From positions 1-64,000 of the forward strand of contig CAMAUZ010000021.1 of NCBI GenBank assembly GCA_945861535.1: a stretch of DNA of 64,000 nucleotides. Reading direction: 5' to 3'. The DNA is from Akkermansia muciniphila (GTDB lineage: Bacteria > Verrucomicrobiota > Verrucomicrobiia > Limisphaerales > BJHT01). The number at the start of each line of letters is the position of its first letter. The stretch's first letter is position 1. Below the pieces are notes generated by a model. It saw only the letters and a program-made list of their open reading frames with translations. It was not told the origin of the DNA and did not search any database. Position numbers and translations under genes: made by a program. Below, in pieces: positions 1-64,000 of the stretch.

Positions 1-831
1 TCGTGCCGAGCAATGCTCGGCGCTCCGGGAGGCGATGGCCTTCGCGATGGCTTTGCCGACTTCGGTGCTGCCGGTGAAGGCGATTTTGTCGATGCCGGGA
101 TGGTTGACGAGGGCGGCGCCGGTCGCGCCGGCGCCGGTGATGATGTTGACGACGCCGTCGGGGAGGCCGGCTTCCTGGAAGATTTGCGCGAGGCGCAGGG
201 CGGTGATGCTGGTGGTCTCGGCGGGCTTGAGGACGACCGTGTTGCCGCAGGCGAGGGCGGGGGCGATTTTCCACGCGGCCATGAGGAGGGGGAAGTTCCA
301 CGGAATAATCTGCGCGGCGACGCCGAGGGGGCGGACCTGGTCGGCGGTGCGGCCGGGGAAGGCGTAGGCGAGTTTGTCGGCCCAGCCGGCGTAGTAGAAG
401 AAATGGGCGGCGACCATGGGCAGGTCGAAGTCGCGGGATTCCTTGATGGGTTTGCCGCCGTCGAGGGTTTCGAGGACGGCGAGTTCGCGGGCGCGTTCCT
501 GGATGATGCGGGCGATGCGGTAGAGATATTTGCCGCGCTCGCTGCCGGGCAGCTTGGACCAGACATTGTCATAGGCCTCGCGGGCGGCGCGGACGGCGGC
601 GTCCACGTCGTGGTCATCGGCGAGGGCGATCTCGGTGAGCTTCTCTTCGGTGGCGGGGTTGAGGGAGTCGAAGTATTTGCCGGAATGCGGCGGGACGAAG
701 CGTCCGCGGATGAAAAGTTCGTGGCGCGGGGCGATGGGATAGGCTTTGTGGTCTTCGGGCGCGGGGGCGTAGTCCCATTTGGTGCCGAAGTTGAGGCGGC
801 GTTTGCTGGCAGGGATGGGGCGAAGAGGCAT
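1..831 (-). CDS. Aldehyde dehydrogenase, truncated by the window edge
   Basis: NAD(P)-dependent aldehyde dehydrogenase superfamily; it would oxidise an aldehyde to the acid in the cytoplasm. Reading from the ATG at 831, 277 codons are open to position 1. The Rossmann-region signature PWNFP lies near residue 175 and FTGSTEVGK at 252-260. The catalytic Glu and Cys lie beyond the edge. The last 17 residues before the edge do not contain the LELGGK segment the family normally reaches within that distance, so the extreme end may be divergent or an assembly artefact. Substrate cannot be assigned. It starts a sugar-catabolism neighbourhood. Confidence 0.85.
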   Translation of the reverse strand, partial: MPLRPIPASKRRLNFGTKWDYAPAPEDHKAYPIAPRHELFIRGRFVPPHSGKYFDSLNPATEEKLTEIALADDHDVDAAVRAAREAYDNVWSKLPGSERGKYLYRIARIIQERARELAVLETLDGGKPIKESRDFDLPMVAAHFFYYAGWADKLAYAFPGRTADQVRPLGVAAQIIPWNFPLLMAAWKIAPALACGNTVVLKPAETTSITALRLAQIFQEAGLPDGVVNIITGAGATGAALVNHPGIDKIAFTGSTEVGKAIAKAIASRSAEHCSAR

Positions 832-1313
832 GGGGAGTATGAAGTAGGAATTAGGAGTTGCGAATGGGAAGGGGTGGAAAGCTCAAAGGATAAAGCTCAA
901 AGCTCAAGGGAAGGTTCAAGGATCAAAAGCAGGTTGGGATGGCAGTTATCAGTCGTTGCGAAAGTTCGTTCCGGAACCTCTGTAATGAGAAGCGCGTCCG
1001 TCTCCCTCGCCCCGTGAGGCACGAGCGGGGAGAGGGGTGCTTCACCCTTGCGACCGGCCCAGCCTTGCGGAGCGCCTCCTCTCCCCGGCCCTCTCCTCCG
1101 TTCCGAACGGAGGAGAGGGGGGCCGAAGCACCGGTCCGGACTGCGCAAACCTTGGCAAAGATTGATCCGGCCGGACCGCGAAACCTCCTTTGAAAACTAG
1201 GTGTGGCTCCGTGGAACAAGACCCTCACGGCAGCCTCTCTTGCAGTGCTCGGGTTGCATTTCCGCGCCACCGATTCCCCGACTAAGCCGCGCTCGATGGG
1301 TGGGTGTAGTCTC
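832..1313. other. Intergenic stretch without a convincing gene
   Basis: About 480 bases between the aldehyde dehydrogenase start and the end of a small membrane protein. It holds a run of AAGCTCAAAG-type direct repeats at about 879-925, also seen near 5910-5945 and, inverted, near 58510-58560. A near-perfect hairpin is annotated separately. The open frames here are short, overlap each other and have the composition of GC-rich spacer. Confidence 0.6.
1089..1119. repeat. 15-bp perfect inverted repeat with 1-base centre
   Basis: Arms 1089-1103 and 1105-1119 (CCCTCTCCTCCGTTC and its complement) flank a single C. This purine/pyrimidine-biased palindrome lies in non-coding DNA. I recall similar spacer palindromes in verrucomicrobial genomes, but this cannot be checked here. 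It could form a hairpin in RNA; there is no T-tract, so it is not a typical intrinsic terminator. Confidence 0.75.
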
Positions 1314-1622
1314 TCAAGAGGCTTCATAAATATGAAAATTGATGTGGTGTGCTATCAGGACGTTCAGCACGCACCACCCCGTGATGAGAATACTCGTCCA
1401 TTTGTGATAGGCAGCGAGCGCGAGCAACACAGTCGTCGCAAAGTATATAACACTCGTAGTATTCGGCAGAATCTCGTGACGATCCAGCATGAAAGCCCAC
1501 AACCAGAGACCAGCTGCCGAACTGCGATGACTACCTTCACCGGCATTTAGCCAAGTCGTGAAAACGACAACTACAAAGCTCAAGCCGAAGCGAAGTAGAT
1601 ATGGTTTCACAGGTGAGGGCAT
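1314..1622 (-). CDS. Small hydrophobic membrane protein, unknown function
   Basis: 102 residues from the ATG at 1622 (an upstream ATG at 1640 would add six). Three hydrophobic stretches are visible, around residues 8-25, 35-50 and 58-90, so it is probably an inner-membrane protein. I recognise no family. The DNA is visibly more AT-rich than its surroundings, which may mean recent acquisition. It starts 32 bases downstream of the ThuA-like gene on the same strand and could be cotranscribed. Confidence 0.45.
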   Translation of the reverse strand: MPSPVKPYLLRFGLSFVVVVFTTWLNAGEGSHRSSAAGLWLWAFMLDRHEILPNTTSVIYFATTVLLALAAYHKWTSILITGWCVLNVLIAHHINFHIYEAS

Positions 1623-1654
1623 GATTGAGCGGCCCAACACGAACTAGACTGCGG

Positions 1655-2425
1655 TTAATCTTTGGTCAGCGCCCAAGTGATGGCGTTGGTAAGGAGGCGG
1701 CGGAAGGCGGGGTTCTTGAAGTCATCGGGGTGGCCGAGGGAGGTGTAGAAGATGCGGCTTTGTTTGGGGCCGTGGCGATGGGTCCAGGCGACGGGTTCGG
1801 CGGGTTTGTCGGGGATGGTTCCAATGAGGAGCGGGGTGGCGGTGCGGACGAGGGGTTTGACGATGTAGAGGGAACCGTTGCCGGGGAGTTGGGCGGCGGT
1901 GAGGCCGGATAGGATGGGATGCTTCTCCGCGCCGGGGGCGAAGGTGATGGTGGTCTGCGGGCCGGCGCCGTGATGGTTGGTGTAGTGTCCGCCGAAGACT
2001 TCGGGGTCAAACTCCTGCCACGCGGCGAGTTTCGGGTCGGTGATTTTATCTTTGGGTCGCAGGGCGAAGGCGTGGGAGGCGGTGCGGATGCCGATCAGGG
2101 GTTTGCCGGCGGCAATGTGGGCGCGGACGGCGTCGAGCTGGTCCTGGTAGGGGGTGCGGCGACGGACGCTGAGGAAGAGGAGATCGGCGTCGCGCAGGGC
2201 GGCGGTGAGTCCGGGGAAGTTGTTTTTGTCGGCCTTGTCGGCGTGGATGAGGGTGATGCGGTAGCCGGCGGGTTCGAGGTCGGTCTTGGCAAATTCGGGG
2301 AGGGTTTCCCAGGTTTTGTATTCGTCTTCGCCGATCATGAACACAAGGTGACGCGGTGTCGCGGCAGGGGCATTGGGTTGGAGGAGGGGGAGGAAGCAGG
2401 TGAGGAGGAGGAATAGGAGGCGCAT
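1655..2425 (-). CDS. Secreted ThuA-like domain protein
   Basis: 256 residues with an N-terminal signal peptide (hydrophobic residues 3-15, AxA-like site near 22). The rest matches the ThuA/trehalose-utilisation fold, a glutamine-amidotransferase-like domain common in Verrucomicrobia and Planctomycetes: a GEDEYKT segment after the first strand, DLLFLSVRRR, PLIGIRTASHAF, FGGHYTNHHG and a C-terminal YTSLGHPDDF. Such proteins are linked to sugar metabolism, but no activity is firmly established, so the substrate is left open. It lies in a carbohydrate-catabolism neighbourhood and is separated from deoC by about 130 bases containing repeat-like sequence. Confidence 0.85.
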   Translation of the reverse strand: MRLLFLLLTCFLPLLQPNAPAATPRHLVFMIGEDEYKTWETLPEFAKTDLEPAGYRITLIHADKADKNNFPGLTAALRDADLLFLSVRRRTPYQDQLDAVRAHIAAGKPLIGIRTASHAFALRPKDKITDPKLAAWQEFDPEVFGGHYTNHHGAGPQTTITFAPGAEKHPILSGLTAAQLPGNGSLYIVKPLVRTATPLLIGTIPDKPAEPVAWTHRHGPKQSRIFYTSLGHPDDFKNPAFRRLLTNAITWALTKD

Positions 2426-2439
2426 GGGGAGATAGGTTT

Positions 2440-2485
2440 GGGGGAATTTTGGCAGGGGAATTTGGGGCAGGGTAATTGGGATTTG
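2440..2485. repeat. Degenerate GGGGAATTT/GGGCAGG direct repeats
   Basis: Three tandem variants of GGCAGGGGAATTTTGG occupy the spacer between the ThuA-like gene and deoC. The same words recur near 24851, 50834 and 58436 in a longer, better conserved form that begins GTGAGCACAG. They are non-coding, and I see no open frame supported by composition. Confidence 0.5.
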
Positions 2486-2554
2486 TTCGAGGTTTTTAGT
2501 TGGGGAGGCTGGGGTGGCAGATAGCCTTCTTCGATCAGCGATAGTCTTCTTCTA

Positions 2555-3493
2555 TCAGGGAAGGGAGAAGTAGTCGGGGCTTTGATAATTACCGTCGGTG
2601 AGTTTCACGATTTGCATCAGGACATCGTTGACGAGGGTGCTGGCACCGAAGCGGAAGAGGTCGGGGGTGAGCCAGTCGTCGCCGAGGGTTTCTTTGACCA
2701 TGACGAGGTAGGCGAGGGCTTGCTTGGCGGTGCGGATGCCGCCGGCGGGTTTCATGCCGATGCGGAGGCCGGTGGCGTAGAAGTGGTCGCGGATGGCTTC
2801 GAGCATGACGAGGGTGACGGGCATGGTGGCGGCGGGGGTGACTTTGCCGGTGCTGGTTTTGATGAAGTCCGCGCCGGCGTCCATGGCGAGCTGGCTGGCG
2901 CGGCGGACGTTGTCGTAGGTGACGAGTTCGCCGGTTTCGAGAATGACCTTGAGATGGGCGGGGCCGCAGGCGGTTTTCACGGCGGCAATTTCATCCGAGA
3001 CGCGGGCGTGCTGGCCGGCGAGGAAGGCGCCGCGGTCGATGACCATGTCGATCTCGTCCGCGCCATCGGCGACGGCGTGGCGGACTTCGGCGAGGCGGGT
3101 GCGCAGCGGGTATTGGCCGCTCGGGAAGCCGGTGGCGACGGAGGCGATGTGGACGGGGGAATCGGGGCCGAGGTATTTGCGCGCGTGGCGGACCATGCTG
3201 GGATAGACGCAGACGGCGCCGCAGGGGGGAACGTCGTATTGGGGCGCGGCGGGGTGGAGGGCTTTCTGGCAGAGATAGGCGACTTTGCCGGGGGTGTCTT
3301 TGCCTTCGAGGGTGGTGAGGTCCATCATGGCCACGGCGAGCTTGAGGCCGGTGAGTTTGGCGGCGTTTTTGATGCTGCGCTTGGTGAAGGCGGCGGCGCG
3401 TTCTTCGACCATGATCTGGTCGATGGTGGGAATGGACGAAACGCGGATGGGCGCGGGCGGTTTGCGGATGGCAGGGGCGGCGGCGGTGACCAT
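2555..3493 (-). CDS. deoC: Deoxyribose-phosphate aldolase
   Basis: Cytoplasmic class I aldolase that splits 2-deoxy-D-ribose 5-phosphate into glyceraldehyde 3-phosphate and acetaldehyde. From the ATG at 3493 it is 312 residues, somewhat longer than the 220-260 of bacterial DeoC. The Schiff-base lysine is K212 in DFIKTSTGK, followed by GMKPAGGIR carrying the second active-site lysine. The longer open frame reaches 3586 but runs into a repeat element, and a promoter-like pair lies at 3501-3530, so 3493 is preferred. The acetaldehyde product could feed the aldehyde dehydrogenase at 1-831 (inference). Confidence 0.92.
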   Translation of the reverse strand: MVTAAAPAIRKPPAPIRVSSIPTIDQIMVEERAAAFTKRSIKNAAKLTGLKLAVAMMDLTTLEGKDTPGKVAYLCQKALHPAAPQYDVPPCGAVCVYPSMVRHARKYLGPDSPVHIASVATGFPSGQYPLRTRLAEVRHAVADGADEIDMVIDRGAFLAGQHARVSDEIAAVKTACGPAHLKVILETGELVTYDNVRRASQLAMDAGADFIKTSTGKVTPAATMPVTLVMLEAIRDHFYATGLRIGMKPAGGIRTAKQALAYLVMVKETLGDDWLTPDLFRFGASTLVNDVLMQIVKLTDGNYQSPDYFSLP

Positions 3494-3500
3494 GGCGGGA

Positions 3501-3530
3501 AGGTTAGCGGAGGCGGCGGCGGGATGTCGA
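3501..3530 (-). promoter_or_regulatory. Predicted deoC promoter, leaderless type
   Basis: On the minus strand, TCGACA (3525-3530), 18 bases, then TAACCT (3501-3506), then seven bases to the ATG. No Shine-Dalgarno sequence is present. The -10-like box is so near the start codon that transcription would begin at or next to the ATG. Confidence 0.5.
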
Positions 3531-3572
3531 GGAAACCTGAATTGGTGGTGGCGCGGGACACGGAGTTGAAAA

Positions 3573-3678
3573 CCACTAACCGGCACTAACTGGCACTAAT
3601 GGGAAAGGAGTTATCCCGCACCTTGGGAGTAGAGTTTGGTTCGGGTTTTTATTAGTGCAGGTTAGTGCAGGTTAGTGG
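3573..3678. repeat. Dispersed inverted-repeat element, copy 1
   Basis: Left arm 3573-3600 is CCACTAAC followed by two 10-bp units (CGGCACTAAC, TGGCACTAAT). Right arm 3651-3678 is the inverted counterpart, ATTAGTGCAG GTTAGTGCAG GTTAGTGG. The 50-base centre contains the complement of ACTCTACTCCC, a motif also present in copies 2 and 3, so this copy is inverted relative to them. GAGTTG occurs four bases outside each end (3563-3568 and 3683-3688), a possible target duplication. It lies between the GH42 gene and deoC. Confidence 0.85.
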
Positions 3679-3745
3679 TGAAGAGTTGTTTCTGGTTCAG
3701 GCGTTGCCACGAGGGCGGCGGGACGGCTGCGGGACGGGGACGAGG

Positions 3746-5797
3746 TCACTGCGCCAGTTCAGTCAGCACCAGCACGCCTTGGGCGGGAAGATCGTAGGCG
3801 CCGCTGAGTCTGGCGTCGGTGAGGTGGTCGTGGACGGGATGGAAAAACTGGAGGCGCACGGACAGGTTGCCGTGGTTCAGGAGGAAGATCAGGCGCTGGC
3901 CGTCCTTGTGGCGGATGCACAGTTCGACGGTGTCGGGGACGCGGAAGTGCGGTGCGATTTCCGCGACGGTGCGCGCCCAGGCGATGAGATCGTTGTAGAA
4001 GAATTGGTGGCTGACCGTGCCGACGTAGATGGCCTTGCCCGCGCCGAATTCGTTCATCGTGATGGCTGGCGTGCCCGCGTAGAAATCCCGGCCATAGGTG
4101 CCGAGCACTTGGGCGGTGCGAGTTTCAATGAGGTCGCACCACAGGCGCGCGGGATGGCTGGCGGTGGTGGGAATCGTGGTGCGCACGGCCAGTTGGTTGT
4201 CATCGGTGGGCGGGATGGCATCCCACTCGGCGACTTCCATGCCGAAGAGATCGGTCATGTCGTAGGGCACGCCGGTGGGGGGGGCGATGTGATATTCATC
4301 CACCAGGCCGGTATGACAGGTGGCGATGAGGATGCCGCCATTGTGAACGTAGAGTTTGAGGGCATCGACTTCGGCGCCGGACAGGAGTTGCAGGCCGGGC
4401 GCAATGACCAGTTTGTAAGCGGAAAGGTCTTCGGAGGGGCGGGCGAAATCGACCAGGATGTTGCGGCCGTGGAGCGCGTGGTAAAAGTAGTTCATCACCT
4501 CGTGCGGCTGGAAACGCGGGTTGGGGCGGTGCGGTTGGTCGGCGGCCCATTCGCTCGGCTGACTGTGGAGAATGGAGGCGTCCGCCACGACTTTGCTGCC
4601 GGCCAGGAGCGGCGCGAGCTTGCTCAGTTCACTCCCCAACTGCCGGATTTCCTTATACATCCGCTGGGTGGTCTTGCCGCTGTGGGACAGCACCCCGCCA
4701 TCGAACTGATCGGTGCCGATGCGCGGCGGCCGCCAGTATTGACAGAGGAGACCGCTGGCTCCGCGCGCGATCAACTGATAGGAGAGCAGGCGGACGACGC
4801 CGGGCCGGAAGAGCGCGCTGGCTTCGCCCCACTGGATCCGCCCGACCTTCTGTTCGATGGCCCAAAAGCCTTCATCGCCGTCGGGCGTTCGCTGACCGAC
4901 CTTTTTCAACGAGCGGGCGAAGTCAATGAGACAGGCCCGTTCAGCGGGGCGCTTTTTCGCATCTTCGTCGGTGTCGAGCGCGATGAAGTCCAAGCCGTCG
5001 GCCAGATCCGAACAATCAAAGTGCGCGGCGAAGGGGCGGAGGTTGGTGGTGACCGGAAGCGTGGGACAGACGCCGTGAAGCAGGTCCACCTGCATCCGCA
5101 CAAAGGCCACGCAGGTGTCGCTGGCGAAGCGCCGCCAATCGAGCAACAGGGCGGGATTATGGGCGTCCGGGGATGCCATCGGCATGGGCATCTCATTCCA
5201 TGCAGTCACCTGTTGCCCGCGAAAAGTGGTCCCCAAGGCGGTGTTCAACTCCTCGAGGGTCCCGTATTTGGCCTTGAGCCAGGCCTGCCAGTCGCGGCGC
5301 GTTTCGGGATTGAAAGAATACTCGGTGCTCCCGCGCCCGACCTTGTCATCCACCTGCCAGGCGATGAGGTCGGGATGATTGCCCAGCGCGCCCGCCATGG
5401 CGGTGACCACCTTCCGGCAGTAGTCCCAATAGATGTCGCTGTTCAGGCTGTAGGCATGGCGCGTCCCTTCGCGGTGACGCAGGCCGTGGTCGTCCATCGG
5501 AAGAATCTCGGGATGCTTCCGGGCCAGCCACAGCGGCGGTGCGGCGGTCGGGGTGCCGAGCACGATCTTCAGTCCGTGCCGGCCCAGGATGTCCATCGCA
5601 CGGCGCAGCCAGGCAAAATCGAACTTACCCTCCTCCCGCTCGCACAAGCCCCAGGAATACTCGCCCATGCGGACTACGTTCATGCCCGCGGCGGCCATGA
5701 GCCGGGCGTCCTCCTCCCAGCGGGCCTCGGGTTGTTCGGCCGTACCATCGTAGGGGAAGACCCAGTGACCGGGATAATAATCAGCGCCGAAGTACAT
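3746..5797 (-). CDS. Glycoside hydrolase family 42 (beta-galactosidase-like), acid/base residue replaced
   Basis: 683 residues, the normal length of GH42 enzymes, which remove terminal beta-galactose. The TIM barrel starts with GADYYPGHW and MAAAGMNVVRMGEYSW; the trimerisation domain (CHTGLVDEYH, near the middle to end) follows. The nucleophile Glu is in WAIEQ (E315). Where the family has DNE(Y/F)G, this protein reads DDKVG, putting Lys152 in place of the acid/base Glu; the codon was checked on the DNA and no frameshift is nearby. These positions fit the known 141 and 312 of Thermus A4 beta-galactosidase. Activity is therefore doubtful or altered. There is no signal peptide. ATG 5797 is chosen over a GTG at 5839 because a promoter-like pair overlaps the latter. 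Confidence 0.88.
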   Translation of the reverse strand: MYFGADYYPGHWVFPYDGTAEQPEARWEEDARLMAAAGMNVVRMGEYSWGLCEREEGKFDFAWLRRAMDILGRHGLKIVLGTPTAAPPLWLARKHPEILPMDDHGLRHREGTRHAYSLNSDIYWDYCRKVVTAMAGALGNHPDLIAWQVDDKVGRGSTEYSFNPETRRDWQAWLKAKYGTLEELNTALGTTFRGQQVTAWNEMPMPMASPDAHNPALLLDWRRFASDTCVAFVRMQVDLLHGVCPTLPVTTNLRPFAAHFDCSDLADGLDFIALDTDEDAKKRPAERACLIDFARSLKKVGQRTPDGDEGFWAIEQKVGRIQWGEASALFRPGVVRLLSYQLIARGASGLLCQYWRPPRIGTDQFDGGVLSHSGKTTQRMYKEIRQLGSELSKLAPLLAGSKVVADASILHSQPSEWAADQPHRPNPRFQPHEVMNYFYHALHGRNILVDFARPSEDLSAYKLVIAPGLQLLSGAEVDALKLYVHNGGILIATCHTGLVDEYHIAPPTGVPYDMTDLFGMEVAEWDAIPPTDDNQLAVRTTIPTTASHPARLWCDLIETRTAQVLGTYGRDFYAGTPAITMNEFGAGKAIYVGTVSHQFFYNDLIAWARTVAEIAPHFRVPDTVELCIRHKDGQRLIFLLNHGNLSVRLQFFHPVHDHLTDARLSGAYDLPAQGVLVLTELAQ

Positions 5798-5814
5798 AGT
5801 TGTGGTTTGAGGAG

Positions 5815-5844
5815 AGAGTAACCAAGTCCAGCGGCGCACAGCAA
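5815..5844 (-). promoter_or_regulatory. Predicted promoter of the GH42 gene
   Basis: Minus strand: TTGCTG (5839-5844), 18 bases, TACTCT (5815-5820), then 17 bases to ATG 5797. It has the same spacing as other promoter-like pairs in the window. Confidence 0.45.
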
Positions 5845-6018
5845 TGCGTAATTCGGGAAGAATTCCGAAGCCGGGGATGGGATCGAAACCGGTGCGGGGG
5901 CGGGCGAGAACAAGCTCAAAGGCTAAAGCTCAAAGCTCAAGGGAAGAATCAAAGGGACCAAGCGCCAAGGGTTTACTGCGCGCTCCTGTCGGCGTGGCGG
6001 AATAGTTCCGATTTAGAA

Positions 6019-6150
6019 CCACTAACTGGCACTAACCGGCACTAACCGGCACTAATAAGGCAAGACTACCAATAAGACGACCCTCTGACTCTACTCCCGG
6101 GCTGCGGCTGGGATTGGTTCTTATTAGTGCCAGTTAGTGCCGGTTAGTGG
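6019..6150. repeat. Dispersed inverted-repeat element, copy 2 (longest)
   Basis: Left arm 6019-6056 has CCACTAAC plus three 10-bp units; right arm 6123-6150 has one unit fewer. Flanking AGAA/TTCT extends the inverted repeat. The centre contains GACTCTACTCCCGGGCTGCGG, shared with copy 3 and, inverted, copy 1. The unequal arms point to gain or loss of single 10-bp units. It lies between the GH42 start and the end of the iron alcohol dehydrogenase. Confidence 0.85.
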
Positions 6151-6189
6151 TTCTAAGTTTTGTGTCCTGCGTGACTTCTGCATTTAGGT

Positions 6190-7350
6190 TCAGCCGGTGA
6201 CGGCGTGGCCGAGGATTTCTTCCAGTTCCGCGGGAGTGAGGGCGATCGGGTTGGCTTTCATGCTGCTGGCTTGGGCGGCTTTCTCGACGACGGCTGGAAT
6301 GTCGGCGGCGGTGAGACCGTAGTTTTTCAGCGGCGGGATTTGCAGGTCGCGGCAGAGGGCTTGAATCCAGGGAATGCCGTCGGCGGCGGTGGCGGCGGGG
6401 CGGTCAGTGAGGAGGCGCGCGATCTCGGTGAAGCGGTGAAGGGTTTCGGAATGCGGAGAGCGTTCTTGGAGGGCGCGGAGGTTGACGGTCATGGCGTGCG
6501 GGAGGAGTGCGGCGCAGACGGCACCGTGCGGCGCGGGGAACATGCCGCCGATGGGCGCGGCAAATCCGTGGACCGCGCCGAGACCGGCGTTGGCGAGGGC
6601 GAGGCCGCCACAGAGGCTCGCGAAGGCCAGGTCGGTGCGGGCCGCGAGGTCGTCGCCGTGGGTGAAAGCGCGGCGCAGCGAGCGCGCGGCACGGCGGAGA
6701 CCGGCGACGCAGAGGGCATCGACGAGCGGGTTGGCGCGGGCGCAGAGGTACGGCTCGATGAGCTGGGTGAGGGCGTCCATGCCGGTGCTGGCGGTGAGGG
6801 CGGGCGGGAGGTTGAGCGTGAGTTCGGGGTCCACGATGGCGACGCGCGGCAGCATCAGGGGGCTGCGAAGGCTGGCTTTGACGCGATGTTCAGGCGAGGC
6901 GAGGACGGCGTTGCGCGTGACCTCCGCGCCAGTGCCCGCCGTGGTCGGGATGGCGACGATGGGCAGCGGGGGGTGGGTCAGTGGATGACCCAGGCCGATG
7001 ACTTCGAGGTAGTCGAGGAGATCGCCGGGATTGGTCGCAAGGGCGGCGATCGCCTTGGCGGCATCGATGGCGCTGCCGCCGCCGAGGGCGACGACGCAGT
7101 CGCAGCCGGCGGCGCGGGCCTGGGCTGCGCCGCTGCGGATTTCGGTGGTGGTGGGTTCGCCGGCGATCGGGCAGAGGGTGAAACGAACGGCAGCGAGGTC
7201 GAGCTGGCGGAGGAGCGGCTGGGCGCGGTGCAGCGAGTTGCCGGTGACGACGAGCGCGGAATGGCCGAGGGCGCTGATGATGCCGGGGGCCTCGCGCACG
7301 GTGCCGGGGCCGAAGACAATGCGGGAGGCGGTGGCGAATTCGAAGCGCAT
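6190..7350 (-). CDS. Iron-containing alcohol dehydrogenase
   Basis: 386 residues, the standard length of group III metal-dependent alcohol dehydrogenases, which interconvert alcohols and aldehydes or ketones with NAD(P). The nucleotide-binding GGGSAIDAAK and IPTTAGTGAEVT motifs are intact. Metal ligands: Asp in GMDALTQLIE, then His in GAVHG and in PAPHGAV. The second ligand position is Gln rather than the usual His (DALTQ for DALTH), a variant I recall from part of the family. Substrate is unknown; its place beside eda/kdgK suggests a sugar-derived aldehyde. It is divergent from eda. Confidence 0.9.
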   Translation of the reverse strand: MRFEFATASRIVFGPGTVREAPGIISALGHSALVVTGNSLHRAQPLLRQLDLAAVRFTLCPIAGEPTTTEIRSGAAQARAAGCDCVVALGGGSAIDAAKAIAALATNPGDLLDYLEVIGLGHPLTHPPLPIVAIPTTAGTGAEVTRNAVLASPEHRVKASLRSPLMLPRVAIVDPELTLNLPPALTASTGMDALTQLIEPYLCARANPLVDALCVAGLRRAARSLRRAFTHGDDLAARTDLAFASLCGGLALANAGLGAVHGFAAPIGGMFPAPHGAVCAALLPHAMTVNLRALQERSPHSETLHRFTEIARLLTDRPAATAADGIPWIQALCRDLQIPPLKNYGLTAADIPAVVEKAAQASSMKANPIALTPAELEEILGHAVTG

Positions 7351-7357
7351 GGGCGCG

Positions 7358-7387
7358 AGTCTTGGGTGGGCGGAGCGGGCAAGTCAA
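7358..7387 (-). promoter_or_regulatory. Predicted promoter of the iron alcohol dehydrogenase
   Basis: Minus strand: TTGACT (7382-7387), 18 bases, AAGACT (7358-7363), seven bases to ATG 7350. The -10 match is weak but the position matches the other leaderless-type promoters. Confidence 0.35.
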
Positions 7388-7406
7388 ACGCGCGGCGCGC
7401 CGGGGC

Positions 7407-7503
7407 GCGGTGTTTACGCCGCTTCACCGTCCGAACACCCCATCGTGTTCGCACCCGGGCCGACGTTACACGTCGAAGCGGCATGAATGCCGGGCTCCCA
7501 GCG
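7407..7503. repeat. Spacer repeat related to 11037-11132
   Basis: It begins with ACGCCGCTTCACCGTCCG and ends with GAAGCGGCATGAATGCC. The same two ends with a diverged middle occur at 11037-11132. The ends contain the inverted pair GCCGCTT/AAGCGGC. The two copies flank the eda-kdgK-transporter block and lie in promoter-side spacers. Confidence 0.6.
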
Positions 7504-7576
7504 CGCCGGGACGCCGCGCCCCTGCCGCCACTATTGACAAATCGGCGCGCCTGTTGCGCCGTACCCGCATTGACAC

Positions 7577-8248
7577 ATGAGCCATTCCCTCTTCCCCGAA
7601 CCTCTCTTCTCCCGTCTCCACCGCACCGGCGTCGTGGCCGTGCTGGTCGTCGATGATCCCGAGCACGCCGTGCCGCTCGCGCGGGCGCTGCTGGCGGGCG
7701 GCGTTGATTGCATGGAACTCACCCTGCGCACGCCCGCCGCGATGGAGGCCTTGCGCCGCGTCCGTGCCGAGGTGCCCGAGATGCTCGCGGGCGTGGGCAC
7801 GATCCTCACGCCGCAACAGGTGAACGACGTCGCATCCGCCGGCGGAGCGTTCGGCGTCGCGCCCGGCACCAATCCGCGCGTGATCGCCGAGGCCGCGCGC
7901 ATCGGGCTGCCGTTCGCGCCCGGCGTCTGCACGCCAAGCGACATCGAACTCGCGCTCGAGGCCGGCTGCCGGCTGATGAAATTTTTTCCCGCCGAACCCG
8001 CGGGCGGGCTGGCGTATCTGCGCAGCGCGGCCGCGCCGTATGCGCACCTCGGCGTGCGCTTCGTGCCGCTCGGCGGCATTGATCTGAAGAATGCGGAACG
8101 CTACCTCGCCGAACCCATCGTCCACGCGCTCGGCGGTTCGTGGCTCGCGCCGCGGGAAATGATCCAGCGCCAGGACTGGGCGACAATCACGGCGAACGCC
8201 CGGCAGGCCGCGGACCTCGTCGCCCGCGTGCGGGGAGGCCGCGCGTGA
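7577..8248 (+). CDS. eda: 2-dehydro-3-deoxy-phosphogluconate (KDPG) aldolase
   Basis: 223 residues; splits KDPG into pyruvate and glyceraldehyde 3-phosphate, the last step of Entner-Doudoroff and uronate pathways. Class I signature: catalytic Glu47 in MELTLRT and Schiff-base Lys135 in RLMKFFPAE, with AGVGTIL, APGTNP and VPLGGI phosphate-binding loops. It may also act on 4-hydroxy-2-oxoglutarate, as family members do. Its TGA overlaps the GTG start of kdgK by four bases (GTGA), so the two are translationally coupled. Confidence 0.94.
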   Translation: MSHSLFPEPLFSRLHRTGVVAVLVVDDPEHAVPLARALLAGGVDCMELTLRTPAAMEALRRVRAEVPEMLAGVGTILTPQQVNDVASAGGAFGVAPGTNPRVIAEAARIGLPFAPGVCTPSDIELALEAGCRLMKFFPAEPAGGLAYLRSAAAPYAHLGVRFVPLGGIDLKNAERYLAEPIVHALGGSWLAPREMIQRQDWATITANARQAADLVARVRGGRA

Positions 8249-9312
8249 GCCGCATCGTCACCTTCGGCGAAATCATGGGGCGGCTCGCCGCGCCCGGCTG
8301 CAAGCGCTTCCAGCAAACGATGCCGGGCACGCTCGACGTCACCTTCGCCGGGGCCGAGGCCTCGGTCGCCGCGTCGCTCGCGTATCTCGGCGCAGACGCC
8401 GCGTTCGTCACCGCGCTGCCGACGCACGCCATCGCCGATGCGTGCGTGGCGAATCTCCGCTCCCTCGGCGTGGACACGCGCCATATTCTGCGCACGCCGC
8501 ACGGCCGGCTCGGCCTCTACTTCCTCGAAACGGGGGCGAACCAGCGGCCCGGCAATGTCATCTACGACCGCGACGGCGCGACCGTGGCGATCACGCCGCC
8601 CGAGGCGTACGACTGGTCGGCGATCTTCGCGGGCGCGTCGTGGTTTCTCATTTCCGGCATCACCCCTGCCCTCTCGCGCAACGCCGCCGAGGTCGCGCGC
8701 GTGGCGCTGCGCGAGGCCGGCGCCCGCGGTGTGCGCATCGCGTGCGACCTGAATTTCCGCAGCAAACTCTGGAATTGGGAGCCGGCGTTGTCACCGCGCG
8801 ATCTCGCCGCGCGCACCCTGCGCGAACTGCTGCCCGCCGTGTCCCTGTTCATCGGCGGTCGCGAAGATGCCGTGATGCTGGGCATCCACGCGCGCCCTGA
8901 CAGCGCCGAGCCGTGCCGCGACATCGCGCGCCAGCTCGTCGCGCAATTTCCGAAAATGACGCACGTCGCGATGACCCTGCGCGAAGGCATCTCGGCCACG
9001 CACAACAACTGGGGCGGGATGTTCTACGAAGCGGCGACCGACCTGGCGTGCTACGCGCCGTTGCAAGATGGCCGCTACGAGCCGTACGCGATCACGGACA
9101 TCGTGGACCGTCTCGGCGGCGGCGATGCCTTCACGGCGGGCCTGCTCTTCGCGCTCACCACGCCGGAACTCGCCGCGCCAGCCAGCGCCGTGGCCTTTGC
9201 CGTCGCCGCGGGCTGTCTGGCGCATTCCATCGAAGGAGATTTCAACTACAGCACGCGCGCGGAGATCGAGGCGCTGATGGGCGGGGCCGCCTCGGGCCGG
9301 GTGAACCGCTGA
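8245..9312 (+). CDS. kdgK: 2-keto-3-deoxygluconate kinase (PfkB family)
   Basis: 355 residues from a GTG start at 8245 (SRIVTFGEIM follows), chosen because it overlaps the eda stop and upstream in-frame sequence is eda in another frame. It is a ribokinase-family sugar kinase: the N-terminal FGEIMGRL segment, the YDRDGATVAITPPEAYDW substrate-lid region characteristic of KDG kinases, and the C-terminal signature DRLGGGDAFTAG with catalytic Asp294. It phosphorylates KDG to the KDPG that the upstream aldolase cleaves. Confidence 0.92.
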   Translation: MSRIVTFGEIMGRLAAPGCKRFQQTMPGTLDVTFAGAEASVAASLAYLGADAAFVTALPTHAIADACVANLRSLGVDTRHILRTPHGRLGLYFLETGANQRPGNVIYDRDGATVAITPPEAYDWSAIFAGASWFLISGITPALSRNAAEVARVALREAGARGVRIACDLNFRSKLWNWEPALSPRDLAARTLRELLPAVSLFIGGREDAVMLGIHARPDSAEPCRDIARQLVAQFPKMTHVAMTLREGISATHNNWGGMFYEAATDLACYAPLQDGRYEPYAITDIVDRLGGGDAFTAGLLFALTTPELAAPASAVAFAVAAGCLAHSIEGDFNYSTRAEIEALMGGAASGRVNR

Positions 9313-9343
9313 GCCGCGGGCTGGAGATCACTGCCCGCTTCTC

Positions 9344-10954
9344 TCACCGTTCCGTCAGCTTCCGCAGCGCATCCCGCATCTCCGTCAGGCAGTCCACCAG
9401 GAACGCGCCGAAGAAACAGCCCATCATCAGACACCCGCCCACCAGCGCCATCTGCCGTCCCGCCGGCGACGGGGCCGCGCTGCCGGCCATCACGATCAAT
9501 CCGGTCAGCAGCACGAACAGGCTCAGTCCCCCGATCAACCGCAGCGTTATCGCCCAGCCGGAGCTGCGCGTCTTGGCCGCCTGCTCCGCCAGCGGCGTCA
9601 CCGCGTCAATCGCCAGCCAGGCCAGACCGCCGACCACATAGACCGCGGCGAAGAGGTAGAACACCGAGTTCCAATTCGGCGCGGCCACCCCCGGCGCATT
9701 GGTCATGGTGAGCACCATCGGCACGACAAACCCCGGCATCGCCCCGCCCAGATTGCCCATCATGTTCATGCTGCCGGACAGCGAGCCGGTGTGTTTGCCG
9801 CCGACCTCCATGCACGCGCCCCACGCACCCGGCATCGCCAGGTCATTGCAGAAACTCGCCATGCCCACGGCCAGCATCGAGAGAATAGGAATCCACGAAC
9901 CGGCCAGGCTGGCCGAAGGGGTCTGGCGCAAATAAATCGACGCCAGCAACATCACCGCCGCCATGCACAGTCCGGCGCAGCCGAGGAAGCGTCGCGTCAC
10001 CGCCGAACTGCCGAAGTAGCGCTCCAACGGCGCCGCCACCAAGCCCGCGAAGATCGATCCCAGCCCGCCGAAGAACAGCGGCACGCAGCCCAGCAGCGCG
10101 CGCTGGATGTCGGTGAAATTCGGGAAGGTCTCCTTGATGAACGTCGGCATCCAGGTGATGTAAAAATACCAGGCGAAGGACATGCAGAAATATTGCAGCC
10201 ACAGCATCCACACGCTGCGCGCCGCGAGCAGTTCCGCCCACGGCACCGAATGATCCCCGCCCGTCGCGTGCGAATGATCACCGATGATGGCCAGTTCGGC
10301 CGCGTTCACTTGCGGATGATTCTTGGGCAGGTCGCGAAACCACCGGTAGAACAGCACCGCCCACAGCACCCCCATGATTCCGAAAATTAAAAACACCCAT
10401 TTGTAATGCATCCCGAGGCCGGACTTTCCCTCGCCGCCCGTCGCCAGCATCCAACCCACCAGCAACGGCGTGAACGCCCCGCCCCAACGCGCGCTCAGCC
10501 ACATCACACCCTGCGCCTTCACCCGTTCGATGGCCGGAAACCACAGCGTGAACGCCTTGGTCACATTGGGAAAACAGCCCGCCTCGCCGATGCCGAACAG
10601 AAACCGGAACAACACCAACGACCCCAGGCTCCACGCCCAGCCCGTCGCCACGGTGAAAATCGACCACATCGACACCACCCGCATCAGCACCTTGCGCGGC
10701 CCGATCTTGTCGCCGAGCCAGCCGCCAGGAATTTCAAACAGCGCATACGCCAGGCTGAACGCCGTGAACGCCCAGCCCATCTGCTCTTTCGTCAGCCCCA
10801 GATCCTTCTGCATCTGCGGCGCCGCCTGCGAGATGCACACCCGGTCCACGTAGGTGATGATCGCCAGCGCGATGGCGAACCACAGGACAACGGTACGAGT
10901 GCGGGTGGGTTCGCCGGCGGGCGGCGGCGGGGCGGATGAAGTTTGCGGGATCAC
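9344..10954 (-). CDS. MFS transporter, anion:cation symporter (sugar-acid type)
   Basis: 536 residues with 12 or more transmembrane segments. ACS-family features: YVDRVCISQAAP in segment 1, ALFEIPGGWLGDKIGPRKVL in the segment 2-3 loop, RFLFGIGEAGCFPNVTKAF in segment 4. Members carry hexuronates, galactonate, glucarate or phthalate. Convergent with kdgK, it probably imports the sugar acid that becomes KDG (inference). An extra pair of C-terminal membrane segments (about residues 470-525) is longer than usual. The start is GTG, supported by a promoter-like pair seven bases upstream. Confidence 0.9.
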   Translation of the reverse strand: MIPQTSSAPPPPAGEPTRTRTVVLWFAIALAIITYVDRVCISQAAPQMQKDLGLTKEQMGWAFTAFSLAYALFEIPGGWLGDKIGPRKVLMRVVSMWSIFTVATGWAWSLGSLVLFRFLFGIGEAGCFPNVTKAFTLWFPAIERVKAQGVMWLSARWGGAFTPLLVGWMLATGGEGKSGLGMHYKWVFLIFGIMGVLWAVLFYRWFRDLPKNHPQVNAAELAIIGDHSHATGGDHSVPWAELLAARSVWMLWLQYFCMSFAWYFYITWMPTFIKETFPNFTDIQRALLGCVPLFFGGLGSIFAGLVAAPLERYFGSSAVTRRFLGCAGLCMAAVMLLASIYLRQTPSASLAGSWIPILSMLAVGMASFCNDLAMPGAWGACMEVGGKHTGSLSGSMNMMGNLGGAMPGFVVPMVLTMTNAPGVAAPNWNSVFYLFAAVYVVGGLAWLAIDAVTPLAEQAAKTRSSGWAITLRLIGGLSLFVLLTGLIVMAGSAAPSPAGRQMALVGGCLMMGCFFGAFLVDCLTEMRDALRKLTER

Positions 10955-10961
10955 GCGCGGC

Positions 10962-10991
10962 AGGCTACCCGCCCGCCGAAGCAGAGTTCAA
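10962..10991 (-). promoter_or_regulatory. Predicted promoter of the MFS transporter, leaderless type
   Basis: Minus strand: TTGAAC (10986-10991), 18 bases, TAGCCT (10962-10967), seven bases to the GTG start at 10954. There is no Shine-Dalgarno sequence. Confidence 0.5.
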
Positions 10992-11036
10992 ACTTTAGTT
11001 CCGCCGCGCCGCCGACGTGGTTGGCGCGGCTGGCGC

Positions 11037-11132
11037 GCCGCGTTCACGCCGCTTCATCGTCCGGACGTCGCGGCACGTTCGCCCTGTCCGGAGCGCTCCA
11101 CGTTCAAGCGGCATGAATGCCACGCTCCGTCC
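11037..11132. repeat. Spacer repeat related to 7407-7503
   Basis: It shares ACGCCGCTTCATCGTCCG at one end and AAGCGGCATGAATGCC at the other with the copy upstream of eda; the middle is diverged. The rest of 10992-11239 holds nothing I can call a gene. Confidence 0.6.
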
Positions 11133-11239
11133 GCACCCACTCCCGGTAATGCCGGAAGATCATCCGCGGACTGTTGCCCGCTTCCAGCGCGACCGCCCTG
11201 GCTGTTGGATGTTCCAACCCCCTCCCAAGCCGCCCCCAT

Positions 11240-11515
11240 TCACTTCGCGGAGCGGCGAACGGGAAACCAAAAACGCAGCAGAACCACGCCAGCGAGGGCG
11301 GGCACGGCCGCATATTGCGCCCAGCAACAGGCCACGATGAGCTTCACGGTCGTGTCACTGGCCGCCGCGTAGAGAAAGTCGCTCATGAAAGCAGTTCCCC
11401 AGTAGCCGTCACGCACGTGGAAGCCTGGCCATTGCTGGGCCTCGCCAACGTAAACGCTCAATCCGCCAGCGAGGGCCGCCGCCAGCACAAACACCACTTC
11501 CAGCAGGCCTCTCAT
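11240..11515 (-). CDS. Small two-helix membrane protein, unknown
   Basis: 91 residues from ATG 11515, with hydrophobic segments near residues 4-20 and 55-80. An upstream in-frame extension to 11740 is Ser/Arg/Pro-rich and lacks hydrophobic pattern, so the internal ATG is preferred. No family is recognised. It resembles the protein at 1314-1622 only in size and hydrophobicity. 11516-11848 upstream holds nothing else convincing. Confidence 0.4.
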   Translation of the reverse strand: MRGLLEVVFVLAAALAGGLSVYVGEAQQWPGFHVRDGYWGTAFMSDFLYAAASDTTVKLIVACCWAQYAAVPALAGVVLLRFWFPVRRSAK

Positions 11516-11848
11516 GGAAAGGGGCGCCGACTGGTTGGTGGCGGCAAATGCACGGAGGAGAGTCTGGATTTTGCCCCGGCGCACATCAACCGCTTTCACC
11601 GGCAAGTCTGGGAAAGCCTGGGTAGATCGCGCCCCCCCTGTGGTGAAGCTCAAAGTGTTGAGCACGCGTCGCAAGGGTGAGCGGCAGGTGGGAACGTGGA
11701 CGCGGAACGATTGGCCCTCACCAAAAACGGCCCCATACATGCCCCTTTACGACAGGACGCGCCTGCTCGCCCGGCGTCCCCGCCGTCATTTTTGCCGCTT
11801 CCCCCCGGCTCCGGCCCGGTGCTAATTTCCCCGCATCCGAATCGCCCA

Positions 11849-14800
11849 ATGCCCATGCGTGCTTTAGCCCGAGTTCTTTTTTTCGCCCTGATCTGGCCGT
11901 GCTGCGATGTCGCGCGCGCCGAGGTGGACTACGCCAAGAACATCAAACCGCTGCTCCACGAGCGCTGCTACTCGTGCCACGCCGCGATCAAACAAAAGGC
12001 CAAGCTCCGCCTCGACACGGTCGAACTCATGCTCAAGGGCGGCAAATCCGGGCCCGCCCTCCAGCGCGGACAGCCGGAGAAAAGCCTGATCCTCACGCGC
12101 GTCACCGCCACCGACCTCGCCGAGCGCATGCCGCCGGAGCACGAGGGCGAGCCATTCACCGCCGCACAGGTGCAGTTGCTCCGCGACTGGATTGCCGCCG
12201 GTGCGCCCGCGCCCGCCGATGAAAAACCCGAGACCGATCCCAAGGACCATTGGGCCTACCGCCCCCGCGTCCGCCCGCCCGTGCCGGCGGTCGCCAATGC
12301 GAAATGGGTCCGCAACCCCATCGACGCCTTCCTCGCGCAGCAGCACCAGCAGCACGGCCTCACGCCGCAGCCCGAGGCCTCGCGCGCCGTTCAACTCCGC
12401 CGCCTTTACCTCGACCTGATCGGCCTGCCCCCCACTACGGCCGAGCTCGCGGCCGTCGAGGGCGACAAGTCTGCCGATTGGTATGAGCGCGTCGTGAAGC
12501 GCCTCCTCGACGACCCGCGCCACGGCGAGCGTTGGGCGCGGCACTGGATGGACATCTGGCGTTACAGCGATTGGTGGGGCCTCGGCGACCAGCTTCGCAA
12601 CAGCCAGAAACACATCTGGCACTGGCGCGACTGGATTGTGGAATCGCTCAACGCCGACACGCCCTACGACGAAATGCTCCGCCTCATGCTCGCCGCCGAC
12701 GAGTCGCATCCCACCGACCTCCAGAAACTCCGCGCCACCGGCTTCCTCGCGCGCAACTGGTTCCTCTTCAACCGCCACTCGTGGATGGAGGAAACCGTCG
12801 AGCATGTGAGCAAAGGTTTTCTCGGCCTCACCGTGAACTGCGCCAAATGCCACGACCACAAATACGACCCCATCACGCACACCGACTACTACAAGCTCCG
12901 CGCCTTCTTCGAGCCGTATCATGTGCGGATGGACTCCCTCCCCGGCGAACCCGACCTCATTCGCAACGGCATCCCTCGCGCTTACGACGGCCTGCTCGAC
13001 GCGCCCACCTACCGCTTCGTGCGTGGCGATGAAAACCGGCCCGACAAATCCGCCGTCATCGCGCCCGGCGTGCCCGAACTCCTCGCGTTCAAGGAACTCG
13101 CCATCAAACCCATCCAGCTCCCGCCCGAGGCGTGGCAACCCGAGCGCCGCCCATGGATTCTCGAATCGCAGCTCACCGCCGCGCGCAAGAAAATCGCGAC
13201 CAACGAAGCCGCCGTCGCGAAGGCGAAGGAAAATCTAGCCGCCGCCCAAAAGCGCGCCGCCGAACTCCCCGTCACCAAGCCCGCGCGCGACGAAGTGCAG
13301 GACCTGCTCGACGACGCCCCGTCCAAGAAATCATCCGCTCCCAAGCCCGCCGCCGTTCCCGCCACTCCCGCCCCTCCCGCTGTCGCCCCGCTGGTTACCA
13401 CCCGCTTCGCGCAGCCCGAGCCGATGCATTGGAAACTCTTCGGCGGCGACTGGTCGCACACAGCCGCCGGGCTGGAACAGAAACGCGACGGCACAACCCG
13501 CTTCGCCGCGCGCTGGCTGGGCAAGGCACCTCGCGATTTCGACGCCACCATCCGGTTCACCATCCGCGGCGGCACGACCTATCGCAGTGTCGGGCTGGCT
13601 TTCGATGCCACCCAACCCGACCCCGCGCAGACCGCCGCACCCGGCGACAGCGAGCTGAATGTCTATGTCAGCGCCTGGACCACCGGCCCGAAAATCCAGG
13701 CCGCCTACAGCCGCGGCACCGCGTGGCAATACCCGACCGATGCCATGCGCGCCCTGCCCATCGAACTCAACCGCGAATACACCCTGCGCGTGCAGACGCG
13801 CGGCCCGCTCATCAACACCTCCCTCAACGGCGAACCGCTCCTCGCCTGGCGCTCGCCGCTCGCACGCCGCGACGGCGCGATGCAACTCACCACGTTCGAT
13901 GCCCTCGTGGTCTTCCACGAATTCACCCTGTCACCGCTCGCCGACAACGCCGTGCTGAGCGAACCCAGCGCCACTCCAGCCCCCGTCGCCGCGGCCAAAC
14001 CCACCACGGCCGAGAGCGCCCGGGCCGCAGCCGACGATGCCCAGCGCGAGTTCGCCATCGCCGAACTTGCCGTCACCCTCGCCCGGTCTGAACTCGTCAG
14101 CCTCGAACATCGCATCGCCGCCCTCCGCGCCAGTTGGGCCAAAACGGATGCCGGCACAAATTCTCCCAACCCCGCGCTCGCCGATGCCGAACGTGAAAAA
14201 ATCAAAACCGCCGTCCTCGCCGAACGCGAAACCGCCGTCGCCAAGGCCCGCCACACCATCGCCGATGCCGAGCTTCGCCTCGCCCGCGCCGCGAAGGACA
14301 AGAAGGCCGCCGTCGAGAAGGAACTCAAGACCGCCCGCGACTCGCTCGACAAAGCCACCAAGAGCGTCAGCACCCCCGTCGCCGCGACCGAGAAAGTCAC
14401 CCCGGTTTCCGGCGCGAAGTGGACGCCCACGCGCTTTTTCAATTCTGGCAAGGACGACCCGACCGTCGAGTTCAGCCCCATCAGCAGCGGCCGTCGCACC
14501 GCGCTCGCCAACTGGATTACCGACCCGCGCAATCCGCTCACCGCACGCGTCGCAGCCAATCATCTGTGGACCCGCCACCTCGGCACGCCGCTGGTGCCGA
14601 CCGTGTTCGAGTTCGGCCGCAAGAATCCGCCGCCCACGCATCCCGAGTTGCTCGACTGGCTCGCGTCCGAGTTGGTGGACAACGGCTGGAGCATGAAACA
14701 CCTCCACCAGCTCATCGTGACCTCGGCGGCGTATCGCATGAGTTCGTCGCAGGCGGGCGGCGAGATCAGCGCGGCGAAAGACCCCGACAATCTGCGCTGG

Positions 14801-15316
14801 TGGCGCCGCACTCCCATCCGCCTCGAGGCGCAGGCCGTGCGCGATTCGCTCCTCGCCCTTTCCGGCCAGCTCGACCCGACCCTCGGCGGCCCCTCCGTTC
14901 CCACCGCCAGCCAGGCCGAATCGAAACGCCGCAGCCTTTACTTCTTTCACTCGAACAACGAACGAAACCTCTTCCTCACCACCTTCGATGAAGCTGGTGT
15001 GAAGGAATGCTACCGCCGCGACCAAAGCATCGTCCCGCAACAAGCCCTCGCCCTCGCCAACAGCCGCCTCGTGCATGACGCCGCCAGCCTCATCGCCACG
15101 CGCCTGACCGCCGAGGTTCCGCCCAACGACGACGCGGCCTTCGTGCGCCAGGCCTTCCGCACCGTCCTCGGCACCGCGCCCGGTGACGCGGAATCCGCCG
15201 CCTGCCGGAAAACCCTCGAGGCGTGGCGCAAGCTCCCGGGAGCCACTCCCGCCACCGCACGCGCCCAGCTCGTCTGGGCGCTCTTCAATCACAATGACTT
15301 CGTCACCCTGCGCTAA
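11849..15316 (+). CDS. Planctomycete-type cytochrome c / DUF1549 / DUF1553 protein with inserted lectin-like domain
   Basis: 1155 residues. A signal peptide (about 1-24) is followed by a PSCyt1 haem-binding-like domain with C40-x-x-C43-H44, then DUF1549 (PSCyt2; RRLYLDLIGLPPT, HGERWARHWMD, a second CAKCHDHKYDP near 330). About residues 520-700 form a beta-rich DUF1080/LamG-like insert (MHWKLFGGDW). An Ala/Lys/Glu-rich coiled coil covers about 710-850, then DUF1553 (PSD1; GRRTALANWIT, NHLWTRHLG, FHSNNERN, QQALALANS). Such proteins are envelope-associated and pair with DUF1501 proteins, as here. Function is unproven; a role in polysaccharide handling is commonly inferred. ATG 11855 is an alternative start. 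Confidence 0.9.
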   Translation: MPMRALARVLFFALIWPCCDVARAEVDYAKNIKPLLHERCYSCHAAIKQKAKLRLDTVELMLKGGKSGPALQRGQPEKSLILTRVTATDLAERMPPEHEGEPFTAAQVQLLRDWIAAGAPAPADEKPETDPKDHWAYRPRVRPPVPAVANAKWVRNPIDAFLAQQHQQHGLTPQPEASRAVQLRRLYLDLIGLPPTTAELAAVEGDKSADWYERVVKRLLDDPRHGERWARHWMDIWRYSDWWGLGDQLRNSQKHIWHWRDWIVESLNADTPYDEMLRLMLAADESHPTDLQKLRATGFLARNWFLFNRHSWMEETVEHVSKGFLGLTVNCAKCHDHKYDPITHTDYYKLRAFFEPYHVRMDSLPGEPDLIRNGIPRAYDGLLDAPTYRFVRGDENRPDKSAVIAPGVPELLAFKELAIKPIQLPPEAWQPERRPWILESQLTAARKKIATNEAAVAKAKENLAAAQKRAAELPVTKPARDEVQDLLDDAPSKKSSAPKPAAVPATPAPPAVAPLVTTRFAQPEPMHWKLFGGDWSHTAAGLEQKRDGTTRFAARWLGKAPRDFDATIRFTIRGGTTYRSVGLAFDATQPDPAQTAAPGDSELNVYVSAWTTGPKIQAAYSRGTAWQYPTDAMRALPIELNREYTLRVQTRGPLINTSLNGEPLLAWRSPLARRDGAMQLTTFDALVVFHEFTLSPLADNAVLSEPSATPAPVAAAKPTTAESARAAADDAQREFAIAELAVTLARSELVSLEHRIAALRASWAKTDAGTNSPNPALADAEREKIKTAVLAERETAVAKARHTIADAELRLARAAKDKKAAVEKELKTARDSLDKATKSVSTPVAATEKVTPVSGAKWTPTRFFNSGKDDPTVEFSPISSGRRTALANWITDPRNPLTARVAANHLWTRHLGTPLVPTVFEFGRKNPPPTHPELLDWLASELVDNGWSMKHLHQLIVTSAAYRMSSSQAGGEISAAKDPDNLRWWRRTPIRLEAQAVRDSLLALSGQLDPTLGGPSVPTASQAESKRRSLYFFHSNNERNLFLTTFDEAGVKECYRRDQSIVPQQALALANSRLVHDAASLIATRLTAEVPPNDDAAFVRQAFRTVLGTAPGDAESAACRKTLEAWRKLPGATPATARAQLVWALFNHNDFVTLR

Positions 15317-15345
15317 CATTTCTTCGATGAACCCTCCCGCCGATT

Positions 15346-15496
15346 CAGGAAATCCGCCGATTCCCTTCCCCATCTGTGGCTTCCCTGAATCTGCGGGAAA
15401 AACTCCCTGCTCCACCGGTCTCGCCCGCCGACGAGATACCGCAGATTCAGAGAACCCGCAGATCGCATTTCCCATCTGTGGTCACCTTGAATCAGC
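15346..15496. repeat. Two degenerate hairpin repeats in the DUF1553-DUF1501 spacer
   Basis: A unit with GATTCAGGAAA...TTCCCATCTGTGG...TGAATCTGCGG occurs twice, at about 15346-15402 and 15440-15496. Each can fold through the inverted pair GATTCAGG/CCTGAATC. The spacer between the two genes has no open frame with coding composition. Confidence 0.6.
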
Positions 15497-15554
15497 GGCA
15501 ACCCCGCCGGCTTCACGGACCATGCGTTGACCCTCGCGTAACAGACAATCTCCC

Positions 15555-17015
15555 ATGAAAACTCCCTTCCCCCCGCTCCATCGCCCGTTGCCGCGCCGCG
15601 CGTTTCTCGCGGACCTTGGCATGGGTTTCACCGGCCTCGCACTCGGCGCGATGCTCCAGCGCGACGCCCGCGCCAGCAGCGCCGCCGCGTGGTCACCGCC
15701 GACCGGACTGCCGCATTCCGCCGCGAAGGCCAAGAGCGTCATCTGGCTCTTCATGAACGGCGGCGTGAGCCACATGGAGAGCTTCGACCCGAAGCCCATG
15801 CTCACGAAGTATGGCGGCAAGACGATTGCCGAGACGCCGTTCAAGGACGCGCAGGACCCGAAGAAGCTCGCGCTCGAACGCCTCGTCGTGCCCGACGGCA
15901 ACGGCAACCAGCGCAACACGCTCTATCCGCTGCAGATTGGTTTTCAAAAGCACGGCCAGTGCGGCCTCGAGGTCAGCGACTGGTTCCCGCACATCGCGCG
16001 CAACGCCGACAAGCTCGCCGTCGTGCGCTCCATGTGGACCACCGACAGCAACCACGGCGCGCAGACGCAGTTCCACTCGGGCCGCCACATGAACGACGGC
16101 GACTACCCGAACCTCGGCGCGTGGGTGCATTACGGCCTCGGCAGCCTCAACGACAACCTGCCGCAGTTCATCTCCATCGGTAACCGCGAATACTGGAACA
16201 AGCGCGACGCCCATTACCTCGGCCCCGCGCACGACGCCGTGCCGCTGCGCATTGACCCGAACAACCCGCTCGACTTCAGCCGGCCCGAACGCCCCTTCAC
16301 CCCCGAGGCGCAAACGCTTGGCATGGACCTTGTCCACCAGCTCAACGCACTGCGCGGCGTCGAGTATCCGCAGGACCCCGCGCTCGCCGCGCGCGTGGCT
16401 TCGTATGAACTCGCCTTCCGCATGCAGCGCTCCGTGCCCGAGGTCCTCGATTTCTCCAAGGAAACCGAGGAGACGAAAAAACTCTACGGCATCGACCAAC
16501 CGCACTGCCGTGACTTCGCCATGCAACTGCTCGCCGCCCGGCGCTTCGTCGAGCGCGGCGTGCGCTTCATCCAAATCCAGCACGGGGCCGGCGGTGCAGG
16601 CGCATGGGACGCCCACGGCGGCCTCAAGAACAACCACACCAAGAACGCCCTCGCCGTGGACCAGCCCACCGGCGCGCTCCTCATCGACCTCGAACGCCGC
16701 GGCCTGCTCGACGAAACGCTCGTCGTGTTCGCCACCGAGTTCGGCCGCACGCCCGGCTCGCAGGGCAGCGACGGACGCGACCATCACATCTTCGGCTTCA
16801 CCGTCTGGATGGCCGGCGGCGGACTGAAACGCGGTGTCGTCCACGGCACCACCGATGAAATCGGTTTCCACGCCGCCGAGAACCGCCACTACGTCACCGA
16901 CATCCACGCCACCATCCTCCAACAACTCGGCCTCGACTCCCGCCGCCTCGAAATCCCCGGCCGCAAACGGCTTGAGATCGATCACGGAAAACCGATCACG
17001 GAAATCATCGCGTGA
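15555..17015 (+). CDS. DUF1501 protein, Tat-exported
   Basis: 486 residues with a twin-arginine leader ([10 protein letters not shown] followed by a hydrophobic stretch to about 35). DUF1501 is an alkaline-phosphatase/sulfatase-like fold. Visible blocks: [45 protein letters not shown] and [17 protein letters not shown], with conserved Asp/His residues that would bind metal. It follows the DUF1549/DUF1553 gene in the same direction, the usual two-gene cassette of Planctomycetes and Verrucomicrobia. Biochemical function is not established. Confidence 0.92.
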
Positions 17016-17071
17016 TGGCCGACGTCGTCACGGATCACGTTGCCGAAGCACCCGGTGGCTGCATGTGCTTG

Positions 17072-17373
17072 GTCCCGGAGGGACGCCGTCAGGAGATTAG
17101 CCGGGGGCAAGTCCGCCCCGGCGGACGCAGCCCCCGGTTGCTGCGACGAGGAGACCGTGCCCCAGCGGGGCATCGAAGAATCGTCCCCTGTGGCGTTGTC
17201 GGCGCGACACGCTCCCCATCGGCCACGAGCAGAAAAGCTCCCGGAAATTCGCGCGCCCAAAAAATTTCTTCGATGCCCCGCTGGGGCAAAAAATATTCTC
17301 TTCCCGAATATCCGGGGGCCGCGCCCGCGGCGGGCTTGCCCCCGGCTAATTTCCTCTGGTGTCCCTCCGGGAC
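17072..17373. repeat. 300-bp composite inverted repeat
   Basis: Three nested perfect inverted pairs: 17072-17084 with 17361-17373 (GTCCCGGAGGGAC type), 17097-17111 with 17335-17349 (TTAGCCGGGGGCAAG), and 17159-17180 with 17266-17287 (22 bp). The whole can fold into one long branched hairpin downstream of the DUF1501 gene. The rest of the 17016-17621 spacer includes GCGACCGGGGACCGGTCGC at 17470-17488, a 19-mer that recurs inverted at 22033-22051. No gene is apparent. Confidence 0.8.
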
Positions 17374-17621
17374 GGGAAGCCGCCGGCGCGCGGGCGGTCC
17401 CCGCCCGCGGCGGCCACACACGCACGGGGTCGTCAGGATATTCCACCGCTCGATTCCCATTCACGCGCTGCGACCGGGGACCGGTCGCGCTCCGTTTTGG
17501 CTGCGGCTTCGCCGCGCTTCCGTTCCGCCCGACGCTTCGCCGCCGCTTTCGCCACATTTCAAAAGCCAATTGAACCCCCACGCCGCGCGGGCGTCTCAAT
17601 CCGCCGAAAAATAAAACAAAC

Positions 17622-18809
17622 ATGCACTCAACCCGCCGCCTCCTCTCCTCCGCCGTCCTCGCCCTGCTGGTTCAATTCACCGTCGCCGACGCCGCGCGTG
17701 CCGCCGGTGCCGTGGCGCTGGGTGGAATCAAAACCCAGGCCGACCTCACGGCCGCGATCACAGCCACCACCGATCCGGCGGCGAAGCGCGCGCTGCAAAC
17801 GCACGCCGCCGCCATCCTCGCCGCCGCGGCGAAAAAGCCCCACGTCGATCACGTCGTCGCCACGCTCGACAAAGCGCCCGGCACCTACACGAAAACCAAC
17901 ACCGCGCCCGCCGATCTCAAGGCCGCCCTCGGTGCCGAGGCCGCGCTGTTCGACACGTTGAAAATGGTGAACCTCGGCAGCGCGGCCTTGGGCATCAAAG
18001 GCAAGCGCGAGACCGATCCCTTCGATCAGGCCTTCTACGAGCACCTCGGCCACATCAGCGATCTCGAGAGCCTCACCATTCTCAACACCACCGCGCAGAA
18101 TGACTGGCTCATTCCGCTGACCAATCTCCACGCGCTCACCCGGCTCGACATCATCAACCAGGCCAAGCTCAACGACACCGGCCTCGCGCACCTCGCCAGC
18201 CTCAAGCAGCTCGAGCGCTTCGCCTACATCGGCACGTCGATGACCGGCAAACCGTTCAAGGATTTCGCGGGCTGGACGAAGCTCAAAAGCTCCAGCTTCC
18301 GCGGCAGCCGGCTCGACGACGAAGGACTCCAGTACCTCTGCGAACGCTTCCCCACCTACGAAACCCTCAGCCTCGCCCATGCGCATTTCAGCGACGCGGC
18401 GGCGGTTCATCTCGCGAAGCTCAAGAATCTGAAGGGCCTCGAACTCGGCTCGACCAAGGCCACGTCGCAGACGCTCCGGCATCTGCTCGGCCTGCCGCTC
18501 GAATATTTCCAGCTCGGCGAAGGCGTCGATTCCGCCGGGTGCATCGACATCCTCAAGGAAATCAAAACGCTCAAGCGCCTGACCTTGAGCAACGGCAAAA
18601 TGCTCACCGACGCCGACCTCAAAACCGTGGCCGGCATGACGCATCTCGAACACTTGGAACTGGGCGGCCTGCCATTGCCGCCCGCGCGCCTGCCGGTGCT
18701 CAAGCAGTTTGCCTTCCTCAAATCCATGCGCCTCGTCCCGCCGTATCCGAAAGAAGTGCAGGCGAGCATCAAGGAAGCGCTGCCGAAGGTGGCGCTGCGG
18801 TTTGACTGA
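17622..18809 (+). CDS. Secreted leucine-rich repeat protein
   Basis: 395 residues with a signal peptide (about 1-27, ending ARAA). From about residue 110, irregular LRRs of roughly 24 residues appear: LESLTILNTTAQ, LTRLDIINQAKLNDTGLAHLASL, YETLSLAHAHFSDAAAVHLAKL, LKGLELGSTKAT, LKRLTLSNGKMLTDADLKTVAGM. The LxxLxLxxxxxTDxGLxxL pattern is the cysteine-poor LRR_6 type common in Planctomycetes and Verrucomicrobia. It probably binds a protein or glycan outside the cytoplasm. It resembles the LRR half of the protein at 27956-29842. Confidence 0.82.
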   Translation: MHSTRRLLSSAVLALLVQFTVADAARAAGAVALGGIKTQADLTAAITATTDPAAKRALQTHAAAILAAAAKKPHVDHVVATLDKAPGTYTKTNTAPADLKAALGAEAALFDTLKMVNLGSAALGIKGKRETDPFDQAFYEHLGHISDLESLTILNTTAQNDWLIPLTNLHALTRLDIINQAKLNDTGLAHLASLKQLERFAYIGTSMTGKPFKDFAGWTKLKSSSFRGSRLDDEGLQYLCERFPTYETLSLAHAHFSDAAAVHLAKLKNLKGLELGSTKATSQTLRHLLGLPLEYFQLGEGVDSAGCIDILKEIKTLKRLTLSNGKMLTDADLKTVAGMTHLEHLELGGLPLPPARLPVLKQFAFLKSMRLVPPYPKEVQASIKEALPKVALRFD

Positions 18810-18847
18810 CCGCTGTAGGCGCCGACGTGAGGAGGCGGACCCGCCCA

Positions 18848-19033
18848 CCCTTGTAGGAGTCGAGGTAACGAGACTCTAACCTTTTCCCCGCGAGACGCGG
18901 CCTGAGTCTCGTGGGCTGACTTGGGCGAGCCGCTGGGAACCGGAACTTGGTTGCCAGACGCCACTCGGAGTGCGTTTGGGCGGTCCGCTCGCGGACGGAG
19001 GCTAGAGTCTCGTTACCTCGACTCCTACAAGGG
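18848..19033. repeat. Perfect 31-bp inverted repeat
   Basis: Arms 18848-18878 and 19003-19033 are exact complements over 31 bases (starting CCCTTGTAGGAGTCGAGG) around a 124-base centre. It lies between convergent genes, so it may end transcripts from both sides. A partial relative, TAGAGTCTC...CTCCTACC, is at about 22204-22230. Confidence 0.85.
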
Positions 19034-19048
19034 AGCGGCGCGCGCGCC

Positions 19049-19867
19049 TCAGTTCGCGGTTTCCACCGCGATCTGCTGCAGTTTGGCGGCGACGCCGGCG
19101 TCGATGGTGAGGCCGGGAAATTTCCGGGGCGCGCCGAGCGGGCTGTCGCGATAGATCGTCGTGTAGAGCACCAGCGCGGCGAGATAATTCCCCTGGTCGC
19201 TCGCGTGCATCCGGTCGGCGTACAACAGGTTGATCGCGGGAAATTTTTTCTGGCAGAGCGCGAAGGCGGTACCCACCCGGGCCAGGCGGACTTGTTCGCC
19301 CAGTTCGAGATCACCCAGGTTTTCCTTCAACGTCGCGTAGCCCCGCCGCAGCTCGGTCGTCATCTCCGCCGGACTGACATGCGTCGTGCGCGCCTTGTCC
19401 ACGGAGTAATAATTGTAGCCGCCCCCGCGCGCCCAAGTTTCGTAGAGGACAATCATGGTGCCGGGGGAATGATCCCGGATGCGGTGGTACAAGGTTTTCC
19501 CGTTCGCGAGGAAATTGGCGAGATTACCCAGGCGCGTCGGCCGGGTGCTCGAGTCCTGCAACACCACCCAATTCCAGGGCCGGGCGTGCAGCGCGAGGGC
19601 CGTTTTCGGTTCGCGCAGATGACGGGACCAGCCCTCGTTCGCCCCGGCGCGCATGGCGACCGCCGCCTGGTGTCCCTTCGCCGCGGCGATGAGCTCGACC
19701 AGTTTCGGGATGCCGCCGTGGTTTTGTACCGCCGGGCAGCCGAAGCCGTAGGTGTAGCTGTTGCCGATGAACAGGATGTTTTCCGCGCTGAACCCCGCGG
19801 CGGGTACGGTCAGCCACAGGCCCAGCAGGGCCGAGGCGCGGAGGCGCGATGTGAACGGGTTGGCCAT
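19049..19867 (-). CDS. Secreted SGNH-hydrolase-like protein
   Basis: 272 residues from ATG 19867, with a signal peptide (about 1-28). SGNH/GDSL block I is ILFIGNSYT (Ser37); block V is DRMH, giving Asp218 and His221 in the usual DxxH spacing. WNWVVLQDSS and GTMIVLYETWARGGG are further core strands. Such enzymes are esterases or polysaccharide deacetylases, often next to sulfatases in polysaccharide loci. A GTG codon at 19888 lies inside the promoter-like pair at 19879-19907 and is rejected as the start. Confidence 0.82.
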   Translation of the reverse strand: MANPFTSRLRASALLGLWLTVPAAGFSAENILFIGNSYTYGFGCPAVQNHGGIPKLVELIAAAKGHQAAVAMRAGANEGWSRHLREPKTALALHARPWNWVVLQDSSTRPTRLGNLANFLANGKTLYHRIRDHSPGTMIVLYETWARGGGYNYYSVDKARTTHVSPAEMTTELRRGYATLKENLGDLELGEQVRLARVGTAFALCQKKFPAINLLYADRMHASDQGNYLAALVLYTTIYRDSPLGAPRKFPGLTIDAGVAAKLQQIAVETAN

Positions 19868-19878
19868 AAGTCGCGGGG

Positions 19879-19907
19879 TAGCTACCACCCAAGGCGGGAA
19901 GATTCAA
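19879..19907 (-). promoter_or_regulatory. Predicted promoter of the SGNH gene
   Basis: Minus strand: TTGAAT (19902-19907), 17 bases, TAGCTA (19879-19884), eleven bases to ATG 19867. Confidence 0.45.
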
Positions 19908-20154
19908 ACGGCAAAAAAGCGAATCATTCACAGCCGTGCAGGCTACGTTGACGCAGGAATCCCAATCCCGTCGCACCGGAATGACCACCTGTCCGCGCCG
20001 GAGGCGTTGTCGGAGCGGCGCCGGAGTGCGCCCGTTCTCGGACGCAGCGGGGTGGAGCGCACGGGGAGGCTCGGTGGTCCAGTGCCCCCGTGCGTGCGGG
20101 CGTCGCTGCGGCCGGGGACGACCGCACTCCGCGGCCGCGGCGCGGCCGGCGGGT

Positions 20155-21945
20155 TCACTTGATCTTCGGCGCATCGAATGTCGCGCCGGACTGGGTGTGG
20201 ACGGCCTTGGTCACTTTGCCGGCTTTGTCCTTGGAAAATTTCACCGTGGCCGGGACGACGCGCCATGCGAACTCGGTGGCTGATTTCGCGAAGATGGGAA
20301 ATTTTGGCTGTCCGGTGAGCTGCGCGAAGACGGTGTCGCCGTCACGCGTGACGGTCATCACCGCGCCGGGGCCGTATTGGTATTGGCCGAGGATCGCGTC
20401 GAGTTCGGCGGCGGTGAGTTTCACCTCCGCTTCCGCGAGGCGCGGGGCCTGGAAGGTCGCGCCGCCCTGTGTGTGCCGTGCGGCGATGACTTCGCGTTTT
20501 TCGTTCCGTAGAAAAACGACCTGCGCATCGGTCACTTTCCAAAAGAACTCGTCCGGTGCGCTGGGGAAAATCTCGGCCTTCGGCTGCCCCGTGAGCTGCG
20601 CGTGGAGCCGGCCGTCCGCGAGCGTCACTGTCATCACGGCGGTCTTGTAATCGTAGCGGCCCGCGAAGTCGGCGAAGGTTTTGCGGTCCACCTGGGGGTC
20701 GGTTTTCAGCGGCGACAGTTTGGCGATTTCCGCGGCGAGGAATTTCCCGGCGATGGTGCGCGTGATGCCCGCAGGGTCGTGGCCGGCGACGGGCGGCATG
20801 GCGTTCGCCAGTGCGATGAGGGTGCAGGCCTGGCCCGGCAACCGCAGCAGATCACTGGACCAGCCGTTCAATCCGCCGCCATGACCGAAGGCGGGCAGGC
20901 GGCTGGCGGGGGAAATCACGAGGCCGTAGCCGTAGCTCATGCCGTCCACGCCGGGCGGGAGCTGGACCGCGGTGGTCATCCGTTTGAATGACTCGGCCTT
21001 CAGGATTTTCCCGCCGAAGAGCGCCTCGCTCCACCGGTGGAGATCGCCGACCGTGGAGTAGAGCGCGCCCGCGCCGCCGGCCCACGACATGTCCCAGTCG
21101 AGCGCGGGCGCGGCTTTGCCGTCGGCGACCGAGTAGCCGCGCGCGAGGCCGGGAGGCGGCGCGGCGTTAACGAGGATGCCGGTGTCGCGCATCCCGAGCG
21201 GCGCGAAAAAAGTGTCCTGCAGAAAGGCCGCAAATGATTTGCCCGCGACCTGCGCGACAATCTCGCCCGCAAGAAAATAGGCGGAGTTGTTGTAGAGAAA
21301 ACCCGCGCCCGGCGCGAAGTCCGCCTTGTCATCACGGAACCAGGCAATGAGTTCCGCGGGGGCGATGGGCCGGCTCACGCGCGCGAGAAACTCCGGCTTG
21401 CTGGTGTAGCTGTGGAGGCCTGAAGTGTGCGTGAGGAGCTGATGCAGCGTGATCTCGCCGCCGCGCGGGAAGCCGGGGAAAAATTTCTCCAGCTTGTCGG
21501 TGAGCGCGAGCTTGCCGTCCTCGGCGAGGCGCAGAATGGCGGCGGCGGTGAACTGTTTCGTCACCGAGCCGATGCGGAATTTGGTTTCCGGCGTCACCGA
21601 GATTTTCTTCTCCAGGTCCGCGAAACCGAAGCCGCCTTGGAAAACGATTTTGCCGTCGCGCGCGACGAGCACGGCGAGGCCGGGAAGGTTGTCACGCGTC
21701 AGTTTTTCGAGATGCGTTTTCAGGCCGTCCTCGAAGGGGGCTTCGGCGGCGCGCAACCCCGTGGCCGCGGAGGCGAGGAGTAGAAACATCGCGACGGCGC
21801 GACGGAATGTTGCGGTCACGGAGCAACGGATCTCGCGGCGTAGCGCAGCGGTCCGGGGCGCGGCGGGCGAGGACGCGCCGGGCGCACGGCGAACCGGGGA
21901 GGTTGCGGGGTTGCGGCGTTCGGGCGTGGATTCGAGGGCATTCAT
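20155..21945 (-). CDS. Class C beta-lactamase-related serine hydrolase with two DUF3471-like domains
   Basis: 596 residues from ATG 21945. The serine-hydrolase domain has S127-x-x-K130 in GSVTKQF, YNNSAY (the YxN motif) and HGGGLNGW (HxG), all present, so it is probably an active peptidase or esterase of the PF00144 group. The C-terminus holds two related units of about 95 residues, each with RYDYKTAVMTVT- or QYQYGPGAVMTVT-like beta strands and ending GATFxAP. Export is likely, but the short hydrophobic stretch MFLLLASAATGLRA is about 53 residues inside this start. A GTG at 21819 would give a cleaner signal peptide. Confidence 0.82.
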   Translation of the reverse strand: MNALESTPERRNPATSPVRRAPGASSPAAPRTAALRREIRCSVTATFRRAVAMFLLLASAATGLRAAEAPFEDGLKTHLEKLTRDNLPGLAVLVARDGKIVFQGGFGFADLEKKISVTPETKFRIGSVTKQFTAAAILRLAEDGKLALTDKLEKFFPGFPRGGEITLHQLLTHTSGLHSYTSKPEFLARVSRPIAPAELIAWFRDDKADFAPGAGFLYNNSAYFLAGEIVAQVAGKSFAAFLQDTFFAPLGMRDTGILVNAAPPPGLARGYSVADGKAAPALDWDMSWAGGAGALYSTVGDLHRWSEALFGGKILKAESFKRMTTAVQLPPGVDGMSYGYGLVISPASRLPAFGHGGGLNGWSSDLLRLPGQACTLIALANAMPPVAGHDPAGITRTIAGKFLAAEIAKLSPLKTDPQVDRKTFADFAGRYDYKTAVMTVTLADGRLHAQLTGQPKAEIFPSAPDEFFWKVTDAQVVFLRNEKREVIAARHTQGGATFQAPRLAEAEVKLTAAELDAILGQYQYGPGAVMTVTRDGDTVFAQLTGQPKFPIFAKSATEFAWRVVPATVKFSKDKAGKVTKAVHTQSGATFDAPKIK

Positions 21946-22234
21946 GGCGGCAGCTTGACGGTGGGAAAAAGCAGTTGGAACCACGAAAGACACGAACGAC
22001 ACGAAAGGGGAAGAGCAAGCGCGAGGCGGCGCGCGACCGGTCCCCGGTCGCAGCGGCAACATCGGAGCCGGGGCGTTCGGAGTTTCCAGCATCGTCGTGG
22101 GTGAGTCGCCGCTGCGGGCGGGGACCGCCCGCGCGCCGAAATGCGGCGGGGGGACGAGCGATTCAGCCCGCACCGCGCTGCTGATTTTCGCGGGGGAGGG
22201 TTAGAGTCTCCTCACGTCGTCTCCTACCAAGGAA
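21946..22234. other. Spacer with short direct and inverted repeats
   Basis: It holds ACCACGAAAGACACGAACGACACGAAAGG (about 21980-22009), a word family that recurs near 48715, 48780 and, inverted, 48905. It also holds the 19-bp palindrome at 22033-22051, present inverted at 17470-17488. No gene is visible. Confidence 0.6.
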
Positions 22235-24685
22235 TTATTTTTTTAGCAGCCGGGCCTTCACCTCGGCGGGGAGCTGGGATTGTTGAATCCAGGTGGTGGC
22301 GGCGGGTTCGTCGGTGCGGAGCCAGTTGCGGGCGACGGCGGCGAGGCGCTGGTCGCGAGTCTCGGGATTGCTGATGGTCGCGGCCCATTGGAGGGCGTTG
22401 GCGGGATCGCTGGCGGCGACGGTCTGGGCGTAGGAGGCGATGGCGGGATCGCGATCGGCCCCGGCGGGCAGGGATTGAATCCATTGGGCGGCGGCGGCGG
22501 GATCTTGCTGCGCCCATTGGCTGGCGACGCTGGTGAGGGCGTCGGTGCGGGCGGTCCCCGCGGGGAAGACGCCGACCCAGGTGGCGGCTTTGTCCGGCTC
22601 GCTGCGCGCCCAGGCGGTGACGACATTTTGCACGGCTTCATTGCGGCCGGGGCCGTTGGGAAGCGACGCGACAAACGTGGCGGCGGCGTGGGGCGCCTGC
22701 TCGGCCCAGGCGGCGCTGATGCTGGCGATGGCCTGCGAACGCTGCGCGCCAGCGGGGAGCTGGGTCGCCCAGGTGACGGCGGCGGTGGGATCATTGCCAG
22801 CCCAGGTGACGAGGATGTTTTCGAGGGTGCCATGGTTGGCGTCGTTGCGCGGGAGGGTGAGGGCGAATGCGGCGGCGGCGGCGGGATCTGATTCCGCCCA
22901 TTGCTGGCTGACTTCGGTGAGGGCGCGGGCGCGCGAGGGTTCGTCGGGGAGTTGGCGCGCCCAGTTCATCGCGCCCTCGACATCCACGCCGGCCCACTGC
23001 GCGGCGACGTTGCCGATGAGGTCGGCGCGCAGATTTCCGGCGGGGAGGGCGGAGACAAATTTCGCGGCGGCCTGCGGATCGGTGGAGGCCATCTGGCTGG
23101 CGATGCTTTGCAGGGCTTCGCGCTGGCCCTGACCGGCGGGAAGTTTCTGCGCCCACGCGGCGGCGGCGTCCGGATCGGCCTGTGCCCATTGGGCGGCGAC
23201 GGTGCCGAGCAGACCGTTGCGCTGCGGACTGGAGGGCAGCGACATCGCCCAGTCGGCGGCCTGCTCGGGGCGCTGTTGCGCGAGCTGGTAGAGGATGCCT
23301 TGCGCGGCGTCGCGCTGGGCGGGGGCGGGGAGGGTCTTGAACCACGCGGTGGCGGCGTCGAGATCGGTGACGGCCCACGAGGAGGCGACGGCGTTCAGGA
23401 GGCTGGTGGTGGCGGAGCCGGGGGGCTGGGTTTGCACGTAGGCGGCGGCGGCGCGCGGGTCGCTGGCGGCCCAGGTGGAGATGATGTTCTGGAGCGTGTT
23501 CTGCCGCACCTGGGTGGCGGTGATGGACTGCGCCCAGGTGAGCGCTGCGTTGGGATCGGACTGTGCGAGGGCGGTAGCTATACTGCCTGAGGCGGCTTGT
23601 TTGGCGCGGCCTTCGGGGAGTTGTTTCACCCACGCGGCGGCGGCGTTGGGATCGGCTCCGGCCCACTGGGAGACGACTGTGTTCACGGCGTCGAGCTGGC
23701 CTTGCGCGGGGCTGAGGGTGAAGGCGAGGTCGAGCGCGGTCTTGGGATGGGTGGCGCCGAGCTGGGCGCAGACGGCCTGGACGGCGCTGCGTTTGCCCTG
23801 GCCCTCGGGCAGGCCCTGCACCCAGGCGGCGGCGGCGGCGGGGTCGCGACCGGCCCATTGCGAAGCGATGCTGCTGATCGCGCCGTCGCGCTGCGGGCCG
23901 GGGGGAAGTTCGCTGAGCGCGCGGCTGGCGGCGGCGGGATCCTGCGCGGCCCAGTTGCCGAGGATGAGTTCGGCGATGCCTTCGGAATCGCGCGGACCTT
24001 CGCGGCTGCGGAGGGCGTTGTGTTGCTTGAGCAGCTCGAAGGCGGCCTGGGGGTCCAGCCCGGCGAGGGTCTGGGCGACGGCCTGGATGGCCTGAATGCG
24101 CGCGGGTCCGGCGGGCAGTCGCGCAGCCCACGCGGAGGCGGCGGGCGCGTCGCTGGCGGTCCACGTTTCGAGAATACTACGGATCGAGTTCTGGCGTTCG
24201 CTGAGATTGCTCAATCCTTGGGCGTGAGTGATGGCGGCCACGGGATCGCCGTCGGCCCAGCGGGCGAGGAGATTTTGGATGAAGCCGGTGCGCAGGTCGG
24301 CCTGGGGAATGGCGCGGGCGTGGACGAGGGCGGCGGGCACGTCGGTGGGGGCGAGGCTGGTGGCGAGTTCGGAGAGCGCGGCCTGACGTTGGTCGGGGGA
24401 GGGATCGCGGAGCGCGTCTTGGATGCGGGCAGGGAGGTCGCCGATGGGCAGATGGGCGCCGACCGGCGAAGGATGGGCCTTGGGCGGACGGGCGGGGATT
24501 GGCGGGACGCCGGGTATGGCCGAGCGCGCGGGCGCGGGCGGCAACGTGGGAGTGAGTTTGGGACCGGGATCGGGAATTTCCGCACGGGGCTGGGGCGGGC
24601 GGACGAACTGACGGTCGAGCAGAATTCCCGCGAGCGCGCCGGTGGCGAGCAGGGCGGCGGCGAGGAGCGGTGGTGGCCAGCGCAT
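22235..24685 (-). CDS. Long 32-residue alpha-helical repeat protein, envelope-anchored
   Basis: 816 residues from ATG 24685. An N-terminal hydrophobic segment (about 5-25) is followed by a Pro-rich linker to about 95. I count 22 tandem units of about 32 residues with consensus WAxxDPxAAAxWAxxLPxGxxRxxAIxxIAxq. Each unit reads as two short amphipathic helices, so the whole is probably an alpha-solenoid scaffold in the periplasm or on the surface. It is not a clear TPR, Sel1 or HEAT repeat by eye. No catalytic motif is present. The longer upstream frame (to 24997) is spacer and has no promoter or leader sense. Confidence 0.8.
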   Translation of the reverse strand: MRWPPPLLAAALLATGALAGILLDRQFVRPPQPRAEIPDPGPKLTPTLPPAPARSAIPGVPPIPARPPKAHPSPVGAHLPIGDLPARIQDALRDPSPDQRQAALSELATSLAPTDVPAALVHARAIPQADLRTGFIQNLLARWADGDPVAAITHAQGLSNLSERQNSIRSILETWTASDAPAASAWAARLPAGPARIQAIQAVAQTLAGLDPQAAFELLKQHNALRSREGPRDSEGIAELILGNWAAQDPAAASRALSELPPGPQRDGAISSIASQWAGRDPAAAAAWVQGLPEGQGKRSAVQAVCAQLGATHPKTALDLAFTLSPAQGQLDAVNTVVSQWAGADPNAAAAWVKQLPEGRAKQAASGSIATALAQSDPNAALTWAQSITATQVRQNTLQNIISTWAASDPRAAAAYVQTQPPGSATTSLLNAVASSWAVTDLDAATAWFKTLPAPAQRDAAQGILYQLAQQRPEQAADWAMSLPSSPQRNGLLGTVAAQWAQADPDAAAAWAQKLPAGQGQREALQSIASQMASTDPQAAAKFVSALPAGNLRADLIGNVAAQWAGVDVEGAMNWARQLPDEPSRARALTEVSQQWAESDPAAAAAFALTLPRNDANHGTLENILVTWAGNDPTAAVTWATQLPAGAQRSQAIASISAAWAEQAPHAAATFVASLPNGPGRNEAVQNVVTAWARSEPDKAATWVGVFPAGTARTDALTSVASQWAQQDPAAAAQWIQSLPAGADRDPAIASYAQTVAASDPANALQWAATISNPETRDQRLAAVARNWLRTDEPAATTWIQQSQLPAEVKARLLKK

Positions 24686-24850
24686 AAATGAAGGTGGGTG
24701 TTGGGTTGGGTTGGGTGGCGGGTTCGCGTCGGCAGTGTTGGTGTCTCGCACGGGGTGTTGTCCGACGGAGAACCTGCGTGGGAGACAGGCTAGGGACGTG
24801 CGTGTTGGTGGAAAGGGAATTTTGAAAAGCGGCGGCGTGGCAGGGCGCGC

Positions 24851-24900
24851 GTGAGCACAGGGGAATTGGGCAGGGGAATTTTGAGCAGCGGAATGAGCGG
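24851..24900. repeat. GTGAGCACAG-type spacer repeat
   Basis: GTGAGCACAGGGGAATTGGGCAGGGGAATTTTGAGCAGCGGAATG-like sequence. Better matched copies are at 50834-50881 and 58436-58487, with a partial relative at 2440-2485. Non-coding. Confidence 0.6.
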
Positions 24901-24993
24901 GGGCGGATGGATGATGCGGTATTTCAAGAACAGGAACGAAGTCAGGCGAACAGACGGCAGCGGCGGGAGCTGGGTTACGGAACGAATTTGAAA

Positions 24994-25088
24994 CCACTAA
25001 CCGGCACTAACTGGCACTAATAAGAAGAGCCAGCAGACTTCACTCCCCGGTGTCGTTCGCATTGGTTTTCATTAGTGCAGGTTAGTGG
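24994..25088. repeat. Dispersed inverted-repeat element, copy 3
   Basis: Left arm 24994-25021 has CCACTAAC plus two units; right arm 25071-25088 has one unit fewer. The centre contains GACTTCACTCCCCGG, aligned with copy 2. GAATTT occurs four bases outside both ends (24984-24989, 25093-25098), the same offset as the GAGTTG pair of copy 1. It lies between the repeat-protein start and the end of a sulfatase gene. Confidence 0.85.
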
Positions 25089-25162
25089 TTTTGAATTTTT
25101 CCCTGCCGAGCAGTTGCCGCATTCAGTTTCGTGTCGTCAGCCCCCGCACCGGACGGACTTCA

Positions 25163-26554
25163 TCATTGTTTCTTCCCGCCCCGACCGCCCTTGCCGGGTG
25201 CGCGGTCGCGCAGGGGCCAGTCGGGATGGGTGGTGCGGGCGGACTGGAAGAGCGCCTCGGCTTTCGCAACCAGCTCGGGTTTGTCGGCGGCGAGATTGGT
25301 TTTTTCACCGGCGTCGGTTTGGAGATTGTAGAGTTCCGTCTTCGCGCTGAGGCCGTTTTTCACGGCCTTCCAGTCGCCGAAGCGGACGGCTTGGAGCGAC
25401 GGGCCTTCGTGCAGTTCCCAGTAGAAGTAATCGCGCTGCGGAGCCGCGCCACCTTTCAGAAAACTCGCAAGCGAGAAGCCGTCGGGCTGGAAGCCGGCGG
25501 GCAGTTTCGCGCCCGCAAGTTCGGTCGCGGTGGGGAGAAAATCCCAGAAGGCCCACGGCTCGTGGCTGACGCGTCCCGCGGGCACCGTACCGGGCCAGCG
25601 CGCGATGGTCGCCTGTCGCAATGCGCCTTCGTAGAGACCGCGCTTGAAGCCGCGCAGGCCGTTGCCGGCCTGATCAAAGAGCTTCCCGATCTCCGACTGC
25701 GGATTGAAGGACGAGCCGTTGTCGCCGGCGGTCATGACGAGAGTTTTTTCGTCGAGGCCGAGTTCCTTCAGCAGCGCGAGCAGACGGCCCACGTCGGCAT
25801 CGAGGCGCGTGACCATCGCGGCGTAATTTTTCTGCTGCGCGGTCCACGGCTTGTCCTTGTAGAGGCCCTGATCGTTGATGTGAAACGCGCCGTGCGGGAG
25901 CGTGATCGAGTAGTAGAGGAAGAACGGCCGGTCCTTGTTTGTTTTCACGAATTTCAGCGTTTCGTCCGCAATGAGATCCTGCGCGTAAATCGGGCCGGTG
26001 CCATCGACCTTGGTGTTGCCGTCGTTGCCCGGCAGCTCGAAACGCTGGTCGTCGCGGTAGAGATATTTCGGGAAGTAGCTGTGCGCGTGACGCTGGCAGT
26101 TGTAGCCGAAGAAGTGATCGAATCCGAGTTTCAGCGGGCTGCCCGTGGTGTCGAACATCCCCATGCCCCACTTGCCCACGCACGCGGTCGCGTAGCCGGC
26201 GGACTTGAGAATCTGCGCGACGGTGACCGTGCCGGCGGGCAGCGGCTTCTGGCCTTCGGTGCCGAGTTCGCGGTTCGCGCGGATGGGCGAATGGCCCGAG
26301 TGCAGCCCGGTGATGAGCGACGTGCGGCTCGGCGCGCAGACACTCGTGCCGCAATAGCCCTGCGTGTAGCGCGTGCCCTCGCGCGCCATGCGGTCGAGGT
26401 GCGGCGTCTGGATGAGCTTCTGCCCGTAACAGCCGAGGTCGCCCTGCGCGAGGTCGTCGCTGAGGATGAAGATGAGGTTGGGCTTGGCGGGCGCGGCGGA
26501 GAGTTGGCCGCAAAGAACGCAAAGAGACGCAAAGAGGGAGAGGAGTGATTTCAT
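25163..26554 (-). CDS. Secreted sulfatase (type I, Cys-type)
   Basis: 463 residues from ATG 26554, with a signal peptide (about 1-20). The sulfatase signature is [11 protein letters not shown] with Cys73, the residue converted to formylglycine. [14 protein letters not shown] supplies the metal Asp pair and VMTAGDNGS the second metal site. It hydrolyses sulfate esters, probably of polysaccharides. Its ATG overlaps the TGA of the upstream sulfatase gene (ATGA), so the two are coupled. It ends in a Gly/Lys-rich tail ([10 protein letters not shown]). Confidence 0.92.
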
Positions 26555-27918
26555 GGGAGAGACTTTCGCCAAGCCAGGGCTGCCGCGCGCAACCGAGTCA
26601 CCGTCGCGGGATCGGCCCCGGCGAGGTTCTTCGTTTCGTTGGGATCGGTGGCGAGATCGTAGAGTTCCGCGCCGGGGCCGTCGGCGTTGACGAGGAGTTT
26701 CCAATCGCCCTCGCGCACGGCGACGTTCGGGGATTTCGCGCCGGGTTCGTTCGGATACGGAAAGGCACGGATGCCCGATTTGCCCACGGGCGCGGGCTGG
26801 CGGCCGTATTCCCAGAAGAGGGGTTGGGTGCGCCCGGTGTTCGCGCCGCGGAACACGGCGGACAAATCTTCACCATCAAACTTCACGCCCGCCGGTGTGG
26901 GCACGCCGGCCAGAGCGCAGAGCGTGGGAAAGAAATCCACGGCGCTGACGACGGTGGCGGTGTTCACGCGGTTGGCAGGAATGACACCGGGCCAGCGCGC
27001 GACGAACGGCGTGCGGATGCCGCCTTCGTAGAGGCTCCACTTCATGCCGCGCAAGCCGCCGGTGCGTGTGCGATTGAGCGAGGGCTCCGGGCCGTTGTCG
27101 CCGGCGAGCAGCACGAGGGTGTTCGTCGCCGCGCCGAGTTCGCGGAGGCCGCCGAGCAGGCGGCCGATTTGCCGGTCGGTCTCCACCAACACGTCGCGAT
27201 ACTTGGCCGCGAACTCGCGCTCATCCTTCCCCTCCTTCGGGCTATACGGCGTGTGGACGTCGTCGAGCCAGAGGTTCACGAGCCACGGCCGGGCGCCGCT
27301 CCGCTTCGCGAAGGCCAATGTCTCGTCCACCATCCAGCGTGTGCGGTCGTGCCGCGCGACCTGCTGCTGCTCGCGATTGGTGGCCCACGGCATGGTCTTG
27401 AGGCCGAGCGGTGCGGCCGGCTCGGGACTCTCGTAGGTGCCCAGCCCGCCATCGTAGCCGTAGGCCGCGAACTTCGGCGCGTCGCTCACGTCGCGGCCGC
27501 CGCCGAGATGCCACTTGCCGATGTGCGCGGTGGCGTAGCCCGCCTGCTTGAACGCACGCACGATCGACGGGGCATTCGGGTCGAGGAAGTCCGCCTGTCC
27601 GCACGCAGCATTGCCCGCGCGGCTCTGGAGAAAACTCGTGATGCGCCAGCGCGCCGGGAACTGTCCGGTGAGCAGCCCGCACCGCGACGGCGAGCAGATC
27701 GGCGACGCGACGTAGAACTGCGTGAAGCGCGTGCCCTCGCGCGCGAGCTGGTCCATGCGCGGCGTGGGCACCCCTGCGCCGCCGTTCGCGCCGAGATCGC
27801 CCCAGCCGAGATCATCCACGAGGATGAAGAGGAGGTTGGGCCGGACGGGCGCGGTTTGGGAATGGCCGCAAAAAACGCAAAGGAACGCAAAAAGGAAGGA
27901 AAGGCGGGTGCGGAGCAT
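26551..27918 (-). CDS. Secreted sulfatase (type I, Cys-type), second of a pair
   Basis: 455 residues with a signal peptide (about 1-22). The signature [11 protein letters not shown] holds Cys75 for formylglycine. [16 protein letters not shown] gives the metal aspartates, and [11 protein letters not shown] the second site. The family is clear; the substrate cannot be read. It is followed with an ATGA overlap by another sulfatase and preceded at 37 bases by the SGNH-LRR gene on the same strand, so the three probably form one operon. Confidence 0.92.
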
Positions 27919-27955
27919 CTGCGCGGGCTGGTCGAATCCACGGCGGTCTGCCGCA

Positions 27956-29842
27956 TTATTTCGCCTCGATCACCAGGCCGGGGCGGGATTGTTTCAATCG
28001 TTCAATTCCCGCGGGCGTGATTTTTTTCAGGCCGAAGAGCGAGAGTTTCTTGAGGGACTTGGCGGCGGCGAGCGACTGGAGGCCTTCGTCGTCCACCTGG
28101 GCGCTGCCGAGTTTGAATTCTTCGAGCGCGGGCATTTGCGCGACCAGTTTGAGCGAATCGTTGCCGACGGTGGGGGCATGGGAGACATCAAGCTTGCGGA
28201 GGGTGACGATCCGCGCGGCGTGGGCGAGGCCGGCGGCGGTGGCCTGGTTGTCGAGCAGGGTGAGTTCTTCGAGCGGCAGATTCACGAGCGCGGCGACGGC
28301 TTCGCCCGAGCTGGCTTTGTCGGTGCTGCCCATGCCGCAGCGCTTGAGCCGGGTTTGTTTCGCGAGGCTCGCGGCGCCGGCGTCGGTGAATTTGCTGTGC
28401 GCAAACCAGAGCCGGTCCGCGATGGGAACTTCGGCGATGGCCGCCAGGCCGGCGTCGTTCAATGGCGTGAAGTGGAAGTTCACGCTCTCCAGATTGCGGA
28501 GGGCCTTGAGATGCGCGAAGCCGGTGCCGGTGCATTGGGTGGAGGCCAGTCCGAGAATCCGCAATTCGGTCAGGCCGGCGAGATGCTTCAGGCCGTCGTC
28601 GTTGACGGGCGTGAGGGTGAGGTTGAGTTCCCGCAGGCCGGTCAGCTTGCTGAGACGCCGCAGGCCGGGGCCTTGAATGGCGCAGTTGGCGAGGTCGATT
28701 TTTCGCAGCGTGGTGACGTTCGCGAGGCGCCAGAGCCAGTCGTCGGTGACGCGTTCGTTGCGGCCGCCTTTGCCCTTGAGCGGGTTGTTGCCGTTGTAGA
28801 GATCGACCGCGGTGGGGACATCGAAAATCTCGGTCCCGGTGTCGCCGGTCGCCAGGTAAAGCCATTGCGGCGCGGTGGGAGTGCAGATGAGTTTGCCGCC
28901 GAGTTCCTTGATCTCCGCCTCGAGCGCGAGGGTGGCGTGGCGCGCGGCGCCGGCGCGCTCGATCGCGGGGAGCAGGGCCGTGAGGTTGCGCTGCAAATTC
29001 TTGTCCGAGATTTTGGCGATGAGTGCGGGGCGGAACGGGGTCGCCGCGGGCGAGAGGATGTGCGGGAGCAGGATTTTGTCGGGCGGAGCGGTTTGCAGGC
29101 GGGCGAGGATGCTGTCGAGATATTGCTTCATCGCGGGTTCGGTCTTCGCGAATCCGGCGGCTGACAAAGGCTGGCCGAGCGCGAGCCGCATGGCGTTGTG
29201 CATGAGATATTTTCCGCTGTCGGATTTGAGGTGGATGTCGTCGCGATACAAATCCACGAGGTTCTTGATCGGGGCCTGTCCGGCGGCAACGTCCTCGGCG
29301 ATTTGCGCCAGAAGATTTTGGGCAAGCGTCTGCCGCAGCTCGCGGCCGGGATGGAGGCGGCGCAGTTCGGCGAGCAGGGCGCGGAAATAACCGGGGTTGT
29401 GGACCATCTGATCCGGCGCGGCGTAGCCCGCGAATTCGTCCGCGTGCTGGGCGTGTCGGGACCAGCCGGAGTGAATGACGAACACGGCCTTGGGCTGCAG
29501 CTTCATCCAGGCGGAAATGGTTTCCACGTCCTGGGCCAGGGTCGAGCCGTAGTGCGGCTGCACGGAGATGACATCGTATTGGCGGTCACGCAGGGCGGCC
29601 GGCCAGAGGGTGGAATTGGTCACGCAGGGCTTGTCCGGATGGCTGAAAATACGGGTGAGGTGCGTGCCACAATCCACATGCCATTGCACATCGCCGGACA
29701 ACAGCGACGGCACGGTGTCCCAGGTGAGGGAATTGCCGATCAGGTAAAACCGGGTGGCGGTCGGGGCCGGCGCCGATCCGGCGGGTGTGGCCGCGGTCGT
29801 GACGAGGGTGAACAGGAGCAGGGCTTTGAAGAAATGCTTCAT
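27956..29842 (-). CDS. SGNH-like / leucine-rich repeat fusion protein, secreted
   Basis: 628 residues with a signal peptide (about 1-24). The N-terminal half is SGNH-like: FYLIGNSLTW (Ser38), then DDIH giving Asp201 and His204 in DxxH spacing. A linker with LICTPTAPQWLYL leads to LRR_6-type repeats from about residue 365 to the end (LRKIDLANCAIQGPGLRRL, LRELNLTLTPVNDDGLKHL, LRILGLASTQCTGTGFAHL). The fusion would tie an esterase-like domain to a binding module. It heads an operon with two sulfatases, fitting concerted removal of acyl and sulfate groups (inference). Confidence 0.85.
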   Translation of the reverse strand: MKHFFKALLLFTLVTTAATPAGSAPAPTATRFYLIGNSLTWDTVPSLLSGDVQWHVDCGTHLTRIFSHPDKPCVTNSTLWPAALRDRQYDVISVQPHYGSTLAQDVETISAWMKLQPKAVFVIHSGWSRHAQHADEFAGYAAPDQMVHNPGYFRALLAELRRLHPGRELRQTLAQNLLAQIAEDVAAGQAPIKNLVDLYRDDIHLKSDSGKYLMHNAMRLALGQPLSAAGFAKTEPAMKQYLDSILARLQTAPPDKILLPHILSPAATPFRPALIAKISDKNLQRNLTALLPAIERAGAARHATLALEAEIKELGGKLICTPTAPQWLYLATGDTGTEIFDVPTAVDLYNGNNPLKGKGGRNERVTDDWLWRLANVTTLRKIDLANCAIQGPGLRRLSKLTGLRELNLTLTPVNDDGLKHLAGLTELRILGLASTQCTGTGFAHLKALRNLESVNFHFTPLNDAGLAAIAEVPIADRLWFAHSKFTDAGAASLAKQTRLKRCGMGSTDKASSGEAVAALVNLPLEELTLLDNQATAAGLAHAARIVTLRKLDVSHAPTVGNDSLKLVAQMPALEEFKLGSAQVDDEGLQSLAAAKSLKKLSLFGLKKITPAGIERLKQSRPGLVIEAK

Positions 29843-29965
29843 AGTTATGTGGCGGTCACTTTCCGTGGGGTCGCGGTGAAGTCGATTCTCTTTTTCCGCG
29901 GCGTCCCGGGTGCGCGGCTGAGTGGCCAGATCGTGGGATCAGAAATGCGGCGAGGAAGTGCGGGA

Positions 29966-29995
29966 TTGCTCGCGCACATAATTCCGTGCTAGTTT
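29966..29995 (+). promoter_or_regulatory. Predicted promoter of toxin-antitoxin module 1, leaderless type
   Basis: TTGCTC (29966-29971), 18 bases, TAGTTT (29990-29995), six bases (GCCGCC) to ATG 30002. Confidence 0.5.
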
Positions 29996-30001
29996 GCCGC
30001 C

Positions 30002-30307
30002 ATGAAAATGATCCTTTCCGAAGACATCATCAGCGTGACCGATTTCGCCCGCGGCACCAAGGAGCACCTGGCCGAGCTGACCAAGACCAATCGCCCGCGG
30101 GTGCTGACGCAGAATGGCAAGGCCGCAGCGGTGGTGCTGTCGGTGGCGTGCTATGAGGAGATGGCTCATGAAGCGGAGGAACGACGGCTGGATATGGAGC
30201 TGAAGGCGGCGCTGGAGGCTTATGACCGGGGCGACCGGGGCCGCCCCCTGGACGAAGCATTCGCTGACCTGCGGCGGAAGCTCTTCAATTCGACCCGGGT
30301 CAAATGA
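30002..30307 (+). CDS. Antitoxin, Phd/YefM family
   Basis: 101 residues. The N-terminal DNA-binding fold shows in EDIISVTDFARGTKEHLAELTKTNRPRVLTQNGKAAAVVLS, typical of Phd/YefM antitoxins; the charged C-terminal half would wrap the toxin. It overlaps the downstream ParE/RelE-type toxin gene by four bases (ATGA). Such antitoxins usually autorepress their operon. Confidence 0.88.
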   Translation: MKMILSEDIISVTDFARGTKEHLAELTKTNRPRVLTQNGKAAAVVLSVACYEEMAHEAEERRLDMELKAALEAYDRGDRGRPLDEAFADLRRKLFNSTRVK

Positions 30308-30663
30308 GCTATCACGTAAAGCAATCGGTTCTCGCTGATGCCTCCATCGCCGCTCAGGTGGACTGGTATCAGGAGGACGAAAGTCGCGGCGGAGAGGTGC
30401 TGGCGAAACGCTGGTTTGAACAACTTCACGCAGCGCTCGCGGGACTGGCAGAGGAGCCGTCCCGCCACCGACTGGCGCCAGAAAACGGCAAATGGCTTCC
30501 GCAACATCAGATCCGCCAGGTGCGCTTCCGCCCGTGGAAATCGGGCGTGGGCTGGCGGGTGCTCTACACGATTGATGAAGCGGCGAAGACGGTGATCGTG
30601 CTGCAAGTGCGTCATGCCCACCGGCGCTTCCTTCATGAGAGCGCGGAAGAGAACGTGGGCTGA
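30304..30663 (+). CDS. Toxin, ParE/RelE superfamily
   Basis: 119 residues. Core features: VLADASIAAQVDWYQEDES in helix 1, then QIRQVRFRPWKSGVGWRVLYTIDEAAKTVIVLQVRHAHR, the beta sheet that ends in a basic patch. ParE members poison gyrase and RelE members cut mRNA; the sequence does not tell which. It is coupled to the antitoxin by an ATGA overlap. Confidence 0.87.
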   Translation: MSYHVKQSVLADASIAAQVDWYQEDESRGGEVLAKRWFEQLHAALAGLAEEPSRHRLAPENGKWLPQHQIRQVRFRPWKSGVGWRVLYTIDEAAKTVIVLQVRHAHRRFLHESAEENVG

Positions 30664-30685
30664 AGGGGCGCATCGGCCGCTGAAA

Positions 30686-30717
30686 TTGACTTCGGGACCT
30701 GTGGACATAAAATGTCC
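30686..30717 (+). promoter_or_regulatory. Predicted promoter and operator of toxin-antitoxin module 2
   Basis: TTGACT (30686-30691), 16 bases, TAAAAT (30708-30713), nine bases to ATG 30723. An inverted repeat GGACAT-AAA-ATGTCC (30703-30717) covers the -10 box, well placed for autorepression by the antitoxin. Confidence 0.55.
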
Positions 30718-30722
30718 CCACG

Positions 30723-30980
30723 ATGAAAACAGCGACCGTGCGTGATTTGCGGAACAACTTCCCCCGGCTTGAGGCGTGGCTGCGGGATGGCGAGGATGTG
30801 TGCATCGAGAAGCGTGGCGAGCCGGTCGCCATGCTCACAGCGTTGCGGGGCAAGCGGGCGGCGCGCGTGAAGAACCCTGACTTCGAAGCGCGGCGGAAGG
30901 CCATCTGGGGCGACCGGGTGTTCAGCGACGCGGAGGTGCAGGCGATGCGGGCGGCCGAGTTGGAGGACGAGGAGGGATGA
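30723..30980 (+). CDS. Antitoxin, Phd/YefM-like, partner of a PIN toxin
   Basis: 85 residues. MKTATVRDLRNNFPRLEAWLRDGEDVCIEKRGEPVAMLT is the short Phd-like DNA-binding domain seen in VapB-type antitoxins. The C-terminal part (FEARRKAIWGD to ELEDEEG) is charged and would bind the toxin. It overlaps the PIN gene by four bases (ATGA) and lies 59 bases after module 1. Confidence 0.87.
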   Translation: MKTATVRDLRNNFPRLEAWLRDGEDVCIEKRGEPVAMLTALRGKRAARVKNPDFEARRKAIWGDRVFSDAEVQAMRAAELEDEEG

Positions 30981-31429
30981 ACTGTTTTCCTGACACCTCG
31001 TTCCTGTGCTCGGTGTATCGCACGCAGATTCATTCGCCGCAGGCCGATGCCTTCATGGACGCGCGGAAGGAACCATTGCCGGTGTCCACGTTTCTGCTGC
31101 TGGAGTTTCGCCAGTCGGTGCGGTTCCAAGTGCGGTTGCACGCCGCCGACAAGACGAAGGGCTTCGGCAAACACGAGGCCACGCAGATGCTGAAGGACCT
31201 GGAGTCCGACCTGCGGACGAAGGTGCTGGAGGTGGTGGCGGTGGACTGGTCGGCGGTGCATCAACGCGCCGAGGAATTGAGTGCGCGCCACACCGAGCAG
31301 GCGGGGCATCGGCTCGCGGACATCATGCACGTCGCGACGGCGCTGCATCTGGGCAAGGGCGAGTTCCTGACGTTCGATGGGAATCAGAAGCGGCTCGCGG
31401 AGGCGGAGGGGCTGAAGGTCGTGGTGTAA
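30977..31429 (+). CDS. PIN-domain toxin, VapC-like
   Basis: 150 residues; metal-dependent RNase fold. Acidic residues at the expected places: Asp6 in PDTSFLCSVY, Glu in LLLEFRQSV, Asp in HRLADIMHVATAL, and Asp in FLTFDGNQ. VapC toxins cleave tRNA or rRNA; the target here is unknown. It forms the second complete toxin-antitoxin module in tandem. Confidence 0.88.
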   Translation: MNCFPDTSFLCSVYRTQIHSPQADAFMDARKEPLPVSTFLLLEFRQSVRFQVRLHAADKTKGFGKHEATQMLKDLESDLRTKVLEVVAVDWSAVHQRAEELSARHTEQAGHRLADIMHVATALHLGKGEFLTFDGNQKRLAEAEGLKVVV

Positions 31430-32007
31430 AGAGCGTGGTGAGAAGTAGCCGCCGAGGTGACGAGGCGGAGGTGATACACGCAGACGGAGCGGGAAATCCG
31501 CCTCCTCACGTCGGCGGCTACAGGGCGGCGGCGGTTTTCACTCACGACCTGTGAAGTCCGCGCTCCTGGGGCGCTGACTGCGTATCAGCCGTTGTGAAAG
31601 TTCACGCTGTCGGTTCCGTGGTCGCCGTCCTCCGGTGGAGAAACACGGTGCCCGGCTTGGTTGTCGGAACCACCGGTCAGTCACGCTGGCGCTGACATCC
31701 GACAGCCGAACCCCGGCGGGGTTCCCCGTGCATAGCCGGGGGTGGAGCGAGGGACGAGCGACACCCCCGGATTTCCGCCGCAGCGCTCAAGAACCCCGGC
31801 GGGGTTCCCCCGGCACCAAGTCGTCCACGGTTCGGTGGATGGGACCACCCCGCCGGGGTGGCGGACATTGAGGCCGCAGTTTCCGGGGGTGCGCTCGTGC
31901 CTCGCGCACCCCCGGCTATTCACGGACAACCCCGCTGGGGTTGGGCTGGCGGATACCGGCACCAACTTTCGCAACGATTGATAGGCGCGGTTTAATTGGC
32001 TCCGGCT
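31430..32007. repeat. Repeat-rich spacer with composite inverted repeats
   Basis: No gene is visible. 31441-31522 carries an inverted pair GTAGCCGCCGAGGTGACGAGGCGG / CCGCCTCCTCACGTCGGCGGCTAC-like, with a relative of its left arm at 49039-49062. 31680-31960 holds several ACCCCGGCGGGGTTCCC words and an inverted AGCCGGGGGTG/CACCCCCGGCT pair (about 31735-31745 and 31906-31917). Confidence 0.65.
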
Positions 32008-33702
32008 TCAATTGTTCTTCCCCCCTTGCGTCACGAACTCCTCGCGGCTGAGGAAGCCGTCTTTGTCGGTATCGAACTCAGCGAGGCGCGCGGGGGCTTG
32101 GTCGGGGTCGGGTTGGTTGGCGAGGAATTCGGAGCGGGAGAGTCTGCCGTCTTTGTTTTTGTCCTTGGAGTCGAAGAGGGCGTTGCGGTCCACCGCAGGC
32201 TTCGCTTTGGCGGGCTTGACGGCGGGCGCGGAACTGATCTGCGGTTTGGCTTCGGGATGGCGGGCGAGCATTGCCCGGAGATGCGCGACAACTTCGGGCT
32301 GCGCCGCGGCGAGGTTTTTGCGTTCCAGCGGGTCGGCTTCGTAGTCGTAAAGCTCCAGGTCGGCTTCGCTGGCGGGCGCGCCGATTTTCTTCCACTCGAC
32401 GAGGCGGTGGCGCTCGGTGCGGATGGCGCGGCCGAGCACGGGGCCTTTGCCGGGGGCGTTGCGCGGATAGACGTGGATGGCGTGGTCCTTGGTCGGCGCG
32501 GCGGGGTCGCGCAGGGTGGGGACGAAGCTGCGGCCGTCCAGACCGGCGGGCGCGGGCAGGCCGGCGAGTTCGCAGAGGGTCGGATAAATGTCCACGGTCT
32601 CGACGAGGGAGCCGCTTCTAGAGCCGGCCTTCACGCCCGGCGCGGCGACCAGGAGCGGGATGCGCGCGGCCTGTTCGTAGTTGGTGTGCTTGCACCAGAT
32701 GCCGTGGTCGCCCAGGTGCCAGCCGTGGTCGCCCCAGAGGATAATGATGGTGTTCTCCGCGAGGCCGAGTTCGGCGAGCACGCGGCCGAGCTGCGCGTCC
32801 ATGTAGCTCACGGCGGCGTGGTAGCCGTGGATGAGCGTGCGCTGGAGGTCGTCGTTGAGCGGACCGGTTTCGGGGATGTCGCTGTATTGGCGCAATTCGC
32901 CGCCAGACTGCGGAGCGTACACGGGCGCGCCCGCGGGCGGCGTGCGCACCTCGGCGAGCTTGAAACTGCTGCGGTCGTAGAGGTCCCAGTACTTCTTTGG
33001 TGCGACGAACGGCAGGTGCGGCTTCACGAAACCGACGGCGAGAAAGAACGGCTCGGCGGGCTTTTCCTTGGCGGCGCGCAGGCGTTCGATGGCGTGGTCG
33101 GCGAGCGCGCCGTCGGGGTAGGTGTGGTCGGGCACGTCGGCGGATTCGTAGGCGGCGCCGCGCGGGAGGTCTTTCGCGGATTTGTTCGAGAAGAGTGCTT
33201 CCTCGCGCGTAAGGCCGGCCTTGGCTTGGCTCGCGGGCAGCGCGTAGGCGACGACGTTAGCGTTCCAATGCGGCAGGCTCCACGACGCGGGGTCGTTGGT
33301 GTTGCCGTGGCCGACGTGGAAGATTTTCCCCATGCCTTCGACGCGGTAGCCGTTCTGCTTGAAGAGCTGCGGGAGCGTGACGGCGTCGGGGCGGGCGCGG
33401 CGGAAGTTGGTGCCGAGATCGTAGATGCCGAGGGTCTGCGGGCGCAGGCCGGTGAGGAGGGAATTGCGCGACGGCGAGCAGACGGCCTGGTTACAGAACG
33501 CGCGGTTGAACTGCACCGAGCGCGCGGCGAGGCGGTCGATGTTCGGCGATTTCACCAGCTTGTCGCCGTAGCAGCCGAGGATGGGCTTGAGGTCATCGAC
33601 GCAAATGAGGAGGACGTTGGGTTTCGGGGCGGCGACGGAATCCAACGCAATGCCGGAGAGCAAGCAAAGGACGGCGGCGAGGAGGGAACGTGACGGCTTC
33701 AT
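32008..33702 (-). CDS. Secreted sulfatase (iduronate-2-sulfatase-like) with C-terminal EF-hands
   Basis: 564 residues with a signal peptide (about 1-24). The signature CSPSRNSLLTG has Cys75, and ICVDDLKPILGCYG gives the metal aspartates; ILWGDHGWHLGDHGIWCKHTNYE is typical of iduronate-2-sulfatase-like enzymes. After residue 490 come two EF-hand loops, DSKDKNKDGRLSRSEF and DTDKDGFLSREEF, each with Asp at positions 1, 3 and 5 and Glu at 12. They should bind calcium and may stabilise the protein or tether it. Substrate is inferred only as a sulfated glycan. Confidence 0.92.
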   Translation of the reverse strand: MKPSRSLLAAVLCLLSGIALDSVAAPKPNVLLICVDDLKPILGCYGDKLVKSPNIDRLAARSVQFNRAFCNQAVCSPSRNSLLTGLRPQTLGIYDLGTNFRRARPDAVTLPQLFKQNGYRVEGMGKIFHVGHGNTNDPASWSLPHWNANVVAYALPASQAKAGLTREEALFSNKSAKDLPRGAAYESADVPDHTYPDGALADHAIERLRAAKEKPAEPFFLAVGFVKPHLPFVAPKKYWDLYDRSSFKLAEVRTPPAGAPVYAPQSGGELRQYSDIPETGPLNDDLQRTLIHGYHAAVSYMDAQLGRVLAELGLAENTIIILWGDHGWHLGDHGIWCKHTNYEQAARIPLLVAAPGVKAGSRSGSLVETVDIYPTLCELAGLPAPAGLDGRSFVPTLRDPAAPTKDHAIHVYPRNAPGKGPVLGRAIRTERHRLVEWKKIGAPASEADLELYDYEADPLERKNLAAAQPEVVAHLRAMLARHPEAKPQISSAPAVKPAKAKPAVDRNALFDSKDKNKDGRLSRSEFLANQPDPDQAPARLAEFDTDKDGFLSREEFVTQGGKNN

Positions 33703-33820
33703 GGAGGCGGAGTTTAGCCATGAGGGGCGGTGTGGGAATCACGGATTTGTCGGCTGGCCAACGGTTGCGAGGCGGTGCAATCAAAACGGCGCTCGCGGAG
33801 CACGGGGATGGTCGCTGCGG

Positions 33821-33897
33821 GTAGGGCGCATCTGTCCGCAACGCGCCAGTTGCGGGTCCCCACGCCCTGCGGCGCGCTGCGGACAGACGCGCCCTAC
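33821..33897. repeat. 27-bp inverted repeat in a gene-free spacer
   Basis: Arms 33821-33847 and 33871-33897 match in 25 of 27 positions (starting GTAGGGCGC). It lies in the 33703-34015 spacer between divergent genes; nothing else is visible there apart from the promoter-like pair at 34016. Confidence 0.75.
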
Positions 33898-34015
33898 CCA
33901 CGTCAGTTCATTGCCCGCACGACAGCGGAGCAGCTTGGCCGGAAAGTTTGGGAGAAGCCGGGGGACGGGTGACGGCAAGGTCGGCTGCGGCGAACACATT
34001 CGGTCCCAAATGATT

Positions 34016-34045
34016 TTGCCTGTCGCCGCCGGGCGCGACTATTTT
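34016..34045 (+). promoter_or_regulatory. Predicted promoter, leaderless type
   Basis: TTGCCT (34016-34021), 18 bases, TATTTT (34040-34045), six bases to ATG 34052. It supports this start over the longer open frame that begins at 33581. Confidence 0.5.
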
Positions 34046-34051
34046 TCCGGC

Positions 34052-35254
34052 ATGGCATGGCGCATTCACGACAGTGTGGTCCGGGGTGAAATTGACAACC
34101 GGGTAAAGGGAATCGTGCGCGGGACGCTGTGGCTCGACGGTGTCGCCGAGCCCGTGCAGCTCGAACTGGCGGGTAATGCATGCCCGGACTTGGCGGGTTG
34201 CCTCCTCCAGTTCGCGAACCCGGCGAAGACCTATCCGATGCGAAAGCAGCCGGCGTTTGCGCCAGTGCAGCGCGGGCGCATCGGGAATCTTTCGGCGTCG
34301 CAGAAGGTGCGGGTTTTCACGGTGCCCGACGACGTGGCGTTCGCGATGATCGACCGGGGCGAGAAGCCGCCGGAGCGGCTGGCCAACGCGCTGTATCTCG
34401 AATGGTTCAGCGACGGCAACGGGCGGGTGGTGCTCGAGAGCACGGAGTTTCAGCTCACGATTTCCGCGCCGGAGTGGCGGTTGACGGCGGCCGAGGAACA
34501 GCAGCGGGCGCAGGATGCCGAGGCGGGGTGGGAGGGTTTTTCCAAGCAATTGAGCGAGGCGGTCGAGAAACAAAAACGCGGGCAGAAGGATCCGGAGGCG
34601 GAGTGGGACGAGCATGATTACGAGCGGATGCTGCGGGAATCCGATGCGCGCACGGACAAATACATGGAGTTGCAGGAGAAGTATGGCGATTCGGACGAGG
34701 CCGAGGAAAAGATCGCGCGGGAGATGGGCTGGCTGGAGGAGCTGACGCCAGAGGAGGCGGAGGAGCAACGGCTGCGGATCGAGGAGATCAATCGCGCGTG
34801 CGAAGCGGCGCTGAATGAGCCGGACCCGGAGCCGGAGCCGCATCGCGAGGGCATCGACTGGATGCGTGACGCGGACGGGAGAATCCATCATCCGCTGCAA
34901 CATCGATGCAAGGAAAGTGCGATGAAGTTCCGGCGCCAGACTGATGAGCTGGGCTTGCGGGAAGCGGGGGACGACGATTTCCGGCAGCTCATGGGCGAGT
35001 GGATAATCACGGGCGCGAAGCTGGCGGACGCGCTCGGCGGAGTCGCCGATGGCACGAGACCGGCCGACGCGAGTTTCACGGTGGCGTATCTCAAGCGCGC
35101 GCTCGATCACCTGCACCAGGCGCAGGCGGGATTGGAGGCGGTCGCCCCGAAGCAGGTGCTGCCGGCGGCCGTGGTCGCCGAGGTGCGCGCGGAGTTGTTC
35201 GCGATCCGGGAAGGCATCCTGAAGCTGATGGATGACTTTCGCGGGCGGGGGTGA
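34052..35254 (+). CDS. Hypothetical acidic cytoplasmic protein
   Basis: 400 residues from ATG 34052. The N-terminal 120 residues are beta-rich (RIHDSVVRGEIDNRVKGIVRGTLWLDGVAEPVQLELAGNACPDLAGCLLQF). A long Glu/Lys-rich helical stretch covers about 145-270, and a helical C-terminal domain follows (MGEWIITGAKLADALGG, FTVAYLKRALDHLHQA). There is no signal peptide or catalytic motif I recognise. I recall similar hypothetical proteins in other Verrucomicrobia but cannot verify this. It appears monocistronic. Confidence 0.75.
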   Translation: MAWRIHDSVVRGEIDNRVKGIVRGTLWLDGVAEPVQLELAGNACPDLAGCLLQFANPAKTYPMRKQPAFAPVQRGRIGNLSASQKVRVFTVPDDVAFAMIDRGEKPPERLANALYLEWFSDGNGRVVLESTEFQLTISAPEWRLTAAEEQQRAQDAEAGWEGFSKQLSEAVEKQKRGQKDPEAEWDEHDYERMLRESDARTDKYMELQEKYGDSDEAEEKIAREMGWLEELTPEEAEEQRLRIEEINRACEAALNEPDPEPEPHREGIDWMRDADGRIHHPLQHRCKESAMKFRRQTDELGLREAGDDDFRQLMGEWIITGAKLADALGGVADGTRPADASFTVAYLKRALDHLHQAQAGLEAVAPKQVLPAAVVAEVRAELFAIREGILKLMDDFRGRG

Positions 35255-35429
35255 ACGGGAGGCTGGTGCGGTGCTGTTTTTTTAGACAGGAAAATGGAGG
35301 ACAGGAAAATGGAGAGGATGATCCCGTCTTCAATTTTCCTGTCCTTAATCTTCCTGTCTGAATTCCCGCCGGGCTGTCCGCGGCCGGGCGGCGATTTTTC
35401 ATGGCAGCCGTGGTTTTCGGAAATTCCCG

Positions 35430-35459
35430 TTGACCCTCGGGAACGCTTTTCAGTACTGT
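35430..35459 (+). promoter_or_regulatory. Predicted promoter of the DUF5069 gene
   Basis: TTGACC (35430-35435), 18 bases, TACTGT (35454-35459). The identical pair with identical spacing precedes the SurA-like gene (56573-56602). The leader to ATG 35499 is about 33 bases and ends in an A-rich run. Confidence 0.6.
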
Positions 35460-35498
35460 CCGCGCCGAAATCCGTTCAATCCAACTAAACAAAAAAAC

Positions 35499-35945
35499 AT
35501 GAGCAATACCGTTGTCCCTGTCATCAGCTCCAGCGTGGCCGGCCCGCTGGGCGTCATTCATCTGCCCCGTTTGTGGCTCAAGGTCTCCCTCGAAGCGCGG
35601 GGCAAGCTGGCCGCGGGCTATCCCGGCCTCGGCGCGGGCTACGACTCCATGGTCTGCGGGGCGCTGAATCTGAACCCCGCCGCCGTGAAGGCGTTCATCG
35701 CGGCCTCGCGCCCGACCTATCCGCAGTTTGAAGCGTGGATCCAGAAGCAGCCGGGCGTGAAGCTCGACAAGGCCACGATCTACAAGAACAACGTCGCCAT
35801 CATGGGCTACATCCATGACGATGCGACCCGCAAGGGCATCCTCGGTGCCAGCGGCCTCGCCGACGACGGCTCGGTCAACCCCGGCGCGGTGGACCTGAAC
35901 AACATCGACGACTGGTTCGAACTGCATCAGGCCGAACTGAAGTAA
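35499..35945 (+). CDS. DUF5069 family protein
   Basis: 148 residues, soluble, no signal peptide. HLPRLWLKVSLEARGKLAAGYP, the PTYPQFEAWI segment, YIHDDATRKGILGASG and DLNNIDDWFELHQAEL match the DUF5069 family of Verrucomicrobia and Planctomycetes. Function is unknown. It has its own promoter and terminator and an A-rich leader, which suggests a well-expressed single gene. Confidence 0.8.
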   Translation: MSNTVVPVISSSVAGPLGVIHLPRLWLKVSLEARGKLAAGYPGLGAGYDSMVCGALNLNPAAVKAFIAASRPTYPQFEAWIQKQPGVKLDKATIYKNNVAIMGYIHDDATRKGILGASGLADDGSVNPGAVDLNNIDDWFELHQAELK

Positions 35946-35967
35946 GCGGGCGCTTATTTTCGCAACC

Positions 35968-36004
35968 ACCGGCGCGGACGAAAGTTCGCGCCGGTTTCTT
36001 TTTT
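35968..36004 (+). terminator. Intrinsic terminator after the DUF5069 gene
   Basis: ACCGGCGCGGA (35968-35978), 6-base loop, TTCGCGCCGGT (35985-35995), one G-T pair, followed by TTTCTTTTTT. Confidence 0.85.
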
Positions 36005-36285
36005 CGGAGGAGAAGTGGGCGACTCATCGGCCGGGTGCGCCCCGAGCACAGCGGGGGAGGGCGGTGTTTCCGCCGCTACGGCGGGGAAAGCGAAGGGAGC
36101 GTTGGGTTGTTTGCAGTTCCCCGTGCCGGACGGACGGCTCTGCGGCATGAACGCCGCGCCCGGGGTGCGGCGGATTTCGCCGCCGTTTTTTTTCGTTACA
36201 GACAAACGGCTCCGGAGTTTCTACTCTCAACGAAAGTCGGCGCGGCCCGGTGTGGGTTTTGTGTCGTCAGCCATATTCGTTACCT

Positions 36286-37335
36286 ATGAAGAGCAAACCA
36301 GGACAGAACCGCAGCGGCCTGTTGGCCGGCGGGAACTGGATCATTGACCAGGTCAAGATCATCGATGTTTTCCCGAAGCGCGAGTCGCTGGCCAACATCC
36401 TCAGCCAGTCGCAGGGCACGGGCGGCGCGCCCTACAACGTCGCCATCAACCTCGCCAAGCTCGGCGCGCCCTTCCCGCTGGCGGGCGCGGGGCTGGTCGG
36501 CAAGGACGCGCTCGGGACGGCGATCCTCGAGGATTGCCAGCGCCACAAGGTGGACACGAAATTTCTCAAAGCCACGCCCGCGGCGTCCACCAGCTACACG
36601 GACGTGATGACCGAGAAGGCGGACGGCAAGCGCACGTTCTTCCACAACCGCGGCGCCAATGCGCTGTGGAAAGGGGAGGATCTCGATTTCACCAAGACCA
36701 AGGCGAAGATTTTCCACCTCGGCTACCTGCTGCTGCTGGACGCGCTCGATGCGCCGGACAAGAAGTGGGTGACGCGCGGCGCGGGCCTGCTGGCCGCGGC
36801 GCAGGCGGCCGGACTGAAGACCTGCGTGGATGTGGTCAGCGAGGACAGCAACCGGTTCGCCCAGATTGTCACACCGGCGCTGAAGTACACCGACTACTGC
36901 ATTCTCAACGAACTTGAGGCCGGAAGCACCACGGGTTTCAAGATTCGCAAGGCCGACGGCAAGCTCGACACCGTGGCCCTGCGCCACGCCGCCGGCGCGA
37001 TGCTCCAGCTCGGCGTGAAGGAAATCGTGGTGATTCATTTCCCGGAGGGCGGCTTTGCACGCACCCGCGACGGCAAAGATTTCTGGCAGTCCTCGTTAAA
37101 CATCCCGGCCAAAGCCATCGCGGGCACGGCGGGCGCGGGCGACGCGTTTTGTTCGGGCGTCCTGTATGGCCTGCACGAGGGGTGGGACTTGCAGCGCTGC
37201 CTTCTCACGGCGGTCTGCGTCGCCGCCGCGTCGCTCTCCGATCCGACCTGCACGGCGGGGGTGAAGAAACTGGAAGAGTGTCTGGCGCTCCCGAAGAAGT
37301 TCAAGGTCCGTCCGCCGCTGGAACCGAACGATTGA
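36286..37335 (+). CDS. PfkB-family carbohydrate kinase
   Basis: 349 residues from ATG 36286. Ribokinase fold: GTGGAPYNVAINLAKLGAPFPLAGAGLVGKDALG is PfkB signature 1, and AGTAGAGDAFCSGVLYGL is signature 2 with the catalytic Asp. Substrate could be fructose, ribose, a nucleoside or a sugar acid; there is no neighbour to decide. The start is preferred because the 12 upstream codons overlap non-coding sequence. It is followed by a strong terminator and convergent with efp. Gap 36005-36285 has a GCGGCATGAACGCCGC-type spacer palindrome. Confidence 0.88.
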   Translation: MKSKPGQNRSGLLAGGNWIIDQVKIIDVFPKRESLANILSQSQGTGGAPYNVAINLAKLGAPFPLAGAGLVGKDALGTAILEDCQRHKVDTKFLKATPAASTSYTDVMTEKADGKRTFFHNRGANALWKGEDLDFTKTKAKIFHLGYLLLLDALDAPDKKWVTRGAGLLAAAQAAGLKTCVDVVSEDSNRFAQIVTPALKYTDYCILNELEAGSTTGFKIRKADGKLDTVALRHAAGAMLQLGVKEIVVIHFPEGGFARTRDGKDFWQSSLNIPAKAIAGTAGAGDAFCSGVLYGLHEGWDLQRCLLTAVCVAAASLSDPTCTAGVKKLEECLALPKKFKVRPPLEPND

Positions 37336-37417
37336 CGCCCCGGGTGCGCGGGCGGCCCGCCCGCGAGTTCCCTGACCGCTGCGACCGGAGCGTCCGGCGG
37401 TCCGATCTGAAAACGAA

Positions 37418-37443
37418 AAAGCCCGCGGAAACGCGGGCTTTTT
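37418..37443. terminator. Bidirectional intrinsic terminator between pfkB-type gene and efp
   Basis: AAAGCCCGCG (37418-37427), loop GAAA, CGCGGGCTTT (37432-37441) and a T-run to 37443. The A-run at 37416-37420 serves the minus strand, so it can end both convergent transcripts. Confidence 0.9.
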
Positions 37444-37488
37444 GCTGTCTAAAATTCCGCCGCTTTGGGGCCGCCGGAGTCCGGTGCC

Positions 37489-38046
37489 TCAGGCCCGCTC
37501 CATATACTTCCCGGTGCGCGTGTCGATCTTCAGCTTCTCGCCGGTCTTGATGAACAGCGGCGCCTGCACCGTGATGCCGGTTTCGAGCGTGACGGTCTTT
37601 TGCACGTTGTTCGCCGAGTCGCCGCGGATGCCCTCGGGCGCTTCGGTCACTTTTAGCACCACGCTGGAGGGCAACTCGATCTGCACCGGCTTGTCGTCCA
37701 CGAGGGTCACGGTGACGACCGCGTTCTCGACCAGGTAGTTGACCGCATCGCCGACGATCTCGGGCGTGATGGTGATCGTCTCGTAGGTTTCGGGATTGGA
37801 GAAAACGTAATCCGCGCCGTCCTTATAGCTGAACTCCATCTTGGTGGTCTGCATCGGGATCACCTCCAGCTTCTCGGTCGAACTGAAGCGCACGTCGGAA
37901 GATTTGCCGGTCCTGATGCTCCGAATCGACGCCTGCACGAAGGCGCGCAGGTTGCCGGGGGTGCGGTGCTGGGTGTCGAGCACCACGGCGATGTCCCCGT
38001 TGTAGTTGATCGCCATTCCCTTCCGCAGATCGTTTGCTGTAGCCAT
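37489..38046 (-). CDS. efp: Translation elongation factor P
   Basis: 185 residues, the full three-domain EF-P that relieves ribosomes stalled at polyproline. Domain I ends near residue 62, and the C-terminal OB domain is clear (GIRGDSANNVQKTVTLETGITVQAPLFIKTGEKLKIDTRTGKYMERA, with the EF-P signature near 150-170). The loop that enters the peptidyl-transferase centre reads HRTPGNLRAF, so the tip residue aligned with Lys34 of E. coli is Asn32. Neither canonical modification (beta-lysine on Lys, rhamnose on Arg) can occur at that residue. Confidence 0.95.
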   Translation of the reverse strand: MATANDLRKGMAINYNGDIAVVLDTQHRTPGNLRAFVQASIRSIRTGKSSDVRFSSTEKLEVIPMQTTKMEFSYKDGADYVFSNPETYETITITPEIVGDAVNYLVENAVVTVTLVDDKPVQIELPSSVVLKVTEAPEGIRGDSANNVQKTVTLETGITVQAPLFIKTGEKLKIDTRTGKYMERA

Positions 38047-38100
38047 AAGCGAGTTGTCGAAAAAATAATTTGCCCGCGTTCGGTGCGGGACGGAGCGCGG

Positions 38101-38128
38101 ACGCTAGCCACGCGCGGTTTGAATGCAA
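38101..38128 (-). promoter_or_regulatory. Predicted efp promoter
   Basis: Minus strand: TTGCAT (38123-38128), 16 bases, TAGCGT (38101-38106), with about 54 bases of leader to the ATG at 38046. Confidence 0.4.
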
Positions 38129-38230
38129 GCGTCCAGTTTGCGGCGCGCGACAATGGGGCGTTGCGGCGGGGGGCGGAGGCTGTTAAGAAACTGCGCATCT
38201 CGCGGCGCAATCTTTCACATTTCAACGCCC

Positions 38231-41200
38231 ATGCCCGGTTTCATTGAATTTCTTCTCCTCGTGGGCGGTGTGATTTTCGCCTTCCGGCTGCGCGCGCGAG
38301 ACAAGCGGGAGGCCGAGGCGCGGGCGCAACGGATGGAAGTGGAACTCGCGCGGCTGCGGGAGGAGGTGGCGCAGATCAAAGCGGGTGCGGTGTCAGTGCC
38401 GGCCCCGGCAAAGGCTCCGGCGGTGATCTCGGTGGCGCAGATGGCGGCGGCAGACGTGGACCGACAACCGTCCCCGGCGCCCTTGACCTTGTCACCGCCG
38501 ACCGTCGCGGCGCTCGGGACGGTCCCGGCTGCTGCCCAGTTGCCGCCCGTATTGCCTCCCTTGGTCCCGCTGCCGGAGACCGCCGCGACCTCGCCCGCCG
38601 CAACTGCCCCGCTGCCAGCGCCGCCGTCGCCGGGGGCAGCGCCGCCGCCATTCCCACCGCCATCCCCGCCGGAACCCGCGATCAACTGGGAGCAATTTGT
38701 CGGCGTGAAATTGTTCGCGTGGCTGGGCGGATTGGCGGCGCTGTTCTGCGTTGCCTACTTCATCAAATATTCCTTCGACCACGACCTGATCCCGCCGGCG
38801 GTGCGGGCGGCGTTGGGTTTCCTCATCGGCATCGGGCTGGTGGTGGGCGGCGTGATGATGGATCGGCAGCGCTACAAGGTGACGGGGGACACGCTGTGCG
38901 CGACGGGCATCGTGGCGTTGTATGCGGTCACGTTCGGGTGCCGGTCGATCTATCACTTCGCCGCGTTCACGCCCGAGTTCTGTTTCGTGATGATGGCGTT
39001 GATCACGGCGACGGGGTTTGTGCTGGCGGTGCGGCTGCGGGCGCAGGTCGTGGCGATTCTGGGAATGCTCGGCGGTTTTCTGACGCCGTTGCTGTTATCG
39101 ACGGGGCAGGACAATCCGCTCGGGCTGTTCGGTTATCTGACCATCCTCGACGTGGGCCTCGTGGCCGTGGCGCTGGCGACGGGCTGGGAGGTGCTGGTAC
39201 CGCTGGGCGCGGTGGGAACGCTGATAATGCAGATGGGCTGGGCGACGAAATTTTTTGCGCCGGAGAAACTGGGGACGGCCGTGGCGGTGGGTTTGGTCTT
39301 CGATGTTTTGTTCGCCGTGGCGTTCGTGCTGGCGCGCCGGTTCGGGGTGAAGACGCGTGGCTTCGCGTTCGCGGCGGTGCTGGTGTCGGTGTGCTCGCTG
39401 CTAGCGGGAATCGGGTGGGCGGGGGATTCGCGAATGGCCGGGCAGTCGGGGCTGGTGTTCCTGCTCGTGGTGGGCGCGGACCTGTGCCTGCTCGCGCTGG
39501 TGTGGCTGGACGCGAAATTGGAGCGGCTGCAACTGGTCGCGGGCGGGCTGATGTTTCTCGCGCTGTCGGTGTGGATCACGACGCATCGTTCGCCAGAAAT
39601 GCTGCCGTGGGCGCTGGGGATGAGCCTGCTGTTCGGCATCCTGCATGCGGCGCTGCCGGTCGTGCTCAAGCGCCGGTCGCCACGCGAGTATCGGATGTCG
39701 TGGGGCCATTTGTTTCCGCCGCTGGCGCTCGTGTTGATGATGCTGCCGGTGGTGACGCGACCCGTGATGTCGGCGCTGGTGTGGCCGTTTGTGTTCCTCG
39801 TGAACCTGCTCGCGATGGGCCTCGCGGTGGTGACGGGTTCGCTGGTTTCCTTCGCGCTGGCCATCGTGGTGACGCTCGTGCTGCTGGTCGTCGCGATCAC
39901 GAAAATCCCGGCGGAACTGACGGGCCTGCCGGTGACGCTGCTGCTAATCGGCGGGTTTGCGCTGGTGTTCACGGCGGTGGCGGTGTGGCTGCTGCGGCGG
40001 CTGGCGGGGGGAGCGGCCGTGGCGAAAGCAGATGGGACGGAGGGGACGAAGGCGACGGAGGAGGCGAAGGAATGGCTGCCGCAGTTGCCGGCGGAGATTA
40101 CCGCGAGCCTGCCGGCGTTGTCGGCCATCGCGCCGTTTTTCCTGCTGGTGCTGCTGGTCGGGCAACTGAAGCTGGTGAATCCGTCGGCGGTGTTCGGGCT
40201 GGTGTTGTTGCTCGCGGTGCTCGTGCTGGGGCTGGCGCGGCTGCTGAAATTCGACTGGCTGCCGGCGGTGGGATTGGCGGGCGTGCTGATGGTGGAGCAC
40301 GCGTGGTTCGCGCGGTCGTTCTCGAGCGACGAGCAGCCGGGGCTGGTGCTGGCGTGGTTGCTGGGATTCGCGGCGTTGTTCGCGCTGTTCCCCTTTACGG
40401 AGAAAAAAGCGCGCGCGGGTTCGGTGGTGCCGTGGGCGGCGGCGGCTCTGTCGGTGCCGCTGCATTTCGGGATGATTTACAAGCTGGTGTTGCAGACGTG
40501 GCCGAACGAGTTCATGGGCCTGCTGCCCGCGGTGCTGGCGGTGCCGATGCTGGCCGCGCTGCTGGTGCTCGTGAAACGGCTGGCGCCGGACGACCCGGCG
40601 CGGCTGGCGGTGCTGGCGTGGTTCGGCGGGGCGGCGCTGTTTTTCGTCACGCTGATTTTCCCGATCCAGTTCGACCGGCAATGGCTGACGATCAGTTGGG
40701 CGCTGGAGGGCGCGGCGTTGCTGTGGCTGTTCCACCGGCTGCCGCATCCGGGTTTGCGGCTGGTGGGCGTGGCGCTGCTGGCGGTGTGCTTCGCGCGGCT
40801 CACGCTGAATCCGGCGGTGTTCAGCTATCATCCGCGCAGCGCGACGCCGATTTTCAACTGGTATCTCTACTCCTACGGCGTGGTGACGGCGTGTTTGTTC
40901 GCGGGCGCGTCGCTGCTCGCGCCGCCGCGCAACCGCGTGGCCGCGGTGGACGCGCCGCCGGTGCTGAACACGCTGGGCGTGGTGCTGGCGTTCCTGTTGG
41001 TGAACATCGAGATCGCGGATTATTTCACCGCGCCGGGCGCGCGGGCGCTGACGTTCGAGTTCTCGGGAAATCTGGCGCGGGACATGAGCTATTCGATGGC
41101 GTGGGCGGTGTTCGCGCTCGGGTTGCTGGTGGTGGGGATCGTGCGGAAAATCCCGGGGGCGCGGTATGCGAGCATGGCGCTGTTGAGCGTCACGTTGCTC

Positions 41201-41332
41201 AAGCTGTTCTTCCACGATCTGGCGCGGCTGTCGGGGCTGTATCGCATCGGCGCGATTCTGGTGGTGGCGGTGATTGCGATGCTGGCGTCGTTTTTGTATC
41301 AGCGGTTTTTGGGAAAACAGGGGAAGGGGTGA
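38231..41332 (+). CDS. DUF2339 polytopic membrane protein
   Basis: 1033 residues from ATG 38231. A short N-terminal helix is followed by a coiled region (residues 20-55), a Pro/Ala-rich linker to about 150, then WEQFVGVKLFAWLGGLAALFCVAYFIKYSFDHDLIPPAVRAALGFLIGIGL, the DUF2339 hallmark. More than 20 hydrophobic helices follow. Function is unknown; members occur next to DUF3999 proteins in many Gram-negative bacteria, as here. The two genes are separated by about 100 bases with a hairpin and read in the same direction. Confidence 0.9.
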   Translation: MPGFIEFLLLVGGVIFAFRLRARDKREAEARAQRMEVELARLREEVAQIKAGAVSVPAPAKAPAVISVAQMAAADVDRQPSPAPLTLSPPTVAALGTVPAAAQLPPVLPPLVPLPETAATSPAATAPLPAPPSPGAAPPPFPPPSPPEPAINWEQFVGVKLFAWLGGLAALFCVAYFIKYSFDHDLIPPAVRAALGFLIGIGLVVGGVMMDRQRYKVTGDTLCATGIVALYAVTFGCRSIYHFAAFTPEFCFVMMALITATGFVLAVRLRAQVVAILGMLGGFLTPLLLSTGQDNPLGLFGYLTILDVGLVAVALATGWEVLVPLGAVGTLIMQMGWATKFFAPEKLGTAVAVGLVFDVLFAVAFVLARRFGVKTRGFAFAAVLVSVCSLLAGIGWAGDSRMAGQSGLVFLLVVGADLCLLALVWLDAKLERLQLVAGGLMFLALSVWITTHRSPEMLPWALGMSLLFGILHAALPVVLKRRSPREYRMSWGHLFPPLALVLMMLPVVTRPVMSALVWPFVFLVNLLAMGLAVVTGSLVSFALAIVVTLVLLVVAITKIPAELTGLPVTLLLIGGFALVFTAVAVWLLRRLAGGAAVAKADGTEGTKATEEAKEWLPQLPAEITASLPALSAIAPFFLLVLLVGQLKLVNPSAVFGLVLLLAVLVLGLARLLKFDWLPAVGLAGVLMVEHAWFARSFSSDEQPGLVLAWLLGFAALFALFPFTEKKARAGSVVPWAAAALSVPLHFGMIYKLVLQTWPNEFMGLLPAVLAVPMLAALLVLVKRLAPDDPARLAVLAWFGGAALFFVTLIFPIQFDRQWLTISWALEGAALLWLFHRLPHPGLRLVGVALLAVCFARLTLNPAVFSYHPRSATPIFNWYLYSYGVVTACLFAGASLLAPPRNRVAAVDAPPVLNTLGVVLAFLLVNIEIADYFTAPGARALTFEFSGNLARDMSYSMAWAVFALGLLVVGIVRKIPGARYASMALLSVTLLKLFFHDLARLSGLYRIGAILVVAVIAMLASFLYQRFLGKQGKG

Positions 41333-41333
41333 A

Positions 41334-41393
41334 GGGTTAAAAAGTTGAAGGGTTGAAGGGTGGGGGGCGGACGACGCTTCAACTTTTTAACCC
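41334..41393. repeat. 17-bp hairpin between DUF2339 and DUF3999 genes
   Basis: GGGTTAAAAAGTTGAAG (41334-41350) and its exact complement (41377-41393). The related words TTCAACTTTT and TTTGAACCCTTCAAC fill the spacer at 52150-52230. Within an operon it could act as partial terminator or mRNA-stabilising hairpin. Confidence 0.75.
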
Positions 41394-41433
41394 TTTAACC
41401 CCTTCACCCGTTCCAATGCGGTCAGGAATAGAC

Positions 41434-43449
41434 ATGAAAGCGAAACATGATCGGAGCGGCTGGCAGTGCGTGCTGGCGGTGGCGTTGCTGTGGCTGGGGG
41501 TGGCCGGGGCGGGCGCGGCGTCGTGGGCGGAGTGGCGGCAGCGGCAGGGGTTCACGGTCGAGGGCGCGGGGTTGTTCAAGCTGAGTCTGCCGCCGGAGAC
41601 GCTCGAGGCGGCACGGCCGGGGCTGGAGGATTTGCGCGTCACGGACAGCGCGGGGAACGAGGTGCCGTATCTGATTCAGCGTCCTGCGCCGGTCGGGCGG
41701 GTGAGCCGGAATGCGAAGTCGTTCAAGGCGACTCTGGCCACGGGCGCGACGGTGGTGGTGATCGAGACGGGGCTGACGCAGGCGCTCAACGGCGCGACGT
41801 TGGACACGCCGGCATCGGCATTTTTGAAGGCGGTGAAGGTGGAGGGTTCGGCAGACGGCTCGGCGTGGAGCGAGTTGGCGCAAGGCGTGCCGGTGTTTCG
41901 CATGGCCAATGGCGCGGAGCAGCGGGACATCCGGTTTGAGGCGGCGAGCTGGGCGTTTCTGCGTTTCACGCTCGATGACCGGCGGACGGCGGCGATTCCG
42001 GTGACGGGCGTGCGGGTTCATGCGGCGGAAGCGGCGGCGGTGGCGAGCGAGACGCAGGCGGTGCGGATCGTGGAGCGCGTGGAATCGCGCGGCGAGACGG
42101 TGCTGACGCTCGATCTCGGCGCGGCGAATCTCACGCTGGCGGAGCTGGAGATCGTGACGGAGGAGCCGCTGTTTGCGCGCACCGTGACGGTCGCGACGCG
42201 CGAGGTGAGCGAGGGCGAGATTCGCGAGCGGTCGCTGGGCGGCGGGCTGATTTACCGGCAGGCGGTGGAGGGAATGGCGGCGCGCGCGGGCTTGTCAGTG
42301 CCGCTGGAGACGCAGGCGCAGACGCGGGAGTTGCTGGTGAAAATACGCAACGGGGACAGCCCGCCGCTGGTGATCAGCGAGGTGCGGGCGCGGCGGCGGC
42401 CGGTGTTCCTGGTGCTGCTGGCGCGGCAGGCGGGGCCGCATTTTCTGCTGACGGGCAACCGGAAGGTCGCGGCGGCGCGCTACGATCTCGCGGGCGCGGG
42501 CGCGAGCGTGACGAGTGCGAAAGCGTTAGCGGGAGGCTTGTCGGGGTTGGTGGCGAATCCGGATTTTCGCGAAACGGAAACGCTGCCGGACGTGGAGACG
42601 CGCGGGGCGGCGTTCGAGCCGAAGGGCTGGATGTTCCGACGACCGGTGACGCTCGCAAAGGCGGGCGTGGCGCAGATCGAACTGGATGCGGATGTGCTCG
42701 CAAACACGCAGGCTTCGCTGGCGGATGTGCGGCTGGTGAGCGACGGGCGGCAGGTGCCGTTTTTGTTCGAGCGGACGTCGCTCGAGCGCAAGGTGACGGT
42801 GGAGTTCAGCTTGCGGCCCGATCCGAAACGACCGCGCGTGAGCCGCTGGCAGCTCAAGCTGCCGCTGGCGGCGCTGCCCGTGAACCGGCTGACGTGCCAG
42901 GCGCAGACGGCGTTGTTTCAGCGCGAGATGGTCTTGTTTGAGGAGGTGAAGGATGTGGGCGGCGAGCGGCAGCGCCGCACGCTGGGCACGGGCCTGTGGC
43001 AGCGCACGCCGGAGCAGACGCGCGCGCGCTTCGAGCTGACCTGGTCGGCGCGCCCGCAGACGGACACGCTGTTTTTGGAAACGGACAACGGCGACAACCC
43101 CGCGCTGGAGCTGGCGAATTTCGAGATGTTCCATCCCGTGACACGGCTGCGGACGAAGACAGCGGCGGGGATGGCGCCGGAGCTTTATTTCGGCAACGCG
43201 GGGGTGTCGGCACCGCGCTATGACCTCGGCTTGGTCGCGGGGACGTTGCTGTCGGCGGAGAAAGTGGTGGCGACTTTGGGTGCGGTGGAGCGCTTGAAAA
43301 AGGCGGCGCAGCGCGAAGGCGAGGCCCTGGCGGGACCGACGGCGTATGTGTTCTGGGGCGCGCTGGCATTGGTCGTCGTGGGGCTGCTGCTCGTGATCCG
43401 CAAGCTCCTGCCCGCGACGCACGACGCCGGTGGCGGCGGGAAGACGTGA
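41434..43449 (+). CDS. DUF3999 family membrane-anchored protein
   Basis: 671 residues from ATG 41434, which has one of the few Shine-Dalgarno-like sequences here (AGGAA seven bases upstream). A signal peptide (about 12-29) is followed by a large beta-rich exported region with repeated VRLVSDGRQVPFLFER-like strands, and a C-terminal transmembrane helix (AYVFWGALALVVVGLLLVIRKLL). It matches DUF3999, the usual partner of DUF2339. The pair probably forms an envelope complex of unknown role. Confidence 0.85.
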   Translation: MKAKHDRSGWQCVLAVALLWLGVAGAGAASWAEWRQRQGFTVEGAGLFKLSLPPETLEAARPGLEDLRVTDSAGNEVPYLIQRPAPVGRVSRNAKSFKATLATGATVVVIETGLTQALNGATLDTPASAFLKAVKVEGSADGSAWSELAQGVPVFRMANGAEQRDIRFEAASWAFLRFTLDDRRTAAIPVTGVRVHAAEAAAVASETQAVRIVERVESRGETVLTLDLGAANLTLAELEIVTEEPLFARTVTVATREVSEGEIRERSLGGGLIYRQAVEGMAARAGLSVPLETQAQTRELLVKIRNGDSPPLVISEVRARRRPVFLVLLARQAGPHFLLTGNRKVAAARYDLAGAGASVTSAKALAGGLSGLVANPDFRETETLPDVETRGAAFEPKGWMFRRPVTLAKAGVAQIELDADVLANTQASLADVRLVSDGRQVPFLFERTSLERKVTVEFSLRPDPKRPRVSRWQLKLPLAALPVNRLTCQAQTALFQREMVLFEEVKDVGGERQRRTLGTGLWQRTPEQTRARFELTWSARPQTDTLFLETDNGDNPALELANFEMFHPVTRLRTKTAAGMAPELYFGNAGVSAPRYDLGLVAGTLLSAEKVVATLGAVERLKKAAQREGEALAGPTAYVFWGALALVVVGLLLVIRKLLPATHDAGGGGKT

Positions 43450-43465
43450 CGGGGAGAGGAAGCGC

Positions 43466-43576
43466 GCGGAGCGCGGCGTTCACGCCGCAGAGACGTCCGC
43501 ACGCCAAGGCCGCCGCCGGTAAATCCGCCGCTCCCGTCCGAACTCGCGCTCCTGCGGCGTGAACGCCGCGCTCCGC
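43466..43576. repeat. 25-bp perfect inverted repeat
   Basis: Arms 43466-43490 and 43552-43576 (GCGGAGCGCGGCGTTCACGC... and its complement) are exact. Shorter relatives with GGCGT(G/A)AACGCCGC are at about 36146-36162 and 53540-53560. It lies between the DUF3999 gene and the ABC ATPase gene. Confidence 0.8.
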
Positions 43577-43617
43577 CGGAGGTGATGTCACGCTGCGCCC
43601 GCTTGGAATTTCGAGCG

Positions 43618-43646
43618 TTGTTTTGCACCCGCACGCCTGACAGTTT
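43618..43646 (+). promoter_or_regulatory. Predicted promoter of the ABC ATPase, leaderless type
   Basis: TTGTTT (43618-43623), 17 bases, CAGTTT (43641-43646), six bases (CGCCGC) to the GTG at 43653. The -10 lacks the usual first T. Confidence 0.35.
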
Positions 43647-43652
43647 CGCCGC

Positions 43653-44639
43653 GTGTCCACACCCGTCATTCAGGTCGAGGGATTGACCAAAACCTATCGC
43701 ACGTATCAGAAGAAGCCCGGCCTGCGCGGGGCGGTGCGAGGGCTGTTCAAGCGCGACTACGAGCAGGTGACGGCGGTCGGGGACGTGCGTTTCTCGGTCG
43801 CGGAGGGGGAGCTGGTCGGCTTTCTCGGACCGAACGGCGCGGGCAAGACCACGACGCTGAAAATGCTGGCGGGGCTGTTGTATCCGACCCGCGGCACGGC
43901 GACCGTGCTGGGGCATGTGCCGTGGGAGCGCGACGACGCGTATCGTCGCCAGTTCGCGTTGCTACTCGGGCAGAAAAACCAGCTCTGGTGGGATTTGCCC
44001 GCGCGCGATTCGCTCGAACTGAACGCCACGATCTACGGCATTCCGCGCGCGTCCTTCGAGCGCACGGTCGCGGAGCTGACGGAACTGCTCGCGGTGAAGG
44101 ACAAGCTGAACGTGATGGTGCGCGAGCTGTCGCTGGGCGAGCGGATGAAGATGGAGTTGATCGCCGCGCTGTTGCATCAGCCGAAGGTGCTGTTCCTCGA
44201 CGAGCCGACCATCGGGCTGGATGTCGTGTCGCAGAAAACGGTGCGCGAGTTTTTGCGCAATCACAACGCCACGCGCAAGACGACCATCCTGCTCACGAGC
44301 CACTACATGGCGGACATCCAGGAGCTGTGCCGGCGGGTCATCATCATCGACAAGGGGAAGATTTTCTTCGATGGCCAGCTCGCGGAGGTGCTGGACCGGT
44401 TTGTGGATTTCAAGATCGTGACGATCCAGTGCGGCGGGACGGTGGCGGCGACGAGTTCCGAGAATTTGTCCAAATATGGCGAAGTCGTGGAGCGCAACGC
44501 GGGACAAATCCGGTTGAAGGTGAAGCGCGACCGCGTGATTCCCGCGTGTAAGGCGCTGCTGGACGAACTGCCGGTGACGGACATCGACATTCAGGAAGTG
44601 CCGATCGAGGACATCATCCGGCAGATTTTCGCGCGGTGA
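43653..44639 (+). CDS. ABC transporter ATP-binding protein (ABC-2 export type), no permease beside it
   Basis: 328 residues from a GTG start. Walker A GPNGAGKTTTLKML, Q-loop LLGQKNQLWWDLP, signature LSLGERMKMEL, Walker B VLFLDEPTIGLD and the switch His in LLTSHYM are all present. The N-terminal KKPGLRGAVRGLFKRDYEQVTAV insert and the C-terminal extension mark it as the group that pairs with ABC-2 permeases (six-helix membrane proteins). Those genes normally follow directly, but here repeat copy 4 and a convergent aminotransferase gene do. The exported substrate is unknown. Confidence 0.92.
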   Translation: MSTPVIQVEGLTKTYRTYQKKPGLRGAVRGLFKRDYEQVTAVGDVRFSVAEGELVGFLGPNGAGKTTTLKMLAGLLYPTRGTATVLGHVPWERDDAYRRQFALLLGQKNQLWWDLPARDSLELNATIYGIPRASFERTVAELTELLAVKDKLNVMVRELSLGERMKMELIAALLHQPKVLFLDEPTIGLDVVSQKTVREFLRNHNATRKTTILLTSHYMADIQELCRRVIIIDKGKIFFDGQLAEVLDRFVDFKIVTIQCGGTVAATSSENLSKYGEVVERNAGQIRLKVKRDRVIPACKALLDELPVTDIDIQEVPIEDIIRQIFAR

Positions 44640-44667
44640 GCAGCGGGCGGGACGGGGGAGTTAAAAA

Positions 44668-44771
44668 CCACTAACCGGCACTAACTGGCACTAATGGGAA
44701 AACACCGCGGATGAATTCCCGGCGGCCGCCCGTATCGTTTCCCATTAGTGCCGGTTAGTGCCGGTTAGTGG
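44668..44771. repeat. Dispersed inverted-repeat element, copy 4
   Basis: Arms 44668-44695 and 44744-44771 each have CCACTAAC or its complement plus two 10-bp units. The centre has GATGAATTCCCGGCGG, a weaker match to the ACTCCCGGGCTGCGG core of copies 2 and 3. The ends of the centre (GGGAAA/TTTCCC) extend the stem inward. It lies between convergent genes. Confidence 0.85.
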
Positions 44772-44812
44772 CTCCTTCTGTCCGGTATCCGGCGACTGCG
44801 GGGCCGGCCGCG

Positions 44813-45994
44813 CTATTTCCGCACGCGGTGGACGAAGCCGGCCATGCGCTCGGCGGCGACCTTGAGTTGCTCGAGGCTGGTGGCGAAGCAGCAGCGGAGG
44901 TAGCCCTCGCCGCTCGCGCCGAACGCGCCGCCGGGCACGCAGGCGACCTTTTCCTCCTGCAACAGGCGCAGGGCAAATTCCTTCGAGGTCAGGCCGGTCG
45001 AGCGGATGCACGGGAAGGCGTAGAAGGAACCGCGCGGCAGGTGACATGGCAGGCCCATCGCGTTGAGGGCGTTGACGATGAAATTGCGGCGCACGCGATA
45101 TTGGTCGCGCATGGCGGTCGTGTCGGGTTCGCCGGACTGGATGGCCTCGAGCGCGGCTTCCTGACTGATGATGCTCGCGCAGAGCATCGAGTATTGGTGA
45201 ATGCGCATCATCGCCTCGATCAGCGCGGTCGGGCCGCACGCGTAGCCGATGCGGAAGCCGGTCATCGCGTAGGCCTTCGAGAAGCCGTGGAGAAAAATCG
45301 TGCGCTCCACCATGCCCGGCAGCGATGCGATGCTGACGTGTTCGCCCTCGAACGTGAGCTCCGAGTAAATCTCGTCGGTGAGCACGATGAGGTTGTGGCG
45401 CTGAACGACGGCCGCAATTTTTTCCAACTCGGCGCGGGTCATGGTGCCGCCGGTGGGATTGGTCGGGAAATTTAGCATCAGCGCCTTGCTGCGCGGCGTG
45501 ATTGCGCGCTCGATGGCCTCGGCGGTGACGGCAAACTGATCCTCCGCCCGGCACGCCACCGCCACGGGGACGCCGTGCGCGAGCGTCACGCTCGGTCCGT
45601 AGCTCACATAGCACGGCTCGTGATAGATGATTTCGTCGCCGGGATTGATGAGGGCGCGCAACGCGATGTCGAGGGCCTCGCTCACGCCGACGGTGATGAG
45701 GATTTGCGTCTTGGGATCGTAGCTGACGTGAAAATGTTTTTGCAGGCTCACGCTGATGGCTTCGCGGAGCTTGAGCAGGCCGAGGTTGGAGGTGTAGCCG
45801 GTGCGGCCGCGTTCCAGCGCGTAGATGGCCGCCTCGCGGATGTGCCACGGCGTCACGAAATCCGGCTCGCCGACGCCGAGCGAGATCACTTCCTTCTGGC
45901 TCTGGACAATGTCGAAAAACTCGCGGATGCCGGAGCGGGGAATGCCCGCCACATGCGCGGCGACAAAGGTTTGTGGGTCAAATGGCGTGGTCAT
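44813..45994 (-). CDS. Class I/II aminotransferase (PLP-dependent)
   Basis: 393 residues from ATG 45994. Fold type I aminotransferase of the aspartate/aromatic group: ISLGVGEPDFVTP, TSNLGLLKLREAIS, LNFPTNPTGGTM, LTDEIYSELTFEG, PLP lysine Lys240 in GFSKAYAMTGFRIGY, and the substrate-carboxylate Arg in EGYLRCCFATS. The exact substrate is unclear. The longer frame to 46204 crosses a spacer inverted repeat and is rejected. Confidence 0.93.
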   Translation of the reverse strand: MTTPFDPQTFVAAHVAGIPRSGIREFFDIVQSQKEVISLGVGEPDFVTPWHIREAAIYALERGRTGYTSNLGLLKLREAISVSLQKHFHVSYDPKTQILITVGVSEALDIALRALINPGDEIIYHEPCYVSYGPSVTLAHGVPVAVACRAEDQFAVTAEAIERAITPRSKALMLNFPTNPTGGTMTRAELEKIAAVVQRHNLIVLTDEIYSELTFEGEHVSIASLPGMVERTIFLHGFSKAYAMTGFRIGYACGPTALIEAMMRIHQYSMLCASIISQEAALEAIQSGEPDTTAMRDQYRVRRNFIVNALNAMGLPCHLPRGSFYAFPCIRSTGLTSKEFALRLLQEEKVACVPGGAFGASGEGYLRCCFATSLEQLKVAAERMAGFVHRVRK

Positions 45995-46068
45995 CGAAAT
46001 CAGCGGCGCACAATGAAGCGGATTCACCGGCGGATGGGAACAGGAAACTTGGCGCGCGCGCCGGGGGC

Positions 46069-46204
46069 GTGGGGCAGGCATCCTTGCCTGCCAGTTCGGG
46101 CGGCATCCCTGCCGCGCGTTTCTCCGCACGACCTGTCCCGCGCGAAAGCTGGAACACGGGGCCGGGCTGCCCCGTGACCTGGCAGGCAAGTATGCCTGCC
46201 CCAC
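46069..46204. repeat. 26-bp inverted repeat
   Basis: Arms 46069-46094 and 46179-46204 match in 25 of 26 bases (GTGGGGCAGGCAT...). Both arms also contain the internal pair GGCAGGCA/TGCCTGCC, so each can form its own small hairpin. Located between two minus-strand genes. Confidence 0.8.
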
Positions 46205-46214
46205 GCCGGCGGTG

Positions 46215-46838
46215 TCACCGGGTCTGGCGAAGCTCGACGTCCACGCGGCTCATCTTTTGATAGAGTTTGCCGCGACGGCGCAGGGGCCACCAGTCGTAGA
46301 GATAGATCTGCATGGGGCGCCACATGGCCACCCAGCCGCCAATGGTGAGGCTTTCGCGGATGATTTTCGCCCAAGTGCTGCTTTGCACATGGATCAACAG
46401 TTCACTGGTCAACAAACAGCCAACCAGGAAGATCAGGCCGATGGCGAGGCTCGTGCGGCCCTGTTCAAGCAGGCGCTTGAACTCGAGGGAATTGAGCTTG
46501 GCGCGGTAGGCGAAGTAGTTGTGGATCGCGGTCTTGATCAGGTCGCGCGGGTCGCCGGTGGCGGGCAGTTGCTGGAGATGGATGACGAGGGAGACCGGCT
46601 CGCCGAGCGGAAATTCCTGCGCCCAGCTCAGGATGAATTCCACCGCGTCCTCATCGAGGTCCTTCTCGTGAAACGGCGAGGGGTCCATCGAGTTGAAGAG
46701 CTGGCTGAGGTCGCGCAGCGTGATCTCGATGCGGTTGGGGTGGACGTGGATGGGCCGCACGGGCGGGTGCGCGGGGTGCGATTCGCCCGCAGGGGTTTCG
46801 CCTTTGCCTTCGCGGGAGCTGAGTGAGTGGGCGGACAT
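46215..46838 (-). CDS. Hypothetical membrane protein with two C-terminal helices
   Basis: 207 residues. The N-terminal 110 residues are soluble (IHVHPNRIEITLRDLSQLFNSMDPSPFHEKDLDEDAVEFILSWAQE), then two helices near 128-146 and 160-178, then WWPLRRRGKLYQKMSRVDVEL. The soluble part carries a conserved-looking SMDPSPFxxKDLD segment. I cannot name the family with confidence. Confidence 0.72.
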   Translation of the reverse strand: MSAHSLSSREGKGETPAGESHPAHPPVRPIHVHPNRIEITLRDLSQLFNSMDPSPFHEKDLDEDAVEFILSWAQEFPLGEPVSLVIHLQQLPATGDPRDLIKTAIHNYFAYRAKLNSLEFKRLLEQGRTSLAIGLIFLVGCLLTSELLIHVQSSTWAKIIRESLTIGGWVAMWRPMQIYLYDWWPLRRRGKLYQKMSRVDVELRQTR

Positions 46839-46991
46839 GCGCTGGAGTTGGTGTGTGGCTTTCGAACGGCAAAAGAATACGCAGAGTGACGGGTGGGGGC
46901 AGCCTGAATTCCAGACGGAGATTCAGCACAGGGCGCATTTCGGTTTCTTGAACCCGTCTGGTTCCCGCCCCCAGCCCAGCGGGCAAAAGAC

Positions 46992-47142
46992 AATAGCCCA
47001 GCACTTCAGTGCTGGGTCCGCGTCGGGAGCGACTCAGTCCCGTCAGGGACGAAAGAAACCGTGCGCCGTCTCGCCTCTTTCGTCCCTGCCGGGACTTTCG
47101 AGCTCCCCGGCCGCCAACCCAGCACTGAAGTGCTGGGCTATT
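46992..47142. repeat. 26-bp perfect inverted repeat with inner hairpins
   Basis: Arms 46992-47017 and 47117-47142 are exact complements (AATAGCCCAGCACTTCAG...). Each arm contains the palindrome CCCAGCACTTCAGTGCTGGG. The centre has CGTCAGGGACGAAAG facing CTTTCGTCCCTGCCGGGAC. Spacer 46839-47341 holds no gene. Confidence 0.85.
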
Positions 47143-47341
47143 TTCGGTCGTCCCTGCGGGACTGCCCCAACGCGCACTGATCAGTACGGGAAACTCAGCT
47201 GCGCCCGCGATTCCGCGCCCCGACGGCGGGCTTGTCTTCAATTTCGGCGGACCTATTCTCCGCTCCGAACCAACCAGCCAATCGCCACGCCCGCCGTGCG
47301 GGATCATGGCCTGGCTCAGCAAACCAACAGACCCTCGCATC

Positions 47342-47896
47342 ATGAACCTCACGAAGTTCCTCTCGCTCGCAGCCTCCCTCCTGCTCCTCGGCGGACCGGC
47401 GGTGTCGGCCGCCGATTTCCATCGCGCGCACAAGTTTGAAACGTTCGCCGTCGGCCAATGGACCGGCTCGGACAAGGCCGGAATCTTGCGGTTCGGCAAC
47501 GATTTCGGCGGCGGCCTGGGGCTGGGCTACAACCTCACCGATCATCTCAACGTGAACACGGATGTCGTGTTCTCACGGGTCAGTCTGGAGCGAGGCTCGG
47601 CGACCGTGAAGACCGACGCCAACCACATTGCCGCCCACGTCAACCTCGACGCCTACCTGTTGCAAGGCCCGATCGCTCCGTTTCTCACCGGCGGCCTGGG
47701 GGTGGATAGTTTCGACGGCAGCAGCGGTACGCTGAAAATTTCCAAGTCGGAACTCTCCTACAAAGTCGGCGCGGGCCTCCGCTGGGACATCAACAGCACC
47801 TTTTTTGCGAAGGCGATGTATCGCATCGCGTGGGCGGACATTCAGAATTCCGAACGCTTCCACACCGTGTCGCTGATGCTCGGCATCAAGTTCTGA
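47342..47896 (+). CDS. Outer-membrane beta-barrel protein, OmpA/OmpW-like
   Basis: 184 residues from ATG 47342, with a signal peptide (about 1-23, ending VSAA). Alternating hydrophobic strands follow (GGGLGLGYNLTDHLNVNTDVVF, APFLTGGLGVD, YKVGAGLRWDIN, FHTVSLMLGIKF). The C-terminal residue is Phe, the usual signal for barrel insertion. An 8-strand barrel is likely; the role is unknown. Confidence 0.82.
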   Translation: MNLTKFLSLAASLLLLGGPAVSAADFHRAHKFETFAVGQWTGSDKAGILRFGNDFGGGLGLGYNLTDHLNVNTDVVFSRVSLERGSATVKTDANHIAAHVNLDAYLLQGPIAPFLTGGLGVDSFDGSSGTLKISKSELSYKVGAGLRWDINSTFFAKAMYRIAWADIQNSERFHTVSLMLGIKF

Positions 47897-47941
47897 CGCA
47901 CCGGTGCCAGCGCGAATCCGTCCGGCTGGGAGGGCGTTCGG

Positions 47942-48646
47942 CTACTCCCAGCCGTCGCTGGAGTGGTAGCGCCACCAGTCGGCCTCGGCGGGATTGCCCG
48001 GGAAACGCGCGGCGTGGCCGTCGGCGTAGAGGGTATTGATGCCGAGGTTGTGCGGCATGTTCTGCGTGGGCGTCCAGTAGGGGACTTCCCAGAGCAACGT
48101 CGCACGCGAGTTGTCGAGCACGTCGGCGTCGAGGCGACCGCTGACCGGCTTGGCGGTGCCGTAGCCGACCCCGGGAATCCAGTAGATGTGGTTCCACACG
48201 TAGGAGGTTTGGTTGGCGACAATGAGGTTCTGCATCGTGGGCACCTTGATGCCAGCCGGGCAGTTGTACATGCCGGGGCGGAGTCCCGCCGGATTGGTCG
48301 CGACGTTGAGCGTGTTGCTGCCCAGATACTGCGCGATCATCTCGGGCAGATAATTGAAGTCCGCCCGCAGCGGATGGTCGGTCGGGCTCCACTGGCGGCC
48401 CCAGTTGCGACATAGCGGATAGCGGGAGTCCCAGTCGGCGGCGTAGAGCTGGATGCCGATGCCGAGCTGGCGAAGGCTGTTGATGCAGTAGGCTTGGTGC
48501 GACTTCTTCTTCGCGGAAGCGAGGGCGGGCAACAACAGGCTGGCGAGGACGCCGATGATGGCGATGACCACGAGCAATTCGATGAGGGTGAACGCCCGCT
48601 CTGTGCGGCGACAGTCGTCGCCGCCGGGGAAAGGGTTGGACGACAT
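47942..48646 (-). CDS. Type II secretion/pilin-like protein (prepilin N-terminus)
   Basis: 234 residues. The N-terminal methylation motif [26 protein letters not shown] starts at residue 18, to be cut by prepilin peptidase before Phe. The rest is a soluble domain with a C-terminal TLYADGHAARFPG motif, the H-x-G-G/DGH pattern of the large pseudopilin-like families of Verrucomicrobia and Planctomycetes. It stands alone, with no secretion machinery beside it. Convergent with the barrel gene; an inverted CGGCTGGGAG/CTCCCAGCCG straddles both ends. Confidence 0.88.
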   Translation of the reverse strand: MSSNPFPGGDDCRRTERAFTLIELLVVIAIIGVLASLLLPALASAKKKSHQAYCINSLRQLGIGIQLYAADWDSRYPLCRNWGRQWSPTDHPLRADFNYLPEMIAQYLGSNTLNVATNPAGLRPGMYNCPAGIKVPTMQNLIVANQTSYVWNHIYWIPGVGYGTAKPVSGRLDADVLDNSRATLLWEVPYWTPTQNMPHNLGINTLYADGHAARFPGNPAEADWWRYHSSDGWE

Positions 48647-49444
48647 GGGCGCAGCCTATCGGTGGCGGGTGACCGGGCAAGGCAGTTTTTGACGGCAGAA
48701 AAACCAGTTGGAACCACGAAACACATGAAAGGAAAAGGCCTGGCGGGTGCGGAGCATTCAACCTGGAAAAAGCAGTGGAAACCACGAAAGACACGAAAAG
48801 CACGAAAGGAGAGGGGCTGGCGAAAACGGGAGGTGTCATCGGGCGGGTGAGGTATTCGGATGTCGAGTAACCATGCTTCCGCCCCTTGTTTTCCGGCTTT
48901 TTGTGTCTTTCGTGTCTTTCGTGGTCCTACGCAACTGCCGTTCTTAAGTGGAACGAAGGAACGGCGACGGTGCATCCCGACGAGGCTGGCGAGGGAACTT
49001 CGCGGCCGGCGCGCGGGCGGTCTCAGGTTGTGTGAAAGGTAGCCGCCGAGGTGACGAGGCGGAGGCGACCCAACGCGAATGCCGCAGGAATCCGCCTGCC
49101 AACGTACCCCCTCCGCCTCCGGATTCCGTGGCCGTTATCTGCACGAAAAACACAAATGCTTAACGCCTTGCCAGCAATCAGTTTGACAAAACTTTGTCGC
49201 ATATACGACAAAGTTTTGTCGTGGCTTGGGGGCGGGCTTTCCGGGGGCTATGGGCAAATTCGCAAGCCTTGGGAAATGGGCAGAGACTGGTCATCTCCCC
49301 CGCTCGGCCTTCTGAGTACGATGGCCCCATGCTGCGCCTTCTCTTGGCGCTCGGGTTCTCCGCACGTCGGCGGCTGCGGAGCGTCGCCGGTTTCAGACAG
49401 CCTGGGGCTGTCCGCCACGCCAGATGGCAGCGATGACGTCGCGC
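48647..49444. other. Gene-free 800-bp spacer with several repeats
   Basis: It holds CACGAAAGACACGAAAAGCACGAAAGG near 48780 facing the inverted form near 48905, a GTAGCCGCCGAGGTGACGAGGCGG module at 49039-49062 shared with 31446, and the double dyad at 49185-49220. No open frame has convincing composition or start signals. Confidence 0.65.
49185..49220. promoter_or_regulatory. Operator-like double dyad
   Basis: GACAAAACTTTGTCG (49185-49199), CATATA, CGACAAAGTTTTGTC (49206-49220): a perfect 15-bp inverted repeat. Each arm is itself a dyad GACAAA-nn-TTTGTC, with centres 22 bp (two helical turns) apart. This is the usual geometry for two repressor dimers, but no regulator gene or downstream target is adjacent. 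Confidence 0.5.
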
Positions 49445-50683
49445 TTACAGGCGGAGGAAGACGTTGCGCTGATAGAGGAAACGCGCGAAGAGCACGGCCA
49501 GCGCGAGGCCGGCGACGGAGATGACAATGTCGCCACTGCCGGGCGCGAGGGCGGTGTCGCAGAAGCGTTTCACGTCGCCGCCGACGAGGCGCGTGGCGAC
49601 TTTGCCGTAGCCGCCGACGAGGTTGCCCACGACGTAGATGGTGATCGGATTCAGTCCGATCCACACGAAGGGCTGGCACCAGCGCTGCCATTTCAAGACA
49701 TCGACGAGGAGGTAGAACGCGGCGAGCAGCAGCGCGCTGTAACCGCCGGCGACGAGGACGAAGGAGGAGGACCACATTTTCTTCACGACGGGAAATTGCA
49801 GGCCCCAGGCAAAGCCCAGCAGCACGCCCGCCACGCCGAAGGACACGAGGTAGATGAGCTTCCATTGGTCGCAAAAGTTCGCGCTGCGCAGGAGCAGTCC
49901 GGCGAAGATGCCGAGCAAGCACGTCGCGATGGCGGGGAGCGTGCTGAGGAGTCCTTCGGGGTCCCAATAGGTGTCGTATTTTTTGCCGGGCAAGAATTGG
50001 AAATCGACGTGGTGGGCGAGGTTGTAGCCCGGTTCGAAGCGGCCGCTGACGCGGTTGGTGGTGTTCAGGAAAAGCTGGCGGGCGTCGGCGGGGCCGGTCG
50101 CGGCGGTGAGTTTTGCGACGTTGCCTTTGTCGAGCCGGAGGTCGCGGATGGGCACGACGGTCATGAGCGCCCAGTAGCCGAGGAGAATGCCGGCGCAGAT
50201 GCCGACGAGGGCGCGGGGTTTGAAAAAGCAGAACAGCAGCCCGGCGCCGGCGTAGGCGAGTGCGATGCGTTGGAGCACGCCGAGGAGTCGGATGTCGGGC
50301 CACGCGGCGTTGAGTCCGCCGGAATAAAAAATGCCCAGCGCGAACAACAGCGCGCTCCGCGTGGCGATGCGACGGATCGCCGGAGCGCGGCCCTGCTCCG
50401 CGATGGTGCGGGTGAGCGACCACACGAGAGACACGCCAACGATGAAAACGAAGAGCGGAAAGATCAGGTCGTAGAAGGCGAAGCCGGCCCAGTCCTTGTG
50501 CTCGAGCTGTCCGGCGAGCAGGCGCAGGAAAGCAGAGTCGCTGTCCTTGCCCGGCGCGCACACGGCTGCGCCCGCGCCGATGATCCAGAGCATGTCGAAG
50601 CCGCGGAGGGCATCGAGGGAGAGGAGCCGCGTGCTGGCGTTGGGCCGAGGGGCAACGAGGGGGTCGGTGGCGGCAGGGGTCAT
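49445..50683 (-). CDS. DUF5009 / heparan-alpha-glucosaminide acetyltransferase-like membrane protein
   Basis: 412 residues with about 10-11 transmembrane helices. It opens with RLLSLDALRGFDMLWIIGAG, the signature of this acyltransferase family (related to eukaryotic HGSNAT and bacterial NagX), then FYDLIFPLFVFIVGVSLVWS and LGVLQRIALAYAGAGLLF. Such proteins are thought to acetylate glucosamine-type sugars across the membrane; activity here is inferred. Nearby DUF1080 and ceramidase-like genes fit a glycoconjugate theme. Confidence 0.87.
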   Translation of the reverse strand: MTPAATDPLVAPRPNASTRLLSLDALRGFDMLWIIGAGAAVCAPGKDSDSAFLRLLAGQLEHKDWAGFAFYDLIFPLFVFIVGVSLVWSLTRTIAEQGRAPAIRRIATRSALLFALGIFYSGGLNAAWPDIRLLGVLQRIALAYAGAGLLFCFFKPRALVGICAGILLGYWALMTVVPIRDLRLDKGNVAKLTAATGPADARQLFLNTTNRVSGRFEPGYNLAHHVDFQFLPGKKYDTYWDPEGLLSTLPAIATCLLGIFAGLLLRSANFCDQWKLIYLVSFGVAGVLLGFAWGLQFPVVKKMWSSSFVLVAGGYSALLLAAFYLLVDVLKWQRWCQPFVWIGLNPITIYVVGNLVGGYGKVATRLVGGDVKRFCDTALAPGSGDIVISVAGLALAVLFARFLYQRNVFLRL

Positions 50684-51164
50684 GAGCGGGGGCTCGCCGC
50701 GGCGATGACTGCGAAGTTGGAACCGCCGGGATGATTACCGAGATGCGAAGAACCGGGTGGGGCGAAGACGCAGGCGCAATCGGGCGTTGAGGGAGACGCG
50801 TGATTGGGTTGGCGGCGCGGGACGGAGCCGCGCGTGAGCACAGCCGAGTTGGGCAGGGGAATTTGGCGCAAGGGAATGGGAGGGGACGAATTGGAGGCGG
50901 TCCGGACGGGCTGGCCGTACAGCGGAAGAATTGTCGCGGCACGCGAGGATTTTTCCTGGAGCGCGGCTGTGTGCGCAGCGCACCAGGCGCAGCGGGTTGG
51001 CCGCAGGGGACGCGTCCGATTCCGCCGGGAGGCTACGAGGTTTCGTGACCGCTGCGGCTGGTCCTCGGCGGACACAGCCGCGCTCCTTGGGTTGAGGCTC
51101 CGCCGCGCGGGGTTCACCGCGTCGGTGTGGCTGATGCCGCTGGTCGCCACGGGACAGTTACGCT
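50684..51164. repeat. Spacer with a GTGAGCACAG repeat
   Basis: 50834-50881 reads GTGAGCACAGCCGAGTTGGGCAGGGGAATTTGGCGCAAGGGAATG-like, closely matched at 58436-58487. The rest of the 480 bases contains short GCGCACCAGGCGCAG-like inverted words; no gene is visible. Confidence 0.6.
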
Positions 51165-51650
51165 TCAGCGGTCGAGGGAATCGATCACGGTCTTGAGGTG
51201 GATCAGGTTCATGCCGACGCTTTCGGGCGCGAGTTCGGGGGTGTCTTCATTGCCGGACATGAGGACTTCGAGCATGGCGGTGAGGAGCGGCTGTTGGTTG
51301 TAGCCTTCCAGCATCCGCTCGATGGCTTCCTGAAAGTGCATTTCCGAAGCTTCGTCGAGGTTCATCACCATCTGCATGTTGCGCTCGTCGGTTTCCATGA
51401 GCGGGTCTTCGCCAACTTCGGGCAGGCCGCCGCGTTCGCCGGAGAGGACCTCGAAAATCATCAAGCCGAGGTAGAGGAGGTCGCCGCGGTTTTCTTCTTC
51501 CACGAACTCCTCGTCGCCGGCGAGAAGGTAGGCCATGAGGAAGGGCTGCTGTTCGCTGAAGCGTTTGAAACGGCTTTGCATTTCGGCGTCATCGTGGGCT
51601 TCGAAGCGGTCGATGATGAGGTCCACGGTTTCGCGGGAGATGGGTTTCAT
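51165..51650 (-). CDS. Hypothetical acidic soluble protein
   Basis: 161 residues, strongly acidic and mostly helical: SRETVDLIIDRFEAHDDAEMQSRFKRFSEQQPFLMAYLLAGDEE, then GDLLYLGLMIFEVLSGE and a Met-rich stretch (ERNMQMVMNLDEASEMHFQEAIERML). No signal peptide, no catalytic motif. The family is not recognised. It lies 84 bases upstream of the yhbY start on the same strand only in the sense of transcription order, so cotranscription with yhbY cannot be claimed from spacing alone. Confidence 0.72.
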   Translation of the reverse strand: MKPISRETVDLIIDRFEAHDDAEMQSRFKRFSEQQPFLMAYLLAGDEEFVEEENRGDLLYLGLMIFEVLSGERGGLPEVGEDPLMETDERNMQMVMNLDEASEMHFQEAIERMLEGYNQQPLLTAMLEVLMSGNEDTPELAPESVGMNLIHLKTVIDSLDR

Positions 51651-51734
51651 GGGTGGGGAAAAGCGGTGGGGTAGAGGTTTTGGGGGCGATGGGGGAAAAT
51701 TAGGGCGGTGGAAAAAGGCGAACGCGGCGGCGGT

Positions 51735-52034
51735 TTAGAAGGTGATCTTGCGGCGCTCAGGCGCGGGTTGTTCGCGGTAGAGGAGCGCGGTGTTCCCGAC
51801 GCGCTGGACGAGGTGGCTCAGGGATTTTTCGGCGAGCTGCGGCGCGAGGATTTTCTTCTGATCCTTGAAATCGCCGAATTTGATTTTGATGAGTTCGTGC
51901 TGGTCGAGAGCTTCGTTCAGGCTTTTGACAAAGGCTTCGGAGACGCCGTTGCGGCCGAGGACGAGCACGGGATCGAGGCGCTGACCGAGGGCTTTGAGTT
52001 TGCGGATTTGGGGGTTGGTGAGGTCGGGGGGCAT
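51735..52034 (-). CDS. yhbY: YhbY-family RNA-binding protein (CRM domain)
   Basis: 99 residues, the size of the single CRM-domain proteins that bind pre-50S ribosomal particles. LTNPQIRKLKALGQRLDPVLVLGRNGVSEAFVKSLNEALDQHELIKIKF is the diagnostic block, including the GxxG loop (LGRNG). Transcribed upstream of the acidic protein gene at 51165-51650. Confidence 0.92.
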   Translation of the reverse strand: MPPDLTNPQIRKLKALGQRLDPVLVLGRNGVSEAFVKSLNEALDQHELIKIKFGDFKDQKKILAPQLAEKSLSHLVQRVGNTALLYREQPAPERRKITF

Positions 52035-52240
52035 GGGGAGGGGGGAGGTAAAATGGTAAAAAGGGAAATGGTAAAAGGGTTGAAGGGGTAAGAGATGGGA
52101 AGATTGGCGGACTGCTCAGGATGAAGCTCTCTGGACAAGGGTACTCATCGGCCGGACTTTTTACTTTTCAACTTTTCAACTCTTCGACGTGTCAACTCGT
52201 CGCCTTTCAACGTTTGAACCCTTCAACACTGGCTGCTCAA
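52035..52240. repeat. Spacer of TTCAACTTTT/GGTAAAAGGG-type short repeats
   Basis: Tandem degenerate GGTAAAA(T)GG words at 52048-52082 and TTTTCAACT/CTTTCAACGTTTGAACCCTTCAAC words at 52160-52230 can pair with each other. The same words make the hairpin at 41334-41393. Non-coding. Confidence 0.6.
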
Positions 52241-52867
52241 TCACAGCCGTTTTACGCGGATGTTTTTGTAGTGGATGACGCTCTTGGGATCGTGGGCTTG
52301 GAGGGCGAAGGTGCCGTCGCTGATTTTGCGGGGGAAGTCTTTGCCGGGTTTGTAGTCGGCGGGTTCGGTGTATTCCATGACGGTCTTGCCGTCGATTTTC
52401 ACGGTGACGTGGTTGCCCTGGACGATGATGTGCTGGGTCCACCACACGTTGTCCTTGGCGGCGGATTCCTTGACGTTGACGACGTCGTAGAGGCTGCCGG
52501 TTTTCTTCCAGTCGCCGTGGGTGTTGTTGACCTGGGTCTCGAAGCCGTGCTTGGGCCAGCCGGTTTCCTGATAGCGGGTGTGAAAGTAAATGCCGCCGTT
52601 GGAGCCGGGCGCGGTCTTCACGTCCACCTTGAGTTCGAAATTGGTGAACGGCGTTTCGTCGCCGACGTAGTAAAGGTGGTTGCGGTTGCCGTGCGCGACG
52701 AACGCGCCGTCCTCGAGCTTCCAGGTGTCCTTGTTTTCATTGGCCATCTTCCAGCCGGCGAAGCTCTTGCCGTCGCCGATGGTCGTGAAACCGGGTTCGG
52801 GTTCCGCGGCGAGGGCGGTGAAGGACAACGCCGCGGAGAAACACGCGAGCAGGAGCAGATTTTTCAT
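52241..52867 (-). CDS. Secreted DUF1080 (3-keto-disaccharide hydrolase-like) protein
   Basis: 208 residues from ATG 52867, with a signal peptide (about 1-20, ALAA). Concanavalin-like jelly roll of the DUF1080 group: [109 protein letters not shown]. Some members hydrolyse 3-keto-glycosides; others may only bind carbohydrate. It probably acts in the periplasm. Confidence 0.9.
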
Positions 52868-53042
52868 GGAGGAGATACTTGGCGGTCGGGTGGGACGCTG
52901 CCAAGCAATTTGCGGGAAGTGGCCGCCGGAACCGGATTTCACCCCGCATTTGAAAACGTCACTTTCCAAAACTTGACCCCGCCGAAGTGCGCCGGGAAAC
53001 TGGCGGCGGTTCGATAATAGTCAATCATCACCCACCCAACCC

Positions 53043-53468
53043 ATGAATCCCAAGCGCCTCCTCATTGCCATTCCCGTCGCCTTCGTTTTTGTCGTGGCGA
53101 GCGACTTCGTCATCCACGGCGTGTGGCTGAAGGACACGTACGGGGCAACCGCGAGCCTGTGGCGCTCGGAGACGGAGATGCAGGCGCGCATGGGCTGGAT
53201 GTTTGGTGGGCAGTTCCTGGCGGCGATGACGTTTGTGGTGTTGTGGGCGCGGGGTTTTGCCGAAAAGGCCTGCCTGAAGTGCGCGGTGATGTACGGCCTG
53301 TTCATGGGTCTGTTCAGCCAGGCGGCCACGATCATGACCTACGTCGTGACGCCCGTGCCGGCGGAGATTCCGCTCAAGTGGTTTTTCGCTGGCCTCGTGC
53401 AGGCAGTGCTGCTCGGGGTGGTGACGTTTTTCGTTTACCGGCCAAAGCCGGCGACGCAGCAGAGGTGA
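53043..53468 (+). CDS. Small four-helix membrane protein, unknown
   Basis: 141 residues with hydrophobic helices near 7-25, 50-70, 80-100 and 112-132. The first helix ends in DFVIHGVWLKDTY, followed by LWRSETEMQARMGWMFGGQ. It resembles hypothetical membrane proteins I recall in Verrucomicrobia, but I cannot name a domain. The gap 53469-53700 has a CTGCGGCGTAAACGCCGC spacer palindrome and no gene. Confidence 0.7.
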   Translation: MNPKRLLIAIPVAFVFVVASDFVIHGVWLKDTYGATASLWRSETEMQARMGWMFGGQFLAAMTFVVLWARGFAEKACLKCAVMYGLFMGLFSQAATIMTYVVTPVPAEIPLKWFFAGLVQAVLLGVVTFFVYRPKPATQQR

Positions 53469-53700
53469 GCGGCGGCGCGGGGGCGGGCCACGGACACGCT
53501 GGGCAGAGCGGCGGTTTCCGTTTCAGGCGGACGTTTCTGCGGCGTAAACGCCGCGCTCCGGCGACCGTGCGCGACGGCGTGGACGGGCCTTCGCCGGCCC
53601 GCAATGCGGTTGACGGAGCACACGCGGTTCGGCGGCGTCGCGTCACATCATTTCCCCCCCGAGCCGTGCCGCGGTATGGCCCTGGAGAACTCAATCTCGT

Positions 53701-54405
53701 ATGAAATCGAAATCGTTCCTTCCCCTGCCCCACCGGGCGTTCACGCTCATCGAGTTGCTGGTGGTGATCGCCATCATCGGCATCCTCGCCTCCATGCTGC
53801 TGCCCGCGTTGGGACGGGCGAAGGTGAAAGCCTACAACGTGAAGTGTGTCTCGAACCTGAAGCAGTTGGGCATCGCCATGGCGTTGTACAACGGGGACCA
53901 CGAAGGCTATTTCCCCTACGCCGGGCCGGGGGTGAACTGGCCGCAGATGTCGTTCGTGAACGCGTGGGTGTTGCTGAATCGGTACATCGGTACCAACGGC
54001 AACTTCTATCTCTGCGCGGCCGACAAGGGGATTCCGTGGAACGTGGACTGGTGCCTGGCCAATCCGGGATTCGGTCTCGCCACGAACGCACTGCCGATGG
54101 CCAACTCCTATTACTATCCAACCCAGTACTATCGCGACGATGCCAACGGCCCGATGCAGATGCGCCACGAGTCGCACGTCGGCTATCCCACCGCGAAGGT
54201 CATGATGACCTGCTACGCCGGCCCGGATGCGACGCCCCTCGGCTCCAAGAACATCGTCCACGGCTCCGAAGGTCTGCCCCTGCTCTTCGCCGACGGTCAT
54301 GCGGGCTACATCAATTACAACAGCATCAACACCACCGCACCGTTTGGGCCATACAACTTCGACTGGACCATCGGGGGATTGAAGGACGGCAAGGATTTGA
54401 AGTAG
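53701..54405 (+). CDS. Type II secretion/pilin-like protein (prepilin N-terminus), second copy
   Basis: 234 residues. [26 protein letters not shown] starts at residue 12, with cleavage expected before Phe. The soluble part ends [13 protein letters not shown], the DGH motif of this family. It has the same length and layout as the protein at 47942-48646 but a different middle. Again no secretion genes adjoin it. It is followed at 132 bases by the ceramidase-like gene. Confidence 0.88.
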
Positions 54406-54537
54406 CGTCTGCGCGACCGGATGGCACGCGCAACTCGCTTCGCGGAGACGGCTTGCCGCCGGATTCCTCGGCACCATTGGCCGGGATAGTTCAGGAAATT
54501 TTTGTTCTCGGGTCATTCGTGAAGCCTTGAATTCATT

Positions 54538-55932
54538 ATGAAAAACACCACCCGGTCGCTCGTTCTATTCCTTCTCGTCGCCGGCCTGACCGCGGAAATC
54601 GCGGGGGCGGCGGACGTTTCGCAGATGCGCCCGGTCGGCGCGGCGCGGATCAACATCACTCCGGATTATCCGGTGCGGCTCACCGGCTACGGCGGGCGGC
54701 GCACGGCGTTCGAGGCTGTCGAGCAGCCGATCTGGGCGAAGGCGCTCGCGTTCGGCAGCGACGCGGAGGGAACTGCGGTGCTGGTGACGGTGGATAATTG
54801 CGGCGTGCCCGCGAGCCTGCGGGAGGCGGTGCTAAAACGGGTGCAGGCGAAGAGCACGGTGAACAACGAGCGGTTTGCGATCTGCTCGTCGCACACGCAT
54901 TCGGCGCCGGCGTTGGCGGGGGCGCTGGTCAATATTTTCAGCATGGATATTTCCCCCGAGGATCAGGCGGGCATCGACCGTTACACGCGCGACCTGACTG
55001 ACAAACTCGAACAGGTCGTGATGGCGGCGCTCGCCGCGCGAAAGCCGGCGGAACTCGCGTGGGCGGAGGGGAAGGTGGGGTTTGCGAAGAACCGGCGGCT
55101 GCCGACGATCAAGGGGTTTCAGAACAGTCCGTATCCGCAAGGCCCGACCGATCACGCGCTGCCGGTGCTGCGCGCCACGGATGCCGCGGGCAGGGTGGTC
55201 GCGATTTTCACGAGCTACGCGTGTCACTGCACGACGGTGGGCTTCAACCGCGTTCACGGTGACTGGGCGGGGTGCGCGCAGGAGTTTCTCGAGCGCGATT
55301 TTCCCGGCGCGGTGGTGTTGACGGCGGTCGGTTGCGGCGCGGATCAGAATCCGTATCCGCGCGGCACCTACGATCTGGCGCGGCAGCACGGGCGCGAACT
55401 CACGAGCGAGGTGGCGCGGGTGCTGACGGGGAAGTTCAACCCGCTGCCCAATGCTTTGAACTGTCGCGCGACGCAACTGGAGCTGCCGTTTGACACGCTG
55501 CCGACACGGGCGGAGTGGGAGGCGAAAGCGCGGGACAAGGCGACGACCGTGGCTTATCACGCGCGGAAGAATCTGGCGCGGCTCGACCGCGGGGAGACGA
55601 TCCCGACGACGCTGCCGTATCTGGTGCAGACGTGGTCGTTCGGCGCGGAGCTGGTGATGGTGTTCCTGCCGGGCGAGGTCGTGGTTGATTACTCGCTGCG
55701 GCTCAAGACGGAGCTGGACCGCTCGCGGGTCTGGGTCAACGCCTACGCCAACGATGTGCCGTGCTACATCCCGTCGCGCCGGGTGCTCGAGGAGGGCGGC
55801 TACGAGGCGGCTTCGGCGATGCTCTTTTACGATCGGCCGACGAAGTTCGCGCCGTTGGTCGAGGAGGTCATCATTGAAGGCGTGAGGGCGATCACGCCCG
55901 GGACGTTCTTGAATGGCGGGGGACGAAGGTAG
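54538..55932 (+). CDS. Neutral/alkaline ceramidase-like secreted protein (N-terminal domain)
   Basis: 464 residues with a signal peptide (about 1-24). GAARINITPDYPVRLTGYGGRR opens the neutral-ceramidase domain. SSHTHSAP and SYACHCTTV with VHGDWAG carry the His/Asp residues expected at the zinc site. The C-terminal immunoglobulin-like domain of true ceramidases is absent, so this is the short form widespread in Planctomycetes and Verrucomicrobia, whose substrate is not known; amide or lipid hydrolysis is an inference. Confidence 0.85.
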   Translation: MKNTTRSLVLFLLVAGLTAEIAGAADVSQMRPVGAARINITPDYPVRLTGYGGRRTAFEAVEQPIWAKALAFGSDAEGTAVLVTVDNCGVPASLREAVLKRVQAKSTVNNERFAICSSHTHSAPALAGALVNIFSMDISPEDQAGIDRYTRDLTDKLEQVVMAALAARKPAELAWAEGKVGFAKNRRLPTIKGFQNSPYPQGPTDHALPVLRATDAAGRVVAIFTSYACHCTTVGFNRVHGDWAGCAQEFLERDFPGAVVLTAVGCGADQNPYPRGTYDLARQHGRELTSEVARVLTGKFNPLPNALNCRATQLELPFDTLPTRAEWEAKARDKATTVAYHARKNLARLDRGETIPTTLPYLVQTWSFGAELVMVFLPGEVVVDYSLRLKTELDRSRVWVNAYANDVPCYIPSRRVLEEGGYEAASAMLFYDRPTKFAPLVEEVIIEGVRAITPGTFLNGGGRR

Positions 55933-56572
55933 GGGCGTGATGCTTAGTCCGGGATCCGTGATCCGGGAGGCGGGGCGACGCGCTTGTTTCTTTATGCGGC
56001 GGCGATGGGCGCTCGTGGAGAGGGAGTGTTGAAATCGTAGGCGGATAGGCGCTTTGCGAAGGTGACGGATTTCTTCGCGCGATCCGGATGTGATTCGCCA
56101 ACGGCCGGGCGGAAATGTCGGCAAGGGAAAGGAGGCAAAGGAATGGGAACCAGAAGTTCCATTCCTTTGCCCCCATTCCTTTGCCATTCCTCGGGGAATT
56201 CGCCCGTGAGCGCCGTTGAGTGCGAAGTGGCGGGAGGGAGGGGAGGGCCGGGAGGAACCGATCACCTCGGTCCATAGCCCGGATTTTTCATGCACATTTT
56301 GTAGCACAGGCTTCCAAGCCTGCTGTAGCGCGGGTTTCTAAACCCGCCGCGCGCTCGGCGAGGCCGACACCCTGCCGACTTGGAAGTCGGCGACACAGCA
56401 GGTTTGGAAACCTGCGCTACACGGGCGGACGGCCTGCGGCTCCGATGGGACTATGAAATATCCGGGAATGTCAGAGACCAGCCGCGGCGTGTCGGAGCAC
56501 GGCCCAAACTCACGTCCTTGAGCCAACCGCTGCGGGGATCCACCGCGACGAGCGATAAAAACGAGTTTGCGT
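55933..56572. repeat. Gene-free spacer with inverted repeats
   Basis: At 56299-56326 and 56395-56422 are TGTAGCACAGGCTTCCAAGCCTGCTGT and a diverged inverted partner; between them CCGACTTGGAAGTCGG and GCGGGTTTCTAAACCCGC are further palindromes. 56110-56185 holds a GGCAAAGGAATGGGAACCAGAAGTTCCATTCCTTTGCC inverted repeat. No gene is visible. Confidence 0.7.
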
Positions 56573-56602
56573 TTGACCCCGTTTGAAACCGGGGAGTACT
56601 GT
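56573..56602 (+). promoter_or_regulatory. Predicted promoter of the SurA/PpiD-like gene
   Basis: TTGACC (56573-56578), 18 bases, TACTGT (56597-56602), identical in both boxes and spacing to the DUF5069 promoter. Leader of about 12-18 bases to ATG 56621. Confidence 0.6.
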
Positions 56603-56620
56603 GCGCGCTCTTAAAAACTT

Positions 56621-58273
56621 ATGTTTGGGACAATTCGCCGTCATCAAAACTGGCTCTGGATGGTTATCATCATCGTGATCATCGTGAGCTTCGTCATCTT
56701 TTTCACCCCGGAGGTCGATTTCCGGCGGCGGGACGACTCGGACTTTGGCTCGATCAACGGGCGCAAGCTGACGCTGCTGGAGCTGCAAAACGCGCGGAAG
56801 GATCTGATGCTGCTGAGCCGGTTCAACTCCGGGGACTGGCCCAAGAACGACACGTTCCGCGACAACGAAGTGAAGCAGCGCGTGCTGATGCTCGACCTGG
56901 CCAAGCAGTTCGGCATCCAGATCAGTGATGACGCGGTAGTGCAGCAGATCGAGGGGATTTTCAAGAGTCGCGACACGCAGGTGTTCAACAAAGAGGGCTA
57001 CAAGAACTTTGTGGACAATATCCTGCCGACGGGGCGCCTGAACGAAGCGGATTTGTACCGGTTCCTGCGGCACGAACTGGAGCGGCATCAACTGAGCCTG
57101 CTGGTAGGCTTGAGCGGCCGGTTGGTCACCACCCGGGCCGCCGATCCGTTGTTCAAACGGGAGAACGAGGAGTTCGCGACCGAGGCGGTGTTTTTCCATT
57201 ACACAAACTATCTGGCGAGCGTGACGATCAAGACCAACGACCTGAATCTGTTTTTTACGAACCGGCTGGCGGTTTACCGCATCCCTGAGCGTATGCAGGT
57301 GAGCTACGTGCAATTCGCGCCGTCGAATTTCTTCGCCGAGGTGGACCCGGTTCTCGCCAAGGACACCAACCTGACCGCGAGCATCGACGCGATCTATCAG
57401 AAGGACGGCACCAACAACTACACCGATGACAAGGGCGTGGCGCTCCCGGCGGACGCGGCGAAGAAAAAGATCCGCGAGAACATCCGCGAGAAAATGGGCA
57501 TGGAAGCCGCCCGCAAACGCGCCAACGAAATCGCCAACGAGCTGTTCGGCATGCAGCCGCTGCTGGCCACCAACCTCTACAAAATCGCCGCACAAAAGGG
57601 GCTGAGCGTGAAGATCACCGAGCCGTTCAGCGAGAACGACGGGCCGAAAGGTATCCGGGCATTTTCGTTTCCCCGCGCGGCCTTCAAGCTCACCGAGCAG
57701 GAGCCGTTGGGCGAACCCGTGATGGGTTCCGACGGCATCTACCTGATGGCGTACAAGGACAAGGTGCCGTCGGCGGCACCGACGCTGGCCAGCGTGGAGG
57801 AGAAGGTGACGGAGGATTATCGCAAATCGCAGGCGCAGGAGCTGGCGCGCACTGCGGGGATGAGCTTCGCGCGCAGCGTGACGAACGCGCTGGCGGCGGG
57901 GAAGACGTTCAAGGCCGCGGCCACCGAGGCCAAGCTGGAAGCGGTGGAGTTGCCGAATTTCTCGCTCAGCACGCAGGAACTGGAGAAGTTTGAGGACCGC
58001 GTCAGCCTCCCGATGATCAAGAACAGCGTCGCGGTGCTCGCGGCGGGCAAAACCACCGGCTTCTCCCCGACGCGCGATGGCGGGATGGTGCTGTATCTCA
58101 AGGCCCGCGTGCCGGTGTCGGAGAAGAAGCTCAAGGAGGAGTTCCCGGCGTTTGTAGAACAGATCCGGGAATCGCGGGAGAACTTCGCGTTCAGCGAATG
58201 GTTCGGAAAACAGTTGGAGGCGTCCGGCCTGACGACGCAGGCGCAGGGTCAGGCTCCGCGCGGAGGGCGCTGA
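56621..58273 (+). CDS. SurA/PpiD-like periplasmic folding factor
   Basis: 550 residues. It is anchored by one N-terminal helix (WLWMVIIIVIIVSFVIFF) and then opens with a SurA_N-like chaperone domain (VKQRVLMLDLAKQFGIQISDDAVVQQIEGIF). The middle is a charged helical region. The later part (LGEPVMGSDGIYLMAYKDKVPS) resembles a parvulin-type rotamase, but the usual catalytic signature is not clear by eye. It probably assists folding of exported proteins, relevant in a window so rich in secreted enzymes. Confidence 0.82.
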   Translation: MFGTIRRHQNWLWMVIIIVIIVSFVIFFTPEVDFRRRDDSDFGSINGRKLTLLELQNARKDLMLLSRFNSGDWPKNDTFRDNEVKQRVLMLDLAKQFGIQISDDAVVQQIEGIFKSRDTQVFNKEGYKNFVDNILPTGRLNEADLYRFLRHELERHQLSLLVGLSGRLVTTRAADPLFKRENEEFATEAVFFHYTNYLASVTIKTNDLNLFFTNRLAVYRIPERMQVSYVQFAPSNFFAEVDPVLAKDTNLTASIDAIYQKDGTNNYTDDKGVALPADAAKKKIRENIREKMGMEAARKRANEIANELFGMQPLLATNLYKIAAQKGLSVKITEPFSENDGPKGIRAFSFPRAAFKLTEQEPLGEPVMGSDGIYLMAYKDKVPSAAPTLASVEEKVTEDYRKSQAQELARTAGMSFARSVTNALAAGKTFKAAATEAKLEAVELPNFSLSTQELEKFEDRVSLPMIKNSVAVLAAGKTTGFSPTRDGGMVLYLKARVPVSEKKLKEEFPAFVEQIRESRENFAFSEWFGKQLEASGLTTQAQGQAPRGGR

Positions 58274-58569
58274 GCGAAGGCGCGGCGGAGTTGCAACTGT
58301 GGCGGAGCGCGACCGGTCCCCCATCGCAGCGAGTGGAGGGGGGATGATAGCGCTGGGAAATGCGAGCGGTTGGCACGCTACGCCCGGTGGTCACGTTGCG
58401 AGGGGCACGCGTGATCTCGCTGGTGGCAGGCGCTCGTGAGCACAGCAGAGTTGGGCAGGGGAATTTGGGGCAGAGAAATGGGAGGGAACGAGACAGCTTG
58501 GCACTTGGCCCTTGAGCATTCCCTTGAGCTTTGGACTTTAACCTTGGAGCTTTTTCTTCCGTCGCCAAA
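58274..58569. repeat. Spacer with a GTGAGCACAG repeat
   Basis: 58436-58487 is the best copy of the GTGAGCACAGCAGAGTTGGGCAGGGG-type repeat. 58510-58560 carries CCCTTGAGC(A/T)TT words, the inverse of those near 880-925. No gene is seen. Confidence 0.6.
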
Positions 58570-59268
58570 TCACCGCGCCGGCACGTTCGTCTGCGTCCGT
58601 TCGGGTTGGGCCAGCACTTTCACCAACCGCACACCGATGATCAGTGCCATGATCAACAGCAGCATGCCGCAAAGATGCGACAGGCGGAGCAGCACGCGGT
58701 CCGTCAGTTTCTGGTGCCCGAGTGACACGCTGTAGCTCAACACCGCAAACCACAGCGCCGCGCCCACGCTCACGCCCCCGATGCACAGCGACTTGCTGGT
58801 CCAGTTCGGGTCCACCCAGCCGTGGGCGGTGAAGGTGGCCGAGAGTGTGATCCACACAAAGAGCACGCTGGGATTCCCCAACACCCGCACGAAGCCGATC
58901 ATGAACGCCGTGTGCGGATGCAACCGGTGCTCGATCTTGTCGGCGCTATGCGAGGTCTTCGCAAGCTTCGGAGCGATCAGGTATTTCAATCCGAGAAACA
59001 GCACGAGGATGAAGCTGATCAACTCGATGGCGGCGTGCATCAGCCGCGATTGGAACAGGCTCGAGATGCTCGCGAAGCCGACCGCGCAATAGACGGTCTC
59101 CATCGCCACGGCACCCAGGCCGATCATCAGCGCCCGGAGGAATCCGCGACTGGCCCCTTCGTGGATGACGGAGATGTTAATCGGTCCCGGCAGGATCGAC
59201 ACCAGCACGCCGGCGACCACCCCGGTTGCCGCTGCTTCAATCAAGGGGTGGTGGGCGAAGAACTCCAT
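58570..59268 (-). CDS. LysE-family exporter
   Basis: 232 residues with six hydrophobic helices. SILPGPINISVIHEGASRGFLRALMIGLGAVAMETVYC is the LysE/RhtB N-terminal pattern (GPxxxxVxxxxxxxG). Members export amino acids or related small solutes; the substrate is not deducible. Its start overlaps the stop of pssA by one base (TGATG), so it is probably cotranscribed with pssA. Confidence 0.87.
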   Translation of the reverse strand: MEFFAHHPLIEAAATGVVAGVLVSILPGPINISVIHEGASRGFLRALMIGLGAVAMETVYCAVGFASISSLFQSRLMHAAIELISFILVLFLGLKYLIAPKLAKTSHSADKIEHRLHPHTAFMIGFVRVLGNPSVLFVWITLSATFTAHGWVDPNWTSKSLCIGGVSVGAALWFAVLSYSVSLGHQKLTDRVLLRLSHLCGMLLLIMALIIGVRLVKVLAQPERTQTNVPAR

Positions 59269-60140
59269 CAGGCATGTCCTTCGGTGTGGTCGTCCGGCTC
59301 GTCTTCCTGCTCGATTTCATCGCGCACCTTGCGCGAAATCCGCGGCCGGATGAAGCCGTAGAGCAGATAGGTGGTGAAGACCACGGGAGCCGCCACGGGG
59401 ACCACTTTTTTCCATAAGATCAGGAAAAAGCCGATGACCAGAATGGCGACGACGACCTTCACGAAGGGCCGTTTGGTGCGCCAATCAATCTTTTTGAACG
59501 ACGGATACTTCACCTCACTGACCATCATGAACGACAGGAAAACCAAGATCACCGGCAGGATGTAGCGCCAGTTGCCCTGAGTGAGTTCTTTGCCGTCGAG
59601 CCACATGATGAACAACGTCAGCGAGGCCACCAGGCCGGCGGCCGCAGGGATGGGGAAGCCCATGAACTCGGAGCTGCCGGCGTAGCCTGGCTGGGCGGCG
59701 AGACAGTTGAACCGGGCCAGTCGCAACGCGCCGCACACGAGGTAAATCGAGGCGATGAACCAGGCGATTTCAAGCTCATTGGCAAACACGTCTTTCAGCA
59801 CGACGCGATAAACAAGAAACGCCGGCGCGACGCCGAAGGACACCACATCCGCCAGCGAATCGAACTCGCGGCCGAACGGGCTTTCTTTGCCGCCCATACG
59901 GGCCAACCGGCCATCCAAGAGGTCAAAAACGCAGGCCAGCAGGATGAGGAAGAGGGCTGTGTTGATGTTGACGCCGAAGTTCGTGGCGCGATCGGCCTCG
60001 ACGATCTTGGTCAGCGCCAGGAAGCCGCAGAAGAGATTCCCCGCCGTCATGAGATTCGGCAGGAGATAGATGTTGAGCGGTTGCGGCGCGGGTGCCGCCG
60101 GACCGGCGGCGGGAGGGGGATTGGGAAGAGGAGCGGCCAT
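59268..60140 (-). CDS. pssA: CDP-diacylglycerol-serine O-phosphatidyltransferase
   Basis: 290 residues, integral membrane. The CDP-alcohol phosphatidyltransferase motif is complete: D76-G-x2-A-R-x8-G90-x3-D94-x3-D98 within DLLDGRLARM and GREFDSLADVVSFG. It makes phosphatidylserine from CDP-diacylglycerol and serine. A Pro/Ala-rich N-terminus and an acidic C-terminal tail (EQEDEPDDHTEGHA) flank the core. Phosphatidylserine decarboxylase is not in the window. Confidence 0.92.
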   Translation of the reverse strand: MAAPLPNPPPAAGPAAPAPQPLNIYLLPNLMTAGNLFCGFLALTKIVEADRATNFGVNINTALFLILLACVFDLLDGRLARMGGKESPFGREFDSLADVVSFGVAPAFLVYRVVLKDVFANELEIAWFIASIYLVCGALRLARFNCLAAQPGYAGSSEFMGFPIPAAAGLVASLTLFIMWLDGKELTQGNWRYILPVILVFLSFMMVSEVKYPSFKKIDWRTKRPFVKVVVAILVIGFFLILWKKVVPVAAPVVFTTYLLYGFIRPRISRKVRDEIEQEDEPDDHTEGHA

Positions 60141-60291
60141 AAAACGTCAGGACGGGACTGTTGGCGAGTCGCACACCGCTTGATTCACGGGCGTCACCGT
60201 ACCCGGCGCGCGACGCATTAAAAGCCGATAATTCCGATCCCGGGCAAGCGACCCAGCGGCGCAGCGCCAAGGCCGCGCCGGAGGAGGACGC

Positions 60292-61668
60292 TCACGCTCC
60301 CACGTATTCCCGCGGATCGGTGATTCGACCGGCGATGGCGCTGGCGGCAACGGTGGCCGGGCTGGCGAGGAACACCTGCGATTCCTTGTCGCCCATGCGC
60401 CCGGGGAAATTGCGGTTCGTGGCGCTGATGCACTTCAAGCCGGGCTGATTGATGCGCCCGAAGGTGTCCACCGGGCCGCCGAGGCAGGCCGCGCAACCCG
60501 CGTTTTCCGTCATGCGCACGCCGGCGGCTTCGAGAATCTGCCAGATGGTCTGGTCGCCCCAGCGGGTGGTCTGGAGGTCGTGGACAATCTCGGGCGTGGC
60601 TGGCACGCCAAAGGTGTCGATGGTCACACGCTTGCCGCGCAACACGCGCGCGACCGCCACGAAGTCGCTGGTCTTGCCGCCGGTGCAGGAACCGACATAG
60701 GCACGATCCAATTTGATGTGGCCGAGTTCCTTCGCGCGCTTGCGCTGTCCAGGGTCGGGATGGCACGCGACCGTGGGTTCGAGCTGGTCGAGATTGACGA
60801 CCGTTTCAAATACGAACTTCTGGGCCGCATCGGCCACCACCGGGTCGTAGTTCTGGATGGTTCCATTCAAGCGGGTGCGGGCGTCCACGTATTCCGCGGT
60901 GCGGGCGTCGAACTCGAAGATGGCGTTTTTGCCCCCGGCTTCGATGGCCATGTTCGCGATTGTCATGCGATCGTCCATCGAGAGAGTCGCCACGCCAGGG
61001 CCGTCGAACTGCATCGCACGATAGGTCGCACCATCGAAACCAATCTCGCCGATACAGTGGAGAATGACATCCTTGGCCATTACGCCGGGCTGCAATTTCC
61101 CTTCGATGCGAAAGTGCATGGTCTCGGGCACCTTGAGCAGCAACCGTCCGGTGCCCATCACAAATCCCGCATCGGTGTTGCCAATGCCGGTGGCGAACTC
61201 ATTGAACGCCCCCGCCATGCAGGTGTGCGAATCCGTTCCGAAAAGCACCTCCCCCGGCCGCGTGTGACCTTTGGCGGGCAGGGCCGTGTGACAGACTCCC
61301 GCGTAGTTGGAGCCGTATTGGCGTTTCAGATTTCCCTTCGCCGCATCGAACTTCCACTGCCCGTTCGCATCATCAATGACATCGTAGAAATACGGCAGCC
61401 CCTGCTCGCGCGAAAAATCCCGGAGAATGTCCACGTTGCGATTGGATTTGGAGTCCGCGGTGAAAATGTAGTGATCGGGAATGATGACCACGCGCTGACG
61501 ATCCCAAACCTTTGCCGACTGTCCGAATTCACGTTTGAAGACCCCGATGGTCCCCGGCCCGCACACATCATGCGTCATCAGGACGTCCGCTTTCACCCAG
61601 ATGTTATCGCCCGCCTGGACGAATGCTTTGCCGGCGGCGCGAGCCAATACTTTCTCAGTCAGAGTCAT
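60292..61668 (-). CDS. leuC: 3-isopropylmalate dehydratase large subunit / aconitase-family protein
   Basis: 458 residues. It binds a 4Fe-4S cluster through C328 in GSCTGG and C392/C395 in AGCAACLGG. DHYIFTADSKSN, GTDSHTCMAGAFNEFATGIG and the C-terminal ATNRNFPGRMG are diagnostic of the large subunit. With LeuD it isomerises 2- to 3-isopropylmalate in leucine synthesis. No leuD is next to it, so a homoaconitase-type role cannot be excluded. Confidence 0.92.
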   Translation of the reverse strand: MTLTEKVLARAAGKAFVQAGDNIWVKADVLMTHDVCGPGTIGVFKREFGQSAKVWDRQRVVIIPDHYIFTADSKSNRNVDILRDFSREQGLPYFYDVIDDANGQWKFDAAKGNLKRQYGSNYAGVCHTALPAKGHTRPGEVLFGTDSHTCMAGAFNEFATGIGNTDAGFVMGTGRLLLKVPETMHFRIEGKLQPGVMAKDVILHCIGEIGFDGATYRAMQFDGPGVATLSMDDRMTIANMAIEAGGKNAIFEFDARTAEYVDARTRLNGTIQNYDPVVADAAQKFVFETVVNLDQLEPTVACHPDPGQRKRAKELGHIKLDRAYVGSCTGGKTSDFVAVARVLRGKRVTIDTFGVPATPEIVHDLQTTRWGDQTIWQILEAAGVRMTENAGCAACLGGPVDTFGRINQPGLKCISATNRNFPGRMGDKESQVFLASPATVAASAIAGRITDPREYVGA

Positions 61669-61680
61669 AAATAGGCGCGC

Positions 61681-61709
61681 AAACTAGCGGAGCGGGAGTC
61701 CGGTCGCAA
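61681..61709 (-). promoter_or_regulatory. Predicted leuC promoter
   Basis: Minus strand: TTGCGA (61704-61709), 17 bases, TAGTTT (61681-61686), twelve bases to the ATG at 61668. CTAGTTTGC is shared with the toxin-antitoxin promoter at 29966. Confidence 0.5.
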
Positions 61710-61767
61710 AGGAGAAACTCCCACGAAAGATGCCAACGCTGACCGACTCCACGTCCGTGGCCTGAAG

Positions 61768-62022
61768 TCAGTCGCGGGTGATGTGCAGGGCTTTCTCAAA
61801 CTCACCCGAGAAACCGCGAAATTCTTCGACGATCTTGTCCGGTTGCTTGCCCAATGTATCAAGCATGCGGGCCGCCATTTCTGGCTTGAGTTTGATCAGT
61901 TCCACCGCGGCGACAATTAACGAGAGGCTGTTGTTCACATTGTGCCGGGCCTCGGAAAGTTTTTTGTTCAACGCTTCGACCTCCGACGGTGCGAGTGTGA
62001 CGGAATTATTGGGCAAACCCAT
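61768..62022 (-). CDS. Small histidine-kinase-like (DHp) helical protein
   Basis: 84 residues from ATG 62022. EVEALNKKLSEARHNVNNSLSLIVAAVELIKLKPEMAARMLDTLGKQPDKIVEEFRGFSGEFEKAL looks like the dimerisation helix pair of a histidine kinase, with a candidate His in ARHNVNNSL (compare H-D/N-x-N-N-S/P-L boxes), but there is no ATPase domain. It may be a phosphotransfer or adaptor protein; function is not established. The extended frame to 62130 overlaps the HNH promoter region. Confidence 0.6.
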   Translation of the reverse strand: MGLPNNSVTLAPSEVEALNKKLSEARHNVNNSLSLIVAAVELIKLKPEMAARMLDTLGKQPDKIVEEFRGFSGEFEKALHITRD

Positions 62023-62120
62023 TCCGAAAAGGTGAGCGAAAGACCTCCCGGAATGCAAGTCGGATCGATAAATCTGCCGCATGAAGAAAGCAACCAGGCT
62101 TTGGACCGGACCGGTCAGTA

Positions 62121-62150
62121 TTGACACCAAAAAACGTGGCGTGCTAGCTT
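62121..62150 (+). promoter_or_regulatory. Predicted promoter of the HNH gene
   Basis: TTGACA (62121-62126, full consensus), 18 bases, TAGCTT (62145-62150), 19 bases to ATG 62170. Confidence 0.55.
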
Positions 62151-62169
62151 CCGGCCCGATTGTGCGGCT

Positions 62170-62784
62170 ATGAGCTTGTTACTAAATCAGCAAGTCCTCG
62201 TGCTTAACCGCCTCTGGCAGGCAGTAAATATCTGCTCTGTCCGGCGGGCGCTCACCCTGTTATTTCAAGGACACGCCCAAGTGGTGCTCGGTGACGACGA
62301 CGGGGTTTTCCAAACCTTCGGATTTCGGGAGTGGCAGGATTGTTCCCGCCAAGGTCCGGCGCACGAACTAATCCAATCCGTGTCGTTCAAGATCCGCGTG
62401 CCGCGCGTGATCATGCTGCTGGTTTTTGACCGTCTGCCAAAAAAGGAAGTCAAGTTTACCCGGCACAACATCTTCGAGCGCGATCGCGACACCTGTCAGT
62501 ACTGTGGCCTTGTGTTTGCCCGGAAAGACTTGAACCTCGACCACATCATCCCCCGCGACCGGGGTGGACCGACAACGTGGGAAAATATCGTCTGCTCCTG
62601 CATCCCGTGTAATACGCGGAAAAGCAACCGTACCCCGGCTGAGGCCGGCCTGCGGCTGATCCGCAAACCAAAGCGGCCCAAATGGCGGCCATTTGTACAG
62701 GTTAGTTTCGCCCTTGATTACCACGACAGTTGGAAACACTTCCTAGATTTGGCGTATTGGAACGTCGAGTTAGGCGAAGGTTAG
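62170..62784 (+). CDS. HNH endonuclease-domain protein
   Basis: 204 residues. The zinc/HNH module has C109-x2-C112, L-D-H125-I-I-P-R-D-R-G-G, the Asn in WENIVCSC, and C144-x2-C147. The N-terminal LLNQQVLVLNRLWQAVNICSVRRALTLLFQGHAQVV block is typical of a widespread stand-alone bacterial HNH family whose role (nucleic-acid processing or DNA repair) is not settled. It has a near-consensus promoter. Confidence 0.88.
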   Translation: MSLLLNQQVLVLNRLWQAVNICSVRRALTLLFQGHAQVVLGDDDGVFQTFGFREWQDCSRQGPAHELIQSVSFKIRVPRVIMLLVFDRLPKKEVKFTRHNIFERDRDTCQYCGLVFARKDLNLDHIIPRDRGGPTTWENIVCSCIPCNTRKSNRTPAEAGLRLIRKPKRPKWRPFVQVSFALDYHDSWKHFLDLAYWNVELGEG

Positions 62785-62835
62785 TCGCTCGAACCGCACT
62801 TCGGAATTCCCTCCTATGACACGGGCAACGTCGGG

Positions 62836-63207
62836 TCAGGCGGTGGAACCGTGACTCTTCGCCACCTCGATCATCTCCCAGAATTTGGGGCTATCCTGTA
62901 GCGCTTCATCCTCCCCGGTCGGCAGGCTTGAGCGGAAGAGAAAATCCTTGAGGGTGTTGCGGCTGAAAATACGGTGAATGACGATTCCCAGATCGTGTTT
63001 CTCGAAATAGACGCGGAAATCCCCGATCCGGAAGCGATGAAGCACACGACCGTCCCGTTCGAGTTTACCGAAACGCTCCAATTCGGTGCTCATAATTTCC
63101 AGCGGCAAGCCCCGGAACTCACCCAAGATATGCAATTGCAATTCCTTGGGCATTTTCGATAACTCCGCGGCACTGGTGGGATTGAAGATGATCTGAAAAG
63201 GACGCAT
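62836..63207 (-). CDS. RelE/ParE-superfamily toxin-like protein, no visible antitoxin
   Basis: 123 residues from ATG 63207. QIIFNPTSAAELSKMPKELQLHILGEFRGLP and GRVLHRFRIGDFRVYFEKHDLGIVIHRIFSRNTLKDFLF give the RelE-like beta sheet and basic face. The longer open frame begins inside the tRNA gene and is rejected. No small gene for an antitoxin overlaps either end, so it may be an orphan or a decayed module. It is convergent with the HNH gene. Confidence 0.75.
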   Translation of the reverse strand: MRPFQIIFNPTSAAELSKMPKELQLHILGEFRGLPLEIMSTELERFGKLERDGRVLHRFRIGDFRVYFEKHDLGIVIHRIFSRNTLKDFLFRSSLPTGEDEALQDSPKFWEMIEVAKSHGSTA

Positions 63208-63258
63208 AGAGCAGTGCCAATGGAGAAGTAAAACTACCTGATAAATTACTTCGGAATC

Positions 63259-63333
63259 TGGTAGCCCGTATGGGAATCGCACCCATCTTTCAGCCTTGAG
63301 AGGGCCGTGTCCTAACTAATAGACGAACGGGCC
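63259..63333 (-). tRNA. tRNA-Glu (anticodon CUC), CCA encoded
   Basis: Folds as a complete cloverleaf on the minus strand: acceptor GGCCCGU/ACGGGCU, D stem GUCU/GGAC, anticodon stem CGGCC/GGCUG with loop CUCUCAA, and T stem AUGGG/CCCAU. Anticodon CUC is at 63298-63300, reading GAG. Discriminator A and the CCA end (63259-63261) are encoded. Confidence 0.95.
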
Positions 63334-63393
63334 AGACACCAAACGCGGCGCAGTTTATGCACCCACCGAACGAAGTCAACTCTGCACAATAAA

Positions 63394-63418
63394 AAAGGCC
63401 ACCATGACGGTGGCCTTT
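63394..63418 (-). terminator. Intrinsic terminator of the PEP-CTERM gene
   Basis: On the minus strand AAAGGCCACC, loop GTCAT, GGTGGCCTTT, then a T-run (complement of the As at 63391-63396). It lies 18 bases after the stop codon. Confidence 0.9.
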
Positions 63419-63436
63419 GAAGGAAAACCGACCGAA

Positions 63437-64000
63437 TTACTTACGGCGCCGGAACAAAAGAGCAGCGCCACCGAGCAGTCCCAGCGCCAATACCGACGGT
63501 TCCGGCACAAGAGCAACCTGAAAGCTGGGATGAAGGTTCGCGGTAGCTGTCACCAGTGTCGGAGGGGATCCGGGGACCGTGCCACCAAGAGTAATTGCGG
63601 TCAGAGCCGACTCCCCGATATATGCTCCCGGAGTAGTCGAAGCCTGCGCAAAACTACTGATCGAAACACCGTTAACCATCGAACTCCACACACGAAAGCG
63701 GTACTCCGCTTGCGATCCTGCGTTCAACGAAGCATCCGTAACGGTAAACGTTGTTCCATCGACGAAACCCTCAGCCCCGCTCTGTTGGGAAAAAGGCGTC
63801 GAAGTTCCAATCGCCCCCAACGACCCACCAACCGGCCCGACAAACAAGCGCCCCACAAACTGAGACGCGTCACCCGTAGGAATCGCAGGCTGAGATGAGA
63901 GGATAGTGTTGCCTGTAATTCGAGTTACGCCATCCGGAGCAAAGACGACATGACTGTTTAGGTCATTTAAATCGTAAGTTTGAAATCCGATGTCGTAGTT
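63437..64000 (-). CDS. PEP-CTERM surface protein, 5' end outside the window
   Basis: 188 residues are open from the right edge to the stop at 63437; the true start is beyond 64000. Extracellular beta-rich sequence (VVFAPDGVTRITGN, FVGRLFVGPVGG, AEYRFRVWSS) ends in VPEPSVLALGLLGGAALLFRRRK: a PEP motif, one transmembrane helix and a basic tail. This is the exosortase sorting signal, so the protein would be cleaved and attached to the cell surface or an exopolysaccharide matrix. No exosortase is in the window. Confidence 0.9.
   Translation of the reverse strand, partial: NYDIGFQTYDLNDLNSHVVFAPDGVTRITGNTILSSQPAIPTGDASQFVGRLFVGPVGGSLGAIGTSTPFSQQSGAEGFVDGTTFTVTDASLNAGSQAEYRFRVWSSMVNGVSISSFAQASTTPGAYIGESALTAITLGGTVPGSPPTLVTATANLHPSFQVALVPEPSVLALGLLGGAALLFRRRK

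What the first reader, a model, noticed from the sequence alone, without database searches (positions are those of the whole stretch)
22235..24685. 816-residue protein of 22 tandem 32-residue helical repeats
Nearly the whole protein is a regular WAxxDPxAAxxWAxxLPxGxxRxxAIxxIA repeat behind a membrane-anchoring N-terminus. The two-helix unit looks like an alpha-solenoid but does not match TPR (34), Sel1 (36) or HEAT (about 40) by length or signature. It could be a surface or periplasmic scaffold; the repeat number may vary between strains.
Basis: partly seen in the sequence, partly recalled or inferred. Interest (0 to 1): 0.5.

Follow-up and report, generated by a model that had tools for sequence, protein, structure and literature searches.

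The report
Uncatalogued 32-residue helical repeat scaffold protein
A verrucomicrobial bacterium encodes a long protein of 22 stacked helix pairs, probably tied to its membrane by one end; it belongs to a large family, found almost only in this group of bacteria, that the reference libraries searched do not list and whose job is unknown.

Summary
In detail: window 22235-24685, minus strand, encodes 816 residues; 83-791 are 22 head-to-tail units, twenty of exactly 32 residues, one of 38, one of 31. AlphaFold2 gives a confident two-helix solenoid behind a hydrophobic helix and a disordered Pro-rich linker. No Pfam, NCBIfam or PDB sequence family accounts for it; the one Pfam match above its cut-off (ELYS) looks like a faint per-unit resemblance summed over many units. 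It is a family: 76 of 288 genomes of the phylum. Of 98 DNA stretches with its signature among 84,980 species, 92 bear Verrucomicrobiota or Lentisphaerae names, five say 'bacterium', one 'Proteobacteria'. The guess that repeat number varies is not borne out between species: the sister species has the same units, and 11 of 12 orthologues in another clade are collinear. Best reading: a membrane-tethered, probably extracytoplasmic protein-binding scaffold. The side rests on one fusion to an ECF sigma factor. No neighbour recurred family-wide; one clade sits between DinG-like and ImuB/DnaE2-like genes. Function is inferred.

The parts
22235..24685 (-). Complete coding sequence of the 816-residue repeat protein (ATG at 24683-24685, stop at 22235-22237)
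   Evidence: orthologue in the same genus 91% identical, dN/dS 0.22
24608..24667 (-). Residues 7-26: N-terminal hydrophobic helix (membrane anchor or signal sequence)
   Evidence: AF2 helix 7-26; a hydrophobic 18-mer in the first 160 residues of 106 of 116 5'-complete family ORFs
24440..24607 (-). Residues 27-82: Pro/Ala-rich linker; its stretch 28-75 is predicted disordered
   Evidence: pLDDT below 50 over residues 28-75; dN/dS 0.81 and all six inserted residues of the orthologue lie here
22313..24439 (-). Residues 83-791: 22 tandem two-helix units (20 of exactly 32 residues, one of 38, one of 31)
   Evidence: shuffle controls; AF2 helices of about 17 and 9 residues alternate over most of it; dN/dS of residues 83-816 is 0.15
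23942..24055 (-). Irregular unit, residues 211-248 (38 residues, insertion)
   Evidence: pLDDT dips to 71-81 over residues 221-240
23273..23365 (-). Irregular unit, residues 441-471 (31 residues)
22238..22312 (-). Residues 792-816: C-terminal half unit plus capping helix, family consensus S-x-LP-xxx-K-xx-LL
   Evidence: highest mean pairwise column identity (0.42 against 0.32-0.37) of the last ten segments in 19 homologues, two near-identical rows left out; alignment A1

Best explanation
It is a member of a large, uncatalogued Verrucomicrobiota protein family. The protein is predicted to be a superhelix (handedness not determined) of 32-residue helix-turn-helix units: a short DP-capped helix carrying a Trp, an LPxG turn, then a helix of about 17 residues with another Trp near its end. 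It is preceded by a single N-terminal hydrophobic helix and a flexible Pro-rich linker, and closed by a conserved C-terminal cap. Shown here: the repeat, the family, purifying selection and a nearly fixed unit order among orthologues. Predicted: the fold. Inferred: the solenoid lies outside the cytoplasm, tethered to the inner membrane, and acts as a protein-binding scaffold or tether in the periplasm, with different paralogues serving different partners. The variety of genomic settings and the unit-specific conservation fit a family of scaffolds with individual binding surfaces rather than one conserved pathway.
For: Repeat and register. Fold: mean pLDDT 89.4, pTM 0.75, 630 of 816 residues at 90 or more; C-terminal 277 aa at 93.8, pTM 0.83. 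Family: 86 of 188 genomes of the class and 76 of 288 of the phylum. Across 110 complete distinct family ORFs, 851 successive unit pairs are spaced exactly 32 residues; the next commonest spacings are 64 (64 pairs) and 63 (52). Anchor: 106 of 116 5'-complete ORFs have a hydrophobic 18-mer in the first 160 residues. Side: in L122 (938-3088) Sigma70 regions 2 and 4 (residues 1-149) are followed by a hydrophobic segment at 212-229 (mean hydropathy 1.86) and then the repeats; it counts as a miss only because the segment lies beyond residue 160. It is 1 of 120 N-termini scanned. In L070 the order is ECF sigma, FecR, repeat gene. Selection: dN/dS 0.15 in residues 83-816 against 0.81 in the linker. 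Units are individual: mean identity among the 20 regular units is 32%, while in 12 orthologues of another clade positions 23 and 26 are 57% and 68% identical per unit against 8-9% between units.
Against: No partner, ligand or phenotype is known, and no neighbouring gene recurred across the family in the loci examined. The topology evidence is one fusion in 120; flanking charges are undecided once the N-terminal amine is not counted (N-side more positive in 37, C-side in 42, tied in 27 of 106). A cleaved signal peptide, giving a free periplasmic or surface protein, was not tested and is not excluded. In one clade the neighbours are DNA-repair genes of the cytoplasm, which sits badly with a periplasmic role if the linkage is functional. 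Unit-specific conservation may reflect packing alone.
Confidence: 0.55

Rival explanations
1. The solenoid is a sensor: a periplasmic ligand- or stress-sensing domain that works with ECF sigma factors, either fused to them or encoded beside sigma/FecR genes.
For: L122 fusion of an ECF sigma factor, a hydrophobic segment and the repeats; L070 order ECF sigma - FecR - repeat.
Against: 1 of 120 N-termini carries a sigma domain. Of 48 upstream ORFs scanned (of 65 found), no sigma family is among the 25 families shown, of 48 matched. The window gene has a sulfatase upstream and a beta-lactamase-like protein downstream.
Confidence: 0.15
2. The protein works in the cytoplasm on the inner face of the membrane, for instance tethering DNA-repair factors (translesion synthesis) to the membrane.
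For: In one clade the gene sits between a DinG-like helicase and an ImuB-like protein followed by a DnaE2-type polymerase: 16 distinct contigs show at least one of these neighbours beside it and 8 show all three (contigs fetched twice counted once). It is next to ImuB in 6 of 7 loci of one family.
Against: 0 of the 23 other ImuB-like loci in that order have it within the 1.5 kb flanks examined. The linked sequences fall in one clade (14, plus L066, for which no such neighbour was called; support 1.0), so this may be a single insertion inherited by descent. The window gene has other neighbours.
Confidence: 0.12
3. A periplasm-spanning spacer or tether of fixed length that links the inner membrane to peptidoglycan or the outer membrane.
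For: N-terminal hydrophobic helix, extended solenoid, nearly fixed unit number in orthologues and a conserved C-terminal tip.
Against: Unit numbers vary widely between family members (0-21 ungapped units counted in 110 ORFs), and Pfam shows no peptidoglycan- or outer-membrane-binding domain in this protein.
Confidence: 0.14
4. It is a bacterial membrane-coat-like protein of the kind proposed for compartmentalised PVC bacteria, or an ELYS/nucleoporin relative.
For: Same superphylum; alpha-solenoid; ELYS (PF13934) reaches E 2e-7 here, above its cut-off, and 3.5e-18 in one homologue.
Against: No beta-propeller: the first 80 residues are a hydrophobic helix and a coil, whereas the architecture is defined as an N-terminal propeller followed by stacked helix pairs (PMC2799638, passages). 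In the seven ELYS rows no stretch passes E 0.01 on its own; 6 of 21 C-terminal pieces match at E 0.01, best 8e-5. A shuffled-sequence control was not run.
Confidence: 0.04

Closest known systems
TON_1535 of Thermococcus onnurineus (PDB 3zpj; an alpha-solenoid of unknown function by recall)
   Same: First row both of the PDB sequence-profile search (E 0.0059) and of Foldseek with the 277-residue model (E 1.5e-4).
   Different: 12% identity, TM-score 0.28, rmsd 16.7; archaeal. No paper holding its name was found in the library.
Pentatricopeptide repeat (PPR) proteins
   Same: Highest VIA-align Z for the whole model (4oe1, 12.3) and second for the short one (5iww, 11.8, behind a mitoribosome chain at 12.0); unit length 31-36 by the review PMC11514114 (passage).
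   Different: rmsd 28.1 and 12.4, identity 11% and 8%; Z below the level of about 13 that the tool's note asks for in repeats. No PPR profile. PPR bind mainly RNA; this one is probably outside the cytoplasm.
HEAT/ARM superhelices (CAND1, karyopherins, SF3B1)
   Same: First rows of Foldseek for the whole model, E 2.8e-8 to 1.1e-6 over the first ten.
   Different: TM-scores 0.18-0.30 in those ten rows; units of 32, not about 40 (recalled); no HEAT or ARM profile.
Soluble lytic transglycosylase Slt70 (its alpha-superhelical part)
   Same: Second Foldseek row of the short model (1sly, E 3.6e-3); a periplasmic alpha-superhelix (recalled).
   Different: rmsd 10.0, TM 0.37; no transglycosylase domain found here.
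Membrane-coat-like proteins of PVC bacteria
   Same: Same superphylum, alpha-solenoid.
   Different: Lacks the defining N-terminal beta-propeller.

Membership tests
Alpha-solenoid (structural class) | Continuous stack of antiparallel helix pairs | tested here: met
   AF2 models, (predicted, not solved)
TPR / Sel1 | 34- or 36-residue unit (lengths recalled) | tested here: not met
   Period 32 (851 successive unit pairs at spacing 32 in 110 ORFs)
TPR / Sel1 | Profile match above the Pfam gathering score | tested here: not met
   No TPR or Sel1 family for P0001. TPR_30 in 1 of 21 pieces (E 0.0043) and in 1 of 10 homologues at 28.5 bits, cut-off 29.7
HEAT / ARM | Unit of about 40 residues (recalled) and a HEAT/ARM profile match | tested here: not met
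   Period 32; no HEAT or ARM model
PPR | Unit of 31-36 residues (PMC11514114) | tested here: met
   32 residues
PPR | PPR profile match | tested here: not met
   None
PPR | Fold match standing clear of unrelated solenoids | tested here: inconclusive
   Z 12.3 and 11.8, with HEAT/ARM-type rows 1-2 units below
PPR | RNA binding | not testable with these tools
   -
ELYS-like (PF13934) | Score above the gathering cut-off | tested here: met
   31.5 bits against 28.8; also 29.3, 30.9 and 66.7 bits in three of ten homologues, four more below it and three without a match
ELYS-like (PF13934) | A single stretch that carries the score and covers the domain | tested here: not met
   No stretch passes E 0.01 alone in the seven ELYS rows; P0001 has one stretch at the limit of E 1, covering profile 119-207 of 220
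PVC membrane-coat-like proteins | N-terminal beta-propeller followed by stacked helix pairs (PMC2799638) | tested here: not met
   No strands; helix 7-26, pLDDT below 50 over 28-75, helices onward
ImuB/DnaE2 mutasome component | Encoded with imuB/dnaE2 | tested here: not met
   The window gene's neighbours are a sulfatase and a beta-lactamase-like protein; beside ImuB in 6 of 7 loci of one family and 0 of 23 others of that order

The most novel reading that the evidence does not exclude
The family is a Verrucomicrobiota-specific modular recognition array: an extracytoplasmic solenoid in which each 32-residue unit carries its own conserved contact residues (candidates: positions 6, 8, 9, 19, 23, 26 and 28 of the unit), so that the order of units spells the target, much as PPR or TALE units do for nucleic acids, and in which some members feed directly into ECF sigma factors. 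The paralogues would then be a phylum-wide set of programmable binding proteins of the cell envelope. Not excluded, but plain packing would give the same conservation.
Probability: 0.1. Interest if true: 0.75.

Novelty: new variant of a known kind. Interest (0 to 1): 0.42.

Why it matters
Alpha-solenoids are a known kind, but this is a distinct 32-residue repeat family of mostly long proteins, found in 46% of the sampled genomes of its class and 26% of its phylum, that Pfam, NCBIfam and the PDB sequences do not name. A curated model would annotate many proteins that now have no family, or that automatic Pfam scoring would label ELYS-like. Its regular, Trp-anchored, capped unit may also be a useful template for designed repeat proteins. 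If the extracytoplasmic placement holds, it would give a handle on the cell-envelope organisation of Verrucomicrobiota.

Tried and rejected
Known families: Pfam, NCBIfam and PDB sequence searches gave weak solenoid-type or scattered matches only. Above a cut-off were ELYS (P0001 and three of ten homologues) and, in the second repeat protein of L080 alone, Katanin_con80 (31.9 bits against 27). ELYS was set aside for the reason given in the membership table; a shuffled-sequence control was considered and not run. PADLOC and PHROGs were not searched. Phage and plasmid records: no match at E 1e-5; viral contigs: no exact match to the signature. A match in the own genome at C29 (E 3.5e-4) was dropped as chance: it lies in an open frame of 742 codons that reads as a prolyl oligopeptidase-like enzyme (my reading of the translation). 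Fold searches of the whole and the short model show a generic solenoid; families not listed there are not excluded. Promoter scan: none; terminator-like sites 3 against 2.7 in shuffles.

The DnaE2/ImuB linkage was first taken as a possible function, then reduced to a lineage-specific insertion by the control. Flanking charges were first counted with +1 for the N-terminal amine (64 against 13); without it they are undecided (37 against 42) and are not used. Genes around relatives were called by longest ORF only, so neighbour lists contain antisense artefacts. Of 65 upstream same-strand ORFs, 48 were scanned: left out were further DinG-like and NIPSNAP copies, six ORFs under about 120 codons and L164, whose reference held stops; so the 3 of 48 helicases there understate that neighbour. 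score five or seven candidates a genome, so copy numbers are lower bounds. Of the 98 pattern stretches, 97 hold an ORF that meets the family profile (E 1e-8); L065 does not. The 98 are stretches, not species: several come from one bin.

Literature: searches with Verrucomicrobia and repeat, solenoid, tandem-repeat, sigma-factor or LexA terms listed no paper that is about this family by title or abstract; two searches returned nothing. One search was set to whole words, so its stem 'Verrucomicrobi' could not match and it says nothing about ELYS in this phylum. One search asked about the origin of the sister bin. Passages of PMC2799638, PMC3837014 and PMC11514114 were seen; the rest as listings. 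Absence from print is not claimed. A paper on the verrucomicrobial LexA motif, recalled, was not held.

Full report
WHAT IS THERE. Window 22235-24685, minus strand, is an intact 816-codon gene. The protein is a hydrophobic helix (7-26), a Pro/Ala-rich linker (27-82), 22 two-helix units (83-791) and a C-terminal cap (792-816). The period of 32 is far outside shuffle expectation. A 32-column profile places 20 ungapped units where 200 shuffles place at most one; the remaining two units are 38 and 31 residues long. Mean identity among the 20 regular units is 32% and the maximum 56%, so the units look old and individual rather than freshly amplified.

IT IS A SELECTED PROTEIN. The second genome held for the genus carries a 91%-identical orthologue of 822 residues. 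Its contigs 11 and 286 have the lengths (52,267 and 9,490) of records BJHT01000011.1 and BJHT01000286.1, Verrucomicrobiota bacterium LBMAG_Verrucomicrobia_hypo.bin2, so I take it to be that bin. All six extra residues are in the linker. dN/dS is 0.15 in residues 83-816 and 0.81 in the linker. The window's genome has one clear paralogue (C16, 772 aa, 36-41% identical in two pieces).

FOLD. AlphaFold2 with 40 sequences gives mean pLDDT 89.4 and pTM 0.75, with helices from residue 81 to 814 that mostly alternate between about 17 and 9 residues. The C-terminal 277 residues alone reach 93.8 and 0.83. PDB searches return HEAT, ARM and PPR superhelices with poor superposition. TON_1535 (3zpj) leads both the sequence-profile list (E 0.0059) and the Foldseek list of the short model (E 1.5e-4), but at 12% identity and TM 0.28. 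The viral structure library gives no close match. The fold class is known; the sequence family is not named in Pfam, NCBIfam or the PDB sequences. ELYS scores above its cut-off in P0001 and in three of ten full-length homologues; in the seven ELYS rows no stretch passes alone, as expected when a sub-threshold resemblance is summed over many units. I did not run a shuffled control for this.

DISTRIBUTION. Relatives are found in 86 of 188 genomes of the class with the single protein and in 76 of 288 of the phylum with a 21-sequence profile, often several per genome. A DNA pattern for WAxxDPxAAxxWAxxLPxG, scanned over one genome for each of 84,980 species, hit 98 stretches, 97 of which hold an ORF that meets the family profile. 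By record title, 92 are Verrucomicrobiota or Lentisphaerae, five say only 'bacterium' and one says 'Proteobacteria bacterium'. The pattern is strict and exact, so looser relatives elsewhere are not excluded. Viral contigs, phages and plasmids gave nothing. In 110 complete distinct family ORFs, 851 successive unit pairs are exactly 32 residues apart, ahead of 64 (64 pairs) and 63 (52 pairs); the number of ungapped units found with the window's profile ranges from 0 to 21, median 12.

REPEAT NUMBER. Variation is not seen at the level tested. The sister species is collinear. In 12 orthologues of the clade described next (44-73% identical) the solenoid has 1-3 gap columns in 11 and 33 in one, about one unit. 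No strain-level data were available.

CONTEXT. The window gene lies between a sulfatase ORF upstream and a beta-lactamase-like ORF downstream on the same strand, 477 and 61 bases away by the mechanical ORF ends. No neighbour recurs family-wide in the loci examined. One clade (14 tree members plus L066, FastTree support 1.0) has the order DinG-like helicase, repeat gene, ImuB-like protein, DnaE2-type polymerase: 16 distinct contigs show at least one of these neighbours and 8 show all three. A control with the ImuB-like protein in 57 genomes of that order found it in 30; among the 30 loci the repeat gene is beside it in 6 of 7 loci of one family and in 0 of the other 23, within flanks of 1.5 kb. 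I read this as one insertion inherited by descent; a functional link is possible but not shown.

SIDE OF THE MEMBRANE. 106 of 116 5'-complete ORFs have a hydrophobic 18-mer in the first 160 residues; the ten others include what look like mis-called starts, and L122. Flanking charges are undecided. L122, a verrucomicrobial MAG, has Sigma70 regions 2 and 4, then a hydrophobic segment at 212-229, then the repeats; it is the only one among 120 N-termini with a sigma domain. Another locus (L070) has ECF sigma and FecR genes directly upstream. Sigma factors act in the cytoplasm, so in L122 the repeats should lie outside. Extending this to the whole family is inference.

MECHANISM. I commit to a membrane-tethered, probably periplasmic, protein-binding scaffold (0.55). 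At several unit positions the identity among orthologues is much higher than that between units (position 26: 0.68 against 0.09; position 23: 0.57 against 0.08), which fits either unit-specific packing or a binding surface laid out along the superhelix. Without coordinates I could not say which positions face the groove.

VERDICT. A confirmed observation, a correct structural guess, no sign of the suggested copy-number variation, and an uncatalogued family of a known structural kind: a new variant of a known kind.

Noticed in passing
window 46973-47016 (-) and 47118-47163 (+): Two Acido-Lenti-1 RNA motifs (RF01687, 39.7 and 60 bits against a cut-off of 37) about 100 bases apart on opposite strands.
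   Followed up: no
L122:938-3088 (+) and 3085-4842 (+): ECF sigma factor fused through a hydrophobic segment to the 32-residue repeats, overlapping a second repeat gene by four bases; MAG Umea3_bin-0111.
   Followed up: partly
L179-L184 and L206 against L185-L205 and L207: Beside the repeat gene the ImuB-like protein has an open frame of 327-378 codons (398 in L206, the family member without the repeat gene), whereas the other ImuB-like loci of the order have 484-691, apart from the weak L208, as if an N-terminal part had been lost in that family.
   Followed up: no
L145, L151, L155: Another subgroup of repeat genes lies beside dnaK- and groEL-like genes and, in L151 and L155, smpB (SmpB by Pfam, DnaK and GroEL read from the translations).
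   Followed up: no
L050, L051, L061, L064, L070, L104, L107, L118 (Roseibacillus and Akkermansiaceae): A 432-aa ORF (cut short in L070 and L107) overlaps the repeat gene's end by four bases; it meets the family profile in 6 of these 8 loci, not in the two cut ones, and the L050 copy has no Pfam match: a diverged second member.
   Followed up: partly
L080:104-2059 and 2089-4881 (+): Two tandem repeat genes; the second reaches 66.7 bits with Pfam ELYS, likely to cause misleading 'ELYS-like' annotation.
   Followed up: partly
window 17622-18809 (+) and 27956-29842 (-): Two ORFs with LRR-like repeats (my reading of the translations, not profile-tested) on either side of the repeat gene.
   Followed up: no
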